NCBI GenBank assembly: GCA_028753945.1
Contig: JAPNXP010000007.1
Span: 682,001-746,000, forward strand
Direction: 5' to 3'
DNA from: Hexactinellida sp. DTS-2022
Taxonomy: Eukaryota > Porifera > Hexactinellida
Length of the DNA: 64,000 nt
Position numbers and translations under genes: made by a program. Numbering within the stretch: position 1 is the stretch's first letter; each line of letters begins with the position of its first letter. Positions 1-64,000 of this stretch are shown here, one piece after another. The notes beneath the pieces are model-generated. The model saw nothing but the letters and a program-made list of their open reading frames with translations. It was not told the DNA's origin and searched no databases.

Positions 1-2
1 AA

Positions 3-476
3 TTGTATAATTCGCTTGCAGCAAATGGTGATCCATTAAAACCACATGAAGCCCCTTATGAAACACCTTATGTTGTGTATCTACATAATGTGCATCTACC
101 CTCCCCTTGTAAACAACTGTTTACTTTCAAACACTCAAACTGGGAAGGAGAATCTAATGAGAGATACGCACAGTTAAAATACAGTTTTTGTCAGAATTCT
201 ACTAATTATAGATTTGCAGGGTATTTTTCAAGCTGTCTCTATAAAGACATTATAATAAGCATTCTCCCTATAACATATTCAACTGGTATGTTCAGTTGGT
301 TCCCAATGTATTTCCCAATCAGACAGCCTCTATATATTGACAGAACTGAAATGCTAGCGGTTAACTTTTGGCGGCGAGTTGGTAAGAATAAGGTTTGGTA
401 TGAATGGAGTGTATCTTCTCCAAGGGCTAGTGGTGTTCATAACTCAGGTGGAAAGTGTTATTATATTGGACTGTAG
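3..476 (+). CDS. PRMT5: PRMT5, C-terminal part (5' end outside window)
   Basis: This is the last ~157 codons of protein arginine methyltransferase 5, the type II enzyme that makes symmetric dimethylarginine on Sm proteins and histones, usually with MEP50/WDR77. The frame is open at the window edge, so the gene continues upstream; the first codon here is TTG and not a start. The fragment is the C-terminal beta-barrel. Visible family landmarks are YVVYLHNVH, FAGYF, GMFSWFPMYFPI, KVWYEWSV and the terminal YIGL before a TAG stop at 474-476, all collinear with the human C-terminus as I remember it. The SAM-binding catalytic core lies upstream and cannot be judged. No intron is seen in this part. 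A D-family MITE lies about 150 bp downstream. Confidence 0.9.
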   Translation: MYNSLAANGDPLKPHEAPYETPYVVYLHNVHLPSPCKQLFTFKHSNWEGESNERYAQLKYSFCQNSTNYRFAGYFSSCLYKDIIISILPITYSTGMFSWFPMYFPIRQPLYIDRTEMLAVNFWRRVGKNKVWYEWSVSSPRASGVHNSGGKCYYIGL

Positions 477-629
477 ATTTATTATGCGTTAGTTTGTTAG
501 GAATAGAATTAATTGGATACGTAGATTCATATTTTCACACGTATTTTAAGTGATTTTAGAGAACGTATAACAATGAAATACTATCATAATGTTATCCTAT
601 TGGAGAATTCTATTTTAATGCCTATTTTA

Positions 630-793
630 TACTGTGGTGATCGGTTATTAGGAACACCAAGGGACCTTCGAAATTCGTTCGTATTAACCGGAATCACTTG
701 CATACATTTGTATATATGCTAGGGGAATTAAACCTTGTACTCCTTAACTGATATTTCCCTTATCCGTGTTCCTATTAACAAGAGTCTACTGTT
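630..793. mobile_element. D-family MITE (GGAACACC / TAATACGAAC type)
   Basis: Non-autonomous element in the PRMT5-NHL spacer. The right end reads CGAGAG-like then TCTACTGT, matching better copies whose ends are TACAGTAGACTCTCGTTAAT. The interior carries the family word GGAACACC, CGTATTAACCGGA and a central CACTTGCAT. The left terminus is decayed. Nothing else is seen in 477-909. Confidence 0.6.
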
Positions 794-909
794 AAAAGTG
801 TATGTACGTACTCTCAGTATAATACCACTTGTTAAAACAATTTTAAATGTTTATGTTTAATAATAACATTATAGCAACAACAACAAATTATGAATTAAAG
901 ACAAGCAAA

Positions 910-2133
910 CTAGGAATATATTTGGAGACCGTAATTCTTGTTCCATGACACACAAACTAATCTCCCGTTTGTATCTATAGCTATTCCTTGGGGCTCATAG
1001 AACATTCCTTGTTCGTGTCCCTCTCTTCCTATGGTGTGTAGGAGGTTGCCTGCTGGGGAGAATACTCGAATGGAGTGTGAGCTTAGATCGCTAATGGCAA
1101 AGTTGTTATTTGTATCCAGACAGAAGAACCATGGCTTTAACACATCCATTCCTTCTCCTCTGCTAATGAGAGAGTGTAGCATGTCTCCCTCTAGTGACAG
1201 TACCAGCATACACGGATTCTCATATGGACACAGTACGTATACGCGGTCATGCGATACTTTGACGTCAAATGGTTTTAAAATTGACTGATGGGTTATGTTC
1301 CTCAGATGGTTTAAATCTGTGTTGAGTACACAGATTCTGTTGTTACCGCAATCTGCTACGAACACATCTCCATTGGGATCTGTTGTTAATTGTAAAGGAT
1401 TGTTGAATTGTCCGTTATTCGCTCCCTTCTCGCCTTTCCGCTTTACTAGGCTAAAATCAACTGACGAATATTTGCTTATAGCGTGACTCTTGAAGCAACT
1501 AACATACACGCTATTCCCATGAATAGCTATGCCCCATGGATCCACCTGTCCGACGCTAAACTGATTGAGATAGTCTCCCGTTTCAGAGAATATCTCTATT
1601 CTGTGATTGGCACCATTTGCTACAAATATTTGGTTTGTAGCTTCATTAATAGCTACGCCTAATGGACATCCCAACTCGCCAGGACCTGAACCTTGTTTCC
1701 CAGTAGCGACACTTGGTAAATGGAATGTGGCGTAGTTAGGCACTACTGGTACCTGTACAATCTCTCCGAGACGGGAAATGCTCACTTCGAGGTCTCGTGT
1801 GTCACACTGCCACTTGAGTTGTGTCTCTGCTGGAATGTTAATTCTCAGTTCCCTCAGTTTCGTATCCAGTTCTGATACCATTCTCTCCTGCATGGACTTT
1901 AGGGGGTTCTCCTTCAAATCGGTTAGGAGGTGTGTCCGGGCGGTGGTTAGTTGTGTGTCCATTTCGTTTCGAGCCACCTCTGCGGCTCTCTTTTCCTCGC
2001 GTGCGTCGCGGACCTGAGTCAGCAGCTGAGCTCTGCGGAGATTCAGTAGCGCTATGAGGCCGTCTATGGCTCTGTTTATTTGTGACTCTACGGGGTCTGC
2101 TGCTGGAGGGGGAATGGGATAGCGAGCTGCCAT
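910..2133 (-). CDS. NHL-repeat protein A (coiled coil + NHL propeller)
   Basis: Intronless gene of 407 codons. Residues ~10-110 are a charged coiled-coil region rich in Arg, Glu and Leu. From ~150 to the end there are about six NHL-type blades, each with a G-I-A-I / V-F-V-A / N-R-I-x-V-F pattern, expected to fold as a beta-propeller for protein or RNA binding. This resembles the C-terminal half of TRIM2/TRIM3/TRIM71 proteins, but no RING or B-box is present. The ATG context matches its twin exactly: the protein is about 90% identical to the gene at 2831-4051, and the two are arranged head to head. Precise function is unknown; a signalling or immune recognition role is an inference from the family. 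Confidence 0.85.
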   Translation of the reverse strand: MAARYPIPPPAADPVESQINRAIDGLIALLNLRRAQLLTQVRDAREEKRAAEVARNEMDTQLTTARTHLLTDLKENPLKSMQERMVSELDTKLRELRINIPAETQLKWQCDTRDLEVSISRLGEIVQVPVVPNYATFHLPSVATGKQGSGPGELGCPLGVAINEATNQIFVANGANHRIEIFSETGDYLNQFSVGQVDPWGIAIHGNSVYVSCFKSHAISKYSSVDFSLVKRKGEKGANNGQFNNPLQLTTDPNGDVFVADCGNNRICVLNTDLNHLRNITHQSILKPFDVKVSHDRVYVLCPYENPCMLVLSLEGDMLHSLISRGEGMDVLKPWFFCLDTNNNFAISDLSSHSIRVFSPAGNLLHTIGREGHEQGMFYEPQGIAIDTNGRLVCVSWNKNYGLQIYS

Positions 2134-2198
2134 TTGGTTCGTTGATAGAAGTAGATTAGATTATTTAGGTATTAATTGGTTATTAGGGATAATCTGTG

Positions 2199-2206
2199 TA
2201 TTTATA
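2199..2206 (-). promoter_or_regulatory. TATA box of NHL gene A
   Basis: TATAAATA on the minus strand, starting 73 bp before the ATG at 2133. The same sequence occurs at the mirrored place in the twin gene, which supports function. Confidence 0.55.
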
Positions 2207-2447
2207 GCAATGGTATGCCCCTGTTGTTGTTGTTGTTGTTGTTGTTATAGTCATTACACAGTACAATGATGTAAGTATAATGTGATAGTACACAGGTGTA
2301 TAATGTTATGTCTGCTAGTAGGATATTGTAAGGAATGTGGTTGAAAGTTTTTCAATTCTGTATAGTTGCAATATTCAGTTTAGAATAATAATTCGTCTAA
2401 TATATTTCATTATAATTATTTATAATGCAACATAAAGTCACTTCAAG

Positions 2448-2529
2448 TACAGTATACTCTTGTTAATGAATAGGAACACGGATAAGGGGAATCATCGCGA
2501 ATTATTGGTTAACGAGAGACAGTACTGTA
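2448..2529. mobile_element. Shortened D-family MITE at the dyad centre
   Basis: Begins TACAGTATACTCTTGTTAAT, holds GGAACACGGATAAGGGG, and ends in GGTTAACGAGAG and TACTGTA. It is a ~82-bp deleted D-family element with TA at both ends. It occupies exactly the centre of the NHL inverted duplication; the sequences on either side resume as mirror images. Confidence 0.75.
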
Positions 2530-2757
2530 TTTATGTGACTTTATGTTCCACTATAAATTATTACAATGAAATATAATTTAATTAAATATTATTATTATTC
2601 TTCTAAACTGAATATTGCAACTATACAGAAATGAAAAACTTTCAACCACATTCCTTATAATATCCTACTAGCAGACATAACATCATACACCTGTGTACTA
2701 TCACATTATACTTACATCATTGTACTGTAATGAGTACAACAACAACAGGGTCATTGC

Positions 2758-2765
2758 TATAAATA
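2758..2765 (+). promoter_or_regulatory. TATA box of NHL gene B
   Basis: TATAAATA, starting 73 bp before the ATG at 2831, at the mirrored place of the TATA box of gene A. Confidence 0.55.
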
Positions 2766-2830
2766 CACTGATTATCTCTGACAACCAATTAATACTTAAA
2801 TAATCTAATCTACTTCTATCAACGAACCAA

Positions 2831-4051
2831 ATGGCAGCTCGCTATCCCATTCCCCCTCCAGCAGCAGACCCCGTAGAGACACAAATAAACAGAGCCATAG
2901 ACGGCCTCATAGAGCTACTGAATCTCCGCAGAGCTCAGCTGCTGACTCAGGTCCGCGACGCACGCGAGGAGGAGAGAGCCGCAGAGGTGGCTCGACAAGA
3001 AATGCACACACAACTAACCACCGCCCGGACACACCTCCTAAACGATTTGAAGGAGAACCCCCTAAAGTCCATACAGGAGAGAATGGTATCAGAACTGGAT
3101 ACGAAACTGAGGGAACTAAGAAAGAATATTCCAGCTGAGACAGAATTCCAGTGGCAGTGTGACACACGAGACCTCGAAGTGAGCATTTCCCGTCTCGGAG
3201 AGAGTGTACAGTTGTATCAGCCTAACTACGCTACATTCCATTTACCAAGTGTCGCTACTGGGGAAGAAGGTTCAGGTCCTGGCGAGCTGTATTGTCCATC
3301 AGGCGTAGCTATTAATGAAGCTACAAACCAAATATTTGTAGCAAATGGTGTCAATCACAGAATAGAGATATTCTCTGAAACGGGAGACTATATCAACCAG
3401 TTTAGCGTCGGACAGGTGGATCCATGGGGCATAGCTATTCATGGAAATAGCGTGTTTGTTAGTAGCAACGAGAATCACACTGTAAGCAAATATTCGCTAA
3501 CCGATTTTAGCTTAGTTAAGCGAATAGGCGAGAAGGGATCGAATAACGGACAATTCAACAGTCCTTTCCAACTAACAACAGATCCCAATGGAGATGTGTT
3601 CGTAGCAGATTGCGGTAACAACAGAATCTGTGTACTCAACACAGATTTAAACCATCTGAGGAACATAACCCATCAGTCAATTCTCATACCACATGACGTC
3701 AAAGTATCGCATGACCGCGTATACATACTGTGTCCATACGAGAATCCATGTATGCTGGTACTGTCACTAGAGGGAGACATGCTACACTCTCTCATTAGCT
3801 GTGGAGAAGGAATGGATGTGTTATACCCATTGTTCTTCTGTTTGGATACAAATAACAACATTGTTATTAGCGATTACGGCTCACACTCCATTCGTGTATT
3901 CTCCCCAGCAGGCAGCCTCCTACACGACATAGGAAGAGAGGGACACGAACAAGGAATGTTCTATGAACCCCAAGGAATAGCTATAACTACAAACGGGAAA
4001 TTAGTTTGTATGTCATGGAACAACAACTACGGTCTACAAATATTCTGTTAG
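2831..4051 (+). CDS. NHL-repeat protein B (coiled coil + NHL propeller)
   Basis: Intronless gene of 406 codons and near-copy of the divergent gene at 910-2133. Same architecture: N-terminal coiled coil (~10-110), then about six NHL blades (~150-406) with motifs such as PSGVAINEATNQIFVANG and NNRICVLNTDLNHL. No RING or B-box. Both copies keep a full open frame, so neither looks like a pseudogene. Most differences fall on loop residues of the propeller, for example around residues 215-225 and 340-350, which would suit diversification of a binding surface. That last point is inference and needs a dN/dS count. A TATA box lies 73 bp upstream and an AATAAA follows the stop by 31 bp. Confidence 0.87.
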   Translation: MAARYPIPPPAADPVETQINRAIDGLIELLNLRRAQLLTQVRDAREEERAAEVARQEMHTQLTTARTHLLNDLKENPLKSIQERMVSELDTKLRELRKNIPAETEFQWQCDTRDLEVSISRLGESVQLYQPNYATFHLPSVATGEEGSGPGELYCPSGVAINEATNQIFVANGVNHRIEIFSETGDYINQFSVGQVDPWGIAIHGNSVFVSSNENHTVSKYSLTDFSLVKRIGEKGSNNGQFNSPFQLTTDPNGDVFVADCGNNRICVLNTDLNHLRNITHQSILIPHDVKVSHDRVYILCPYENPCMLVLSLEGDMLHSLISCGEGMDVLYPLFFCLDTNNNIVISDYGSHSIRVFSPAGSLLHDIGREGHEQGMFYEPQGIAITTNGKLVCMSWNNNYGLQIFC

Positions 4052-4081
4052 CTAATAGTATCAGTTCTTGTATGTTTGTGC

Positions 4082-4087
4082 AATAAA
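4082..4087 (+). terminator. Poly(A) signal of NHL gene B
   Basis: AATAAA 31 bp after the stop codon, followed by A- and T-rich sequence. Canonical signal at normal distance. Confidence 0.5.
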
Positions 4088-4291
4088 ACATTAAAAAGTA
4101 AAAAAAATAAACAGTGATCAAATTAATTAAAAATTTCGATAGGAAATCAAAGATAAACATTTATTGACGATAAATGGTAAGTAGAAAATTAGCAAACATT
4201 TCAGGGGAAATTATGTGTTAGTACGTACTGAGAATGCATATTCACAAAACAAATAAACTTTTTATCAACAACTCTTACACGTTTACAGGTG

Positions 4292-4439
4292 TACAGTAGA
4301 TGTCGGATATAAGCACACCGGTTAAAATAACATATCGGATATAAGAACACTATGTTGGAAACGTTTGCCATATTTATGACGGTTATAAGCACATTAAGTG
4401 CAGTTCCCGACGATGTGCTTATAACCGGCATCCACTGTA
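4292..4439. mobile_element. A-family MITE (GGATATAAGCAC type)
   Basis: Complete TA-flanked inverted-repeat element, 148 bp. Left end TACAGTAGATGTCGGATATA; right end GGCATCCACTGTA. The word ATAAGCAC or its complement GTGCTTAT recurs inside. Other copies are at 9052, 29216 and 32009. Just downstream (4440-4520) TTAACCGG-like words are repeated, probably decayed element. 4534-4610 is an I-family fragment. Confidence 0.8.
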
Positions 4440-4784
4440 TTAACATATCGGTTAACTGATGACTAAAATCCTTAACCGTTAACCGGCATTAACGGCGGCT
4501 AACCGGTTAACAGAATCCAGACTTGGAGTAATTTAGGCGCGTGTAAGTTCAAACTACGGCACGAAGAAAATTTGACCTGACTGAAAGCCTGTGTCACACA
4601 TAGCACTTTTGCGTCTCGCGCGAAATTAAAACACTTCTTCTCATCAATTAAATGTAATTAAGCTTGAAGCGCGTAAAGGTTTTTACATAAATAGGGTTCT
4701 ATCGAGACTTTCTAGGTCTACATAGTATATCGTGAATTAATATTCAACATTATTTCTCAGCATAAAGTGAGTATTTCTATCTGG

Positions 4785-4792
4785 TATATAAG
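4785..4792 (+). promoter_or_regulatory. TATA box of the TRAF-like gene
   Basis: TATATAAG 38 bp before the ATG at 4823, which would leave a very short 5' leader. Confidence 0.4.
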
Positions 4793-4822
4793 CGTTGTGA
4801 AACTCTAATTGTTTAGTGTATT

Positions 4823-6076
4823 ATGAGCGAGATAGATAGTATTGGAGAATTATTGTTTGTGAACAAAGATGGCGGTTTCGGGGGGTATAAGGAAAGTCTC
4901 GTTTCAGATTTTGTGTCTCGGGATTTGTTCTGTCCGGAATGTGAAGGGGTGTTAAGGGAACCGCGAGTGGTTGAGGGGCGAAACTTATGTGTTAATTGCG
5001 GCGGACAAAACGCGAAACTTTCCAGTTCACAGCTGACGAAAGCTGTCAACCAATTGAGATGTGAATGTCCGCTACACAACCGAGGCTGCGATTGGTTGGG
5101 AGAACTATCGGATCTAATTGGACACATGGAGGAATGTGGTTACGTCATGTTCGTGTGTCCGCTAGGCTGTGGAACTGTCCTGGTTAGGAATGATGCAATT
5201 GGACATATTGAGTTTAGCTGTACACAGAGCCTAGTTGAGTGCCCATTCAATAGTGTAGGGTGCCAAGTTAAGAGTTCTTGTCGGGCGAGTATGTTGGAAC
5301 ACATGGAAAGCTCAATGATGACACATCAATCGTTGTTACTAAGCGCAGTTGTAGGAACACGAGAAATTAATTTGAGTTACAGAGATTTAATACTTAGTCA
5401 TGATAAAACTATCAGGCAACATGATGAAGTGGTTAGGAAGAATCAAAAGATAACTTTGCAACACGGACAAACAATTTATGAGAATACACAAACCATTGAA
5501 CAACACGAAAAGGCTATTATAGACCAAAGAGAGATTACACGGTACGAACAAACTATAAAACAACTCAAGATTAAAGGCCAGAATGAAAAGATTGAGAACC
5601 AAAATACACAGATAGGAGAAATTAAGCAAATGATCGGTATCCTTATCGATCAACTGGAATTCATTCGAGATGTAGCTTTAAACAAACTCATCGAAAAAAT
5701 GGAATGGAAGATAAGTAAATTTTCAGGTGTTAAATTACACCCAAAGCCACTCTTAGGGCCTAAATCACAATTAAGTAACCTTGTTTTGAGGGGTAGAATG
5801 ATACACGTACCTGATACATACAGGTTGAGAATATCTGTTGATAGAATTGAATATGCCATTTATACGGATCCAGATGTTTCTATCATTTATTGGAAGCTAG
5901 AAATTGTACATAATTCCGAGGAAAATTTAGTATTCCAGGATCAAAATGGAAGCGGAATTCCATTGGTGGTTGGTAGGAGTCTGTTTTTGGCTGAAGTAAA
6001 CTTAAATGTTTTGATTGCAAAGAAATTCCTAAAAGATGATACCTTGACAATGAAATTCTATTTTCGCTTTTTATAA
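4823..6076 (+). CDS. TRAF-like protein (reduced RING, TRAF zinc fingers, coiled coil, divergent MATH)
   Basis: Intronless, 417 codons. Residues 36-60 hold only the first half of a RING (Cys37, Cys40, Cys56, Cys59), so E3 activity is doubtful. Residues ~78-172 are Cys/His-rich TRAF-type zinc fingers with pairs such as CPLHNRGCDW, CPLGCG and CPFNSVGC. Residues ~185-285 form a coiled coil with a striking seven-residue pattern: QH or KN at fixed spacing followed by I (DKTIRQHDEVVRKNQ, TIEQHEKAI). The C-terminus (~292-417) starts EWKISKFSG and ends FLKDDTLTMKFYF, which fits a divergent MATH/TRAF-C domain. TRAFs couple TNF- and Toll-type receptors to NF-kB and JNK signalling. The assignment to TRAF-like is firm, an orthologue is not. 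Confidence 0.8.
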   Translation: MSEIDSIGELLFVNKDGGFGGYKESLVSDFVSRDLFCPECEGVLREPRVVEGRNLCVNCGGQNAKLSSSQLTKAVNQLRCECPLHNRGCDWLGELSDLIGHMEECGYVMFVCPLGCGTVLVRNDAIGHIEFSCTQSLVECPFNSVGCQVKSSCRASMLEHMESSMMTHQSLLLSAVVGTREINLSYRDLILSHDKTIRQHDEVVRKNQKITLQHGQTIYENTQTIEQHEKAIIDQREITRYEQTIKQLKIKGQNEKIENQNTQIGEIKQMIGILIDQLEFIRDVALNKLIEKMEWKISKFSGVKLHPKPLLGPKSQLSNLVLRGRMIHVPDTYRLRISVDRIEYAIYTDPDVSIIYWKLEIVHNSEENLVFQDQNGSGIPLVVGRSLFLAEVNLNVLIAKKFLKDDTLTMKFYFRFL

Positions 6077-6775
6077 GTTTAATACCTAAATAATGATAGT
6101 TGTGTGATATATAATATGTGTTCTATTCCTATTTATCCCTTATTTGTAGTAACGATGATATATTTGTTAATCCTAAACGTTATGTAACGCAAAACTAATG
6201 AAATTAAACACATCCCAATGTCAAGTTTTTTTAAAAAGATTAACCTTATGGTTGCAAGTGGCAAATTATACTAAAATGTAATAAAAAAGTTAATTTAAGT
6301 TAGTAACTCAATAAACATAATTTAAGCTCAAAAACTTGTTAAAGGAACTGAATTAACACAATAAGTTCGGTCACTTCTTAATACCTTTTACATGAAGATT
6401 ATAGGAACTTTGAAATAAGCAATATAAACACTAAATGATTACAAACTATTCAAGACATTTAGTTCTCAATTACACTAATACTTACATATATAAGATAACT
6501 TAATATCTATATTAAAAATATTCAAATATGTGAGATTTCATTTGAAATGCAGCCTATTATTTGCTTACAGTCAACTTTATTCCACTGTAAGAATATAAAA
6601 GCATAACTTGGAAATATGCATATTAAACTTATTATTATTTAGTATTTAGAGAATGGAGATATATGTAGACGGAATGCAGTCAGTTATCAAGTTAGTATTT
6701 CTTCAAATAATACATTGTAACATTTCTATTGAAAATTGTCCATTAAAAACGATAGTCTAAGAGTAAGTACTGTTC
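6077..6775. other. AT-rich spacer after the TRAF-like gene
   Basis: No gene seen. 6176-6200 holds an AACGTTATGTAACGCAAAA fragment of the J repeat family and 6228-6262 a GTTGCAAGTGGCAAA fragment of the K family. The rest is AT-rich without clear structure. Confidence 0.5.
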
Positions 6776-6942
6776 GAATAATAGCTAGCAAGTCGCATTT
6801 TGCACAAATTTGCTTGCTAATAGGAGGCTATTGAAGAAACAAAATTAACATTAAATACTCGAAAATAACTTACCTTGAAAATAACTTGTTAATAGAACGA
6901 ACGATATTGTTGCTATTAGAGCAATTGCTATTAGGCGAACAC
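6776..6942. mobile_element. F-family MITE (GCCTAATAGCAAG type), decayed ends
   Basis: Contains AGCAAGTCGCATTTTGCAC, TTGCTTGCTAATAGG and TTGCTATTAGGCGAACAC, the words of complete copies at 46796 and 53133. The CAGT termini are lost. Confidence 0.65.
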
Positions 6943-7146
6943 GTACAAAATGTTAAATATTGTTAGTTTGGAAAAGCATTTACGGGTGTTCCAAAAGGAT
7001 GTTTCACTGTATACTACGTATTTAAATAAGATTATATACAATAAAATCTGATAATAACAGCCATCCAAGTGACTGGCCAAAATGGCCGTTATAGACAGGT
7101 TAGCAAATAAGCTTCAAGAGCTTATTAATCGGACAACTTTTATTGT

Positions 7147-7318
7147 AAAAAATCTAAAATTACAGCTGTGCCAACAGCATGTTCCTTTAGAGGCACTATA
7201 TTTTGGTGGTTGGCGGATTGTAGTGCTGTTGTATGACGGTTGTAAACCGTTGTAAACCGTCATACAACAGTGCCTCCAAAAGAACATGATATCGGCACAG
7301 GTGTAATTTTAGATTTTA
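7147..7318. mobile_element. H element, long inverted-repeat hairpin
   Basis: Ends AAAATCTAAAATTACAGC and its mirror GTAATTTTAGATTTT, with inner mirror words GTTCCTTT...AGGCACT and AGTGCCTCC...GAAC. A second palindrome (TGTTGTATGACGG and CCGTCATACAACA, 7227-7269) lies inside. A related hairpin is at 60951-61080 and a half copy at about 31078-31163. Superfamily not recognised. Confidence 0.7.
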
Positions 7319-7479
7319 TTAATTCTGTTTTTGTTTGGATTAAATCGAGTGATTTTATAATAAACGAATAATTAAAATTCGAATTGAACCCAGTTATCCT
7401 ATTAAAATATTCGCAAAAGCCGCATTAAACTAATACTAATAATAAGCCATACACTTACTATACTAATTATAACAAATAA

Positions 7480-9522
7480 CTAAGTATAAATCTTCGTTGC
7501 GACACCAGTTGCGATTGTTTTCCGCTGGTCTCTAAGAGTAAATCTCTTCCCTTCCTCGATAGCTAATGGAGTTATGAATTCCAAAGTTAGTTCCACATCT
7601 TCTCCAGGCATTACCATTTGTTTGTCGCCTTTTAACTCAACAACAGTAGCAGATACAGCCGACATACGTGAGAACACAACTGGTTTGTAACCCTTCATAA
7701 ACGGTGTATGTCTACCCCCTTCTTCTTTCGATAAAACATACAGTTTAACATCCGCCTTTTTAACTAGTTTAATTGACCCCGGTTTAGCTATAATACTACC
7801 GCGCTTAACTTTATCCTTACTAACGCCACGTAGTAGCGCGCCAATAGAATCTCCAGACATTGCCTTTGGTACTTCTTTATGGAACATTTCTATTTGAGTA
7901 ATTACAGTACGTATTTTACCGGTTTTCCCAAGTATTTCAGCATCCATTCCCTTCTCAATAATCCCTCTTTCAAGAGCACCAACCGCTACAGTTCCCCTAC
8001 CTGGAATTCTTATAGCTTTCTCCACATTAAAGAAGAACGGTTTATCTATTATTCTTTGTGGAAGCTTAACATGTTTATCTAACATTTCAACTAATTTTAG
8101 TATAGAATCTCTACCTTTTGTAGTATCTTTATCATTAAGTGCGTACAACGCAGAACCAGCTACAAAAGGTACTTTTTCCGAATCGTATCCATGCATTTCC
8201 AATAGTTCTTTAACTTCCAATTCGACTAGCTGTATAATCTCGTCATCATCGAGTGTGTCTGTTTTGTTAATGTACACAACCAAGTCTTCTATGCCGATCT
8301 GTTTGGCGAGAATAACGTGTTCCTTTGTTTGTGGCATTACTCCGTCTGTGGCAGCTACTACTAAGATGGTGCCGTCCATTTGTACTGTGCCTATAAGGAA
8401 TATAATCCTATATAAGTACAGTAGAACCTCGCTAATACGAACAGCGGTGTTCTGATCACAGTAATTTCCTGTATGAATGGCTGTATTAATTAAAGTATTA
8501 TATTAGGTCAGCGATCCCCAGCCTTTTTCAACCGTGGACCCCCTATAGTAAATATTAGACATTCTGTGGACCCCTCCCATTGCCCGTAATACATCTTGTG
8601 GATCCCAGGTTGGGAACCACTGTATTAGGTAAACTGTATAACTATACAGGGACATAGTATCAAGTATTGTAGACTCCGCTTAATAGAGCCACCGGTTAAA
8701 AAATCAAAAAATAACCTTTGCAAAGACGGGTTTTATATTGAAAAGGTGTTGGCCTGTACTGGAAATTGGGTATGGTGGAAATGGTTCGAAAAAGAAATAT
8801 CGGAAATAGTTTGAATTTAGTGTTGCTAGACCATGGATATGGGAATAACCAGGCTAGAATACATGATCAAACAATTCTAAAAGGAAAATCGTACTATTTC
8901 CTATTTTTTAAAGTCGAACCATTTTCGCATTACCAAAAATTCTTCTTGGGCAGAAAATTTGGCCAATAATAGGACAAAACTCCATGAAATTTTCGTCCAA
9001 GGGGCCAAAATTTTATCAACAAGCCGCTATAAAAGTATAATGGTTACGTAATACAGTGGATGCCGGTTATAAGCACATCGTCGGGAACAGCATTTAATGT
9101 TCTTATAACCGGTGTGCTTATATCCGACATCTACTGTAGTAGAAACGGCATCACTGAATGAACATACCAGAGATCATGTTCTTGATATAATCCGCGTGTC
9201 CAGGGCAATCCACATGTGCATAATTCCTTAGTTTAGATTGATAATTAACGCTTGCGGCGTTTATAGTTATCCCCCTTCTCCTCTCCTCTTGCGTGCTATC
9301 AATGCGGTCATAAGTCTGGTACTCGGCTAAACCCTCCGACTCGAGTACTTTCGTTATAGCGGAGGTAAGCGTGGTCTTACCGTGGTCTACGTGGCCTATG
9401 GTGCCGACTGTAACCCATGGCTTGTCTCGCTGTATCGCTTCTACTGTGGCGAAGAAACGGGTTTTGGAAAGTTTGAGGTTATTTCGGATGCGGAAGAGAT
9501 TGCGTGCGAGTAGTGACGTCAT
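7480..9522 (-). CDS. TUFM: Mitochondrial elongation factor Tu
   Basis: Two exons on the minus strand: 9522-9168 and 8390-7480, giving 421 residues. The junction ATCTCTG|GT...AG|GCACAG restores ISGTVQM, the conserved switch II region. Exon 1 starts with an Arg-rich mitochondrial targeting peptide (residues 1-~25), then GHVDHGKT (43-50, P-loop), RGITIN and DCPGHADY. Exon 2 carries NKTD for guanine recognition and GSALYAL, followed by domains 2 and 3. It delivers aminoacyl-tRNA to the mitochondrial ribosome. The 777-bp intron holds an hAT element (8509-8622), an A-family MITE (9052-9138) and smaller fragments. Length and motifs are normal for the family, so the gene should be intact. Confidence 0.95.
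8417..8445. mobile_element. C-family MITE end fragment
   Basis: TACAGTAGAACCTCGCTAAT and the following CGAAC: one terminus only, inside the TUFM intron. Confidence 0.45.
8501..8630. mobile_element. hAT-like non-autonomous element with 8-bp target duplication
   Basis: Element 8509-8622 starts CAGCGATCCCCAGCC and ends GGTTGGGAACCACTG. It is flanked by perfect copies of TATTAGGT at 8501-8508 and 8623-8630. The 8-bp duplication and CAG..CTG ends are hAT hallmarks. A relative lies at 28705-28843. Confidence 0.85.
9052..9138. mobile_element. A-family MITE, short form
   Basis: TACAGTGGATGCCGGTTATA at left, CCGACATCTACTGTA at right, 87 bp, almost a pure hairpin. It lies in the TUFM intron 30 bp from the exon 1 donor. 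Confidence 0.8.
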
Positions 9523-9609
9523 TGTATGCCAGTAAAAGTTTGTTTTATAAGAAAATTTAATCTAATTAGAAACCTTAGTTTTTCAGAAAATAAATGGGGA
9601 ATTCCTCTT

Positions 9610-9804
9610 TACAGATTTACTTTCAAATTCAAATATGAACCGTTCTAAACGTTTCATCCAGGCGCGTAATTTTGAAAAAACTTTTCTAGGTGCACGAAAA
9701 TCGTGAGATGCTCCCATAGACGTAATACAAATTGAGTATTTTAAGTGCGTGTGAGCCAGCTCAAATTAATCTAGGCGCGCAGACAATTTTACCTGGATGA
9801 AACC
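9610..9804. repeat. I-family repeat (CATCCAGGCGCG / CCTGGATG ends)
   Basis: Inverted words TTTCATCCAGGCGCG and ACCTGGATGAAACC near the ends, with ACGTAATACAAATTGAG in the middle. A second copy at about 50530-50792 is interrupted by a small hAT element, and a fragment lies at 4534-4610. Confidence 0.55.
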
Positions 9805-9975
9805 TGGTCAAACGTTACCTAACACTTCCAAAGGGAGGGAGGTTAATTAATCAACTTGTGACAGTCTCAAACAGACCATCCTTTTTGAAATATAAAATTG
9901 GCAAAAAACATTGACATAGGGGGGGGAGGTGTCTAATAATCAGGAATTTTGCGTTACATAACGTTTGAATTACCC
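9805..9975. repeat. J-family repeat (AAACGTTACNTAACGC ends)
   Basis: Left end GGTCAAACGTTACCTAACAC, right end GCGTTACATAACGTTTGAA, with GTGACAG and a G-run between. Other copies are at 10886-11034 and 54657-54841, and a decayed copy at about 23085-23260. Confidence 0.55.
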
Positions 9976-10149
9976 CAAATCCCAAAATGGAATAATAACA
10001 TTTAGATTTTATTCGTGTTCGAAATATAAATATCGATCATTTGTCATTTGAAAGTTATAATATTGACTTTCTCATTTCTCCATGAAGGCATTGTGGAGAG
10101 AAGAGACAATCAAATATTGGAAATGTCGTGTATTTATGATCTATAGAAG

Positions 10150-10341
10150 TACAGTAAAACCTCCAAAAGTGAACACCTCCAAGAAATGAACAACTCCAAA
10201 ATATGAACACTTTTTCTCGGTCCCAATTTTTTCCCATTGCTTTAGACACACATTATGACAAATCATGAAAAGTGAACACCTCTCAAAAGTGAACGTTTTG
10301 GCTGGTCCCCAGGGTGTTCACTTTCTAAAGGTTTTACTGTA
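10150..10341. mobile_element. CCTCCAAAAGTGAACACC-type MITE
   Basis: Complete TA-flanked element: TACAGTAAAACCTCCAAAAG at left, AAAGGTTTTACTGTA at right. The word GTGAACACC recurs three times inside. It resembles the family at 51806-52108. Confidence 0.8.
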
Positions 10342-10885
10342 TATAGAACATAAAAATTATTTTGGTCAAGTCTCCATATAACTCAAATAAAATGCTTACT
10401 TTATAAGTCAAACAATTCAGCATTCAACTGCTCTTAAAAAACAGGTATAATTTATCGTCCTTTACAAAGCCATATCAAATGTCACAAATTTTGCAATTCC
10501 CTTTTTGTCTACTAACAATAGAAGAAAGTACGGAATTATATTTCTTCAGATTACTCATATATAATTGGAACCTTGAACTTTCCTTGTCCAAGTGATGGTA
10601 TCAACTAATTTAGCTAAACAAGTCTATTATTATAGATTCGCCATACGTGAAATAATTACCTGAGAAATGACAATAACATTATTATTAATCTATAAATTAG
10701 ACAATAGAAAGGTTTCTAAAAGATTTTATCCACACTTTTTAATTAAATAAAATGCTGTATTTATCGAATAATATAGGTTTTGCAGATGTTCAATATTATG
10801 GGAATAATAGGTAAGTAACGGCGAATAGAAATGTTTGACAAATTAAACTTTTAATTACATAACTATCTCCAACACCTTTTGGAGC

Positions 10886-11034
10886 CATTCAAACATTACC
10901 TAACGCAAAATTCCAAAAAATTACACCCCCCCCCCTATGTCACGCTTTTTACCGTTTTGAATATAAAAGGATGATATTTTACATTAAATGGTTAACAAAG
11001 CCCCTTGAAGCGTTACATAACGTTTGAACGGCCC
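10886..11034. repeat. J-family repeat
   Basis: CCATTCAAACATTACCTAAC and CGCAAAATTCC at left, GCGTTACATAACGTTTGAAC then GGCCC at right. A run of ten C is at 10927-10936. Confidence 0.6.
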
Positions 11035-11095
11035 TTAGCTGAACGAAATTAGATTTGTCTTGATTCGTATAAACAGGTGTCACTACTAACTAACT

Positions 11096-11552
11096 AGTAC
11101 ACTGGATCTTGCTTAGTACGTACTCTTCGGATAATACGTACTGTTCTCTAATTACCGATTTTTCCTCCTATCTGATCCATTATAAATAAATGATTCGGTT
11201 AATACGTACCAATTTCTATTCCCAAGTAAATAAAATGTATTTATTTTAATTCGGTTAGTACGAACTCTAGAAAACTATCAGCAGAACTCAGTTAGTATTT
11301 TGATTATAGCAGAGTAGGTGACAACTAAATTACTTTAATCTCATCGATAACTAAGTTTAATTAATAAATAATATATATATATATATCATATATATATATG
11401 ACTTGAATACCCTAGGTACATAGTACGTATTCATATAATTGAACAAGTCAGTATTTCGACTTGTGGATTATGCATACGGATAAGACGTACCTCGGTTAAT
11501 ACGTACTTTTCCTTGTCTCCCAGGGTAGACGTCTTAACCGAGTTCTACTGTA
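11096..11552. mobile_element. GTTAGTACGTAC-type MITE, long copy
   Basis: Repeated words TTAGTACGTAC, GGATAATACGTAC and GGTTAATACGTAC, ending ACCGAGTTCTACTGTA. A much shorter relative is at 43785-43862. The (AT)n run lies inside. Confidence 0.6.
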
Positions 11553-11668
11553 GTTATTAAAATTAGCTCAAATTGAAAAGTAATGGTGCCACTGCCTCAT
11601 ATTTTATGACTAGTATCAACGCCAACAACTTTTCCAAGCAAATATGTTTCATAACAACAAAATAATAT

Positions 11669-11840
11669 TACTGTCAACTCCGCTTAATAGAGCCACCGGT
11701 TAATCGGTTTCTCCGCTTAATCGGGTCAAAATTTCACAGGATTTATAGGACGGATTTTACAGTTTGGATTACAATATTTCGGTTAATCGGGTCAAAACAA
11801 CCTGGTCCCGAGGTGGCTCTATTAAGCGGAGTTGACTGTA
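11669..11840. mobile_element. B-family MITE (CCGCTTAATAGAGCC type)
   Basis: TACTGTCAACTCCGCTTAAT at left and TTAAGCGGAGTTGACTGTA at right. Interior words CCGCTTAATCGGGTCAAAA and CCTGGTCCCGAGG are shared with the copies at 23861, 25931 and 31805. Confidence 0.85.
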
Positions 11841-12229
11841 CTTTCATTCCCAAGATGCTGTGAAACAGTGTCTATTAATTAATTATGGTTAAGTTAGGTA
11901 GTATATTAGAATAGTAGCATTTCCCAATGTATTGTTCAATTCACATAAATGGATTTTTCCTAAAAATTCATTGTATTTACCTCGTTTATAAATTCATTGA
12001 ATAGCGACCTTACAAAGGAAGACTTAACATTGTACTTAAAAGCCATTCAACTACTCTTCATATTTATTCAATTCTAAGTCGACACGCTTGCGTAGCAAAT
12101 AGTCCCTGTTACAATACTTAGATTCGTATTCGTCTGAACTCAGATTGATTCATTTTATTTTTAAATTAAATACAAATCAATATTGGCAGGTATGAGATTA
12201 TCTCTATTGTGAAAGTGTATTTCATGTTT

Positions 12230-12416
12230 TACAGTCAGGTTTGCTTATTGTAAACAATTTTCTTATGCTTAGTATGAAACTTATTATGAACAAGCCCTAT
12301 GGTCTCAATTAAAAAACTTACATAGGGTTTGTATTAAGTTTTGTACGATCTCTCTATTTGAACACATTTTTGTCGCTTGAATGTTCATAAATAAAGAATC
12401 TGACTACATATTTATT
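12230..12416. mobile_element. E-family MITE (GCTTATTATGAAC type)
   Basis: TACAGTCAGGTTTGCTTATT at left, AGAATCTGACTA at right; interior CCCTATGGTC and CATAGGGTTTGTATTAAG as in the other E copies. Confidence 0.75.
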
Positions 12417-12475
12417 TCAAACTGAGTTTTATAAGCAAAGAGAAATTATAGGTTTCTTATTCTTGTATCAATATA

Positions 12476-12640
12476 CACAAAAACCTCGTTAGTACGAACA
12501 CGGTTATGAATTAACACGAACAATATATCAGTCCCCTACAAAGCATTTTCAATACAAATTATATTGGTTAATACGAACTCCGGATAAGGGGAGCACATTT
12601 TGACGGTCCCCTGTTGTTCGTACTAACGAGGTCTACTGTA
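12476..12640. mobile_element. C-family MITE (CGTTAGTACGAACAC type)
   Basis: AAACCTCGTTAGTACGAACA at left, CTAACGAGGTCTACTGTA at right; interior GTTAATACGAACTCCGGATA. Confidence 0.75.
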
Positions 12641-13020
12641 TTTGTTCAGTAAAATTAGTTGAAGGATTATTAAACACTATTTACTTTACAAATGATAATA
12701 TACATTAGTAGAATATTGTAATACGAATTCAGGTTTATAATAAGTACACTGTTTTAATTGCAAGCTTGGTTTCCATCAAGGAGTGCAGTGTCAATCTACA
12801 TTATAAATTACTTCCATATTATTATGTTCCTACCTATCTTTTGTACATAAATACAGTGGTTAGAAATAATGTAATCTTCTTTGTTCATTTCACGGATCAC
12901 TAAACTGAATAAATACAATATTCATTTTGAATTAGTCTCGATTCCTATAGTATTATTCTACTAGAAGACACAATTATTTATTTGATATTTGTATATGTAT
13001 TTTATATTATATTCTCATTA

Positions 13021-13190
13021 TACTGTCAATGGAAAATTGGTCCCGGATCAATTTTCGGGCCCAATTTTCCAGTGACTAAATAAACACAAACCTCAGAGGG
13101 ATCAATTTTCCACAGAAGGCCCAAATTTCCATGAAAAATTTGGTCCCCCCGATGCAATTTTTCCAAGGGGACCAAAATTTCCGTGACACT
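13021..13190. mobile_element. L-family MITE (GGAAAATTGGTCCC type)
   Basis: Left TACTGTCAATGGAAAATTGG, right CCAAAATTTCCGTGACA. The words GGAAAATT, GGTCCC and CCAAATTTCC recur. A fragment occurs near 8960-9015. Confidence 0.6.
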
Positions 13191-13648
13191 CCTTATCGAA
13201 TTATCCGAAATTTGTATTTACAGGTGTTACTAATTAGTTGAAAGGCCATGCACGAGTAAATACTTATAGAAAAGTTGGGTAATTATTATATTATAATTAG
13301 AATAGAGTCACTACATAATTTCCTTATCGCAAGTTATGAAAAGAAATTACCATTGTCCTATCAGCTTTGTATAAATATGTAAGTATAAATATTTCAGCTG
13401 TACAAACCACTTCTATTCATGTTTCTAAAGTTCTATTATCATACTTCATGGATTATTAACTTCAGCATGATTATATAAACCTATCATATAATAGGCAAAA
13501 TATAGTAGTAATTTATAAATGTGTTAAATAACTAAGTTATGAAAAGCTGGTTTTTGAAAAAGTAAGTTTGACAACCAGGTCGATTTTATACCTCAGGGTC
13601 CAAAAATATTCATAATAAATGGACTTTATACAAGTATATGAACATTGA

Positions 13649-13921
13649 TACAGTCAGGTTTTTATATTATTAACATTCAAGGAACTAAACATTTTGTATA
13701 ATAGAGAGAGAGATAATAAGCGCAGGTTTGTCTGTTTATCATGATTCATAATAAGCGAACTCAACTTAATTAATTATAATTAATTAAGTTGAGTTCGCTT
13801 ATTATGAATAATACAAATCCTATGCCAAGGTTAAATCTGGACTTGTCCATTATAGAAGTTTTTCAGATTAATTAAGCAGAAGAAATATTGTTTATGAATC
13901 ATGATAAACAAACCTGACTAT
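13649..13921. mobile_element. E-family MITE with a perfect 66-bp internal palindrome
   Basis: Starts TACAGTCAGG and ends CCTGACTA. At 13744-13809 it contains a perfect, spacer-free 66-bp palindrome built from the family words ATTCATAATAAGCGAACTC and its mirror. Confidence 0.75.
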
Positions 13922-14200
13922 TTAAAATATGAAATTAACACTAATCACTTTAAAACCCATTATTTAGCATCAATATAGCAGAATTTGCTTGTAAGATTAT
14001 GTCAATGCAACTATTATGTCTATATAGAGTTTCACAATTAATTATCTTCCTATCGATTGTCTCCATAATAGGTAATTACGAAATTTATTAATTAGGCTAG
14101 TTTCAACCTCTAATAATACAATGATGCAATTACTAATAGTGCATCATTAAAATGATGCTTACAATAATATAAATAATGTATATTCGAGATTACAAATAAA

Positions 14201-14360
14201 TACAGTGAACTCTCGTTATAACGAAGTGCTTTGGACTTGTAAATTCCTTCGTTATATCCGGATATAGTTCGTTATAAGCGGATAATAATTCATGCATTTG
14301 CTCTGGGGGAAATCTCCATTTCGTTTATATCCAAATTTGTTATACAAGAGTTTACTATAG
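14201..14360. mobile_element. G-family MITE (CGTTATAACGAAG type)
   Basis: TACAGTGAACTCTCGTTATA at left, ACAAGAGTTTACTATA at right; interior TTCGTTATATCCGG. It lies about 360 bp before the SIPA1L-like start. Confidence 0.75.
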
Positions 14361-14723
14361 CTAAATATCTAATTTCTGTAGGGTAATACTGTAGAATTGC
14401 ATCGTATTAGAACTGAACTTAGAATAATTCTTTTCACACAGATTTGGCAAATTGAAATATTTCATGCTTGCTTTCATTGACTTTATAGGAATAAATTGTC
14501 CTTGTGATCTTTATTATACATATGAAATAATAAATTAGCTAACGTGTTAAAATTCAAAGACGTCTATAAATTGATTTACAAACCTAACTATTATATTTAC
14601 ATTACTTCTATTGACTATATTACTTTATTCAATCCATTACCATTTGATTTACAACCTAACTATTTCCTATTATTTATTATATTTACATTATTTCTATTGT
14701 TTATCTGCTTCAGTAGGCTTTCA

Positions 14724-17700
14724 ATGACAACGCGAGACAAATACTCGCTCGGACAAGTCAAAACTCCGCTAATCGGTGAGATCCCTTCTGGGCAACAAGA
14801 CATACAACTTCAGAGATATCTGCGAAAACCGCGACAAGATTCGTTCGAGGGTTCATTCACTTTATCCAACGAAGGCGACTCCAGTGCATCTACAACTCCC
14901 TCTCAGAGATTCTCGCAATCTGCTCGTTTCTTTCTCGATGAAACCGACAGTGATACGCCTGTTCAAAATAACTTTCCTAAAAGCAGAAGTGAGTATTTCA
15001 ACACAAGCGTAGCTAATAAAGCTAATTTGCGACATTCAGCTGCACCTACCACCTCAGTTGAATTCTCTTCGAAGAATAAAGCAAAGAAAAAGAGAAATTC
15101 AAAAGGACAAATAAAGATATCTAAGAAAATATCTTCTCCTATGCTATATATTGACACGGAAGTTGTGAAAATGTTTGGCAGACTACCTAAGCTGGCTGAT
15201 CATTATATTCGCGGTTTTTGTCACCTAGACGCCCAGAGTATGGCGATAGAAATAGAAGGATTTACCCCAGAAATTGTCGGCTATAAATCTTCAAACGATT
15301 CCAAAGAATCCAGTCCGAATATGGAAAATGAACGCCTAATAGAAAGGAATAATAGTGACGTCATAAACCTTATCGATGTAAAGTCGCCTTACGTATTAGA
15401 GGTTCCATCCGAGCGAGATTATATGATGAAATCAGATCGCCTCTTCTCGACAGAACAAACTTTGCTTGAAACAATATTCGTAAATCCTGAATCTCCAAAA
15501 CATAGCGAAGAGCCTATTCAAGATCAATTCAGGAATTTCAAACACCCGATTGAGTATTTAGACGGTGGTGCTGGTTTTTATAGGAAACATTTTTACGGAC
15601 AAGATCATATCAATTATTTCGGTGAAGATAAAGACTTTGGTTATCTCGCTATTTCTATCAAACGCGAAAATATTGAGAAACAAAGCATGCCTCATTTCCC
15701 GAAAAGTATAAATACCGGCTATTTATACCGGATAATTGCCCGTAGCGCGAAACGGTTTTCTTCCTTGAGAGGGACTTTGCCTGAAGATGCGATCCCCTGT
15801 GCCTCTAAGCCTGGCTTCAAAGGGATACCTCACACAGAAATACTCGAGTATTGTCTGCCAACATTCCAACTGCCCTGTCTGTATCTAGGTAACACCACAG
15901 ATGCCACACAGAATATTCTGTGTAAAGTTGATGAGGAAATGGTGAAGCGGGATTTTAATTGCGGGATTTTGTTCTGTAGGGCTGGTCAGAGTCAGGAAAG
16001 TGAGATTTATAACAACGAACATGGAAACGAACTTTTCACAGAATTCCTAGAATCGATTGGTAGTATTATAAAACTGGAAGGTTTTTCTGGCCACAGAGCT
16101 AGTTTGGATACACAGAAAAATACAACAGGCACTCACTCAGTAGCAACTAAGTACCATGGATTTAATTTCATGTTTCAGGTGTCAACACTTCTTCCATTTT
16201 CGTGTACAGACGAGCAACAAGTGGCTCGAAAACGACACATTGGAAATACGATTGTTACGATTGTATTTCAGGAATCTGGTGCTGAGCCGTTTGATGTTAA
16301 TTCTGTACAATCTCAAATGCAACATGTATTCATTGTGGTTCGCGTGGTAAGTTCCACTTCCGCCCTTACCGAGTATGTAGTGTCTGTTTGTCGGTATTAT
16401 GACGTGGATTCATTCGGGCCTTTCGTAACACCGGAAATGAGGTTCAGTCCTAACTCAGAATTGAGAGATTTTATTCTAACAAAGATTATAAACTCGTTTC
16501 ACGCTGGAATTTATTCACAAACTTTTCTCAAATTCTACTTGCCATGTAGAGAGAATTTGATACAAGATTTGGTTACGAAACATTGTACGGCAACACCGCT
16601 CATTAATATTAATAGTTTTAAAGGAAAACTAGCTTCGTTCTCTTCGCGTTTACAATCGAAATCTTTCCCAATTCGTAGTTCCTGGGTCCATTCAGAAGGG
16701 ATTGTATCTTGGCCGGCTTTTGTCCGAATTGAAGATATGTTTCCTTTAGACGGCTCCTCTTGCTTTTCGTGTACAATCGGTATTTCGCGAGAGCACCTAC
16801 TTGTATTGGATATGATGAGCAAGGAATTCCTATTAATCGTAAAAACACAAAACATTATTGCCTTCTCTGTTCAAGGCAGATGGTTGCATTTGTTCTACGA
16901 TTCAAATTCAGTTCTGCATGTACGTACGGAGGAGAGACAAATACAGGAGATCCTGAATCGCCTCGCGGTTATTAACCATATCGCGTCACAAACACTACAA
17001 CTGCAAATATACTGGTATGGCCCAGAGGATCAGGGGTTCACTTTTTCGCGAGGTGGCATGATAACATTCGTTGGAGAGGGCGCGGAACCTTGGGCCACTG
17101 GACTCAGAAAGGGTCAACGAATAGTACAAATCGGGAACGAATTCCTAACAAATAAACCTCATGCACGGATCATAGAAATAATGGAGAATTCACCCAAGCC
17201 ATTAACCCTTCATATTATCCCTGCAAACTATTATAGAATAATTAGAAAGAATATAAAATCATCTGCACGTGTTAATACTAAACTATTAGACACAAGTTTG
17301 TTCCAAAAACACGAACAGGAATTGAAAACTCCTTTAGATGAATTGAAACTTGTACAAAACTCTCCTCTCGCTTTAATCACAAAGCGACTATCAATGAATA
17401 CATTTCCTGCTTTATCCAAGAAATCTATCAAAAGGAGATCCACTATTCACGAGGGTATTTTCCAACCGCTTATCATTCAGAAGAGCATATCCCCACCCCC
17501 GATACACATAAACAACCCAACTCTCCTAAACCCACAGCACGTAGCTCGTACGCTTTCTTTCCAAGCCGCCTTAAAGGGGAGGGACCAGATTCGCTCCATT
17601 AGCTACGAATCGCTAGCCCACTCTGAGATAAAGGAGAGTGATAAAGAGCGCGCGTTCCTAACAGAATCCTACACCAGTACTAACACAAGCAGCTTAGAGG

Positions 17701-19796
17701 CTAGTCTAGAGAATATAGTAGGATCCCCGGGCATTAAGGAAGCACTGTTCCTAGATGACATCGGGAACTTCGATTTCAGCGATCAGTTCCTAGATTATTT
17801 CGCAGGCAACAAAAGAGGGAGTGTTTTTTCCGGAGAAACTATAAAAGCGCAAGGCGCTCTCTTAGAAAGCGAAGAGGAGTATTTAACTCGGAACGCTAGT
17901 CAGCAAGATGACGTCACTCCACGTGCTAGCGGCATAGACTTTATTCCCGAAGTGGATGCGTTAGAGGCAATCGGCCCTATAGAGCATACTCGTTGGCCCG
18001 TGAGACCCACTTTCCAGACTAAGTACCAGGTTGTCAAGGCGTATGGAGAGAGAGTAGTGGCTATTCCGCTTTCGCAGATGGAAACGGCAGCGGAGCAAAC
18101 AGCTGATAATAGTGATGTTAAAAACCGCGCGTCAGCCGAGGGGATTCGGTTGCGAGGCTCACTGCGAATCTCTTTTAACGGAAATAATAATAACGAAGAG
18201 GAAACTAATAATGAAAATAAACCGAAAATAAATGATTCTGTTTTCTCTGAAGAGAGAAGAAATACCGATGGATCATTAACGTTGCCACGTAATGTAACAC
18301 CTGGTAGATTGATTACGAAGCGCAGTGCGCCGATTAGCACAAACGCAAAGCAATGCGAGATTAATTTCACCAGCACATTGGCTATGTGGAAAGATTTGAG
18401 TTCTCAAAGTAGTAGCGAATCTCCAAAACAGACAAAAACTCACTTTAATACTTTGCCACATAAAGCCCCCGTGCGTACTCCCATACTGCATGCTAGCTTT
18501 ACTTCCGACGACCAAACACAGAATATAAACAACATCAACAACAACAACAACAACAATAATAATAACAACAACAATGATCTTGAAACTGAACTACTATTAC
18601 TATCAGAACAAGTTTCTCAAACAAAACTAACAAAACGTGATAGTTTCGAAATCGAATTGGAATCTTTAAGTTTCCCAATATTTGCGACTAATTCTACTGA
18701 CACTCGAACCGCGAGCCAAACATTCCTAGAAATTGAAACACAAATGGCTGAATTACTGCAACAGATAAATGAATACCCTTTCACCTCAAAAAGTGACAGT
18801 AATTTGGACGAATTATCTCAATCGAGTGAGTCTAGTCTTCAGATTGAATATTCTCCGCAATTAACGCCAAGTAGCGGTTCTATTAGCGATTTCCTGACCG
18901 AAGATAGTACCACACAACTCAACCAAACTTCTACACCGAAACACACTACCCAATCACAGATAAGTCTACCTGAGTATTTGAGTGAATTTGCTGAACAAAC
19001 GAGTGCGGAAATAAGTGCTGAAATTCGCGAGTTTCCAAATTCTCGCGGTTTTGATACTTCATCCAGACATTCAATCTCACCTGGGGATTTTATTCCGCCG
19101 TATTTTATGCCAACTTTAGGAAGTTTTGAATCGAATATTAGTGGCGCTTCTCTCCTGCCAACTGAATGTAGACACGCGAGTAATTCTGAAACTCATTTGC
19201 CTGCGAAAACCGAAATGCTACCAACATCAGAATCATTTCCAGAATTATATTCAGCATTCAATCTTGAATCTCCAGACATCAAAGTAACGCCGGTAAAACA
19301 AACAGATAAGAAAAAAACTTCATTTTTTTCAAAATACTTTTCATTTGGTTCTTCTTCTAAAACGAAACAAACTCCAAATCATAAATCTCCATCGCCTTCA
19401 AAACATAAATTAACTTCTCCTCCAACTGACAATGTATTTCCTTCTCTCCCTCATAGTCCAACGAAAAGTAATTTAATTATTAAACCAAGGAAAAAAGCTA
19501 ATTTAGGAATAAAAGTAATGACAGCAGAAGACTTTAATAAACAGAAAATGTTAAAGAAATTACGATTCAGTTCTTTTAAATCCAGCTCGAGACAAACTAC
19601 ATCCAAACAGAGTTTAGTTGTTACAGACGATGAATTAAGTTTCGAATGCACTGGAATACCGCGTTCTCATTCCCATCAATTCCAAGATTCTCAAGGTTCA
19701 AGCACTCTTACAAACCACACTTCAACACTCAACAATTCATTGGAACAACCTGCAAACGAATTAATTGATGATATCACGCGCAACGAACATACTTAA
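14724..19796 (+). CDS. SIPA1L: SIPA1-like RapGAP with PDZ domain
   Basis: Single 5.1-kb exon, 1690 residues. The ATG at 14724 is chosen because the sequence before it is low-complexity AT ending in TTTATCTGCTTCAG, a likely splice acceptor for an upstream leader exon. The frame is open 60 codons further but lacks an ATG. Residues ~400-540 are the RapGAP domain; RKRHIGNT contains the catalytic Asn (about residue 508) that stimulates GTP hydrolysis by Rap. Residues ~770-836 are a PDZ domain (GFTFSRGG, GLRKGQRIVQIGN). The long Ser-rich C-terminal half is probably disordered and carries an Asn run (~1268-1285). Family members act at cell junctions and synapses. The C-terminal leucine zipper known from vertebrate members is not obvious. 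Confidence 0.9.
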   Translation: MTTRDKYSLGQVKTPLIGEIPSGQQDIQLQRYLRKPRQDSFEGSFTLSNEGDSSASTTPSQRFSQSARFFLDETDSDTPVQNNFPKSRSEYFNTSVANKANLRHSAAPTTSVEFSSKNKAKKKRNSKGQIKISKKISSPMLYIDTEVVKMFGRLPKLADHYIRGFCHLDAQSMAIEIEGFTPEIVGYKSSNDSKESSPNMENERLIERNNSDVINLIDVKSPYVLEVPSERDYMMKSDRLFSTEQTLLETIFVNPESPKHSEEPIQDQFRNFKHPIEYLDGGAGFYRKHFYGQDHINYFGEDKDFGYLAISIKRENIEKQSMPHFPKSINTGYLYRIIARSAKRFSSLRGTLPEDAIPCASKPGFKGIPHTEILEYCLPTFQLPCLYLGNTTDATQNILCKVDEEMVKRDFNCGILFCRAGQSQESEIYNNEHGNELFTEFLESIGSIIKLEGFSGHRASLDTQKNTTGTHSVATKYHGFNFMFQVSTLLPFSCTDEQQVARKRHIGNTIVTIVFQESGAEPFDVNSVQSQMQHVFIVVRVVSSTSALTEYVVSVCRYYDVDSFGPFVTPEMRFSPNSELRDFILTKIINSFHAGIYSQTFLKFYLPCRENLIQDLVTKHCTATPLININSFKGKLASFSSRLQSKSFPIRSSWVHSEGIVSWPAFVRIEDMFPLDGSSCFSCTIGISREHLLVLDMMSKEFLLIVKTQNIIAFSVQGRWLHLFYDSNSVLHVRTEERQIQEILNRLAVINHIASQTLQLQIYWYGPEDQGFTFSRGGMITFVGEGAEPWATGLRKGQRIVQIGNEFLTNKPHARIIEIMENSPKPLTLHIIPANYYRIIRKNIKSSARVNTKLLDTSLFQKHEQELKTPLDELKLVQNSPLALITKRLSMNTFPALSKKSIKRRSTIHEGIFQPLIIQKSISPPPIHINNPTLLNPQHVARTLSFQAALKGRDQIRSISYESLAHSEIKESDKERAFLTESYTSTNTSSLEASLENIVGSPGIKEALFLDDIGNFDFSDQFLDYFAGNKRGSVFSGETIKAQGALLESEEEYLTRNASQQDDVTPRASGIDFIPEVDALEAIGPIEHTRWPVRPTFQTKYQVVKAYGERVVAIPLSQMETAAEQTADNSDVKNRASAEGIRLRGSLRISFNGNNNNEEETNNENKPKINDSVFSEERRNTDGSLTLPRNVTPGRLITKRSAPISTNAKQCEINFTSTLAMWKDLSSQSSSESPKQTKTHFNTLPHKAPVRTPILHASFTSDDQTQNINNINNNNNNNNNNNNNDLETELLLLSEQVSQTKLTKRDSFEIELESLSFPIFATNSTDTRTASQTFLEIETQMAELLQQINEYPFTSKSDSNLDELSQSSESSLQIEYSPQLTPSSGSISDFLTEDSTTQLNQTSTPKHTTQSQISLPEYLSEFAEQTSAEISAEIREFPNSRGFDTSSRHSISPGDFIPPYFMPTLGSFESNISGASLLPTECRHASNSETHLPAKTEMLPTSESFPELYSAFNLESPDIKVTPVKQTDKKKTSFFSKYFSFGSSSKTKQTPNHKSPSPSKHKLTSPPTDNVFPSLPHSPTKSNLIIKPRKKANLGIKVMTAEDFNKQKMLKKLRFSSFKSSSRQTTSKQSLVVTDDELSFECTGIPRSHSHQFQDSQGSSTLTNHTSTLNNSLEQPANELIDDITRNEHT
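18526..18576 (+). repeat. AAC/AAT microsatellite coding poly-Asn
   Basis: Mixed AAC and AAT triplets in the SIPA1L-like gene give a run of about 14 Asn after two INN units. The mixed codons suggest it is not a very recent expansion. Confidence 0.8.
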
Positions 19797-21484
19797 CACA
19801 CTTATACATACACGGCAAAGCTCATTAGAAGAAGTGATCAATTTTAAAACTCCCGTCCCCATATATTGTACGTAGATTCTTCTATCATACTAAGTGCTCA
19901 GAGGTAATTAATCATCATTTTGTATACTGAATGAATTATCTAATATGTTATTTATTGTTATTGGTGTTTTGTAGTTATTTCTTACTTACATTCATAGTTT
20001 AATCTCAAATTTTGTTTCAGTGTTTATACACTTTTTCTAAAATAGCAAGGAACCATATTGGTTGTTATGAGCCCGCAAGCTCATAAGTTTGGGACGGCTT
20101 TTAGGTCCCATGGGTGTTTGTTTAGAGAGAATTCATTGCTTATTATGGACTGAACATGTTTGTATAAATATTTAACGAGGGGATCCGTATTTAGCTTAAC
20201 ATTTCAACTATAGGAGATCCTTAATGCTTATTTGCAATAATAATGGAGATTTGGCCAAATTGCCCCAGTTACATTGCTTATAATTGATTATCCAATTTTA
20301 AATTACTCAACAAATTCCTTGTTTATTAAACCATAAAATGAACTCAATAAATAATTTAGAAATTAACTCAAGTGAGTCACAAATAAATTTAGGTTTTCTT
20401 CCATTCTTGTAAAATCCTGAAATTCTATTCCGAACACAAATAGATTAATTTTCTTAACAATTAAAGATAGCTTTTAATTATACTCCATTTTATTAGTAAC
20501 TGATGATTACGTACTGTGAAGATAGTCTTATTTCTTGGGTAAACCAGATTGTCGTTATCTACCTCAAAAATATCTTTGGTTGGATTATATATTCATTCAA
20601 AGTTCTATTGTTTTCTTGACCTAATTAGCTTAGAAATCTAGTACGTGTATACGTATAATCATGAGTCAAGTTAAAAAGCCATGATTAATTGGGTCAACAT
20701 TGTATAGGATAATACGAACGGAATTACAATTTGATAACAATATTTCGGTAAATTGGGTCAAAATATTGTCATTGAAGATAGTCATTGATTTCAACAAATG
20801 AATAAATTAAATACGAAATCTAGCTACAACCGCAAACCTGAATAGCGAAATTTATTATGTAAACAAATATGGGATTCATTGGTGAATTAATTCAGACAAT
20901 CTTCCTATAAATTGGAAGAGAGGTGGAAAATTATATTTCAACTATACTATCAACCCTATTCTATTCATTATATATACAGCATTTTGTTATTTTACTCCCA
21001 TAATTATAACCAACATTTATTTACAAAACAAATCGTTTTGGGTCAAATTTATCCTAGAATTTTTGAAATCCAGAATATAATATTGGTGGATTCTAATGGT
21101 TCTCTGACAGTAAACATACAGATATTGCATAAATTAATTAATTACACTTCAGTTATCAACTAATGGATTTTAATTTTATCATACAAATGCCATTTTTATT
21201 GCACTGGTGCTTATTCGGGGAAATACTATATATTTATTTAGATGAGTAAGTTATTTTGCTAGCTAACTTTTCTTATATAAATTGCCTGGAAACTCTAATG
21301 CATTATAACAAGTATTGGTGATCTCCCAAATCTACAAATTGTATGTAACATGTATGTAATTATTCCTAACCTACTAAATATATAAAATTCTCATCGATTT
21401 TCTATGTATTAGCACTTTATTTCATTTCATTCGCTTTAAATCTCAAAAGAATATAAATACAAATTATACCCTATAATCCTGGCT
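19797..21484. other. Spacer between SIPA1L-like and CNOT2
   Basis: AT-rich, no supported gene. 20691-20770 holds decayed words GGGTCAACATTG, TTTCGGTAAATTGGGTCAAAA of the B family. A short open frame at 20912-21163 has no recognisable features. Confidence 0.5.
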
Positions 21485-23579
21485 ATGTCAATGTACGGAA
21501 ATACACAAACTAACTCCTTAGATTTCGGTCAATCAGGGGGGATCAATAAACAAAGAAAAATACCGTTTGGTTTTGGACAAACATTTGAAACACCAGAAGA
21601 TGATTACTCAGGTATGAATATTTATTCGCGACCTTCAATTGAGAAGGAACAATACCAATATTACAACCAACACAACTCGTTATCAGATCCTTCATTCTTT
21701 GGATCAGTGCCAAATAATGCTATGGGTAAGTACCTGTTTATTATGAACATCCTTATATGTAGACGGTCTATTTCTAGACGGTCTATAAAAGCCCTTACAA
21801 ATAAGCCAAAAATTTGTAGACCGTCTATAAATTCTGTAGACCAAAAGCCCTGCCGTCTATGGGTAATACTAATGTATACGTAAGAAAACCTGTTCTAGAA
21901 ATAGACGGTCTCATATAAGTTATTTCGTTTATTATATACAGTTTGAGAATAATAATAATGGCATTTTATTGTATTGATTTACAGTAGACACTCGTTAGTA
22001 CGAACACCAGGGGACTGTCAAATTGTGTATTCCTTATCCGGAATTCGTATTAACCATGTTATTTGTGTTGAAAATACTTTGAAGGGGACTGAAATAGTGT
22101 ACTTATAACCGTGTTTGTAAATTTGTATTAACGAGGTTCTACTGTAGTTTTTCTAATGGCATGTTATTACGAACACGGATATGGCGAAATATAAGTTGAG
22201 CACCAAGTTTTAATTCCCCTAGCCTATACAAATGCATGCAAGTGACTCCGGTTAATACGAACACATTTCAACGGTCCCCTGGTGTTCCATCTAACGAGAT
22301 TCTACTGTATTTGTAGATATTATTATGTACAACTTCTTTTCCCTATTCATTGTTCCATTTTATTGTATTTGCATAATGTGAACTTATCTTGATTCAAGTA
22401 CCATTGAAGTTAAATTTATCTTTAACTCTGTCTATATTTCTTTGTTTTATATACACAAACAACAACAAATATAATATATGTTTATGCTTCAATAGTTATG
22501 TAACTTCCTAAGGGGAGTTATCACATATATTGGAAAAATGAATGTATCACAAATATAATTGAATGATATTTTGCAATATTACAGACCCCAAATATAATAA
22601 TTTTGTCTTGTATAAGTTAGGATTATCCAAGTTATATTATAAATTGAGTTTTCCAAACTATCACTAAATGTATTTACATTCTACTCTTGTTAGGAACACC
22701 AGGGGACCGTCGTGATATAATATTAACCGGAGTCACTTGCATGCATTTGTATAATCTAGGGAATTAAACCTTGTACTCCTTGACCGATTTCCCCTTATCC
22801 GTGTTCCTATTAACGAGAGTCTACTGTATATTTCTTAATTAGATCAATAGGTTTGCTTATTGGCAAAATAGGTTTTTTCCTTGGTTCCAAGCGAACTTTT
22901 AATTATTAATTAATTGAATACCTATTTTGCGCTTATTTTGTGATGAAATCACTATTACATTTGATTGAGACTTTAGCTGATATTAACTTTGATATCTATA
23001 TTTATTCGATATTAATAGTTATTACAGGTATACAAGTGTGTTTATTGTAAAATTACGGAATTATTAATTAATGCACCATAGATTGAGACCAAGGGAACTT
23101 TCATTAATTATAAGCGGGCTTTGGGGGATAATTAATTAACCAATGTGTGACAGACCATCCTTTTTGTGTTACAAAATGGTTAAAAATATAAACATGATAT
23201 ATAGAGGGGGTCTAATTTTTGGGGATTTTGGGTTATACGTACTATAACGATTGATCAGCCTCTACGTATAATCGATCTAACAATCTTATACTAACTCTCT
23301 ATGTCTATACAGTAGAGCCTGCTCACGATTTCAAAGCCTTTTCAATACTAACTTCACCGGTTAATACAAATTCCGGATAAGGCGAACACATATTGACGGT
23401 CCCCTAATGTTCGTACTAACGAGGTTCTACTACGTATAATTACATTACAATATAATCCTATACTAATTCCCTATCTCTCCAGGTAACAACACAATGCTTC
23501 CTCCTTTGATAAACTCCGCTACGAACACAGGCAGCTCTATAAACAGATTATCTCACACAGGCCTAATGTCCAGACCACC

Positions 23580-23639
<60 letters not shown>

Positions 23640-25663
23640 GAACATAGGGGGCTCTCACAACGCGTTCTCAATGCCCCAGGTCTCTCCTGGCTCCGCTATA
23701 ATCGGGAGTCCGAGCAGAGGAAGTGGCGTGTTGATGGGAGGGACACACGGATCTGGTCCGGGCATGATTGGGATGGGGATGTCTGTTAGCAAACCGAATA
23801 TGAGATTAGGGGGCGTGGGGATATCGCAGCCTGGTAACTTCCCTGGAGGTAAGGAATGTAAGGAATCTCCGCTTAATAGAGCCACCGGTTAATAGATTTC
23901 TCCGGTTAATGGGGTAAAAATTTCACATGATTTATAGAACGGAATGACAGTTTGGCTTAAAATATTTTCGGTTAATAGATTTCTCCGCTTAATCGGGTCA
24001 AAGTAACCTGGTCCCGAGGTGACTCTATTAAGCGGAGTCGACTTATGATACATTATATGCGAAGCACAATTCACGTGTTATAAGAACTTAATTATTTCCC
24101 GATGTGCTTTTATTTATATGGTGATAAATACGCGTGTTGGGTATTGTAAGCTTATGTTTATTTTTATTGAAAATCTATCGAATATATATATATACGAGCC
24201 CTTCGGTCTCAGTCGCTTTGCGACAGATCGGTGCTACGCACCTCAAGTTAACGGCCGCTGTGCGGCCTTACTCCTCACACTTTCTACCATGGAAATGGTA
24301 GAAAGGGGCGTTATGATTTTGAATTTTTTATTAATTTGTTTACCTATTTGTGTAAACAACAACAACAACAACAAATACTCATATTAGAATTTTATAAATG
24401 CGAAAATCGTGTTCATCATCTTGTTTACCTATTATAACCCGTTGAAAGCTAACTTCTAGGTTGATTTTGAATTTTCATTAATTTGTTTACCTATTTTGTG
24501 TAAACAACAACAAATATTCATATGAGAAATTTTTAAACGCGAAAATCGTGTTCAGCATACTTGTTTACCTATAATACTCGTTGAAAGCTAACTTCTAGGT
24601 TGATTTTGAATTTTCATTAATTTGTTTACCTATTTTGTGTAGACAACAACAAAAAATATTCATATGAGAAATTTTAAACGCGAAATTCGTGTTCAGCATA
24701 CTTGTTTACCTATAATACTCGTTGAAAGCTAACTTCTAGGTTGATTTTGAATTTTCATTAATTTGTTTACCTATTTTGTGTAGACAACAACAACAAATAT
24801 TCATATGAGAAATTTTTAAACGCGAAATTCGTGTTCAGCATACTTGTTTACCTATAATATCCGTTGAAAGCTAACTTCTAGGTTGATTTTGAATTTTCAT
24901 TAATTTGTTTACCTATTTTGTGTAAACAACAACAAATATTCATATGAGAAATTTTTAAACGCGAAATTCGTGTTCAGCATACTTGTTTACCTATAATACT
25001 CGTTGAAAGCTAACTTCTAGGTTGATTTTGAATTTTCATTAATTTGTTTACCTATTTTGTGTAGACAACAACAAAAAATATTCATATGAGAAATTTTAAA
25101 CGCGAAATTCGTGTTCAGCATACTTGTTTACCTATAATACTCGTTGAAAGCTAACTTCTAGGTTGATTTTGAATTTTCATTAATTTGTTTACCTATTTTG
25201 TGTAGACAACAACAACAAATATTCATATGAGAAATTTTTAAACGCGAAATTCGTGTTCAGCATACTTGTTTACCTATAATATCCGTTGAAAGCTAACTTC
25301 TAGGTTGATTTTGAATTTTCATTAATTTGTTTACCTATTTTGTGTAAACAACAACAACAAATATTCATATGAGAAATTTTTAAACGCGAAATTCGTGTTC
25401 AGCATACTTGTTTACCTATAATACCCGTTGAAAGCTAACTTCTAGGTTGATTTTGAATTTTCATTAATTTGTTTACCTATTTTGTGTAGACAACAACAAC
25501 AAATATTCATATGAGAAATTTTTTAACGCGAAATTCGTGTTCAGCATACTTGTTTACCTATTATAACATTTGTTTACCTATTATAACATTTGAAAGTTAG
25601 TTTATATCTCAATATTAATTGCGGTTTCTATTCCCCCAATCACTTTAATACAATCCGGACAAA

Positions 25664-25699
<36 letters not shown>

Positions 25700-28059
25700 A
25701 CAATCGAGATTTAATAATATAGATAGTCAGGTCTGCTTTTATGAACAAGATTTCGTCTGCTTATTATGAAGATTTATTATTATGAACAAGCCCTATGGTC
25801 CCAATTTAACAATTTACATAGGGTTTGTATTAAGTCGAGTTCGCTTATTATGAAGTCTCTCTATGATGAACACAATTTTTGGTCCCATTGAATGTTCATA
25901 ATAAAAGAACCTGACTGTATATACATATGGTACAGTCGACTCCGCTTAATAGAGTCACCTCGGGACCAGGTTGCTTTGACCCGATTAAGCGGAGAAATCT
26001 ATTAACCGGTGGCTCTATTAAGTGGAATCAACTGTAGTTAATACAAACTTATAATCGTTATTCACCAGGCACAATTCACGTGTTATAAAAAGTTAATCAT
26101 TTCCCAATGTGCTTTTTTTCTACTTATTTATTGTAGGTCTCTCCAGCATAGATTCCACGTCTCCGAATATTGATATTTCAGATTTCCCGACTTTGAGAGG
26201 AATGGGATTAAGAAGAGACATTCCTCAGTCTCTCCCTAACAACCAATCCTTACAGTTCCCACACAACCCAAGTTCCCAAATGGGATTCCATAACCAGCAC
26301 CAAATGCACTCCGTACAAACGCCACAGGTAATTATACTAGGGCACTCTAATTGGTAGAGCAAATTCATTTTCTCGTTAGTACGTACTTGATTATTACATA
26401 AATCCGGTTAATATATTACCTACATTGTTTCGGTCAAAGACATTTAATACATTGAAATACAGACTCATACAGTAGACTCGTGAATAGGAACACCAGGTCG
26501 AAATATGTTCGTATTATCTGGAATTCGTGTTAATCGGAGTCACTAGCATGCACTTGTATAGGCTAGGGTAATTAAATCTTATACTCCTTAACCAATTTTC
26601 GCCTTATCCGTGTTCCTATTAATGGAAGTCTACTGTAAATGATTTCTAATAAGTGAATAAGTGGAATCAATTTAACAGTCCCCCTGGTGTTCATATTAAC
26701 GAGAGTCTACTATACTTGATTAGTACGAAATTCCGATTAATACACATACAGTAGAACCTTGTTCGCTTTATCCGGAGTTCGTATTAACCGGAGTAATACC
26801 CATTGAATAGCCATTGTAGGGACCATATTTTGTGGAACTGTTTGTTCTTCTTATCCGTAAATTCGTATTAACCGTGTTCGTACTAACGAAGTTCTACTGT
26901 ACTTCTTTTAAACATGAGTTAATTACTGATATGAAGACTAATTTAACAATCCCTTGTATTCGTAGTAGTTTTTATACTTTAATAATTCCTGATATAGAAT
27001 ACAGTCCCCTGGTGTTCGTATTAACTATAGTTGCTAGAATATTCTAGAACATTCCTTTGTCCCTAGGTCCCAGAGCCAGTAGCGGAGTTCCAGATGCATC
27101 ACGAGGACTTCCCTGCTCTCCCCGGTCTCAACACGGACGCTAATCACGAACAGCAAAACTCCGTTCATTCCATCTCTAATTCCAACCCCGCGAACACTGT
27201 TATAACACCAGGACCAGTTACCTACCAAACCAAACTTAACACAAACCTTACTACCGCATCAACTAACTTCTCAACAGTAGCCAGTACTCAGTTAAACTCC
27301 AATAGTGACACTAGAAACACGTTACACTACGATTTAGCTCCTGGGTCTGGTAAGGACCGAATAATTACTATTCCAACACCAATTGGGCCGCCGAATAAAT
27401 CTACGAAAGACCGCGTGCAAGATGGAGTGTCTATGGTTTCCATTCCAGAAGGCATGGTCCGTAACCAGTTTGGTATGTTCGGACTTTTGACATTCATTAG
27501 AGCAGCAGAAACAGACAATAAGCTAGTCTCGCTCGCTTTAGGTAGCGACTTAACTACTCTAGGGTTAAACCTTAATTCCCCGGAAAGTCTGTTCGCTTCA
27601 TTTTCAAGTCCTTGGTCGGATACACCAGCCAGGCCACAGGATATCGATTATCACGTTCCGCAGGAATATATTATAAATCTGCGAATTCGCGATAAACTTG
27701 CACCTATAAGGCTTAATAAATATGGGGACGAATTATTGTTCTATCTATACTATAATAACGGTAATGATATATTACAAATGTACGCAAATTATGAGCTACA
27801 AACGCGAAATTGGAGATACCATAAAGACGAAAAAGTTTGGATAATGAAAGCACAAGGAATAGATCCTATAACGAGATCGCATGTACATGAACAAGGCACC
27901 TATGCAGTATTTGATGTAAAGCAATTCAAAAAGGTACATAGAGAAATGACAATTGAATACAGTAAACTAGAAGAAAGGCATTATTCAAATATGAATATTC
28001 CACCACACAATAACAATAACAACAATATGTACACATATCCTAAACCAGATTTGAATTAG
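21485..28059 (+). CDS. CNOT2: CCR4-NOT complex subunit 2
   Basis: Four exons: 21485-21725, 23483-23848, 26137-26327 and 27067-28059, all with GT-AG junctions in compatible phases, giving 596 residues. CNOT2 is a scaffold subunit of the CCR4-NOT deadenylase, which shortens mRNA poly(A) tails. Exon 1 encodes a disordered N-terminus; exon 2 a poly-Gln tract (~residues 113-132) and a Gly/Met-rich stretch; exon 3 the SPNIDISDFPTL motif; exon 4 the HHEDFPALPG motif, then the conserved PxGMVxxQFGMxGLLTFIRAAE segment and the C-terminal NOT box (DWRYHKEE-like RNWRYHKDEKVW, near the end). The C-terminus is Asn-rich. Introns 1-3 are crowded with MITEs, and intron 2 contains a 1.5-kb composite repeat. 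A TATAAATA lies at 21452-21459 and an AATAAA at 28101. Confidence 0.92.
21752..21919. mobile_element. N-family MITE (TAGACGGTCTA type)
   Basis: CTTATATGTAGACGGTCTAT at left and TAGACGGTCTCATATAAG at right. Inner words AAATTTGTAGACCGTCTAT and ATAAAAGCCC are shared with 45088-45256. Lies 26 bp after the CNOT2 exon 1 donor. Confidence 0.75.
21980..22146. mobile_element. C/D-type MITE
   Basis: TACAGTAGACACTCGTTAGT at left, ACGAGGTTCTACTGTA at right, in CNOT2 intron 1. It mixes the C and D words. Confidence 0.75.
22158..22309. mobile_element. D-family MITE
   Basis: GTTATTACGAACACGGATAT at left (terminus decayed), CGAGATTCTACTGTA at right, in CNOT2 intron 1, 12 bp from the previous element. Confidence 0.7.
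22675..22828. mobile_element. D-family MITE
   Basis: TACATTCTACTCTTGTTAGG at left, AACGAGAGTCTACTGTA at right; interior GGAACACCAGGGGACCGTCG. CNOT2 intron 1. Confidence 0.75.
23308..23432. mobile_element. C-family MITE, internally deleted
   Basis: TACAGTAGAGCCTGCTCACG at left, CTAACGAGGTTCTACTACGTA at right (last bases decayed). It lies 50 bp before CNOT2 exon 2. Confidence 0.65.
23580..23639 (+). repeat. CAA microsatellite coding poly-Gln
   Basis: An almost pure run of about twenty CAA codons ending in CAG within CNOT2 exon 2. The purity suggests recent expansion. Shorter runs occur at 40978-41000, 48726-48746 and 57489-57510. Confidence 0.9.
23861..24045. mobile_element. B-family MITE next to a splice donor
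   Basis: Starts about 12 bp after the CNOT2 exon 2 donor with AATCTCCGCTTAATAGAGCC and ends CTATTAAGCGGAGTCGACTTA. Termini are partly decayed. Confidence 0.75.
24192..25725 (+). mobile_element. Composite element T, copy 1 (hairpin string, 140-bp array, microsatellite)
   Basis: Lies in CNOT2 intron 2. The 5' end is a row of small GC-rich hairpins, mostly with 3-nt loops: 24196-24210, 24212-24224 (GTCGC-TTT-GCGAC), 24230-24242 (GGTGC-TAC-GCACC) and 24253-24267 (GGCCGC-TGT-GCGGCC), plus an AT-richer one at 24281-24304. Then come about nine ~140-bp tandem units (24313-25585), two short CCTATTATAACATTTG repeats, a GCGGTTTCTATTCCCCC block, an (AC)n run at 25666-25694 and the end AATCGAGATTTAATAATATA. 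A shorter inverted copy is at 38120-38845, so the boundaries come from comparison. The layout recalls Helentron-associated elements, but classification is open. Confidence 0.75.
24313..25585 (+). repeat. ~140-bp tandem array with trimeric higher-order repeat
   Basis: Unit starts (TTGATTTTGAATTTTCATTA) at 24461, 24600, 24741, 24883, 25022, 25163, 25305 and 25447, with a diverged first unit at about 24313. Spacings run 139, 141, 142, 139, 141, 142, 142. The variants between GTGT and ATATTC repeat in the same order (AAACAACAACA, AGACAACAACAAAAA, AGACAACAACAACA), so three units form a 422-bp higher-order repeat that was duplicated. Confidence 0.9.
25724..25919. mobile_element. E-family MITE abutting element T
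   Basis: Left end TAGTCAGGTCTGCTTTTATG joins directly to the end of element T; right end AAGAACCTGACTGTA. CNOT2 intron 2. Confidence 0.8.
25931..26036. mobile_element. B-family MITE, short form
   Basis: TACAGTCGACTCCGCTTAAT at left, AAGTGGAATCAACTGTA at right, 106 bp, in CNOT2 intron 2 close to exon 3. Confidence 0.85.
26468..26637. mobile_element. D-family MITE
   Basis: TACAGTAGACTCGTGAATAG at left, ATGGAAGTCTACTGTA at right, in CNOT2 intron 3. A half copy follows at about 26640-26716. Confidence 0.8.
26747..26901. mobile_element. C-family MITE
   Basis: TACAGTAGAACCTTGTTCGC at left, CTAACGAAGTTCTACTGTA at right, in CNOT2 intron 3. Confidence 0.8.
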
Positions 28060-28100
28060 ACCAGCTTGTTATTAGGAATGGAAAAGACTAATCACTGTTA

Positions 28101-28106
28101 AATAAA
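28101..28106 (+). terminator. Poly(A) signal of CNOT2
   Basis: AATAAA 41 bp after the CNOT2 stop codon. Confidence 0.5.
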
Positions 28107-28404
28107 TCCAATCCTCTACTCACACTATATTCTATAACTCTAATTATCATTGATAAAACAGAGTTTTACTCTTTTTATGTCTTGTGTCCTTAGCTCTCTT
28201 CTGGTGTCAATACTGCTTTATCAAACGAGTTGAATGTTGTTGGTTCAATATTATTATTATTATTATTATTGTTAGGTATTATTGTGGACAATTATTAAGA
28301 CGTTCGGTTTGAGGAAATTGCACACATTTAATATGAAACAATTTCAGTTTATACCCGAGTCGGAAAATACAGTATCCACTGTATAATTATTGAAGGAACT
28401 TATT

Positions 28405-28545
28405 ATATGTCTGCCAACACCTTTTCTAGTGTAATTCTCAGGAACTGGTAAGGTAATTTTCAACATAAAAAATTCACCCTTGTGATTCGGGTTTAAATTA
28501 AAAAGGTGTTAACCGAAATCAATGCTATGCCGAAATATAATTAAA
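28405..28545. repeat. K-family inverted repeat (CCAACACCTTTT ends)
   Basis: CTGCCAACACCTTTTCTAG at left and AAAAAGGTGTTAACCGAAAT at right. Related pieces occur at 8735-8765, 10868-10885, 44018-44036, 48484-48610, 53305-53425 and 63136-63238, several with TTGCAAGTGGC or CTGGCTTCGTAAAG inside. Confidence 0.5.
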
Positions 28546-28696
28546 TCTTTAATTAAATTATATTTTCTCGAATATTATAGTATAGCCATTTCATTTGTTA
28601 GTTAATTCGATAGAAATAAGCTTTTACTTCTAAACAAAATCGTAAATCAAGGTCCCTATAATTTCTATATTTGGAGATCCCAAAAATCTCGATAAT

Positions 28697-28859
28697 CCCT
28701 AGTTCAGCTATTCCCAACCATTTTCAACCTTTTACAACCGTGGACCCCTATAAAAATATTATTCATTATGTGGACTGTGGACTCCTCCCATTGTCCGTAA
28801 TACTAATACATCTTGTGGACTCCACCCAGATTGGGAACCACTGCTCTTTTTCCCTAGTT
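28697..28859. mobile_element. hAT-like element, relative of 8509-8622
   Basis: Body 28705-28843 starts CAGCTATTCCCAACC and ends ATTGGGAACCACTG, with AACCGTGGACCCC inside. CCCTAGTT is found at 28697-28704 and again at 28852-28859, but the right copy is displaced by 8 bp (CTCTTTTT lies between), so the duplication is imperfectly placed. Confidence 0.7.
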
Positions 28860-29053
28860 AGTTAATGTCCCAAACTGTTCTATGAAAAGCTTGTACTGTA
28901 ATTGGTTAGATCCGTCGTTTTAAATGTACACATTTTGTCTAAATATACGACCAAACATTATCTTTACAATTTCGTAAATTCTACTAATGTATTAGAACTC
29001 GTTTAATACATATCTGGAGGTATTTTCGTCTAAATTTAACTATAATCTGCTAA

Positions 29054-29206
29054 TACAGTAGAACCTCGGTAGTACGAACACAGGTTAATTAAAATACAAA
29101 TACTATTTCAGTTCCATTCAAAGCATTTCCAAACGAATTACATCGGTTAATACGAATTCTGGATAAGGCGAACACATTTTGACAGTCCCCTGGTGTTTCT
29201 ACTGTA
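29054..29206. mobile_element. C-family MITE
   Basis: TACAGTAGAACCTCGGTAGT at left, TGGTGTTTCTACTGTA at right, upstream of the STKLD1-like gene. Confidence 0.8.
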
Positions 29207-29215
29207 TTATACAAT

Positions 29216-29358
29216 TACAGTGGATGCCGGTTATAAGAATATCGTTGGGAACTATTATATAATGTTCTTATAACCGACATAAATTATATAGGGTATATGG
29301 CAACCGTTTCCAATGTAATGTTCTTATAACCGGATTCTTATATCCGGTATCTACTGTA
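29216..29358. mobile_element. A-family MITE ending 38 bp before a start codon
   Basis: TACAGTGGATGCCGGTTATA at left, CCGGTATCTACTGTA at right. The STKLD1-like ATG is at 29397, so this element must contribute to its promoter or leader unless an unseen upstream exon exists. Confidence 0.8.
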
Positions 29359-29396
29359 GACTACCTAACTGACTCCCTATAATATCTATTTATAGA

Positions 29397-32300
29397 ATGC
29401 TCAAATACAGAGCTGTATCGCACTTGGACGGTTCCAGCGCTTATAAGGTGCAAGAGCGGGGAACTAACAAACAGTATATTTTGCGTAGAATCGAAGTTGG
29501 AGACCAGAGTATAGCGGACACAGCTAATAAGCAGTTTAATGACGTCATAAGTAACTGTATTGGTAATACACGGGTTGCCAAGTATATAGAATGCTTTATA
29601 AATTTCAGCAAACTCGAATCTGCTTTATATCTATGCTTAATCGGGGAATTGTTTCCAATGGGAAGTTTAAAATGTTTGCTTTCAGAACGCAAAGAGAGTA
29701 TTATTTCTATTGGAGAAGTAATGAAGTGGTACGGGCAGTTATTGGAAGGAATGGAAGAGTTTCACAGGGAAAATAGAATGCATAGGAGAGTTAGCAGTTC
29801 TAATGTGTTCGTCAGGGATACCGGATTGGTACTTGGGTATGTTGGTTTGCAGATAGAAGAAGGTAATACTATTATTTATAATATTCTGCTTAGATACCAA
29901 AGTTAACTATAGTAATGCTTATTATCTAGGTATTTTATTTTTATATATTTTGGAAAATATAGTACTTTGATTAGTTGTTTGCATCTCTAGGAATTAATTT
30001 CTTTGTTAATTTAAACATTTTTATCAATGTTTCAAATTCTTAGGTTTTATCCGCATTATTTCATCAAGTTTTGGTCTTAATTCCCAAAACCAATATTTGG
30101 CTGTTATTCAGTCTATGTATGAATTAGAAATTTAATAATTCGTGTTTGACAAAGTAAATATATTGACATCTGTAGGTATTTAGTAAGATTTTTTAGTTAA
30201 AATATTAGGATTTTATGAGATTAGTTAGCATTGGTAAAATAGACTTATTTATTTATGAATATTATTTACTTTTTATGTTTTTAGACTTTTTCTGATATTC
30301 TCGGTATATTTCAGTTAACAGATAATTAGCTAGACTATTTATTTGTATTTATTTAATAGGTGATATAAGAAGGGAATTCAAATCAATTATTCCTCCTAAC
30401 TACCATAACGCACCCAAGAATGCTAACAGAGAACTTACTTCAAGTTTCGATATTTGGTGTTTGGGTATTCTCCTATTGGAGATTTGTGCAAACTCGTTTG
30501 ATGGTTTGAGTGAGTTAGAATCTCAGCTGTGTGGAAATAGCGATGAACAAATAGCTTTGGAAATACAGAAACTTATGGATTCCATTGAGAATATTTACGG
30601 CAAAGAATTGGTTAATGTACGTAGTACCAATTGCGGAGTAGATTAGTATTAGCATAGTTTACATAAAGTAGATAGTTTTTGAGTTATGGCTCAATTTAGG
30701 AAATATACATTTACCTGGCAACCGAGGAATGTCAACATTCCATTTATAATTTCGATATATTTCATTCAACAAGTTATGGACATCCTCAAGTTCCAATTTT
30801 GAACATTTATAACGCGTTTAACTATGTTAAAAGCAGGCTATAAAAACACGATAATTCCCACGAAAAATAGCGATTACGTAATCAATTGGTGATATATCAC
30901 AATTCTAAAGGGTGTTATGTATGCCTTGATATCATGTTCCTAACTTCCTATACAATTATAATGCATTTCTCAGGTCTGTCATTACTAGCTATTGAGATAA
31001 AGATAAGTCACCTATTTATCAATGGCCTTTAAGTAATCCATGGTTCGGAGTAGTAGTAAGGCCTTATATAACGAAGGTCACGCATCCACCAACCACTAAA
31101 AGATAGTGCTTCCAAGTTACCATGCGACAGCACAGGTGTAATTTTAGATTTTTTGTTGTTGTTCGTTGTTGATTATTTGTTGTTTGTTTATTCGATTTTT
31201 TTTGTTTTTTTGTCTAAGACTCTAAGTCACTATACTATATATGTTCTTGAATCTACTTATTATTGCATTCCACCCACCCCGATATGTAACTACCCTATTC
31301 CTACAGGTAATATCTGAATGCCTACAGCTGAGCTCTGCCGACAGATGTTCCATAGCACATCTCTGTTCTCTCACATTCACACAGGACTGTCTCTCTATAA
31401 TCTCCTCTCCTCTCCTTACCCGTATCAGGTCACAGGAGCTTATTAATCTCCCTGCTACACCTAATGCACCTTTTGCCATACACACTGTAGTACAGTATAT
31501 GAGGGATAATTGTACCATTCGTCAATGCCAGTTAATGGGTATAGAAATGATGCTTATTTGTGTGAATGAAAATAGTGAGGTATTGAATAACTCGGATAAG
31601 AGGTTTATACGCTCTGTTATTGAAGAATATTCTGGAATAATAATGTTCGAATTGGCTTTTGTTAAATTGTTAGTTTCTAGCTTAAGATATTCTCAAGATG
31701 ATTCTATGGAGGTATTCTTAACCCATTCGTATATTAATATTGTGGCTACCATAGCTATGCGACAGACAGGTTAGTAGTAGTATATATATTTACTTACTTA
31801 CGTATACAGTCAACTCCGCTTAATAGAGTCACATCGGGACCAGGTTACTTTGACCCGATTAAGCGGAGAAATATTAACCGAAATTATTTTAAGCCAAAAT
31901 GTAACTCTGTCCTATAAATCCTGTGAAATTTTGACCCAATTAAGCGGATAAATCTATTAACCGGTGGCTCTATTAAGTGAGTCAACTGTAGTTAACTATA
32001 GATAGCTATACAGTAGATGTCGGATATAAGCACACCGGTTATAAGAACATATCGGATATAAGAACACTGTGTTGAAAAACTGTTGCCATATACCCTATAT
32101 AATTTATGTCGGTTTTAAGAACATACCGGTTATAAGCACACTATATGCAATTCCCGACGATGTGCTTATAACCTATAACCGACATCCGACACCCACTGTA
32201 TAGGCTATACATAGTATAACTTTAGTATTATCGGACTATGGATAACATTATTATTTGTAGATCCAACAGAGCTGTTTGGCATATGCTGTGTGTATCTCCT

Positions 32301-33391
32301 GATGGTTTCATTTCACGATAACAACTCCACTACAGTAGCTAGCTATGGGATAATACCACACGTCTTACAAGTTGTATATCTCTCTAATACGGATACTAAT
32401 CCCATTTGTATAACTCACGCTTGTAGCTTGTTATGGGGCCTAGCTGTGTCGCCAGTAAACCTACGTGCATTAACCGAGGTGAGTATCCGATTTGTGAGAG
32501 TACAAAGTACGAATGTTTTGAACGCTAAACTCCGTTAATTATACACTATTTTACTATTTTGTAATATAAAACATGGTATGTTACATACAGTAGACTCTTG
32601 TTAATATGAACAAAGTTTAATTATCCTAGCCTATACAAATACATGCAAGTGACTCCGGTTAATACGAATTTCAGGTTAACGCGAACAAATTTCGACGGTC
32701 TCCTGGTGTTCCTATTAACGATATAATCTACTGTGTTGGTTACCCCCTCTTTCATTGGAAGCATTATGTAACGTTTGAACTATTAATATAAGGCGGTTTT
32801 AATAATTCAATACTGTAAATTTGTCTGTAATAAATAAAACACTAAAATATTTACCAATTTAGTATGATACATTATATTATCTATTATCATAGGCTATGCT
32901 ATTATCTATTCCCTTAGCTAAACACGCTTGAATGGACCATGGAGATAATACAACATTTTCAAGATAATCCCACTGTTCTTAATCCCTCGTTTAACCTTCT
33001 ATGGAGTTTGTTGCAGGATAATATTAATCGTGATAAGGCGTACTATCTCGATATAATTAATGTTTGTATCGGAGTTGTAAACAAATATTCCTCTCTACTT
33101 GAGTTGTGTAGTGTTGTGCTAAGTGTTCTTGTTGTTGTTTGTGAAATTGAAAGTTGCGCTTTTCAACTGTTAGCTGATGAGAGCTCTGGATTGCTTGCTT
33201 TGTTAGAATTTATGAAAAATGAATTTTCACACTTGCAAATTGTTATGAAAACAATTGAGCTTTTGAAAGTACAATTCAAATACAAGGATTTGAAGGAAGA
33301 AATATTATCACTGGAATTGAGAGAGATTTTACAAAATTGGTTTGAGAAAACTCAGTTTACAATCTTAAATGAATTTATTGAGAAACTATAG
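29397..33391 (+). CDS. STKLD1: STKLD1-like pseudokinase with helical repeats
   Basis: Five exons: 29397-29862, 30360-30616, 31307-31769, 32261-32478 and 32918-33391, with matching phases, giving 625 residues. Residues ~1-280 are a protein kinase fold that has lost catalysis: the HRD motif is HRR, the metal-binding DFG is absent and the usual VAIK lysine region reads YILRR. The structural DIWCLGILLLE helix and SSADRCS motif remain. The rest is alpha-helical with Leu-rich pairs typical of ARM/HEAT-like repeats. The start (MLKYRAVSHL) and the order of parts match STKLD1 as I remember it, a poorly studied animal pseudokinase. Introns contain B, A and D MITEs and a fold-back fragment. Confidence 0.7.
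30655..31030. mobile_element. Fold-back element O, partial copy
   Basis: In STKLD1-like intron 2. It matches, in order, the inner right arm (60745-60950) and then the outer right arm (62207-62560) of the element at 60.1-62.6 kb, with no insertion between, through words such as TTTTTGAGTTATGGC, GGCAACCGAGGA, ATAACGCGTTTAACTATGTT and ATATCACAATTCT. Confidence 0.65.
31078..31163. mobile_element. H element, right half
   Basis: TAGTGCTTCCAAGTTACCAT, then GCACAGGTGTAATTTTAGAT: the right half of the hairpin at 7147-7318. A T-rich GTTGTT run follows at 31160-31214. Confidence 0.5.
31805..31990. mobile_element. B-family MITE
   Basis: TACAGTCAACTCCGCTTAAT at left, TAAGTGAGTCAACTGTA at right, STKLD1-like intron 3. 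Confidence 0.85.
32009..32200. mobile_element. A-family MITE, long form
   Basis: TACAGTAGATGTCGGATATA at left, CCGACACCCACTGTA at right, 192 bp. The right end carries a small duplication (ATAACCTATAACCGACATCCGACA). Confidence 0.85.
32586..32735. mobile_element. D-family MITE
   Basis: TACAGTAGACTCTTGTTAAT at left, ACGATATAATCTACTGTG at right, STKLD1-like intron 4. Confidence 0.8.
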
Positions 33392-33957
33392 TTTATATAA
33401 CAGAGCTATCCGATCATTTATTTATATGTTTTTATGGCATATATGGTATACTTATTTATCTATATAAACCCACATATTTTGTTTGTTCGAAATTCGATTT
33501 TATTGGAGAACTGGTAAGAAATGCAGATTTGAAATTTCGCAGCATGAAGGGTAATATTGTATCTAATAACTTGTTTGAATATTTAAGTAAATACTTATAT
33601 TTCCCCCACAAAATGAATTTTTTTAATCAATTAAAAATTGTCCCAATATGGATATTATTAGCATTCTTACTAGTATATTTTAGTGTCTCTATCATTTGTT
33701 AAGTGTTTATTATCTATAAGGCTCAGAGAAAAAGCCTGGCCTTTTTGAGACTGTAATATAATTAATTTATAGTAAATTTACTATTCCATTCATTTGTATC
33801 CCGTCTACCTTTCCTTTAACCGAAATGGGATCAATTTTATTCGTGCTTTTAATCAATCCTATACAAACTGTTAAATTAAATTAGATTAATAGAGTTGTTC
33901 ATAGTATATATACAGGTTGTTTTTCCTTTTACTTATCCGTAGTTAGAATATTAGCAA
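33392..33957. other. Spacer between STKLD1-like and MICU genes
   Basis: About 570 bp of AT-rich sequence. I see no repeat family member and no clear poly(A) signal or TATA box. Confidence 0.5.
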
Positions 33958-36900
33958 ATGGCCTTAAACAGATTATTATTATTCTCAATTCGTTCAATCC
34001 CTACTCGCCGTATATTCCCTATACTAATCACGTCATCACACCAATACAATACAAACTATACAAACACTCGGTTTCATAAAACCAGATTTGAATGGAAAGG
34101 GAATTCCTATGTGTATTTGGCTAGTGGTGTAATTCTGACTGGTTATTTGCTATACAAACAGTATTACGGTACTACTAATGTACTGTGTGATACGGTAGGA
34201 GATGGAGAGGATAATATCCAAGAGAAAACAGATGCTTTTAAGAAGAGATACACAATGAATTATGAGAATAGAATTAGAATGTATTCTCTACCCGACAAGA
34301 TATTTAGGTACTCTAATTTCAAATATTTGTATCCAATTCAGTACCGATATTTGAGTTCAATATACAGTAGACTCTCGTTATTACAAACACCAAGGGAGCA
34401 TCGAAATTTGTTCTTATTATCCGGAATTCGTATTAACCGGAGTCACTTGCATGTATTTGTATAGGCTAGGGGAATTAACCTTGTACTCCTTAACCGATAT
34501 TTCCTTTTAACGAGAGTCTACTGTAAATGTTCTGTTTTGTATTCATCTACAAGGTTAAAACAATCAAATAATCGACATAAAGAACTCGAAATTTGATTTC
34601 TCATAATTTCAAAAATTATATTATAATTGAATATTGGTTTTAATTATATGTTATTGTTGTTATTTTGTTTATTTATTGTCAGATATTTCGCTTCTATTCA
34701 AGTTGAGTTCCCAGATGGACGAACAGAAGTGTTTATGAATCCAGATGATTTCGTTCGGTCAATAATCCCAAATGAAATGCAGCCTAAAAACGTAGATTTA
34801 GACCATTTCCATAAAGTGAAATGGGATTCAATTGCACTCAGACAACTATCCGCTTCTAAAAGCACTAAAAACACAAAATTCTTTCACGCTTTATCTACTA
34901 ATAGCAATGGATTAATATCTCTATCTGAATATATATTCTTATTAACTATACTGATGGTTCCCAAACGAAAGTTAGAGCTTATTTTCAAAGCTATGGATTT
35001 GTCTGGAGACAATCTTATAGAGTTTGATGAGTTCCATCAAATAGAACATTTAATTCGGTCTCGTTATTCCGGTCTAAATGTCGTGTCTGCTAATCTTAAC
35101 AACAAAGGAGGGTTAGGTATGGAAATATAGTAAATTATAATTTAGCAATGAAGACAGTAGACTCTCGTTAATACGAACACGGATAAGGCGAAATATCGGT
35201 TATGGAGTACAAAGTTTAATTTCATAGACTATACTCAAGGAATTATCCAAGAGCGCGAGACGCTCCTTTTGGAGTAGAATTTTTTGGAAAATTTATTTAG
35301 GAGCGCAAAAATTTGGAATCCTCTCCTATACAATAACATTAATTTGTGATTTAGGCGTATGAAAATTTCATCAGACCAGGATTAGGAGCGTATTTACAAA
35401 TGGCTGTATAATACACTGAATTACAAATGTATACAAGTTAATACGGATTTTTTGACGGTCCCTTGTGTTCGTATTAACAAGAGTCTACTGTAATTAGTTT
35501 ATATTCCCTAATCACTTTAACAAATTAGACGATATTATTATAGTCTATTTGGTTGTTTGTTTGAATTGGGAGTAATATGGTTACAAAGTTCAATACCACT
35601 ACCAATAAAAAATATTAATTATATTTGTGAATTGTAATGCTATTCAATAGACAGACTGCTGTCTACTCCTTGGTTAATCAATTAATTAACAATTGCTCGA
35701 AAACACAATCAGATTCACTAATTATTTATTTACTCATTTTATTATGAAAACCTATGCTTATCAATTTAGGTTATAATTTTAGGGAATTTTTGGGGAAATT
35801 TAGGCAAATCATCAAAAATTCACCTTTCGAAGCCTGATTTTATATTTGGCCGATATAATACTACAATCCCTAATTCTAGCGTGGAATATGTTGTTTCAAT
35901 ATAGTAAATTTCATTATAACTAAGTCCAAGCGACCCTTAGTTTAATTCGGTATAAGCGAGTAAATTAAACTACTTTATCATTCTGGGAATATACGTAATA
36001 GCAAGTCGCATTTTGCACGAAATATGCTTGCTAATAGGCGAACTTGCTATTAGAGGAACTGAATTAACATTAAACGCTCGTTTGGGGACTGAAAACAATT
36101 TGCTATTAGACCAACACAACTGTAACTTCGTTATAACAGAAATTTATTGTAGATTATTTATTTTGCTCTCTAGGCGAATATCTGTTTGGGAGAAATCTGA
36201 ATAAGAAACTAAGTTTGCAAGAAATAGAAACGTTCTATGACGATATACACCAAGATATTCTCACTATGGAGTTTAACATCTACAAACCTGTGGAGGGGAA
36301 ATTAACGGAATATAATTTCGCGAAATTTCTCATAAACAGTTGTGATTTTAAGCAAGACAAAGTCGAAGAATATCTTAAACGAATCGAGAACAAATTTGGT
36401 AAAAAAATTGTAAAAGGGATTTCTTATAAACAAGTGGAACAGTTGATGACTGCCGTTAAAGATATTAATAGCATAGACGTGGCTCTTAATATGTATTTTA
36501 TGGACGGACTGTCTATACCACAAGATGAGTTCAGGTGAGAGCATTCTGATAATAACTAACTTAACGTATTTAATCGAATTGTAGTCTAGGCGATTGATAA
36601 TTTTAGCCCTCAAAAGGGGCGATTATTTGAGTTGAACTAGTGCAGTAATTTTTTTTAAATTTGTCTTCGGACAAATATCTTCATATAGAGTTTGTCCAAT
36701 CTTATTTTTAATGTGTTTTATGACACATTCAGACATGATGTAACAATATTATTAATTTCAGGATTTCGCAACTTAATGAACATCTGACCTAAATTCCCTT
36801 ATTGAAATGTAACAGTCTATTTCTTATAATTTTGCAATAACTTATATGCAGACCGTAAATTTCTAGATCAGGTTTTCTTTACGTAAATAGTATTACCCCA

Positions 36901-39339
36901 TGACGGCACGGTCTTTGTCTTCAAATTTATTTACTGTCTACAATTTTAGCATACAGTGGTGTTCGCTTAAACGAAATTTGTTTGCTAATAAGCAACTTGC
37001 TATTAGAGGAATAAAACTAACATTAATTGCCTCTTTTTTGAGACAAAAAATTGATAATAGAGCAATTGATATTGTGCGAAACTACTGTAGTTTGTATATG
37101 GCCTTATATAGACCGTCTACATACAACGAAGCTCATTAATTAAAGCTTCATAAGACCCAATCGATATATTGATCTGTTAGTGTTGCTCGTTATGTCATTT
37201 TACTATATCTGACTTAAAAATTAATCTATTTTAAGAAACTTTGTTCATAATAGGCACACATTCCTATGTAGTGATAATTATTACTCCTAAGTATACTAAG
37301 TTTCATAAAGTAAGTGTTCGGACATTACGTATTATCTTTTACGTGGTCATTTTATTTGAGACTTTTCAAGAATATTTTGGACTTTTTCATCAAGGCAATT
37401 ACAGTGTATACTCTCGTTAGTACTACACGTTTAAAACGAATTTCTGTTAACTATTTCCGCCCCTTCAAAGCTTTTTAAGTTTTCGTGACAACAAATAATA
37501 CGAATTTGGGATAGAAAGACAAACATTTTTGAGGGTCCATTGGTGTTCATGGCTAATAAATAGTGTGCAACCTAGATTCTTTATTTTTCTTTACATTAAG
37601 TTTGGAAAATAGATTGTCATTTTATTGAATTTACCATAGTATCAAAATGAATTGTATACAGATTTATGCAAAAATCTACAAATATATTTATGGGCGAGCA
37701 TGTTGTGTAACAATTTGTGTTAATAATTTCAGTCATTTTTGCACATTCGCCAAATGATATTTTAAAATCTACACTTAAAACACTTATCAGCTCACTCAAA
37801 CGATTGAATAATATTATCTTAATAGCTACTACATATTTGTGCTAGCAGACATTTTTACCACCAAATCTCTAGACACATATTTTTTTCAATCTCAGTTTTA
37901 TATTATTGCTATAAAAATAGTGTTCATAATAGAGAGACTTCATAATAAGCGAACTCAACTTAATACAAACCCTATGTAAGTTGTTAAATTGGGAACTTAG
38001 GGCTTGTTCATAATAATAAAAATTCATTTAAGCAAACGAAAAATTGTTCACAATAAGCCACCTGACTGTATATATAATGATGACATAAAAATTTAATTTT
38101 ATAATAATCATGGGACAATTATCTATATTATTAAATCTCGATTGTTGTGTGTTTGTGTGTTTGTGTGTTTGTTTGTCCGGATTGTATTAAAGTGATGGGG
38201 GAATAGAAACCGCATTTATATATAAGACATAAACTAACTTTCAAATGTTATAATTGGTAAACAAATGTTATAATTGGTAAACAAATGTTATAATTGGTAA
38301 ACAAGTATGCTGATTTCGAATTTCGCATTTACAAATTTATAATATGAATATTTGTTGTTGTTTACACAAATAGGTAAACAAATTAATGAAAATTCAAAAT
38401 CAACCTAGAAGTTAGCTTTCAACGGGTATTATAGGTAAACAAATAGCTGAACACGAATTTCGCACTTCTAAATTTATAATATGAATATTTGTTGTTGTTT
38501 ACACAAATAGGTAAACAAATTAATGAAAATTCAAAATCAACCTAGAAGTTAGCTTTCAACGGGTATTATAGGTAAACAAATAGCTGAACACGAATTTCGC
38601 ACTTCTAAATTTATAATATGAATATTTGTTGTTGTTGTTTACACAAATAGGTAAACAATTAATCAAAATTCAAAATCAATCCAGAAGTTACCTTTTAACG
38701 GGTACGTATTATAAGTATATAACTATGACAAATATTACTAACTATGTAATCAATTGTTTAGTGAGGAGTAAGGCCGACTAGCGGCCGTTACCTAGAGGTG
38801 CGTAGCACCGATCTGTCGCAAAGCGACCGAGACCGAAGGGCTCGTTTAATATGAATTCACTATTTAAATATTCTCTTATCAACGGTATTTATTCTCTTAC
38901 CAATGGGTATTACTTTTGAAAGATTTTGTAGATCTCATATTTGCGGCGATTTCACAGCTAATTTTAAAGGAATTTATAAGTGCCCGTATACGTGAACGAA
39001 AATATGTATTTTCCCGCTTCATAATTTATTGAATTTCATCAGTACTTATCCGTAGCCATAACGAATAAGCCCCCATTTATCACAATGCATTATAGGTACG
39101 TAATTGGGTGCATAACAAAGATAGCACTCGACGAGCACCTTGTGAGTGTGCTATTCACTCTACTGGACCAGGACGGAGATGGTATGTTGAGTAGAAAGGA
39201 ATTCGTTCGTGTTATAAAACGTAGATCTGCGAGAGGGTTTAATAAACCGCGAGATTTAGGTTTCGCAAGGGCACTATCAGCACTTTATGAATGTGGAAAG
39301 GAAGTCTATCTAACTAATACACAGGCTCAGTCGTCTTAA
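33958..39339 (+). CDS. MICU1: Mitochondrial calcium uptake protein (MICU1-like)
   Basis: Four exons: 33958-34307, 34683-35116, 36174-36534 and 39096-39339, phases 2, 1 and 2, giving 462 residues (human MICU1 is similar). It is the EF-hand gatekeeper of the mitochondrial calcium uniporter in the intermembrane space. Exon 1 has an Arg-rich targeting start, a hydrophobic segment (YVYLASGVILTGYLLY) and the conserved YENRIRMYSLPDKIFR, completed as YFAS across the junction. Exon 2 holds the first EF-hand (DLSGDNLIEFDEF), exon 4 the last (DQDGDGMLSRKEF). Both keep Asp at positions 1 and 5 and Glu at 12, so calcium binding looks intact. Between them lie two non-canonical EF-hands, as in the family. 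MICU1 versus MICU2/3 is not settled. Confidence 0.9.
34363..34525. mobile_element. D-family MITE
   Basis: TACAGTAGACTCTCGTTATT at left, AACGAGAGTCTACTGTA at right, 56 bp after the MICU exon 1 donor. Confidence 0.85.
35153..35492. mobile_element. D-family MITE interrupted by an hAT-like element
   Basis: Outer ends ACAGTAGACTCTCGTTAATA and CAAGAGTCTACTGTA. At 35236-35418 it is interrupted by CAAGGAATTATCCAAGAGCG...TGTATAATACACTG, a relative of the hAT-like elements at 51901-52046 and 39405-39606. MICU intron 2. Confidence 0.75.
35999..36124. mobile_element. F-family MITE, decayed ends
   Basis: AGCAAGTCGCATTTTGCACG, GCTTGCTAATAGGCGAAC and TTGCTATTAGACCAACAC. A G-family fragment (TTTCATTATAACTAAGTCC, GGTATAAGCGAG) lies just before it at about 35885-35960. 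MICU intron 2. Confidence 0.65.
36842..37127. mobile_element. N-family MITE interrupted by an F-family MITE
   Basis: Outer decayed N ends (TATATGCAGACCGTAAATTT and CTTATATAGACCGTCTACATA) surround an F element 36952-37089 (TACAGTGGTGTTCGCTTAAA to GAAACTACTGTA). MICU intron 3. Confidence 0.65.
37400..37560. mobile_element. C/D-type MITE, decayed
   Basis: TACAGTGTATACTCTCGTTA at left; GGGTCCATTGGTGTTCAT at right with the end lost. MICU intron 3. Confidence 0.5.
37915..38070. mobile_element. E-family MITE near element T copy 2
   Basis: GTGTTCATAATAGAGAGACT at left (terminus lost) and AAGCCACCTGACTGTA at right. It lies 50 bp from the 3' end of element T copy 2. Confidence 0.7.
38120..38845 (-). 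mobile_element. Composite element T, copy 2 (inverted, shorter array)
   Basis: Reverse orientation relative to copy 1, in MICU intron 3. Reading on the plus strand: TATCTATATTATTAAATCTC, a GTGTGTTT microsatellite, GGGGGAATAGAAACCGC, three 20-bp repeats of AAATGTTATAATTGGTAAAC (38245-38303), about three ~140-bp units, then the hairpin string: 38772-38786 (GGCCG-ACTAG-CGGCC), 38797-38809 (GGTGC-GTA-GCACC), 38815-38827 (GTCGC-AAA-GCGAC) and 38829-38843. The same parts in the same order as copy 1 define the element. Confidence 0.75.
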
Positions 39340-39396
39340 TTGTTATATTTTATTGATTGAATTGTAATAATTAAACTTTCGTAAGTTACCTTCGGC

Positions 39397-39614
39397 CTTC
39401 AAAGCAGGGTATTATACAGGAGTAACAGGACTATAATTGAACACTCCTAACTGTCCTAAGGTCACTAGAGTATGAATTTTGTACGCCTAAAAGTTTAGTT
39501 TTGTATTACTCTATGGGGACTTTTGGCCGTTTTCGCGCTCCTAAACGCAAACAAATCCCAATTTATACCCCTTTAGGCGTATGGCGCGCTCCTGGATAAA
39601 CCCCTGCTTCAAAG
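39397..39614. mobile_element. hAT-like element with perfect 8-bp target duplication
   Basis: Element 39405-39606 starts CAGGGTATTATACAGGAG and ends GCTCCTGGATAAACCCCTG, flanked by CTTCAAAG at 39397-39404 and 39607-39614. It lies just after the MICU stop codon and is related to 51901-52046. Confidence 0.85.
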
Positions 39615-40047
39615 CCTTTTAATATTATTCAAAATGCTGACAAATTAATTGTTATCCAAAGTAATGAATTATTCTCACAAGCTGCTACTTGTATAGCTTT
39701 TCTCGAAATTCCCTATGCTATTATCGTGGTTAACTATATCTACTAATTCAATTGGTATTAGCCACTAATACTCCTTATCAGTTGATTCAGTTCCTTATTA
39801 TTGTCAAATTAAGGATATTTAGCAGTTCATTTTCATAGAATTTCCGATACGAACTTTGAACTAATTAACCTTTAATCTATTTTCTATACTTCCTAATTTA
39901 CAACTTTTCTTGCTATATTAGCTAACACTATTTTGCTACATCCCTGAATCCTTCTGATTATATTATTCACCAAATTATTCACCACAAACCATCTGTTTGT
40001 TTCATATCCATATAGGCTATATAGCTATTAGCTAATTAGAACACTAA

Positions 40048-41304
40048 ATGGCTAGAGAAGGAATAGCACTGCCGCCGCCAACTATTTTCGGTAGCAAACC
40101 TAAGATTAGCACACAACAGTTAAACCAAATCCACATACAAGTTCCATGCCAAATATCCAAATTCGTAACTGACAAATGGGATTTAATTGCTGACAATGTG
40201 TTAGTACAGCTTGTCAAAGAGACTAGCCAATCAAGTGCAGGGGTTTATTCTGAATATTTGCGTGTGCTTGATGTGCAAAGCCAACAAATAGTTAATCAGC
40301 TGTTAAGCGAACTGAAATGGGGTCAACTAAAGGAACTAAACTATGAATTAGATACATTACGAAATGAGGAATTAGAGAATGTGTATGCAATAACGTTCAA
40401 TACCGAACAAGATGCGGCACAATTCAATAAAGTGTTTGAGGAGAAAAACAAACAAAGTGAAGTAAGTTCGCATGCACTTAACCCATTTCTAGTGCCGTTA
40501 ACCGATGCAATACTAAGAGGAGATGTCGAAGATGCGATGAAAAGATTTACATATTTATGCGAATTTCCCCCGGAACAACGTAAATTTTCAATTCGTGCTG
40601 AAACACCTTTGACACCTGAACAAGTCAAACAACAGAAATCGATTAATATTAATATCACCGTTGAGAATTATGAAGGTAAGCAAACACAAATAACTTTGTG
40701 TGTCCCAAAAGATTCTAGTATTGCAGACCTAAAAGAAATTATGTACATTAAATACGAGATTCCTTTGGAAGTACAAAAATGGCTTGGAGAACAATGTCTG
40801 TATAAAAACTCGGATAGAATATTAGATAAAAACGACCAACCGAAGATAATATATCTCTATATCCTAAATGCCGCAAAAGTAGGGTTAAATCGCGCGGATT
40901 TTATGGCCAAACTTGAGGCATATCGGAACAGTTTGAAGCCGAAACAGGTTCCAGCTACTGTAATAGACCCACGTCAACAACAACAACAACAACAACAACA
41001 ACCAATGCATGAAGATGATGTCCCTGTAGGCCCCCCTATGACACCATTTGAGGTAAATAATTTCGCTTTGCCTGACGGCTCAAAACCAGGTTCGAATCCC
41101 ATACCACAGAACCCTAGCGCTGTGCCTTATAACCCTAGTCCAAACAGTGCAGTGCCTTCTGAACATGCGTCTACTTTACAACAGGAGTCTGGGGAATCTA
41201 ATTTGATACCTGGGGAATTATGGCGATGTTCCTGTGATCATGTGAACGCGTGGGAGAATATACGTTGTGAGCGCTGTAGGAAAGATAGGGACAAGCTTAT
41301 ATAA
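40048..41304 (+). CDS. SHARPIN/HOIL-1-like protein (UBL + NZF zinc finger)
   Basis: Intronless, 418 residues. Residues ~1-150 form an unassigned N-terminal domain. Residues ~198-285 are a ubiquitin-like domain whose second half (DLKEIMYIKYEIPLEVQKWL, then IIYLYILNAA) resembles the UBL of HOIL-1L/RBCK1 and SHARPIN, which binds HOIP in the linear ubiquitin ligase LUBAC. A Gln run (~310-318) and a Pro/Ser-rich linker follow. Residues ~391-413 are a RanBP2/NZF-type finger (WRCSC...N...CERC), normally a ubiquitin reader. There is no RBR ligase module, so the layout is SHARPIN-like rather than HOIL-1-like. Oddly the first Cys pair is CSC instead of Cx2C. An AATAAA lies at 41538. Role in linear ubiquitin signalling is inferred. 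Confidence 0.7.
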   Translation: MAREGIALPPPTIFGSKPKISTQQLNQIHIQVPCQISKFVTDKWDLIADNVLVQLVKETSQSSAGVYSEYLRVLDVQSQQIVNQLLSELKWGQLKELNYELDTLRNEELENVYAITFNTEQDAAQFNKVFEEKNKQSEVSSHALNPFLVPLTDAILRGDVEDAMKRFTYLCEFPPEQRKFSIRAETPLTPEQVKQQKSININITVENYEGKQTQITLCVPKDSSIADLKEIMYIKYEIPLEVQKWLGEQCLYKNSDRILDKNDQPKIIYLYILNAAKVGLNRADFMAKLEAYRNSLKPKQVPATVIDPRQQQQQQQQQPMHEDDVPVGPPMTPFEVNNFALPDGSKPGSNPIPQNPSAVPYNPSPNSAVPSEHASTLQQESGESNLIPGELWRCSCDHVNAWENIRCERCRKDRDKLI

Positions 41305-41537
41305 AGGGTGTAGGTCTTGTGATTTATATGGGTTAAGTTATGTACTGTTTCATTTGGTGAATTGGAAATCCGAAAAATGTGTGTATTAATGTTATGTAAA
41401 ATTATTTGTTATAGATAAAAATAATGGTAGATAATTTATATTACATTTTGATAATTAATTTAATTGTCTGTATATTTTTTAACATGAAATACTTTAGGTA
41501 TATAAATTTAATTTCTAAGAGGATATTTTGACACTTG

Positions 41538-41543
41538 AATAAA
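41538..41543 (+). terminator. Possible poly(A) signal of the SHARPIN-like gene
   Basis: AATAAA 234 bp after the stop codon. Confidence 0.3.
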
Positions 41544-41837
41544 TGTTAAAATATCCTAGAGATTGAAGTTTTATATAGAATTTTGATAAATCTTATATCA
41601 TTTTGTGCTTAAAATATACAAGTACCATTTATCACAGGGGCTATTTTATCCTTCAAAAACATTAACATTTCCTCTTGATTAAACTCTACATCATATGATT
41701 AGTGAAATATGTACCAAAAATTTCCCATTTATTTAAAAATATATTTTATCATACATACTTACTTATATTACATCATATACCTAATTTTATCATTTTACAT
41801 TTCAACTGATTCTGTTAGATTAGCCTAGAAACAAAAT

Positions 41838-42008
41838 ATGGAGTCAAATGGAATTGCTAATAATGAGGAAAACGTACCTTTATCATTAACGGATCATGTT
41901 AATAAGAAACTTTTGGAAGCCTTCAAGAATGCCTTGGAAACTCCGGGAAATTCTTTTCCGAAATCTGATCCAATTGACTCTACTGGAGATGATGAATTAT
42001 GGAAATAA
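41838..42008 (+). CDS. Possible small gene, 56 residues, unknown
   Basis: An ATG-started frame of 57 codons: acidic, hydrophilic, with a short amphipathic stretch (DHVNKKLLEAFKNALE) and an acidic DSTGDDELWK end. I do not recognise it. In favour: base composition clearly richer in G and C than the surrounding AT-rich DNA, full amino-acid diversity, an ACAAAATATGG start context, and GATTAGCCTAG just upstream that could be a splice acceptor. Against: short length and no family match from memory. It stands alone in 3 kb of spacer between the SHARPIN-like gene and PFDN4. Confidence 0.45.
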   Translation: MESNGIANNEENVPLSLTDHVNKKLLEAFKNALETPGNSFPKSDPIDSTGDDELWK

Positions 42009-43784
42009 TTAATTGTGTTATTATTGAGTGTCTATATTTATGTTATTTGGTATTAGATTATTATTATTAGTGTGATAATATTAGATCTTAACTTCATGTC
42101 ATGGAATACTCTATAAATATTCATATTATGCCATAATTTCTTACTTAAAAGTTAAAACACATTTATAATCCCAATATACTTTATAGTGATTACAAATACA
42201 ATAAGAAAATTTCAAATTGTTTATATAATAATACTTGTTTACTATTTATCTCTAAGAATAATGTTATTAACCGACACAATTTATTTGCTTTCTCCCAAAT
42301 GGGAAGTTGCACGTTGATTGTCTAATTATTTTTGTTTAAATAAGTTATGATAAGCCACTTACAGTTATTTTGAAATTCGTGAGGATTTGTTGCTTACTTG
42401 CATGTTTTATTACTCTTGGGCAATTTTGTTTAAATTTAACATTATACTATACCTGAACTTGATTTCATGTATGCTAACTTTGAATATGTGGGTCGAGGAT
42501 TAATATAGATTGTACTCCACTCTAGTTTGAAAGTCTGGTTATGTAGAAATACAAATTAACATAATCTACTATTACCTTACTCATGTTAGAAATTAAACTT
42601 CTGTTTCAGTTTTCTACTCATTAAAATAGAACATTTGTACCTAATCTTCAAACAATGATAACTTGACCAACTCTATAGGTTTACATTATTCTATTGTATT
42701 AAGTACTTTTATGGATATTTTATCTCAAACCTACTCTATATTGTTGGTATTATTATTATTGTGAACCACATAATAGATTGTACAGTAACCACATCTATAG
42801 ATTTAAGAATACATCATAATTTTGCAATTCTTTAGTTAGTTTTACAAGTTGTTCTTATTATTATGTTAATTAATCCATTGATTAATCAATATATAAATGC
42901 TTAGTAATATTACTGGACACACTAATATATTTTGATTTGTTTGATTAAATAAATTTTAGTCTGTTTATTTACGCATATATTATTTATTTACATTTCTGAG
43001 ATAGATAAGTGCTTCTGTTGGAGTTTGGCTCATTTTTCGAACAAATAAATACGTCTTTATATAAATTCTCTTAGAATTGAGTTTTCTACCGAAGAGAATT
43101 ATCGACTTAGTTTATAGGTTTGATATTTGTTCTACTTCTGTTTATATTATCATTGTGATGACTATTGAAGCCAATTTTCTACCTTTTATATAGAAATTAA
43201 ATTAAATTATTAAACTATATGATTTCTACTGGGAAGGTACATGTGTTATATAAACATTTCTACTCTTTTCAGGTGATGTTAATTTTTAGAATTTACATAA
43301 ATTTCAGTATTTAATTACTGGGCATTTATGTAAATTTGTAAGATGTGCTATTACCAGCTAAATAACTGCTTGTAACAATACTGTATTTTAAATTAGGAAT
43401 TATGTAAACTGATACTTTGAGGAGGAAAGGTTAGTTCTTGCTATTAATAGTAAATTAGAAGCGGTTAATTAACAGCATTTCTACCATCCCTACTCATTAC
43501 TGATTATAACGTAATTGAACTTAGTTTGAAACTAATTCTTAAAATTGAAATTAATCTAAATACGTATGTATTATGTTTCACTCCAATATACGTACAGACC
43601 ATTATACGTACTTGTAACTTAGACTTTCAATATAATGACCTCAATCACAATTTGAGTATTATAGAGGGAATTTATCTAGATTCTAGTTAAATTAAATTCT
43701 TTATTTTAGTTCTATTGATAGTATACTACAATTATGCTAGTTTTTGATAGGTCAGTGTATGTATTTCTACTATATATGGTAAAC
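42009..43784. other. Long AT-rich spacer without recognisable features
   Basis: I see no gene, no MITE family word and no tandem array here. It is the least structured stretch of the window. Confidence 0.5.
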
Positions 43785-43862
43785 CCTGTTAGTACGTATA
43801 CTTGGATAATACGCACTTATTTATATTCCCGAGGGGGTACGTTATAACCAAGTTCTACTGTA
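43785..43862. mobile_element. GTTAGTACGTA-type MITE, short
   Basis: TATGGTAAACCCTGTTAGTA at left, ACCAAGTTCTACTGTA at right, 78 bp. Relative of 11096-11552. Confidence 0.65.
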
Positions 43863-43940
43863 TAACCTCAATAGTGTACTATGTAAGACAATAATTTACA
43901 CAATATTCTGTTTGACAGATTTCAGTGCTTAGTCAGGAAA

Positions 43941-44010
43941 TACAGTCAACTCCGCTTTTTAATCGTTTCACTCGCTATATCCAAGGGTAGTTTGACCCGA
44001 AAAATTACAT
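43941..44010. mobile_element. B-family MITE left end
   Basis: TACAGTCAACTCCGCTTTTT then GGTAGTTTGACCCG. The right end is missing. Confidence 0.5.
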
Positions 44011-44036
44011 AATAAAAGGTGTTGGCCGATATTAAG

Positions 44037-44139
44037 TACAGTAGAACCTGCGTAATCCGACCCCTATAATCCGGTATTCGCCTTAATCCGACACAAATTT
44101 CCTATCCCAACAAGTGTCGGTTAGACAGGTTCTACTGTA
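44037..44139. mobile_element. CGTAATCCGACC-type MITE
   Basis: TACAGTAGAACCTGCGTAAT at left, TTAGACAGGTTCTACTGTA at right; interior word TAATCCGACAC. Only this complete copy is seen in the window. Confidence 0.8.
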
Positions 44140-44140
44140 A

Positions 44141-44337
44141 TACAGTCAGGTCTGCTTATTATGAACAAGATTTCGTATGCTTAATATGAAGATTTTTTAT
44201 TATGAACAAACCCTACGGTCCAATTTAACAACTTACATAGGGTTTGTATTAAGTTGAGTTCTCTTATTATGAAGTCTCTCTATTATGAACACAATTTTTG
44301 GTCCCTTGAATGTTCATAATAAAAGAACTTGACTGTA
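44141..44337. mobile_element. E-family MITE ending 20 bp before the PFDN4 start
   Basis: TACAGTCAGGTCTGCTTATT at left, AAGAACTTGACTGTA at right, complete copy. Directly follows the previous element and sits immediately before the PFDN4 ATG. Confidence 0.9.
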
Positions 44338-44357
44338 CTTTGTAATTGGATTCTAGC

Positions 44358-44750
44358 ATGAGTAGCTCAAAGGAATCTCTAGACGGAGTTAGTGTTAAGA
44401 AGGAAGATCAAGGAAATATCAACAAATTTGCAAGAAAGAACGCACTTCTCCAAGAACTGAGAGAAGAACTGAAGTTTAAAAAGGATGCTTTACAAGATAT
44501 CGAGGAGGGCGAGCTTAGCATATTGATAGCCCAAGACCCCCTGATACCTTATAAAGTAGGCGAAGTGTTTTTCGAACTTTCTCATGACAAAACTCAGTCT
44601 ATGTTAGATGAAGAAAAGTCACAATGCATGCAGCGAATAGGCCAGCTGGAAGAAGAGATATTGGGGATTGAAAGTATCCTGCAAGAATTGAAGGGGGAAT
44701 TGTATGCTAGATTTGGGACTAATATTAATTTGGAGCCGAATCCTACTTAA
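44358..44750 (+). CDS. PFDN4: Prefoldin subunit 4
   Basis: Intronless coding region of 130 residues (human 134). Prefoldin is the hexameric co-chaperone that passes nascent actin and tubulin to the CCT chaperonin; subunit 4 is a beta-type subunit. Two long coiled-coil helices flank the beta hairpin: NKFARKN near the N-terminus, LIPYKVGEVFFELSHDKTQ in the middle and LYARFGTNINLE at the end all match the family. The ATG at 44358 follows TTGGATTCTAGC, which could be a splice acceptor for a leader exon. The frame is open four codons further upstream but without an ATG. Three MITEs lie directly upstream. Confidence 0.93.
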   Translation: MSSSKESLDGVSVKKEDQGNINKFARKNALLQELREELKFKKDALQDIEEGELSILIAQDPLIPYKVGEVFFELSHDKTQSMLDEEKSQCMQRIGQLEEEILGIESILQELKGELYARFGTNINLEPNPT

Positions 44751-45087
44751 TTTTGTTAGTTTGAGAAGTCTTTATTGAATTCCTACTGTGTTATGTATTT
44801 GTAAGTATCAATTGGGTTATTATTAGTACCGTATTCCCAAATTTATCGAAGAAACTCCTATAAAATTACATTATTTTCATAAACGCGCACCCTTTTAACA
44901 CCTTTTTGTGTATTATACAGTATACCCGAAATATAGTATACAAATAATTTTTGTAGAAGTGGACTTGCTATAATGACTAATTAGTAATTATATATAATCA
45001 GTCACCTGTACATAGCGATCACTTAGTATATTCTCACAATACTGTATAATATCCAGTATCAAATATATCATAAAAATATTGAGCATC

Positions 45088-45256
45088 CTTATATGTAGAC
45101 CGTCTAGAAATAGACGGTCTATAAAAGCCCATACAAATAAGCCAAAAATTTGTAGACCGTCTATAAATTCTGTAGACCACTTGCTCTGCTTTTTATGGGT
45201 AATACTAATGCATAGGGAATAAAACCTGGTCTATTTCTAGACGGTCTACATATAAG
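45088..45256. mobile_element. N-family MITE
   Basis: CTTATATGTAGACCGTCTAG at left, TAGACGGTCTACATATAAG at right; near-identical inside to 21752-21919. The ends include the palindrome AGACCGTCTAGAAATAGACGGTCT. Confidence 0.8.
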
Positions 45257-45415
45257 ATATCTCAAAAATATTCCATATTACGTCATCAAAGCCACGGGCA
45301 ACTTGCTAGTACAAATTAACTTTAGTTACTGAAACTATTAAAATTAGTTAATATATTTCTTGTCTTACTATTGATATTTATACTAGTAGATCTTCTACTT
45401 CAGAGATAACTTTAG

Positions 45416-45423
45416 TATAAATA
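45416..45423 (+). promoter_or_regulatory. TATA box of the FADD-like gene
   Basis: TATAAATA starting 74 bp before the ATG, nearly the same spacing as in the two NHL genes at 910-4051. Confidence 0.5.
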
Positions 45424-45489
45424 AGAGCAAATGAGTGAAAAATTACAACCAAATATATTATATTACTCATCTAAACTCTACGAGATACA

Positions 45490-46296
45490 ATGTCTGATTT
45501 AGATAAATTAAAGAATTTTGTAGTTAAAATCGGTAGAACTTTAAATGGAAAAGATTCATCAAAGTTCGGCTCCCAAATCTTTTCATTTTGCTATGAAAAA
45601 GATATTCCCATCCCACCTAATTTGCGTGGTGACTCAAGCTTTCTAGAATTCATGGATTTCGCGTTTAAATACAGCTTAATAACTCCAACTAACACATATT
45701 TAATTTCTCAGTTATTATACGAGACTGAGAGATATGATCTGAATGAAGAACTTTATTATTTAGAAAAAGCATTTACAAAAGTTGAAAGGAAACCTCGCTC
45801 ACTTACAAACCCTGATGTACTAAGTGAAAAATCATACACTACTCCTATTCCAGTTTATAAAACAACAACAAAAACACAAACAAAACAACAACAAAACTAC
45901 AAAACTAGTAGTAAATCAGATGTCATGAAATTATTCTCAAAACTTAAAATTTCTTCAAAAACTGTTTCACATCGCAGAGTGTCTGAATCACAAGACACGA
46001 GGGATTGGAATAACATTATGCTCACTGATATACAGGTTATATCTTATTGCTCACAAATAGCACCAGATGAATGGAAGAAGCTCGCTGTAATTGGGTTTAA
46101 GTTAAATAACAGTCAAGTTGAGAGAATCGATTATGATTGCAGAACAATACAAGATAAAGCACTTTCTATATTTAGCGTTTGGAAGAATCTGTCTCTTGGA
46201 TCGCCATACCACCCTCCCTATACAGAACAAGGCCTTATGCAAGCTTTAGTAGAATCTAACTTGAATGGACTTATTTATAGACTATTCTTGGATTAA
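45490..46296 (+). CDS. FADD-like adaptor (death effector + death domain)
   Basis: Intronless, 268 residues. Residues ~5-92 fit a death effector domain: FSFCYEKDIPIPPNL, FLEFMDFAFKYSLI and ISQLLYETERYDL follow the helix pattern and RxDL-type end of the family. Residues ~172-265 fit a death domain (DEWKKLAVIGFKLNNSQVERID, then a long helix with W and the final LIYRLFL). A Lys/Thr/Gln-rich linker of about 75 residues separates them, much longer than in FADD, the two-domain adaptor that links death receptors to caspase-8. The order DED then DD is that of FADD. Orthology is inferred. An AATAAA lies at 46494. Confidence 0.7.
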   Translation: MSDLDKLKNFVVKIGRTLNGKDSSKFGSQIFSFCYEKDIPIPPNLRGDSSFLEFMDFAFKYSLITPTNTYLISQLLYETERYDLNEELYYLEKAFTKVERKPRSLTNPDVLSEKSYTTPIPVYKTTTKTQTKQQQNYKTSSKSDVMKLFSKLKISSKTVSHRRVSESQDTRDWNNIMLTDIQVISYCSQIAPDEWKKLAVIGFKLNNSQVERIDYDCRTIQDKALSIFSVWKNLSLGSPYHPPYTEQGLMQALVESNLNGLIYRLFLD

Positions 46297-46493
46297 AAAT
46301 ATTCAAACAGTCCCCACTGTGAAACCCTATATGGTGTCCATGTAATATCCCATTGAATTTATTATTCAACTGTCATACAATATAAATCCCAACTCTCTAT
46401 AAAAATCTTTGTTATATAAATTAATGATATTTGTCTTGTAAATTTGCATGATTCCTTAGCTATTGATTTAATCTTATTGTCAACATATTATTA

Positions 46494-46499
46494 AATAAA
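46494..46499 (+). terminator. Poly(A) signal of the FADD-like gene
   Basis: AATAAA 198 bp after the stop codon, in AT-rich DNA. Confidence 0.35.
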
Positions 46500-46643
46500 G
46501 TGGGGTATAAGTATAGCAAGTCCTGTTTTGCTCAAAAAGCATATATTTATCGAAAAGCTTGGAACCTTACACTTATAATGTACAGAGACTCACTGAGTGA
46601 AGAATTAATTTATTAAATTTTATCGAAAAATACCCTAACTTAG

Positions 46644-46781
46644 TACAGTAAAGCCTCGATTATCCGATCCCAATTTGTTGCATAAATTATAAGTATTAGT
46701 TTGCCTTAAATATTCGAACTGTAAATTATCCGAACTTGATTTACTGGTCCCAACTAGTTTGGATAATGAGGTTATACTGTA
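46644..46781. mobile_element. CGATTATCCGATCC-type MITE
   Basis: TACAGTAAAGCCTCGATTAT at left, ATGAGGTTATACTGTA at right; interior AAATTATCCGAAC. The ends look most like published Tigger/pogo termini of all the families here. Confidence 0.8.
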
Positions 46782-46795
46782 TCTTGTAATGGCAA

Positions 46796-46960
46796 TACAG
46801 TGGTGTTCGCCTAATAGCAAGTCACATTTTGCACGAAATTAACTTTAAATGCTTGCTTGTGGACAAAAAATAACTTGTTAATAGAGCAATATAACATAAT
46901 ATAATATAATATAATATATATAATATTATTGCTAATAAAGCATTGCTATTAACAACTGTA
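46796..46960. mobile_element. F-family MITE
   Basis: TACAGTGGTGTTCGCCTAAT at left, TGCTATTAACAACTGTA at right, with an AATAT microsatellite (46887-46926) inside. Decayed F-like words continue to about 47105. Confidence 0.8.
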
Positions 46961-47604
46961 ATTTCCTGTTATTCAAGGGACATTTGATTATAATATTACT
47001 TGCTTGCTATTAGAGCAACTGTTAATAGGCAAAATCAATTGTGCTCCCTGTTTGGAAACTGTTAATTAATTAAGCAATCTTGTTACAAGGAACTCCGCTG
47101 TATAACTGTTACAGAATAACTACTTATTCAGGTTACAAATTGCACTACAAGACCTCGGATATATGCCATTTAAAACAAGTAATATAAATTGTAAGCGCAT
47201 ATACCAGTAATGGAGTTCTATATTAATCTATAATATTAATGTATTTAATTATAAAAGGCGCCAAATATATTATTTCAGTATTTAAGGAGCAAAAAAGTGT
47301 ATTTTTCTGCATTTGCTGAAATATTTCCTTTTAGACCTTACATTAGACTTAGTCTTATTGACAATTATAATTGAGTATCTATTTAATCATTGTTAATTAA
47401 TATCTTGCATGTTAAATGATAAAGAACAATAATAATATAACTATTATTACTTATGTTTATACAGGGCTAAATTGCTCACAAATTGTTATTCTTCCTATAA
47501 TGAACGCGAATATACAACACGCTCCCATAATTTAATAATTATTTAAGAAAGTACAATTCTAACCATGCATAAATATTGTTTTCATAAAATATAATAAATA
47601 CTCG

Positions 47605-47821
47605 TACAGTGAACTCCCGTATAACGAAGTCGAATATAACGAAGTAACTGCCTTTAACGAAATTGAGATTTTCCCCCAGAGCACCAAATGCAATAATTAT
47701 TTAGTTTAACGAATATTTTAAAGAATATTAACGAATAGTTTAACGAATATTAACGAATATCCGGATATAACGAAGGAATTTACAGGTCCCCAAGCACTTC
47801 GTTATAACGAGAGTTCGCTAT
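47605..47821. mobile_element. G-family MITE ending 42 bp before the MEIG1 start
   Basis: TACAGTGAACTCCCGTATAA at left, TTATAACGAGAGTTCGCTATA at right; TAACGAATATT is repeated inside. The spacer 46961-47604 before it is otherwise AT-rich without a gene. Confidence 0.8.
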
Positions 47822-47862
47822 ATTAATTCTGGGCACTAAATATAGCAGTAATAACTATAGTT

Positions 47863-48159
47863 ATGGTTTCCAAGAACATCGATCTTCAGTTGACAGGCAC
47901 AGAAGTGAAAGCGCCCCCTCCGCCTAAAGGCACTAAGGTGTGGACGCCGATAATAGAAGACGCGTATCGTCTCCAACTAGCCGGCTTCAAAAACGAAGCG
48001 GAATATCTCGAAATATCGAAAGAAGCGAAAGTAGATCGCTGGCCAGACAAAGAGGGAGGGTTTATTAAAAAAATTAAAAGACAAGACGGTTCATTTTATT
48101 ATTTTAATCGAGAAAGAGAATGTTTGGACAAAGACGTGGCTAGCATACAAATATGTTGA
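47863..48159 (+). CDS. MEIG1: Meiosis expressed gene 1 homologue
   Basis: Intronless, 98 residues (human 88). MEIG1 is a small protein needed in mammals for sperm flagellum assembly, acting with PACRG at the manchette. The conserved core is clear: WTPIIEDAYRLQLAGFKNE, VDRWPDKEG, FIKKIKRQDGSFYYFNRERE and C-x-DK-x-V. The N-terminus has a Pro-rich addition (APPPPKGTK). It may serve cilia or flagella of sperm or somatic cells here; that is inference. A complete G-family MITE ends 42 bp before the ATG, so its promoter is probably inside or before that element. Confidence 0.92.
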   Translation: MVSKNIDLQLTGTEVKAPPPPKGTKVWTPIIEDAYRLQLAGFKNEAEYLEISKEAKVDRWPDKEGGFIKKIKRQDGSFYYFNRERECLDKDVASIQIC

Positions 48160-48773
48160 GATCGAGACTACTCACTTATTATGAACTGTGGATTATTATG
48201 CTTTGATTATTGTATTTAAAGGCAAACTATCATTTATGTATACTCGATTTAAATGGTAACAATTTATATACCCGCTTATTCTGGGCAAATCTTGGGAACC
48301 TAAAAGTCCAAAATTAAGACTGTAGTTTTAACAAAAATCGGGTTGATTATTGTAAACTAAAATATTAATATCATAATGCTAAAGTGAAAAGGGTGATACG
48401 TACATCTTTTATTTTAATTGTTAAACTGGGATCAAAGATAAGTTCATAGCTGCATAGTTACATTCAATTTACATTTGTTTATTTGTATATCGACCAACAC
48501 CTTTTCAGTAAAAAATCCTGGCTTTGCAATATTTTTTGGCCTATATAGACGAAATATAATTTGATCCATTTTACATTTATTTACCTCTCAGAAAGGTGTT
48601 GCAATACAGAAGTAAACAACTTGTCATTTATGCCAATGAATATAAGAATTACACATTGTTAATTAATTTCCCTCAATCGGGAACATTTAGAGTTACACAA
48701 GTTAATTACTCTTAGTCCAATAAAACAACAACAACAACAACAACAGCAACACAAATAAACTAGTATGTTTCAG
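48160..48773. other. Spacer between MEIG1 and NHL gene C
   Basis: Convergent gene ends. A K-family inverted repeat lies at 48484-48610 (CGACCAACACCTTTTCAG and CAGAAAGGTGTTG), and a CAA microsatellite at 48726-48746. Confidence 0.5.
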
Positions 48774-50252
48774 TTAATAAATATTTATACAAGTATTTCC
48801 TTCTGCGAACGCGCACACCACTCGGTTATCAGCTGTGAGACAGACCCCCTGACTGTTCGTAAGAGTTTCTTTCGTAATCTTTTTCTGTCCGATTTCCTGA
48901 ATCAAAATCCCTTCGTTTGAAAACACTTTGAGTGTATTTCCAGACAAAAAGCTTAGTATTATGATCCCATCTTTTGTCACACAGAAATAATTCGGTATAC
49001 AACTCTCCATTCCTAATCCACTTGTGCATAAAATTGATTTTATAGGTTTACATTCCTTTGTGAACATGTGCACACATGATGATGCATCCAAATCCAACAC
49101 GTATATGATATCCCTTATAGTGATGTCTTGTGGTTGTTGTAGTATTCCCTGCCCAAATATACTCTTAATCTTAAAATTAATTGCGAGAACACAAACTTGG
49201 TTGTTTCCTGTGTCAACAAGATAAACACTTCCCGAATCGATCGCTATACTTTTCAGTGATTTGAATCTTCCAGGTTCAATTCCTCGTTTGAATATACATA
49301 TATCGAGCAAACTAAAATCGCTTTTCCTATATTTTAAGACTCCATTTAACTTTTCATCAGTTACGAAACAAATCCCAAATTGAACAGCTACACTTGATGG
49401 GCCTTCTAAATCCCCGTTTCCGAATTCCGAGACAAAATCTCCCGTGGCACTGAAAACAACTATTTTGCGTAGTTCCCTAGATACCACATAGATATGCTGA
49501 GTTTTCTCTTCAAAGAATATTCCTCTCGGTTGTGTCAGTTGACCCATTTTATTGCCTTTCTGACCGAAACTTAGAATCGGTTTATTTCGTCCTTGAAAAG
49601 GTGACGAATCTGAAAGTAAATTTGGCGATGATTTAGCTTTACTTTGCCAGAATATTTTGGGCGGTTTTGAAACGAGTTTTTGTTCTTGAGGCGAGGTTTC
49701 CTTGGCTGAAGTTGCTATTGTACAAACATCTGTTATATTCACGTAGGAGCTAGAATCATCAAACTTTGGAATAAGTTTCGATTTATATTTTGGAGCCGGA
49801 ACTGGTGGAATTTTTCTCTGAGAAGAAACGGTTTTAGGATCTTCATATGGAGAATCCAATATCTCATAATAGTTGTGTACTTTTTTACTTTTAACCGTAA
49901 CTATATTACCTGTTGTTTCAATTAATTGGATTATTTGACTCGCATTGCTTTTGACTTGGTATTCAGGTTCTTTTATATTTTTATTGAGCTCTTCCGATTT
50001 TATTTGAATTGATACAAGTTTGTTTTCTAGGATATTTGAAGGTTGTTCATATTTTACACTCATTGCATTTATTTTTGCAACTTTATTTTCCAATTCTCGA
50101 ATATCTTGGATCATTTCCTGTCTTCTTTTACTCCACTCATTTCTCAATTTATTTAATTCTTTCAATAATTCTAATTTTCTTTTTTCCGCACTTTGAATAA
50201 TAGCTTCAAACATGGACTTAATTTTAGATTCAATGTCAGCGAAAACATCCAT
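48774..50252 (-). CDS. NHL-repeat protein C (coiled coil, Pro/Ser linker, NHL propeller)
   Basis: Intronless, 492 residues. Residues ~1-110 are a Lys/Glu-rich coiled coil; ~120-220 a disordered linker with tyrosines in acidic context (YYEILDSPYEDP) and a PVPAPKYK motif; ~225-492 about six NHL-like blades (QLTQPRGIFF, IYVVSRELRKIVVFSATGDFVSEFGNG, VYLVDTGNNQVCVL). No RING or B-box. It shares layout with the NHL pair at 910-4051 but is far diverged from it, so it is an older paralogue. The tyrosine motif could be a phosphorylation or SH2 site (inference). A (TA)n tract at 50286-50302 lies 35-50 bp upstream of the ATG and may act as TATA box. Confidence 0.83.
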   Translation of the reverse strand: MDVFADIESKIKSMFEAIIQSAEKRKLELLKELNKLRNEWSKRRQEMIQDIRELENKVAKINAMSVKYEQPSNILENKLVSIQIKSEELNKNIKEPEYQVKSNASQIIQLIETTGNIVTVKSKKVHNYYEILDSPYEDPKTVSSQRKIPPVPAPKYKSKLIPKFDDSSSYVNITDVCTIATSAKETSPQEQKLVSKPPKIFWQSKAKSSPNLLSDSSPFQGRNKPILSFGQKGNKMGQLTQPRGIFFEEKTQHIYVVSRELRKIVVFSATGDFVSEFGNGDLEGPSSVAVQFGICFVTDEKLNGVLKYRKSDFSLLDICIFKRGIEPGRFKSLKSIAIDSGSVYLVDTGNNQVCVLAINFKIKSIFGQGILQQPQDITIRDIIYVLDLDASSCVHMFTKECKPIKSILCTSGLGMESCIPNYFCVTKDGIIILSFLSGNTLKVFSNEGILIQEIGQKKITKETLTNSQGVCLTADNRVVCAFAEGNTCINIY

Positions 50253-50529
50253 ATTTACAGAATCCTATATCCTACTTTTTCTGTTATATATATATATATA
50301 TAATAACTGCTTTTATATTCCTATTTATTAGATAAGTGTAATTAGGTTAAGATTGGATTTCACTACGCACTTATCATAGTTTTGTAATATATAAGTGGTT
50401 ATATGATTGCAATCACAAATTTTTTTATTTGTTGATTAATATGAACAGTGACTTCGTTAGCATACATAATGGATAATATAACTCCTTTCTTATATTGTCA
50501 TCTTAAATCATGGATAATTGGATTGGATT

Positions 50530-50792
50530 TACCCAGGCGAGTAATTTTGAAAGGAAACTTGTCTAGGCCCGGAAATTAGTGAGATACTCCCATGACGTAA
50601 TACAAATTGAGTATTTTATGTAGGGCTGAAACGAATATTCGAAATGTAACGAACGAACCTTTTTCTAAACGAACGAATATTCGAATATTCGGTATATTCG
50701 TTTCAGCCCTAATTTTATGCGCGTGTGAGCAGTTCAACCTAGATCTAGGCGTGCAGAAAAATTGCCTGAATGAAAGCCTGTTTTCAATACTA
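50530..50792. repeat. I-family repeat interrupted by a small hAT element
   Basis: ACCCAGGCGAGTAATTTTGA at left and TTGCCTGAATGAAAGCCTG at right, as in the copy at 9610-9804. Interrupted at 50621-50711. Confidence 0.65.
50613..50719. mobile_element. hAT-like MITE with perfect 8-bp target duplication
   Basis: Element 50621-50711 (91 bp) starts TAGGGCTGAAACGAATATTC and ends ATATTCGTTTCAGCCCTA; ATTTTATG flanks it at 50613-50620 and 50712-50719. The copy at 9610-9804 lacks it and serves as an empty site. A truncated relative is at 63891-63970. Confidence 0.9.
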
Positions 50793-50899
50793 TTCAGTAG
50801 AAACAGTCGTGTAGCCAGAAATAATAATTTCTACCACTTTCTAATTATCTTTATTTTATAACTCAATCTTTAAGTTTGTTCGTTTAATTAGTACAATTT

Positions 50900-53800
50900 A
50901 TGAATTCAATATTCGGATCTCCTGGTGGTGGCGTTTTCACGCCTCAGAAACCGCAGTTGAATCTGAATCTCTCTGGGACCGGCAGCGGCATTGGAGGGGG
51001 CACTGGGCTGTTCTCACAAAAGCCAACAGGTTATATTGAATTACTATACAGGGAACTCCCGTTATACAGATGTCCAGGGCCCTTATTTTATAAGCGGAGT
51101 AAAATCAAGTATAGTAGAACCTCGTTAGTACGAACACAGTTAATATGAACACTATTTCAGTCCCTTCAAAGCCTTTTCAATACAAATGACACCATTTAAT
51201 ACTAAATTCGGATAAGGCGAACGCATTTTGATGGTCCCCTGGTGTTCGTACACTAACGAGCATAGGCGTCGAACCTGACGGGGCCAAAGCCACGTGGTCC
51301 CGTCAGGTTTCGTTGATTTATAGTTGTGTCTTCTAGTAGTTTATGCTTTTGCTTAGTTTTTGTTGGCAAAATTTAAATTTCGACGTAATGAACCCCGAAG
51401 TCTAGTGGGCCTGGCCCCGTCAGTTTTAACCCGAAATCTAAAAAGTTCGACGCCTATGCTAACGAGGTTCTACTACACATTATCATCTGGAAAATATATT
51501 CGTACATATAATTTAATTTGAAGCGTATACTTCGTTATAATGGGAGTTTACAGAACGTATATTTCTAACATCCTATAACAGGGTTTTTTTTAAGGTTGAG
51601 ACCTTGGTGCAACTCAACACTGCATCGGTCGCGGCCGATCCTTAATCGTGGTGTAACTCCTAAAATCTTGGTGCAAATTTTACACCAAGATCGACCTTAA
51701 AAAAAACCCTGTTATAGGATGTTATAATACTTATACTTTATAGATAAAGTATAATACTTATACTTTATAGATAAAGTATAATACTTATACTTTATAGATA
51801 GAGAGTACAGTCAAACTTCTCATAGTGAACACATTTGGGACCATTAATTGAGTTACTAATTAACTTAATTATATCGTTCATTAATTACAGCAGTGTATTA
51901 TACAGCAATTTGTAAATACGCTCCTAATCCTCATCTGATCCACTTTTCATACGTCTAAATCACAAATACTGTTACGGATATAGGAGAAGATTCCAAATTT
52001 TCTCGCTCCTAATTAATATTTTCTCGCGTTCCTGGATAATTCCTTGAATTACAGTTTTATGTAAAATTCGACAGGGAATTCTGTTCACCATAGAGAGGTT
52101 TAACTGCATATAATACATACTATAATGTTGCTTATCGTGTCTCTATAGGAACAACAGGACTGGGAGGCAGCAATGCTTTCGCAGGGCTAGCAACTCCCGC
52201 CGGCAGAGGAGGGGCGCTAGGCGGCACAAGCGCAGGTGTTGGTATGGGAACTAGTATGGGAGGTTTTGGAGGCACGGGTGGTTTAGGAGTTGGCACTGGT
52301 AGCTTAGGTGGTATGAGTCAATTTGGAGGCACAGGAGTTGGACTAGGGGGCACAGGTGGCCTTGGTAGCTTAGGTGGAGGCACAAGTGGCTTAGGTGGGA
52401 CAAGTGGCTTAGGTGGTGGCCTAGGAGGCTTGGGAGGTGGAATGGGTAGTTTAGGTGGCACGGGTAGTTTAGGTAGCTTGGGTGGTATGAGTCAATTTGG
52501 AGGTACAGGAGTTGGCTTAGGAGTTGGTACAGGTGGTATAGGAGGTTTGGGTGGTACTGGTGGCTTGGGAGGTGGCTTCGGAGGTGGTTTGGGTGGCACA
52601 GCTGGGAGTGTCGGGGGTCTGTCCGGAATCGGCAGGGGGACAGCCGGAACTGGAATAGGTGGCGGTTTGTGGCCGTCACCACAGACTCAAGGTGGCGCTG
52701 TAGGCGGAATGGGACTCTCCGGGGGTCTCGGGGGGCTCGGGAGTCTCGGGGGCGGGTCGAGTGGTCTGATGAGAGGTGTCGGAGGCGCCACTGGGCTGGG
52801 GGGACTTGGCGCGAGTGGCACAAGTGGTCTGTTCGCACCTAAGCCGCAAACAGGTGGGTTTATGAGCGCTGGCATGGGTGGGACACACCTTGGGGCGAAC
52901 AGACCGCAGACACACGAGGAGCAAATGCAGCTTACGGCGATGGCGCTGAGCTCCCCGACTATATTCGGTGACGAGAGAGACACAGTTATAACCAAGTTGA
53001 ACCAACTTCAGGTCTACTGGGGATTTGGGAAGGGAATATGCAACTCTATGGGAACGGTTGTTGATTTTACGGAGAGCAATCCTTTCTTTGTTATGAAGAG
53101 TGTTGGGTTAGTTGAAGTTAAAATTAGGGGCCTACAGTGGTGTTCGCCTAGTAGCAATTGCTATATTTAGCAAGTTGTTTCAGTCCACAGCATTTAAAGT
53201 AAATTCTGTTCCTCTAATAGCAAGTTTACCAATTAACAAGCAAATTTCGTGCAAAATGCGACTTTATTATGCGAACACCTCAGTACTTAAATTGGTCAAC
53301 AGATTTTCAATATAAAACCTCGGCTTCGTAAAGATAAATTTTTTATGTTAAATTTGACATTGCAAGTGGCTGAATTTGACATTGCAAGTGGCATTAAAAG
53401 GTGTTGGCCGATGTACAAGTAATTCTAATTCTTAATTAAATACCCTATTTGTTAAAATCCCGAAGTATTGTCCTGACTTGTTTTGTGATAAATAGACACA
53501 CTTTTTGTGTCTAAACCATTTTGTGCAAAATTGAATTTTCTTAATATAAATCTCAAATATGCTCCTAATACACATCAGTAATTAATCCTTATAAATTCCT
53601 AGATATCTGAGGCTGCCTACAAATGAAGATAAAGAAGGTTTGGTACGAATGGTTGTAAATAAGCCAGAAAGTGAATTGAATTCCCAGAAAACGAATATAA
53701 GTAACACACTTAGACAGATTATAAATGAGCAGACAATTAATCCTGTTATTGACTCGATTTATGGGATAATTGAGACTAAATTGAGCGAAATAAGATTCTA

Positions 53801-54560
53801 TCTTTTAGATGGCAACAAAAACCGCATTTCTGCAAGACAAGTTGTAGCATTTTTCTCAACAAATGAAATGACGAATAAACTACGAAATATGGGTGTACAA
53901 GAACTACATCCTTGTTTACGACCTTCTCAATCTTCAATCAAGGCTTATTTAGAGAAAACTCCACAAGGATTTGATTCTAATGTCTGGTCACAAGCAGTTA
54001 AAAATAACCCAAACCCCAAAGAGCTAGTCCCTGTGCCTATATTGGGTTTCCAGGCTTTGAGGGCTAGAGCTCTTGCACAGAAATCTCAAAGCGAACAACA
54101 CGAATCGCGACTCAAATTAATCGGTAATGAAATTGCGAATTTAAACCAAAGTCAAACAAATATTGTTTCAAAATTCGAACAAGCAAAGCGGAAACAGTTG
54201 GAGCTGAATCATAGAATTCTGAAAGTTATGGTGCAACAAGAAATAACCCGAAAAGCCGGACATTCCATTCAGGAAGACGAAGAAATTCTCCGAATCCAAT
54301 TTGAATCTATTCTTAGCGAATTAACTTCGCCGTCTGGTGTTAAGAGCGAGCTAACAGAAATGACGTCATTAATGCGATTGAATCTCACATCGGTCAATTC
54401 TAAAGAAGATAATTATAAATTGGAGGAAGATGTTGTGGTTGGTATACAAATGCACCTCAGTGACCAACAAGAGAGAATTGAGAATCTCCTAAAGGTTATA
54501 ACGGAAGATATGGAAGATCTCAAAGTGATACAAGAGGCATTGGTTGATGGAAGTCTGTGA
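50900..54560 (+). CDS. NUP54: Nucleoporin 54
   Basis: Three exons: 50900-51029, 52149-53106 and 53603-54560, giving 681 residues (human 507). The junctions restore PTGTTG and KSVGYLRLP, the latter matching the family. NUP54 is part of the NUP62-NUP58-NUP54 channel complex of the nuclear pore. The N-terminal ~300 residues are an extreme Gly-rich repeat (GLGG, GTGGLG, SLGG) with only a few FG dipeptides (SIFG, SQFG, GGFG). From FGDERDTVITKLNQLQVYWG on, the conserved alpha/beta and coiled-coil regions follow (LVPVPILGFQALRARA, QEITRKAGHSIQEDEE). Introns 1 and 2 are filled with nested mobile elements. Confidence 0.92.
51109..51475. mobile_element. C-family MITE, middle of the nest
   Basis: TATAGTAGAACCTCGTTAGT at left, CTAACGAGGTTCTACTACA at right. 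Confidence 0.75.
51253..51466. mobile_element. hAT-like element, innermost, with 8-bp target duplication
   Basis: Element 51261-51458 starts CATAGGCGTCGAACCTGACG and ends AAAGTTCGACGCCTATG, flanked by CTAACGAG at 51253-51260 and 51459-51466. Confidence 0.88.
51566..51723. repeat. Fold-back repeat (CCTATAACAGGG ends)
   Basis: ACATCCTATAACAGGG followed by T8 AAGGT at left, and ACCTT A8 then CCCTGTTATAGGATGT at right: a long inverted repeat, almost perfect in its outer ~30 bp. Inner words CTTGGTGCAA recur. Superfamily unknown. Confidence 0.65.
51723..51801. repeat. Minisatellite, three ~28-bp units
   Basis: Units built from ATAATACTTATACTTTATAG and ATAAAGT, each able to form a small hairpin, between the fold-back repeat and the next MITE. 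Confidence 0.8.
51806..52108. mobile_element. CATAGTGAACAC-type MITE interrupted by an hAT-like element
   Basis: TACAGTCAAACTTCTCATAG at left, ATAGAGAGGTTTAACTGCA at right. An hAT-like element at 51901-52046 (CAGTGTATTATACAG to ATAATTCCTTG) with the 8-bp duplication AATTACAG (51893-51900, 52047-52054) lies inside. NUP54 intron 1. Confidence 0.82.
53133..53286. mobile_element. F-family MITE
   Basis: TACAGTGGTGTTCGCCTAGT at left, TATGCGAACACCTCAGTA at right, 26 bp after the NUP54 exon 2 donor. Confidence 0.85.
53305..53425. repeat. K-family repeat
   Basis: ACCTCGGCTTCGTAAAG, two tandem copies of TGACATTGCAAGTGGC, and AAAAGGTGTTGGCCGATGTA. NUP54 intron 2. Confidence 0.6.
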
Positions 54561-54656
54561 TGTTAAGCGCGAAATGGGATTTGTATTTTTGACAGTTAGA
54601 TATTGGTTTGGATTAGTCTGATTCAAATATTACACTTTAAACTGATTATTATTGTT

Positions 54657-54841
54657 AGGGGTTGTTAAACGTTACGTAACGCTTCCAAGGGGGTCAACCA
54701 ATGTGTGACAGACAATATTTTTTATATTACAAAATGGTTCATAGAGTGACATAGGTAGAATTTCCGACCTATGTTTTTGTGGGTGTCGAATTTCCCTTGG
54801 AATTTTGCGTTAAGTAACGTTTGAAGATGAACGGCCCATTA
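54657..54841. repeat. J-family repeat
   Basis: AGGGGTTGTTAAACGTTACG at left, TTGCGTTAAGTAACGTTTGA at right, with ACCAATGTGTGACAGAC inside. It lies in the spacer between the convergent NUP54 and Slo2-like genes. Confidence 0.6.
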
Positions 54842-55349
54842 TTGGGAAGGGAGAAAGTAGTTACATTGCGTTTAGTTAGCTTAATATTAAATTGGTTTTC
54901 CACTTAATATTTGCCTTTAGTTAAAGTGCCATAGGATATGGTTATTTTTGCAAGTTGTTGTTCAAGTTTACCATTTATCCTTCATCCATATTTTATTAAT
55001 ATACTGGCCTTAACTAGGTCCGTATTGCCCAGTTTATTATATGTATTATAATATTTTTTGACATCTTTATGGTCGGTCACCTATGAAATTGCAATAAGTT
55101 TGCAAAATTTCCCCATCTTTGATATTTACATTATTTTTGAGTTTTTCTTTTTCGTTCCAAAAATGCCAAGATTTTCAGCCACGAGTTTTTGTGAAATCAA
55201 ACAGAATCATTGTTTGATTCCAGTAATAAGAATATATTTAAGGGTATGTCATTGACACAATACTATTATAATCCAAATATACCGAAATAACACTATGGGG
55301 TAGATAGATGATAGAGTTAATACTTATTCTATGAAATATTGTATTATTA

Positions 55350-58300
55350 TTATTGCGGTTTATACGAGAACTCTTCATCCTTCAGAGAATCAGTTTCAAC
55401 ACAGGTAACAGTGATATCTGGTCTGTCAGTTGCACTCGCATATTGAATGCGTTTCATGTTTCTCCCTGGCTTATTGACTTTTCTTCCTTTCGATTGAATA
55501 ACATTCGGAGCTCTTTTGTTAAGGAATATTCCAGCAATGCCTATGTGAGGTGCAGTGCTTGATTGTTTTGCAGTTTGCCTTTTCCTAATTGGCTTTCTTC
55601 CCGTTTTATTAACCATACGAGAACTTTTTAGAATAATCGGTTTGCTAATTACTTCACTAACAGTCTCAGGTTGTTCTGTTGATCCAAATACTTCTGTGAA
55701 TTGTGTCTCTACGCTATCACTGTCCGACTCATTATTAAAAGTTGCTCTGATGTCTAAAGAAGTTTGTCTTCGTTCCTCTATACTCAATTCTTTCGGACGT
55801 TTTAACATGGCGATATCAAAACTTTTTGATTTTTCATATTCCTCTTTCGGTTTGGGTTCAAGTGAATTTTTTCTACTCTTACTAGATTTGCTAGAACGTC
55901 TCCCAAATGTTGAGAGCACAAGTTGTTTTGTTGGTGTATTCTCTCCTTCAATTAACTTTTTAATCTGCGTTCCTGGGCTAATTTTTCTCAAAGACAATCG
56001 CATTTTTGAAATTTTTATTTTCCTTTTACCATCATCGCTTTCTTCGCTACAACCAGATACTTCCCTTGATGGGTAAGGAAATTCTAATCTCGTTGGAGAT
56101 TTGAAGTTGTGTATAATATTGTATTGCTCAGGAGAGCATACTTTCAATACAAGAAGTACGTCTTTGTGTTTGAGAGGAGTGCTGACTGGTGGGTTAACGA
56201 GAATGTGACTGTGTTCCACTTTACTTGGGTATTCTGGAATTTTATCGAATATTTTATGATACTTCGCACGTTTTTCTAAATACACTTTCGTTCGTTCGTA
56301 TTCGCAGTTAACTTGTTCTTTTAAATTCTTCATCTTTATAAATCGTGTTCGATAAATAGCAATCGGTAGGTCACTATAACTGTTGGCTAAGCTTAACATT
56401 AATCTCCCGTATGTCTGGTATGTCTCAATATCAGATTGCGTCACTTCTACCTTTCCAATATAACCAGATCCTGGCGTCTGTTTTAACCCAAGGAGCAGGT
56501 ACACCAGGTCTAGTATGTAATCTTTCTGTGTACATTGGTACAATAGAGTGTCCATCATTGAAGGGGCAAACGCTTGGCTTGACATAAAATAGGGCGTGTG
56601 GATAAAATCACGAATGTTTTTCGGCATCAGAGTGTGAAATGAATGCCCGCTTTCAAGCTTTAAATAACGCATACTCCATCTTTCAGTAAGCTCAACATAA
56701 AACTTTGTGTTTATGAATATTTGGGACATCTTTTGCGCTGTACTAATTCGGCTGGCATCTACCATATTTCCTTCGTCCTTATTTTCTGGAGTTCCATCTC
56801 CAAGACAGATTATAATTCCTACGGCATCAAGTGCTCCGGCTATTAACAGGTCATCGACACTCTCTTGATTTCCTACAATGAATTTGATATACGGTATCCA
56901 GGTGATGGCTTCTAGGAAAGCGTTATCAGGAATGTTAGGCAGCAGTAGCACAATGGGAATCAGATCTTCTGTAGGAATGTGATAAGCTCGTAGCGGCAAT
57001 AGGAATTCGTATAGCTGAGAACCTGCCTCGTTAGCGCATACTATAAGTGGCCTTTTGAAACCTGTCAGGAATAGCATACGCTCCACAACTTCCTCTGGTT
57101 GTTGTATTTTCTTAACAGCTTTAAATTCTGACTCGTGACACAAGATTTTCCAACCGGATTGCAGACAGCATTGGCTTACAGGTTCTTTGTTGAGATGACG
57201 CACTGTTTCTTTAACACCAAAATAAGTTGGTATTTTATTAACAGAAATGTAAGTCGTTTCTGATGCCTGGTTGTAGAAGCTTTCTAGTAAATCATTTTTA
57301 TCGCCTTGTTCCACTTCTATTAGACTCTGCAATTCGTGTGTCTGAGTGCTGTCTTGTAGAATTCCGGACATACGTCCGTGAAAATCTTCGTGACTCAAAC
57401 CTTTCTCGCTGTGCTCTGAAGAGAAATGGATTGGTTTAAATGGATGTCCTATTGTTAATGATTTAAGCATAGGCGTTAGTTTTCTCTGTTGTTGTTGTTG
57501 TTGTTGTTGTTTATCTTCACAGTTATCACCTTTCTCAATTTCGACATCATGTATCGTAAGGACAGCTCTCTGCTTTTTCAAACTATTCCTTGATTCCGAC
57601 CTGACTGTATATTGATTTGTTTGGGAACTTGTTACTTCAGTTTCCAAAGATATTCCTAAACAGCTATCGTTTGTTTCGATCAGTGATTCTTTCCCCTTTC
57701 TTACTGTACTAGGTGTCGTTGGCTTGAACACCTCACCAAGTCGTTTTATTTCTTCATCACTAATGCCGCCCTCTATGAACATTTGTTCTTCTTTGTCTTG
57801 CGAAATGTAATAAAGCGTATCTTCATTCTGTAGAATATGGTGACGACCTGGGTTCAATAGAATTTCAGTTTCGTTCGCGGGTTTAACTGCGAATAATAAC
57901 ACCTCAGTTGTCCTTAGAATGATCACAGATGCGAATAAGAAATTCCTTCCAACCAACTGACTGAACAACAAACTATCCTTCAATTTTATGTCATAAATCT
58001 CATTTCCAGAACTGTAGTCGTATAGTTGTTTCCAATTTGTACTGTCTTTCCCCTTTTCTGGTGTTGTTGTGTGCAATAACAGTGTTAAACACGAAGATAA
58101 GCCTGGGTAAATACAGTTATTCGCCATTAACACCTGTTTAAGTTGTCCCTCACAAATCACTTGATTCGCAAACTTTACATTCATTTGGTTTTCAGGCTTT
58201 AATATATGAACATATAGTTTCACGTGTGGCGCAACACGTTGAATTGAAGATGCCCGTAGGATCGTTTCTTGATCAGCAAACTGTGCATCATCCGTGGTGC

Positions 58301-59792
58301 GGTCTGAAAGGAGAATGCAGGCCTTTGCTAACTCCAACTTAACTCTTTCTAAATCTCTCTGCTTTAACGCAGATCCTACTATGACAAGTACTTTCTTCTT
58401 CCATAGAGAACTGCTTAACCGTATTTTAACCAAAGGCGAAGGAACTTGTGACGTAAGTACAACTGTAATCAACAGTGCATTGTCTTCATGCGAATAGAAT
58501 TCATCCAAAAAATCATTAATTAATGTCATATCCAATTTGGAAACGCATAACACAACGTGTTTATTTTTCATGCGTCCATTATAAAACTTGTAATTCTGTT
58601 TTGAGTCATCTAGCAGCTCAAGAATATCCGTCAATGCTTTTGGGAGAAAAAGAAGAATTATAAGAATTAGGAAAATAACTGACACCTGTCCAAGGGGTGT
58701 TCCTGGGTATTTATCGCCATACCCTACGGTTGTTATGGTTACCACGACAAACCATAGGCTCTGGAAAAGTGTATCCACGTGTGATGAATCGTCGCAAGCT
58801 ATTCTCTCGAGATAATGCACTACACAAGTAAATGAGAATAAAATACAAGTTAAACCTATTAGTGCAGCGATTATTTTCTGTATAACTGGAGTTAGGAATT
58901 TATTCGGACTATACGTGACGTCAAAGCTGTATAGAATATTACTGCCAATAATCCTGGCCGTGAAACATTGTAGGAACAAAGGAATGTATAAATCTTTCAG
59001 GCATGGAACGTATGCTAGGCTAGTAAGCGAAAGCGCTCCATTCATACAATCAATGATTAAATATCCATCGATTATTTTTGTTATCCATAGTCCACGTTTC
59101 CATAACAACATTGACCTGACCAGTGCATAAGACATAGCTAATAGAGAGCAAGCTATTTGCAGCAAATACAGCCAAAGTGGTTTCTCGTAGAAAAGGAGTT
59201 TAAGATAATTAAACCCTTCACATTCTCTTTGTTCTATAGACCCACAAAATAGGGTATTTCCACATTCAATTGCACAGTGACATGCCTGTATTATTTCACT
59301 ACTACAGTTAATACCTGTGTGACAATAAGGCTTACAAACTTCTCCATTTGTTGATTCAGAAAACCTCGCTTCACTGCTGTTAGTCAACAAATATCCCGTG
59401 TTTGTGTTTTGAATAATTTTTGAAAGTTTGTTTGTGTAAACACATCCGATTCTACTCATGGCCCAGCCCACGCTTGCGTTTTTGTAGCTACTCAATACAC
59501 ACGGTTGTGTTGTATATTTCGCAATAGGACAACAATAATTCGGATATGGATAATGCGATTGAGGTAACCAAGTCTGTATCATGTAGAGAATGCAGCAAAC
59601 AATGCTAAGCATCATTCTTAATAGCCGGTGAAAATGGACATGTCCTCTATGTAAACTTAGAAGCTTATTGCTTTTGACTGATAGGGTTAATTTCTTTTCT
59701 TTTCCATTTGAAGAGTTAGAAATAACAGTCTTTTCTTCTTGGTTAACTTCGTTATCAGAATAATACTCGAGACTAGTGTTTTGGTCGCTCAT
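55350..59792 (-). CDS. KCNT: Slo2/KCNT-type potassium channel
   Basis: Intronless, 1480 residues. The family in animals is the sodium- and chloride-sensitive, large-conductance K+ channel of the plasma membrane. S1 is ~58-77 and S2 ~202-228; S3 to S6 lie between ~237 and 388. The pore helix leads into the K+ selectivity filter TVGYGD (355-360). S4 (~268-286) is almost without positive charge, as in Slo2. RCK1 starts near 407 with NKHVVLCVSKLDMTLINDF, and ILKPENQMNVKFAN is Slo2-typical. RCK2 lies at about 900-1100 (LIPIVLLLPNIP, SVDDLLIAGALDA). A long basic, disordered tail follows. Odd: the S1-S2 loop is about 125 residues with 12 cysteines and several N-glycosylation sequons. A Gln run occurs in the RCK1-RCK2 linker. 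Confidence 0.88.
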   Translation of the reverse strand: MSDQNTSLEYYSDNEVNQEEKTVISNSSNGKEKKLTLSVKSNKLLSLHRGHVHFHRLLRMMLSIVCCILYMIQTWLPQSHYPYPNYCCPIAKYTTQPCVLSSYKNASVGWAMSRIGCVYTNKLSKIIQNTNTGYLLTNSSEARFSESTNGEVCKPYCHTGINCSSEIIQACHCAIECGNTLFCGSIEQRECEGFNYLKLLFYEKPLWLYLLQIACSLLAMSYALVRSMLLWKRGLWITKIIDGYLIIDCMNGALSLTSLAYVPCLKDLYIPLFLQCFTARIIGSNILYSFDVTYSPNKFLTPVIQKIIAALIGLTCILFSFTCVVHYLERIACDDSSHVDTLFQSLWFVVVTITTVGYGDKYPGTPLGQVSVIFLILIILLFLPKALTDILELLDDSKQNYKFYNGRMKNKHVVLCVSKLDMTLINDFLDEFYSHEDNALLITVVLTSQVPSPLVKIRLSSSLWKKKVLVIVGSALKQRDLERVKLELAKACILLSDRTTDDAQFADQETILRASSIQRVAPHVKLYVHILKPENQMNVKFANQVICEGQLKQVLMANNCIYPGLSSCLTLLLHTTTPEKGKDSTNWKQLYDYSSGNEIYDIKLKDSLLFSQLVGRNFLFASVIILRTTEVLLFAVKPANETEILLNPGRHHILQNEDTLYYISQDKEEQMFIEGGISDEEIKRLGEVFKPTTPSTVRKGKESLIETNDSCLGISLETEVTSSQTNQYTVRSESRNSLKKQRAVLTIHDVEIEKGDNCEDKQQQQQQQQRKLTPMLKSLTIGHPFKPIHFSSEHSEKGLSHEDFHGRMSGILQDSTQTHELQSLIEVEQGDKNDLLESFYNQASETTYISVNKIPTYFGVKETVRHLNKEPVSQCCLQSGWKILCHESEFKAVKKIQQPEEVVERMLFLTGFKRPLIVCANEAGSQLYEFLLPLRAYHIPTEDLIPIVLLLPNIPDNAFLEAITWIPYIKFIVGNQESVDDLLIAGALDAVGIIICLGDGTPENKDEGNMVDASRISTAQKMSQIFINTKFYVELTERWSMRYLKLESGHSFHTLMPKNIRDFIHTPYFMSSQAFAPSMMDTLLYQCTQKDYILDLVYLLLGLKQTPGSGYIGKVEVTQSDIETYQTYGRLMLSLANSYSDLPIAIYRTRFIKMKNLKEQVNCEYERTKVYLEKRAKYHKIFDKIPEYPSKVEHSHILVNPPVSTPLKHKDVLLVLKVCSPEQYNIIHNFKSPTRLEFPYPSREVSGCSEESDDGKRKIKISKMRLSLRKISPGTQIKKLIEGENTPTKQLVLSTFGRRSSKSSKSRKNSLEPKPKEEYEKSKSFDIAMLKRPKELSIEERRQTSLDIRATFNNESDSDSVETQFTEVFGSTEQPETVSEVISKPIILKSSRMVNKTGRKPIRKRQTAKQSSTAPHIGIAGIFLNKRAPNVIQSKGRKVNKPGRNMKRIQYASATDRPDITVTCVETDSLKDEEFSYKPQ

Positions 59793-60950
59793 TATTTACT
59801 GATATAAAATATTATATCAGTTGCTTGTTGGCTGTTATTTATACTTATTCCCATAAATTTGCCTGATTTGTATGGTTTGGAAGTTTTCTGTTAAATAGGA
59901 TTCTCCATATAGCTGTAGTATTCAAATATTTTATTACGGAAAACTATTTTTCAGTCATTTTTAGATAATGGAAATCTACAAGTTTTGCAATTACTCTTAG
60001 AACAAGTGAGCGAATAATAGTATATCATATTATACTTAGAATAATCAGACGATTAAATTATTATAGACCCCGCCATGCCATGGCCTACTTAATATACGGC
60101 TATATATGTCGCCGAGAATTCGAGAAGGCCATAAAACAAAGAGGCCAGTTTCTAATTTTCAAAATGGAGAATTGATCTTTATTCGAATAATTAGCAATGA
60201 TAGAGCTGAAAAGTGTATTATAACTATGTATATAGGAATATGGTATCCAGGTATACATAGCACCCTCCAGAATTGTGATATGTCATCATCTGATGACGTT
60301 ATGGTTATTTTGGTTTCGAATTATCTTGTTTTTCTAGCATACTTTTAACATAGTTAAACGCGTTATAAATGTTTAAAATTGGAACATGGGTCTACCCAGA
60401 AGTAGTAGAATAAAATATATCGAAATTATAAATGGAATGTTGACACATTCCTCGGTTGCCATGGAAAATGTATATTTCCTAAAATGTGCCATAACTCAAA
60501 AACTATGAATGTTATCTAAACTAGACTGGTACTGATCTGTCCAGAATAGATAACTTCCTATTCATCGATAATACATTTTATATGCCTAACTTCAATAACT
60601 TTTGAGATAATGAGTTATTACATAATAATGAATAACGTGTTAATTATCTCATTATCTCAAAAATTATTGAAGTTAGGCATATAAAATGTATTACCGATGA
60701 ATAGGAAGTTATCTATTCTGGACAGATCAGTACCAGTCTAGTTTAGATAACATTCATAGTTTTTGAGTTATGGCACATTTTAGGAAATATACATTTTCCA
60801 TGGCAACCGAGGACTGTGTCAACATTCCATTTGTAATTTCGATATATTTTATTCTACTACTTCTGGGTAGACCCATGTTCCAATTTTAAACATTTATAAC
60901 GCGTTTAACTATGTTAAAAGTATGCTAGAAAAACAAGATAATTCGAAACC

Positions 60951-61080
60951 AAAAAAAATCCAAAATTGCAGCCTGTGCCGACGCATGTTCATTTGGTGGC
61001 ACTATATTTTGGTGGTGGTCTATTGATAGTGCCTCCAATGGAACATGCTGTCGGCACAGGCTGCAATTTTGGATTTTTTT
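60951..61080. mobile_element. H element, second copy
   Basis: AATCCAAAATTGCAGCCTGT at left and ACAGGCTGCAATTTTGGATT at right: an almost perfect hairpin with mirror words CATGTTCATTTGGTGGCACT and TAGTGCCTCCAATGGAACAT. Confidence 0.8.
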
Positions 61081-62206
61081 TTCACCAAGTCATCATCACT
61101 ATAAAGGTGTTAAATTATTTCAGAAAGGTGTTTCAGAAGGCTACGACCCTTAGAGTGGTGGAAGTTTCCATTTTGCTCACTTCGTTTCAAAGATATTCAA
61201 GTTTCAGTAGAATATAATAAGTGATGAATCAGCATTTTTTATGTGAGTGTTGGGTCATCACCCAACTCCAACTAACCCATTTTAATAATATAATTCACAA
61301 AATTGTAAAAATACATTTTTTTGACGATGTCATCATCACCTCAAGGTGTCAAGATCCACTTGTATAGGTGGTACGTGCCATAAGGACCAATTGATAAATT
61401 TAAAGTTTGTTTCTATCTTGTATCATTTCTGAGATTAATGAAATTTAGATAATTAGTATAAATATTTAATTAATCTAAGATAATTTAACACCAATATTAT
61501 TTACATCAAAATAAATTAAGTTCAATATTTGCTATAATAATTAATTTAAATTTAATTTCACTATCATATTTGAATTCAGCGCACTCGATACCCTAATAAT
61601 CTAATTGGAACCGTTTCTCTAAGTTAAACACAGAGCGAATTAATTAGAATTAAATATCTCATGTATCCATTGTTCAAGAATATTCTGAGCAGAAATAAAT
61701 ATAATCACATAATCTGTTGTTGTTATGGAATGTAAAATCTTAGTTTTCAATTAGAAAATAGAAGCCTACTCGATCTCACAAGTTGAATCAATGTAATTAT
61801 CACAAGTTGAAACAATAGAATTCGATTTAACACTTCAATTGAACTGAAGTGTTAGTAAACAAAGGAAACTTGCAACTCAATTGTGGCACAAACGAAACTC
61901 AATTTAAAAATTCGTGCACTGTGAAAAGGTGTAGAATTTAATTCTCTATCGAATGCATATAAATTAAATATTTGTGCACTATTTATTGTTCTTTTTCTAA
62001 TATTAAACAGGTGCAAAAATGTGTCAAAAAAAATGTAGTAAAAAATCGTGACCCCAGGTGCACATCTGTAACCCATGAGACACCTGTCCTGAAATTTTGG
62101 GTTCTTAGTTAATTAAACTCTGTTCAGTGGACGATCTACGGACCAATAATAATAACCAAAGCACTAAGACCAATACTGGGCCACTATACTATAGTATAGT
62201 CGGCAC
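61081..62206. other. Unassigned insertion inside fold-back element O
   Basis: AT-rich, no supported gene. GTCATCATCAC is found twice (61089, 61328), each followed within ~20 bp by AAGGTGT. Ends in GTCGGCACAGT before the arm resumes at ATAACCATAACG. Confidence 0.45.
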
Positions 62207-62288
62207 AGTAATAACCATAACGTCATCAGATGATGACATATCACAATTCTGGAGGGTGCTATGTATACCTGGATACCATATTCCTATA

Positions 62289-62486
62289 TACAGTCAGGTT
62301 CTTTTTTTATGAACATTCAAGGGACCAAAAATTGTGTTCATAATGGAGAGACTTCATAATAAGCGAACTCAACTTAATACAAATCCTATGTAAGTTGTTA
62401 AATTGGGACCGTAGGATTTGTTCATAATAAAAAATCTTCATATTAAGCAGACGAAATCTTGTTCATAATAAGCAGACCTGACTGTA
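62289..62486. mobile_element. E-family MITE with empty site preserved in the opposite arm
   Basis: TACAGTCAGGTTCTTTTTTT at left, AAGCAGACCTGACTGTA at right. The left arm of element O (60225-60242) has the uninterrupted sequence, showing a TA duplication. Confidence 0.92.
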
Positions 62487-62629
62487 CATAGTTATAATAC
62501 ACTTTTCAGCTCTATCATTGCTAATTATTCGAATAAAGATCAATTCTCCATTTTGAAAATTAGAAACTGGCCTCTTTGTTTTATGGCCTTCTCGGCGACA
62601 TATATAGCAGTATATTAAGTAGACCCCGC

Positions 62630-64000
62630 TTAATTTTGTTGGAATTTTTATGATTTGTTTGTTTGATCATTGGCAAGAACTACATCCGTATTATTGATGA
62701 TGTTTGTTTGTTTGGATTATTATATTAATGACTTTCTAACAACGTTTGCAGTAACTAATTCCGTTAAGTTAACGGGATTTTTTCTACTAATAATCCATTC
62801 TAAATTTGATCCTCTCATCCTGAAGATTAGCAATGGATTCAGATGTTTATACGTAATAAATAATAACTCATTGTTTGCAATTAGTACAATCATTGCATTG
62901 ATTGCTAATACGATGAATTTTTTGCATTCTCAGATATTGCACATGGTATAGTCTATAGTAATAATTCTACAGGTGACTCTGGCATAAACATTATTTTATA
63001 AAACAAAACATTGTTTTATAATGATTGTAAACCTTGTGATATATTTATGTAATTATTTGTTGAATAAAAATGTGTAATCTATTTAGATGAGGTCATTTAT
63101 AATAACGGACTTGCTTATATATCGACAAATATCTTCCAATTAAAACCTGGCTTCGTAAAGGTGAATTTTAATGTTTAAAAATGACTTTGCCAGTGCCTGA
63201 AAATCGATTAGAAAATGTGTTGGCTGATAATAAGTATTTCCAAAATAAATTATTTATTTGTCATCAATATTTTTTAGAAAATGGACTGCAAATGGGATTT
63301 AATTTAATTTAATTTAATATGGCATAGGCCAGTTCTATTTTTCAATATTAAATTAAACATATTCTGTTGAAGAGCTTTCTTAGAATACAAATTACTATTT
63401 TATTTGAATAATGAAATCGCTTTGGGTCTTTTGCACTCACTTAATTTGTTCCAATGGGGTTTTAAGCAAAAACTTTATATTCAGCAATGCAATCTACGAA
63501 ATAATAACAATTTACATAGAATGTGCTAACCTAATTAATACGAACCTAAAGAAATTATATATTATGACTTTTAAATATCAAATAAAGTCATCAGAATTAG
63601 TGGAATGGTATTATTCTCGAAGCTTATTGCTAGTGTTATGTCCGTTCGCGTGGCCCACGTATAGAGGACATAAATTTGTATATGTTAACTTCTGAGTTTC
63701 AAAATAGGAAAATTCCTCATGATATTGATCAATTAAATATTTCTACGTCAATAAGTATACAAAATAGAGTGTGAAACATTCCGATTTTTTTGCAATAGAT
63801 TGATCCTAAATTTCGATAGTGCTAATTACGATGAATATGTTTTCGAATAAAAAGAAAGAAAGCTTTAATAATTGCACATACCCAAAAATTAGGGCTGAAA
63901 CGAATATCCGTATTTTAACGAACGAACCTTTTCTAAACGAACGAATATTCGAATATTTGTTTGTTTGATGACTAAGCTTTAAATCAATTTCATGATGATG
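62630..64000. other. Terminal spacer, no supported gene
   Basis: AT-rich. 63136-63238 is a K-family fragment (CTGGCTTCGTAAAGGTGA, ATGTGTTGGCTGATA). 63891-63970 is a truncated hAT-like element starting TTAGGGCTGAAACGAATATC. Open frames at 62670-62951 and 63411-63695 have no recognisable features and AT-driven composition. Confidence 0.5.

Follow-up and report, generated by a model that had tools for sequence, protein, structure and literature searches.

Non-autonomous Helitrons with a multi-hairpin 3′ end in a hexactinellid sponge, and the head-to-tail chains of their relatives

Introduction

A stretch of 64,000 nucleotides from the hexactinellid sponge Hexactinellida sp. DTS-2022 (contig JAPNXP010000007.1, positions 682,001 to 746,000; hereafter the window) carries two loci in which a string of GC-rich hairpins, a tandem array, short direct repeats, a conserved block, a microsatellite and an AT-rich end follow one another in the same order. 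What kind of element are these, and what might the hairpins do? An earlier note, drawn up from the letters alone, took them for copies of a mobile repeat that has definite ends and an unusual row of hairpins, and this has been borne out. Judged by their sequence, the two loci belong to a single mobile element, a non-autonomous Helitron. Non-autonomous Helitrons are short derivatives of an autonomous partner, having its ends in common and lacking its interior, and they occur in many copies. To the whole account, in which such elements are, we infer, mobilised in trans by a RepHel protein and use the hairpin row as a terminator, we assign a probability of roughly 0.85.

Structure and ends of the two copies

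Copy 1 occupies 24195–25723 (1529 bp) on the minus strand, with an A before the TC of its 5′ end at 25723 and a T after the 3′ CTCG at 24195. Copy 2 occupies 38122–38844 (723 bp) on the plus strand, between an A at 38121 and a T at 38845. All the parts described in the earlier note were found where it had placed them, in the same order and inverted in the second copy, and the bounds can now be given exactly. The orientation had to be turned round: what had been called the fixed AT-rich end is the 5′ TC end, and it is at the 3′ end that the hairpins stand. On the Helitron strand the order reads A/TCTATATTATTAAATC, microsatellite, array of 136–142-bp units, hairpin row and GGGCTCG/T, where the slash marks the boundary of the element.

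In copy 1 the AT-rich 5′ terminal sequence beginning TCTATATTATTAAATCTCGATTG (25700–25723) is followed on the minus strand by a CA/TG microsatellite (25659–25699), a conserved GGGGGAATAGAAACCGC block (25621–25637), 20-bp direct repeats (25550–25592) and 8.8 units of a 142-bp tandem array (24314–25565). The hairpins all lie within 24196–24305, likewise on the minus strand. The terminal hairpin h1 (24196–24210) has the form GAGACC-GAA-GGGCTC with a single A.G mismatch, and behind it stand h2 (24212–24224; GTCGC-AAA-GCGAC), h3 (24230–24242; GGTGC-GTA-GCACC) and h4 (24253–24267; GGCCGC-ACA-GCGGCC). The count of four hairpins per row needs amending: all four are present, but copy 1 has a fifth, previously unlisted, at 24280–24305, with an 11-bp stem CTTTCTACCAT and a 4-nt TTCC loop. 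An ORF with a NOT2/3/5 domain lies 1.3 kb from copy 1.

Copy 2, on the plus strand, begins with the same 5′ terminal sequence (38122–38144) and continues with a TG/TTTG microsatellite (38145–38176), the conserved block (38197–38213), 3.2 units of the 20-bp repeats (38242–38304) and 3.0 units of a 137-bp array (38289–38704). Its hairpin row (38772–38843) consists of h4 (38772–38786), h3 (38797–38809), h2 (38815–38827) and h1 (38829–38843). The stems of h1 to h3 are identical in the two copies, and h4, whose loop is altered in copy 2, keeps a 5-bp stem there (GGCCG-ACTAG-CGGCC), both as previously noted.

The termini and the target site, whose definition the earlier note had proposed as a check, are TC...CTCG and an A/T dinucleotide, between the two nucleotides of which the element inserts without target-site duplication. 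The nucleotide after the 3′ end is T in 39 of 40 cases, and the nucleotide before the 5′ end is A in 23 of 31; of the eight 5′ ends without a preceding A, five abut another Helitron end or seem to be interrupted by another repeat. Two insertions into resident repeats fit an empty site with no duplication, exactly at locus L007 and by length at L024. Absence of a target duplication at two sites led to the rejection of a Replitron, in whose definition, as given in PMC10741241, a duplication of 2–8 bp figures. The 3′ terminus is CTCG in nearly all ends seen, and CTAG in one (L058).

Relatives and coding partners

Searched across the whole genome, the first two hairpins gave 3076 matches with up to 3 mismatches, against none for a reversed-pattern control, and the first 23 nt of the 5′ end gave 1446 at the same threshold. 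With thousands of end matches and long coding copies, the two loci are not a segmental duplication, the case that the earlier note had named as counting against it. Two long partners of 10.6–10.7 kb have both ends and the array in common with the short copies. One of them, X, supplies the long copy with a Rep/helicase gene that the note had suggested looking for: it has the same 5′ end, array and hairpin row, and an intact ORF of 1902 amino acids encoding a Rep-PIF1-OTU protein. The other, Y, measures 10,580 bp, is 97.7% identical to X over 5.6 kb and has its ORF split in two. Copy 1 matches Y, an autonomous-type copy, at 95.4% over 1268 bp and copy 2 matches it at 88.2% over 601 bp; the 142-bp array of copy 1 also sits near the 5′ end of both X and Y. 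Of the 25 short copies that are complete, 19 have the fifth hairpin (up to 4 mismatches), which was not found in X or Y.

The X protein matches Helitron_like_N, PIF1, Pif1_2B and OTU in a Pfam scan, and aligns to Helraiser (PDB 7lcc) over residues 90–1587 with 1069 bits. The partner thus encodes the Rep (HUH) and PIF1-type helicase protein of the Helitron superfamily, and the element has the TC 5′ terminal nucleotides of that superfamily. It resembles the class of non-autonomous Helitrons in having both ends of an autonomous element, no interior and a high copy number, and differs from other members in that most copies hold a variable 136–142-bp array and end in a hairpin row. Helraiser, or Helibat1, of bats is alike in its RepHel, alignable over about 1500 residues, and, as described in PMC4778049, in its 5′ TC, its A/T insertion and its 3′ hairpin region. 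It differs in having a single 19-bp palindrome 11 nt from CTAG (PMC4778049), where the sponge elements have a row of three to five, whose last hairpin stops 1 nt short of the CTCG end; the latter also add a C-terminal OTU match in the partner protein and a subterminal array. The canonical Helitron (Helitron1) ends in CTRR and, according to the descriptions in PMC8969392 and PMC5148889, has one hairpin about 10–12 nt upstream of its 3′ end. The multi-hairpin CTCG end is different from this textbook form, and since the end is CTCG and not CTRR, we do not assign the element to the canonical CTRR type.

Two other assignments have to be weighed. Helentron-associated elements (HINE/DINE) carry an array and a microsatellite between defined ends, and the earlier note had been reminded of them by this layout. 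The likeness holds as far as the Helitron kind is concerned, but a Helentron, or Helitron2-type element, is very improbable. Elements of that type have hairpins at both ends (PMC8969392, PMC5148889) and are defined also by asymmetric terminal inverted repeats. In the account of PMC8969392 they have a 5′ terminal T and insert upstream of a T, whereas the present elements start with TC preceded by A and insert at A/T; moreover the partner protein can be aligned with Helraiser along 1500 residues and carries an OTU match, and no endonuclease domain was detected in the X protein by the Pfam scan (E 0.001). A retroelement derived from a SINE or LINE, with a microsatellite tail, is scarcely credible. 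The tail-like GGACAAACACACA and apparent short duplications at L014, L023 and L028 could be read in its favour; short matches such as these are, however, expected in AT-rich flanks, and no duplication is seen at the resident-repeat sites. Reverse transcriptase matches, compared by eye with the first 100 of the 3076 hairpin positions, were in no case convincingly paired with them. Such an origin was dropped in view of the Helitron ends on the reverse strand and the RepHel-coding full-length partners.

The hairpin row

Related hairpin rows close three further families with other bodies, F2, F3 and F4. The idea of a fixed composite element therefore falls, on a point that the earlier note itself had named, the occurrence of the row elsewhere without the array. 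Rows on several bodies fit a transposon end common to several families.

The row of copy 1 folds as DNA with z values of −3.32 and −2.84 on its two strands, and the rows examined range from −2.8 to −5.0. The Helitron strand is lower by 1.2–1.9 kcal/mol in all three strand pairs; for the row of X, z is slightly better on the opposite strand (−4.06 versus −3.75). The loops are biased on the one strand: 127 of 131 row triloops, which come from few families and are not independent, read purine-N-A on the Helitron strand, against 21 of 164 background readings. They divide into 59 GNA and 68 ANA loops. GNA loops closed by at least two G-C pairs are described in PMC4686876 as extraordinarily stable DNA mini-hairpins, GCGAAGC having a Tm of 78 °C. 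This documented stability concerns the GNA class, whereas ANA loops make up over half of those in the rows, and in family F1 GNA is regular in h1 and h3 only. Covariation of the stems, another proposed check, is weak in the set A1: two pairs change on both sides, both in h3, but neither double-changed pairs nor pair types exceed shuffles (299/500 and 499/500), and the score is the same after a slide of +3 (0.106 versus 0.105).

The row is best read as a multi-hairpin transposition terminator. The 3′ hairpin of Helraiser is a termination signal, and the experiments reported in PMC4778049 include a loop change which cut activity to the level of a hairpin deletion and a stem exchange which kept about 90%. 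In the proposed mechanism, RepHel from the full-length partners (about 10.6–10.7 kb) would nick at A/TC at the 5′ end and peel off the top strand of the element. On the displaced strand the 3′ row would fold into a string of small hairpins, which may stall the PIF1 helicase and lead to the second cut after CTCG, acting as a reinforced terminator. The element would then travel as single-stranded DNA or a circle to a new A/T site. Perfect hairpins fold in RNA and DNA alike, and in X the ORF is followed, further downstream, by the row, so the elements might be Helitrons in which the row acts in RNA, in the fold or stability of the 3′ transcript, and not as a DNA terminator. This we regard as improbable: about 3.7 kb separate the row of X from the preceding stop codon, no Rfam match was obtained within the window at gathering thresholds, and the row is retained in non-coding copies down to 355 bp, in which signals needed in cis for transposition would be expected to persist.

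FoHeli, the Fusarium Helitrons, offer a partial parallel to the hairpin row and to the chains described below, having GAA hairpin loops at their ends and inserting into themselves near another copy's 5′ end (PMC5148889). As far as that report describes them, they differ in their asymmetric terminal inverted repeats, in another target and in single cases of self-insertion, compared with hundreds at one dinucleotide here. No report of such hairpin rows, or of the hot spot set out below, was found in searches of the open-licence literature, which does not prove that none exists.

Probable insertion into resident elements

Helitron 3′ ends abut resident 5′ ends 4 nt inside them, at TCTA/TAT, in 194 places for F1 and 220 for F2; resident 5′ ends therefore appear to be preferred targets. 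At the neighbouring A/T, 2 nt further in, there were no matches with up to 2 mismatches, a stricter threshold than at the hot spot itself, where 3 were allowed. The fetched loci show 25 chain junctions in the same orientation and none in the opposite one, 22 of the 25 coming from loci mostly picked by same-orientation patterns.

Could the chains, instead of recording repeated landing at TCTA/TAT, stem from rolling-circle multimers that were inserted whole, or from unequal crossing-over? Helraiser makes head-to-tail circles (PMC4778049), the C16 chain (L093) has a three-unit higher-order period which indicates that some of its units were duplicated after insertion, and an old stacked pair at L024, 74% F2-like, has TGTA where TCTA is expected. 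Multimers should, however, give CTCG/TCTATATT junctions, of which there are 11 for F1, against 194 lacking the TCTA. The same dinucleotide is hit by F2, F3 and other rows alike. Extra left-behind TCTA units, furthermore, are kept in all 11 of the outermost chain members whose 5′ end is recognisable and in none of 22 unstacked F1 ends, a comparison which the family difference between F2 and F1 may confound; no extra TCTA is present at L018, where the only solitary 5′ end of F2-like type was found.

The outermost elements assessed were L011, L080, L089, L092, L093, L097 and L099–L103. The count leaves out L018 and L094 (altered 5′ end), L095, L098 and L004 (F2 5′ end not found), L096 (preceded by a boundary-type junction) and the 17 remaining loci of L073–L092. 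Among these 17, four (L075, L079, L081 and L088) are themselves hit by a further 3′ end, and 13 show no free 5′ end that could be recognised within the stretch fetched. The 22 unstacked ends exclude L074, a loose match that is no F1 end, and include L003, which is in a boundary-type pair.

Together, the junctions and the TCTA units favour repeated insertion at one dinucleotide, and an origin from multimers or crossing-over is unlikely for the chains as a whole. We lean somewhat towards a fuller reading of repeated insertion, in which resident 5′ ends would be a docking site recognised by RepHel, each landing would leave a TCTA behind, so that chains grow and (TCTA)n is written, and the hairpin rows would serve as multi-step terminators. 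The (TCTA)n microsatellite beside a chain would then be a rough count of landings.

Significance

The origin of Helitron tandem arrays, by self-insertion or from rolling-circle multimers, is left open for the Metarhizium case in the account of PMC5148889. Junctions, together with left-behind TCTA units, can separate repeated insertion from multimers. The rows for their part differ naturally in how many hairpins they have and in the sequence of the stems, while the type of loop is constant, and they thereby allow a direct test of what the loop does in Helitron termination.

Helitron copies in the window and their full-length partners

All of the parts listed in the earlier note were found at both loci by sequence reading and a tandem-repeat scan. 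The exact elements, two short non-autonomous Helitron copies, occupy 24195-25723 (copy 1, minus strand) and 38122-38844 (copy 2, plus strand). Two full-length partners were reached through Helitron_like_N matches near known ends: X, on the minus strand at C1:2899100-2911099, and Y, at C1:13016100-13028599. Y shares 95.4% identity with copy 1 over 1268 bp and 88.2% with copy 2 over 601 bp. X measures 10,713 bp, from A|TCTATATT to GGGCTCG|T, carries the array of the short copies near its 5' end and encodes an intact ORF of 1902 aa; in Y (10,580 bp) the ORF is split over two frames. The X protein has Helitron_like_N (484-664), PIF1 (1120-1338), Pif1_2B and OTU domains; its alignment to Helraiser, the Helitron protein of bats (PDB 7lcc), scores 1069 bits. 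Helitron_like_N has at least 151 matches in the genome, with 150 candidates scored; a second, apparently intact set of such proteins, scoring about 104 bits and encoded by ORFs of roughly 1700 aa, is possibly a different Helitron class.

The 25 complete short copies collected, both window copies included, range from 355 to 1529 bp and hold none to eight array anchors. Since three 962-bp copies are mutually 99.8-99.9% identical, the short copies have probably spread recently. An inverted-repeat element of the CAGTCAGGT type, presumably pogo-like, adjoins both window copies (25724-25920 and about 38055), and copy 1 is flanked on both sides by TTAATAGAGTCACC / GGTGACTCTATTAAGCGGAG repeats (23870-24045 and 25945-26030), possibly a nested inverted-repeat element. 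Elsewhere in the window lie two closely alike ORFs in divergent orientation (910-2160 and 2804-4051), which we take to be NHL-repeat-like.

Ends and insertion sites

Across the 112.4-Mb genome the first two hairpins have 3076 matches at up to 3 mismatches (reversed-pattern control 0), and the 5' end TCTATATTATTAAATCTCGATTG has 1446 at the same tolerance (controls 0 and 2). The element borders are sharp: among fetched loci, leaving out L001 and L026 (duplicate or overlap), 39 of 40 hairpin ends are followed directly by T and 23 of 31 TC ends are preceded directly by A. Eight TC ends lack the A: those in L003, L004, L011 and L018 lie against the end of a different Helitron, a further repeat seems to break into one of the two L025 ends, and L024 (G), the second L025 end (C) and L028 (T) simply have a different base. 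The flanks of 26 copies, joined across the element, were checked against every fetched locus. At L007 the element lies inside a 47-bp tandem repeat whose period the joined flanks preserve exactly, and at L024 inside another copy, where the joined length fits; no target duplication was found by this comparison at these two resident-repeat sites.

Stacking at TCTA|TAT

Helitron 3' ends abut the 5' ends of family F1, to which both window copies belong, at TCTA|TATT in 194 places, and those of family F2 likewise in 220 (controls 0 in each case), these being counts of junctions and not necessarily of independent events. A further 11 F1 ends are abutted at the very boundary. Random expectation at the TCTA|TAT dinucleotide, taking the AT frequency of the window, is about 0.4 matches for 3076 ends on A|T sites. 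Junctions were sampled in L011 and L073-L092. Incoming ends in 20 fetched F1 cases were F2-like in 15, F3 in one and neither in four (L077, L078, L085, L087); the insertion site is thus common to several Helitron families. At L093 (G000:C16:4119700-4124300) at least eight F2 units stand about 561 bp apart behind a (TCTA)n run, and their three-unit higher-order period shows that some were duplicated later. From about 2250 in L018, a long GGTGGAAAATGGTGGAAAA simple-repeat stretch adjoins an F2 end.

Every landing should leave TCTA upstream. In the assessable outermost chain members, 11 whose free 5' end can be recognised among many others, this end always has extra TCTA units in front of it (1 to 11, preceded by A). 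Such units are absent from all 22 F1 ends outside stacks, including L003, which is part of a boundary-type pair; F2 biology could confound this difference because the outermost copies are F2 and the unstacked ones F1. Within chains the units rise with junction number (Spearman 0.69, p 0.018, n 11); the match is inexact, as expected if the TCTA repeat also slips. An old stacked pair in L024 provides a counter-case, with TGTA in place of TCTA.

The hairpin rows

Related rows terminate families with different bodies, namely F2 (L004, L011, L018), F3 (L019, L053-L062) and F4 (L014, L033-L052, L063-L072). The F1 row reads GGCCGC-ACA/ATA/GTA-GCGGCC, GGTGC-GTA-GCACC, GTCGC-AAA-GCGAC and GAGACC-GAA-GGGCTC; F2 loops are mostly GAA; F3 has GGCCGC-GCA-GCGGTC, GGCGT-GAA-GCGCC and GTCGC-AAA-GCGAC, and F4 GACCGC-GTA-GCGGTT and GTCGC-GAA-GCGAC. 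In 79 rows gathered by a loose pattern, with the mismatched terminal hairpin left uncounted, the number of perfect triloop hairpins is three in 26, two in 10, one in 33 and zero in 10, and some of the last may be chance matches. Stems are broken in many old copies. On the Helitron strand 127 of 131 triloops are purine-N-A (59 GNA, 68 ANA), against 21 of the 164 readings that 82 background hairpins give on their two strands; by distinct stem-loop pairs rather than copies the figure is 15 of 19 listed. In the F4 locus L044 (G000:C17:590520-590680) the last two hairpins have merged into a single new hairpin at the end, and C17:563452, 578318 and 599821, with the same match range, may be sister copies.

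DNA-fold z-scores for the Helitron and other strand are -3.32 and -2.84 (copy 1 row), -4.95 and -4.69 (F2) and -3.75 and -4.06 (X), the Helitron strand folding 1.2-1.9 kcal/mol lower in these rows. Covariation weakly supports the row stems. In 20 F1 and F3 rows, of which 19 differ, the covariation score and the numbers of paired cells and of cells changed on both sides exceed all 500 shuffles; this does not hold for the counts of pairs and of pair types, and sliding by +3 gives an equally high score. Both-side changes fall in two pairs of h3 (h1 being terminal), T-A to C-G in seven rows and C-G to T-A in one.

Proposed role of the row

According to the Helraiser study (PMC4778049), the 3' hairpin has been proposed to pause the helicase and so bring about end cutting. 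Transposase read-through was more frequent without it, and changing the loop cost as much activity as deletion, whereas stem exchange caused no such loss. Unusually stable DNA hairpins form from GNA loops with G-C closing pairs (PMC4686876), the documented stability being that of the GNA class, to which 59 of the 131 row triloops belong, and not of the ANA class. The Fusarium report (PMC5148889) describes Helitron hairpins with GAA loops, which the present rows share. Because of these three lines together, the row is best read as a reinforced terminator that would act on the displaced strand. Rather than a new class of element, this is a multi-hairpin variant within the Helitron superfamily, and its habit of self-stacking is striking.
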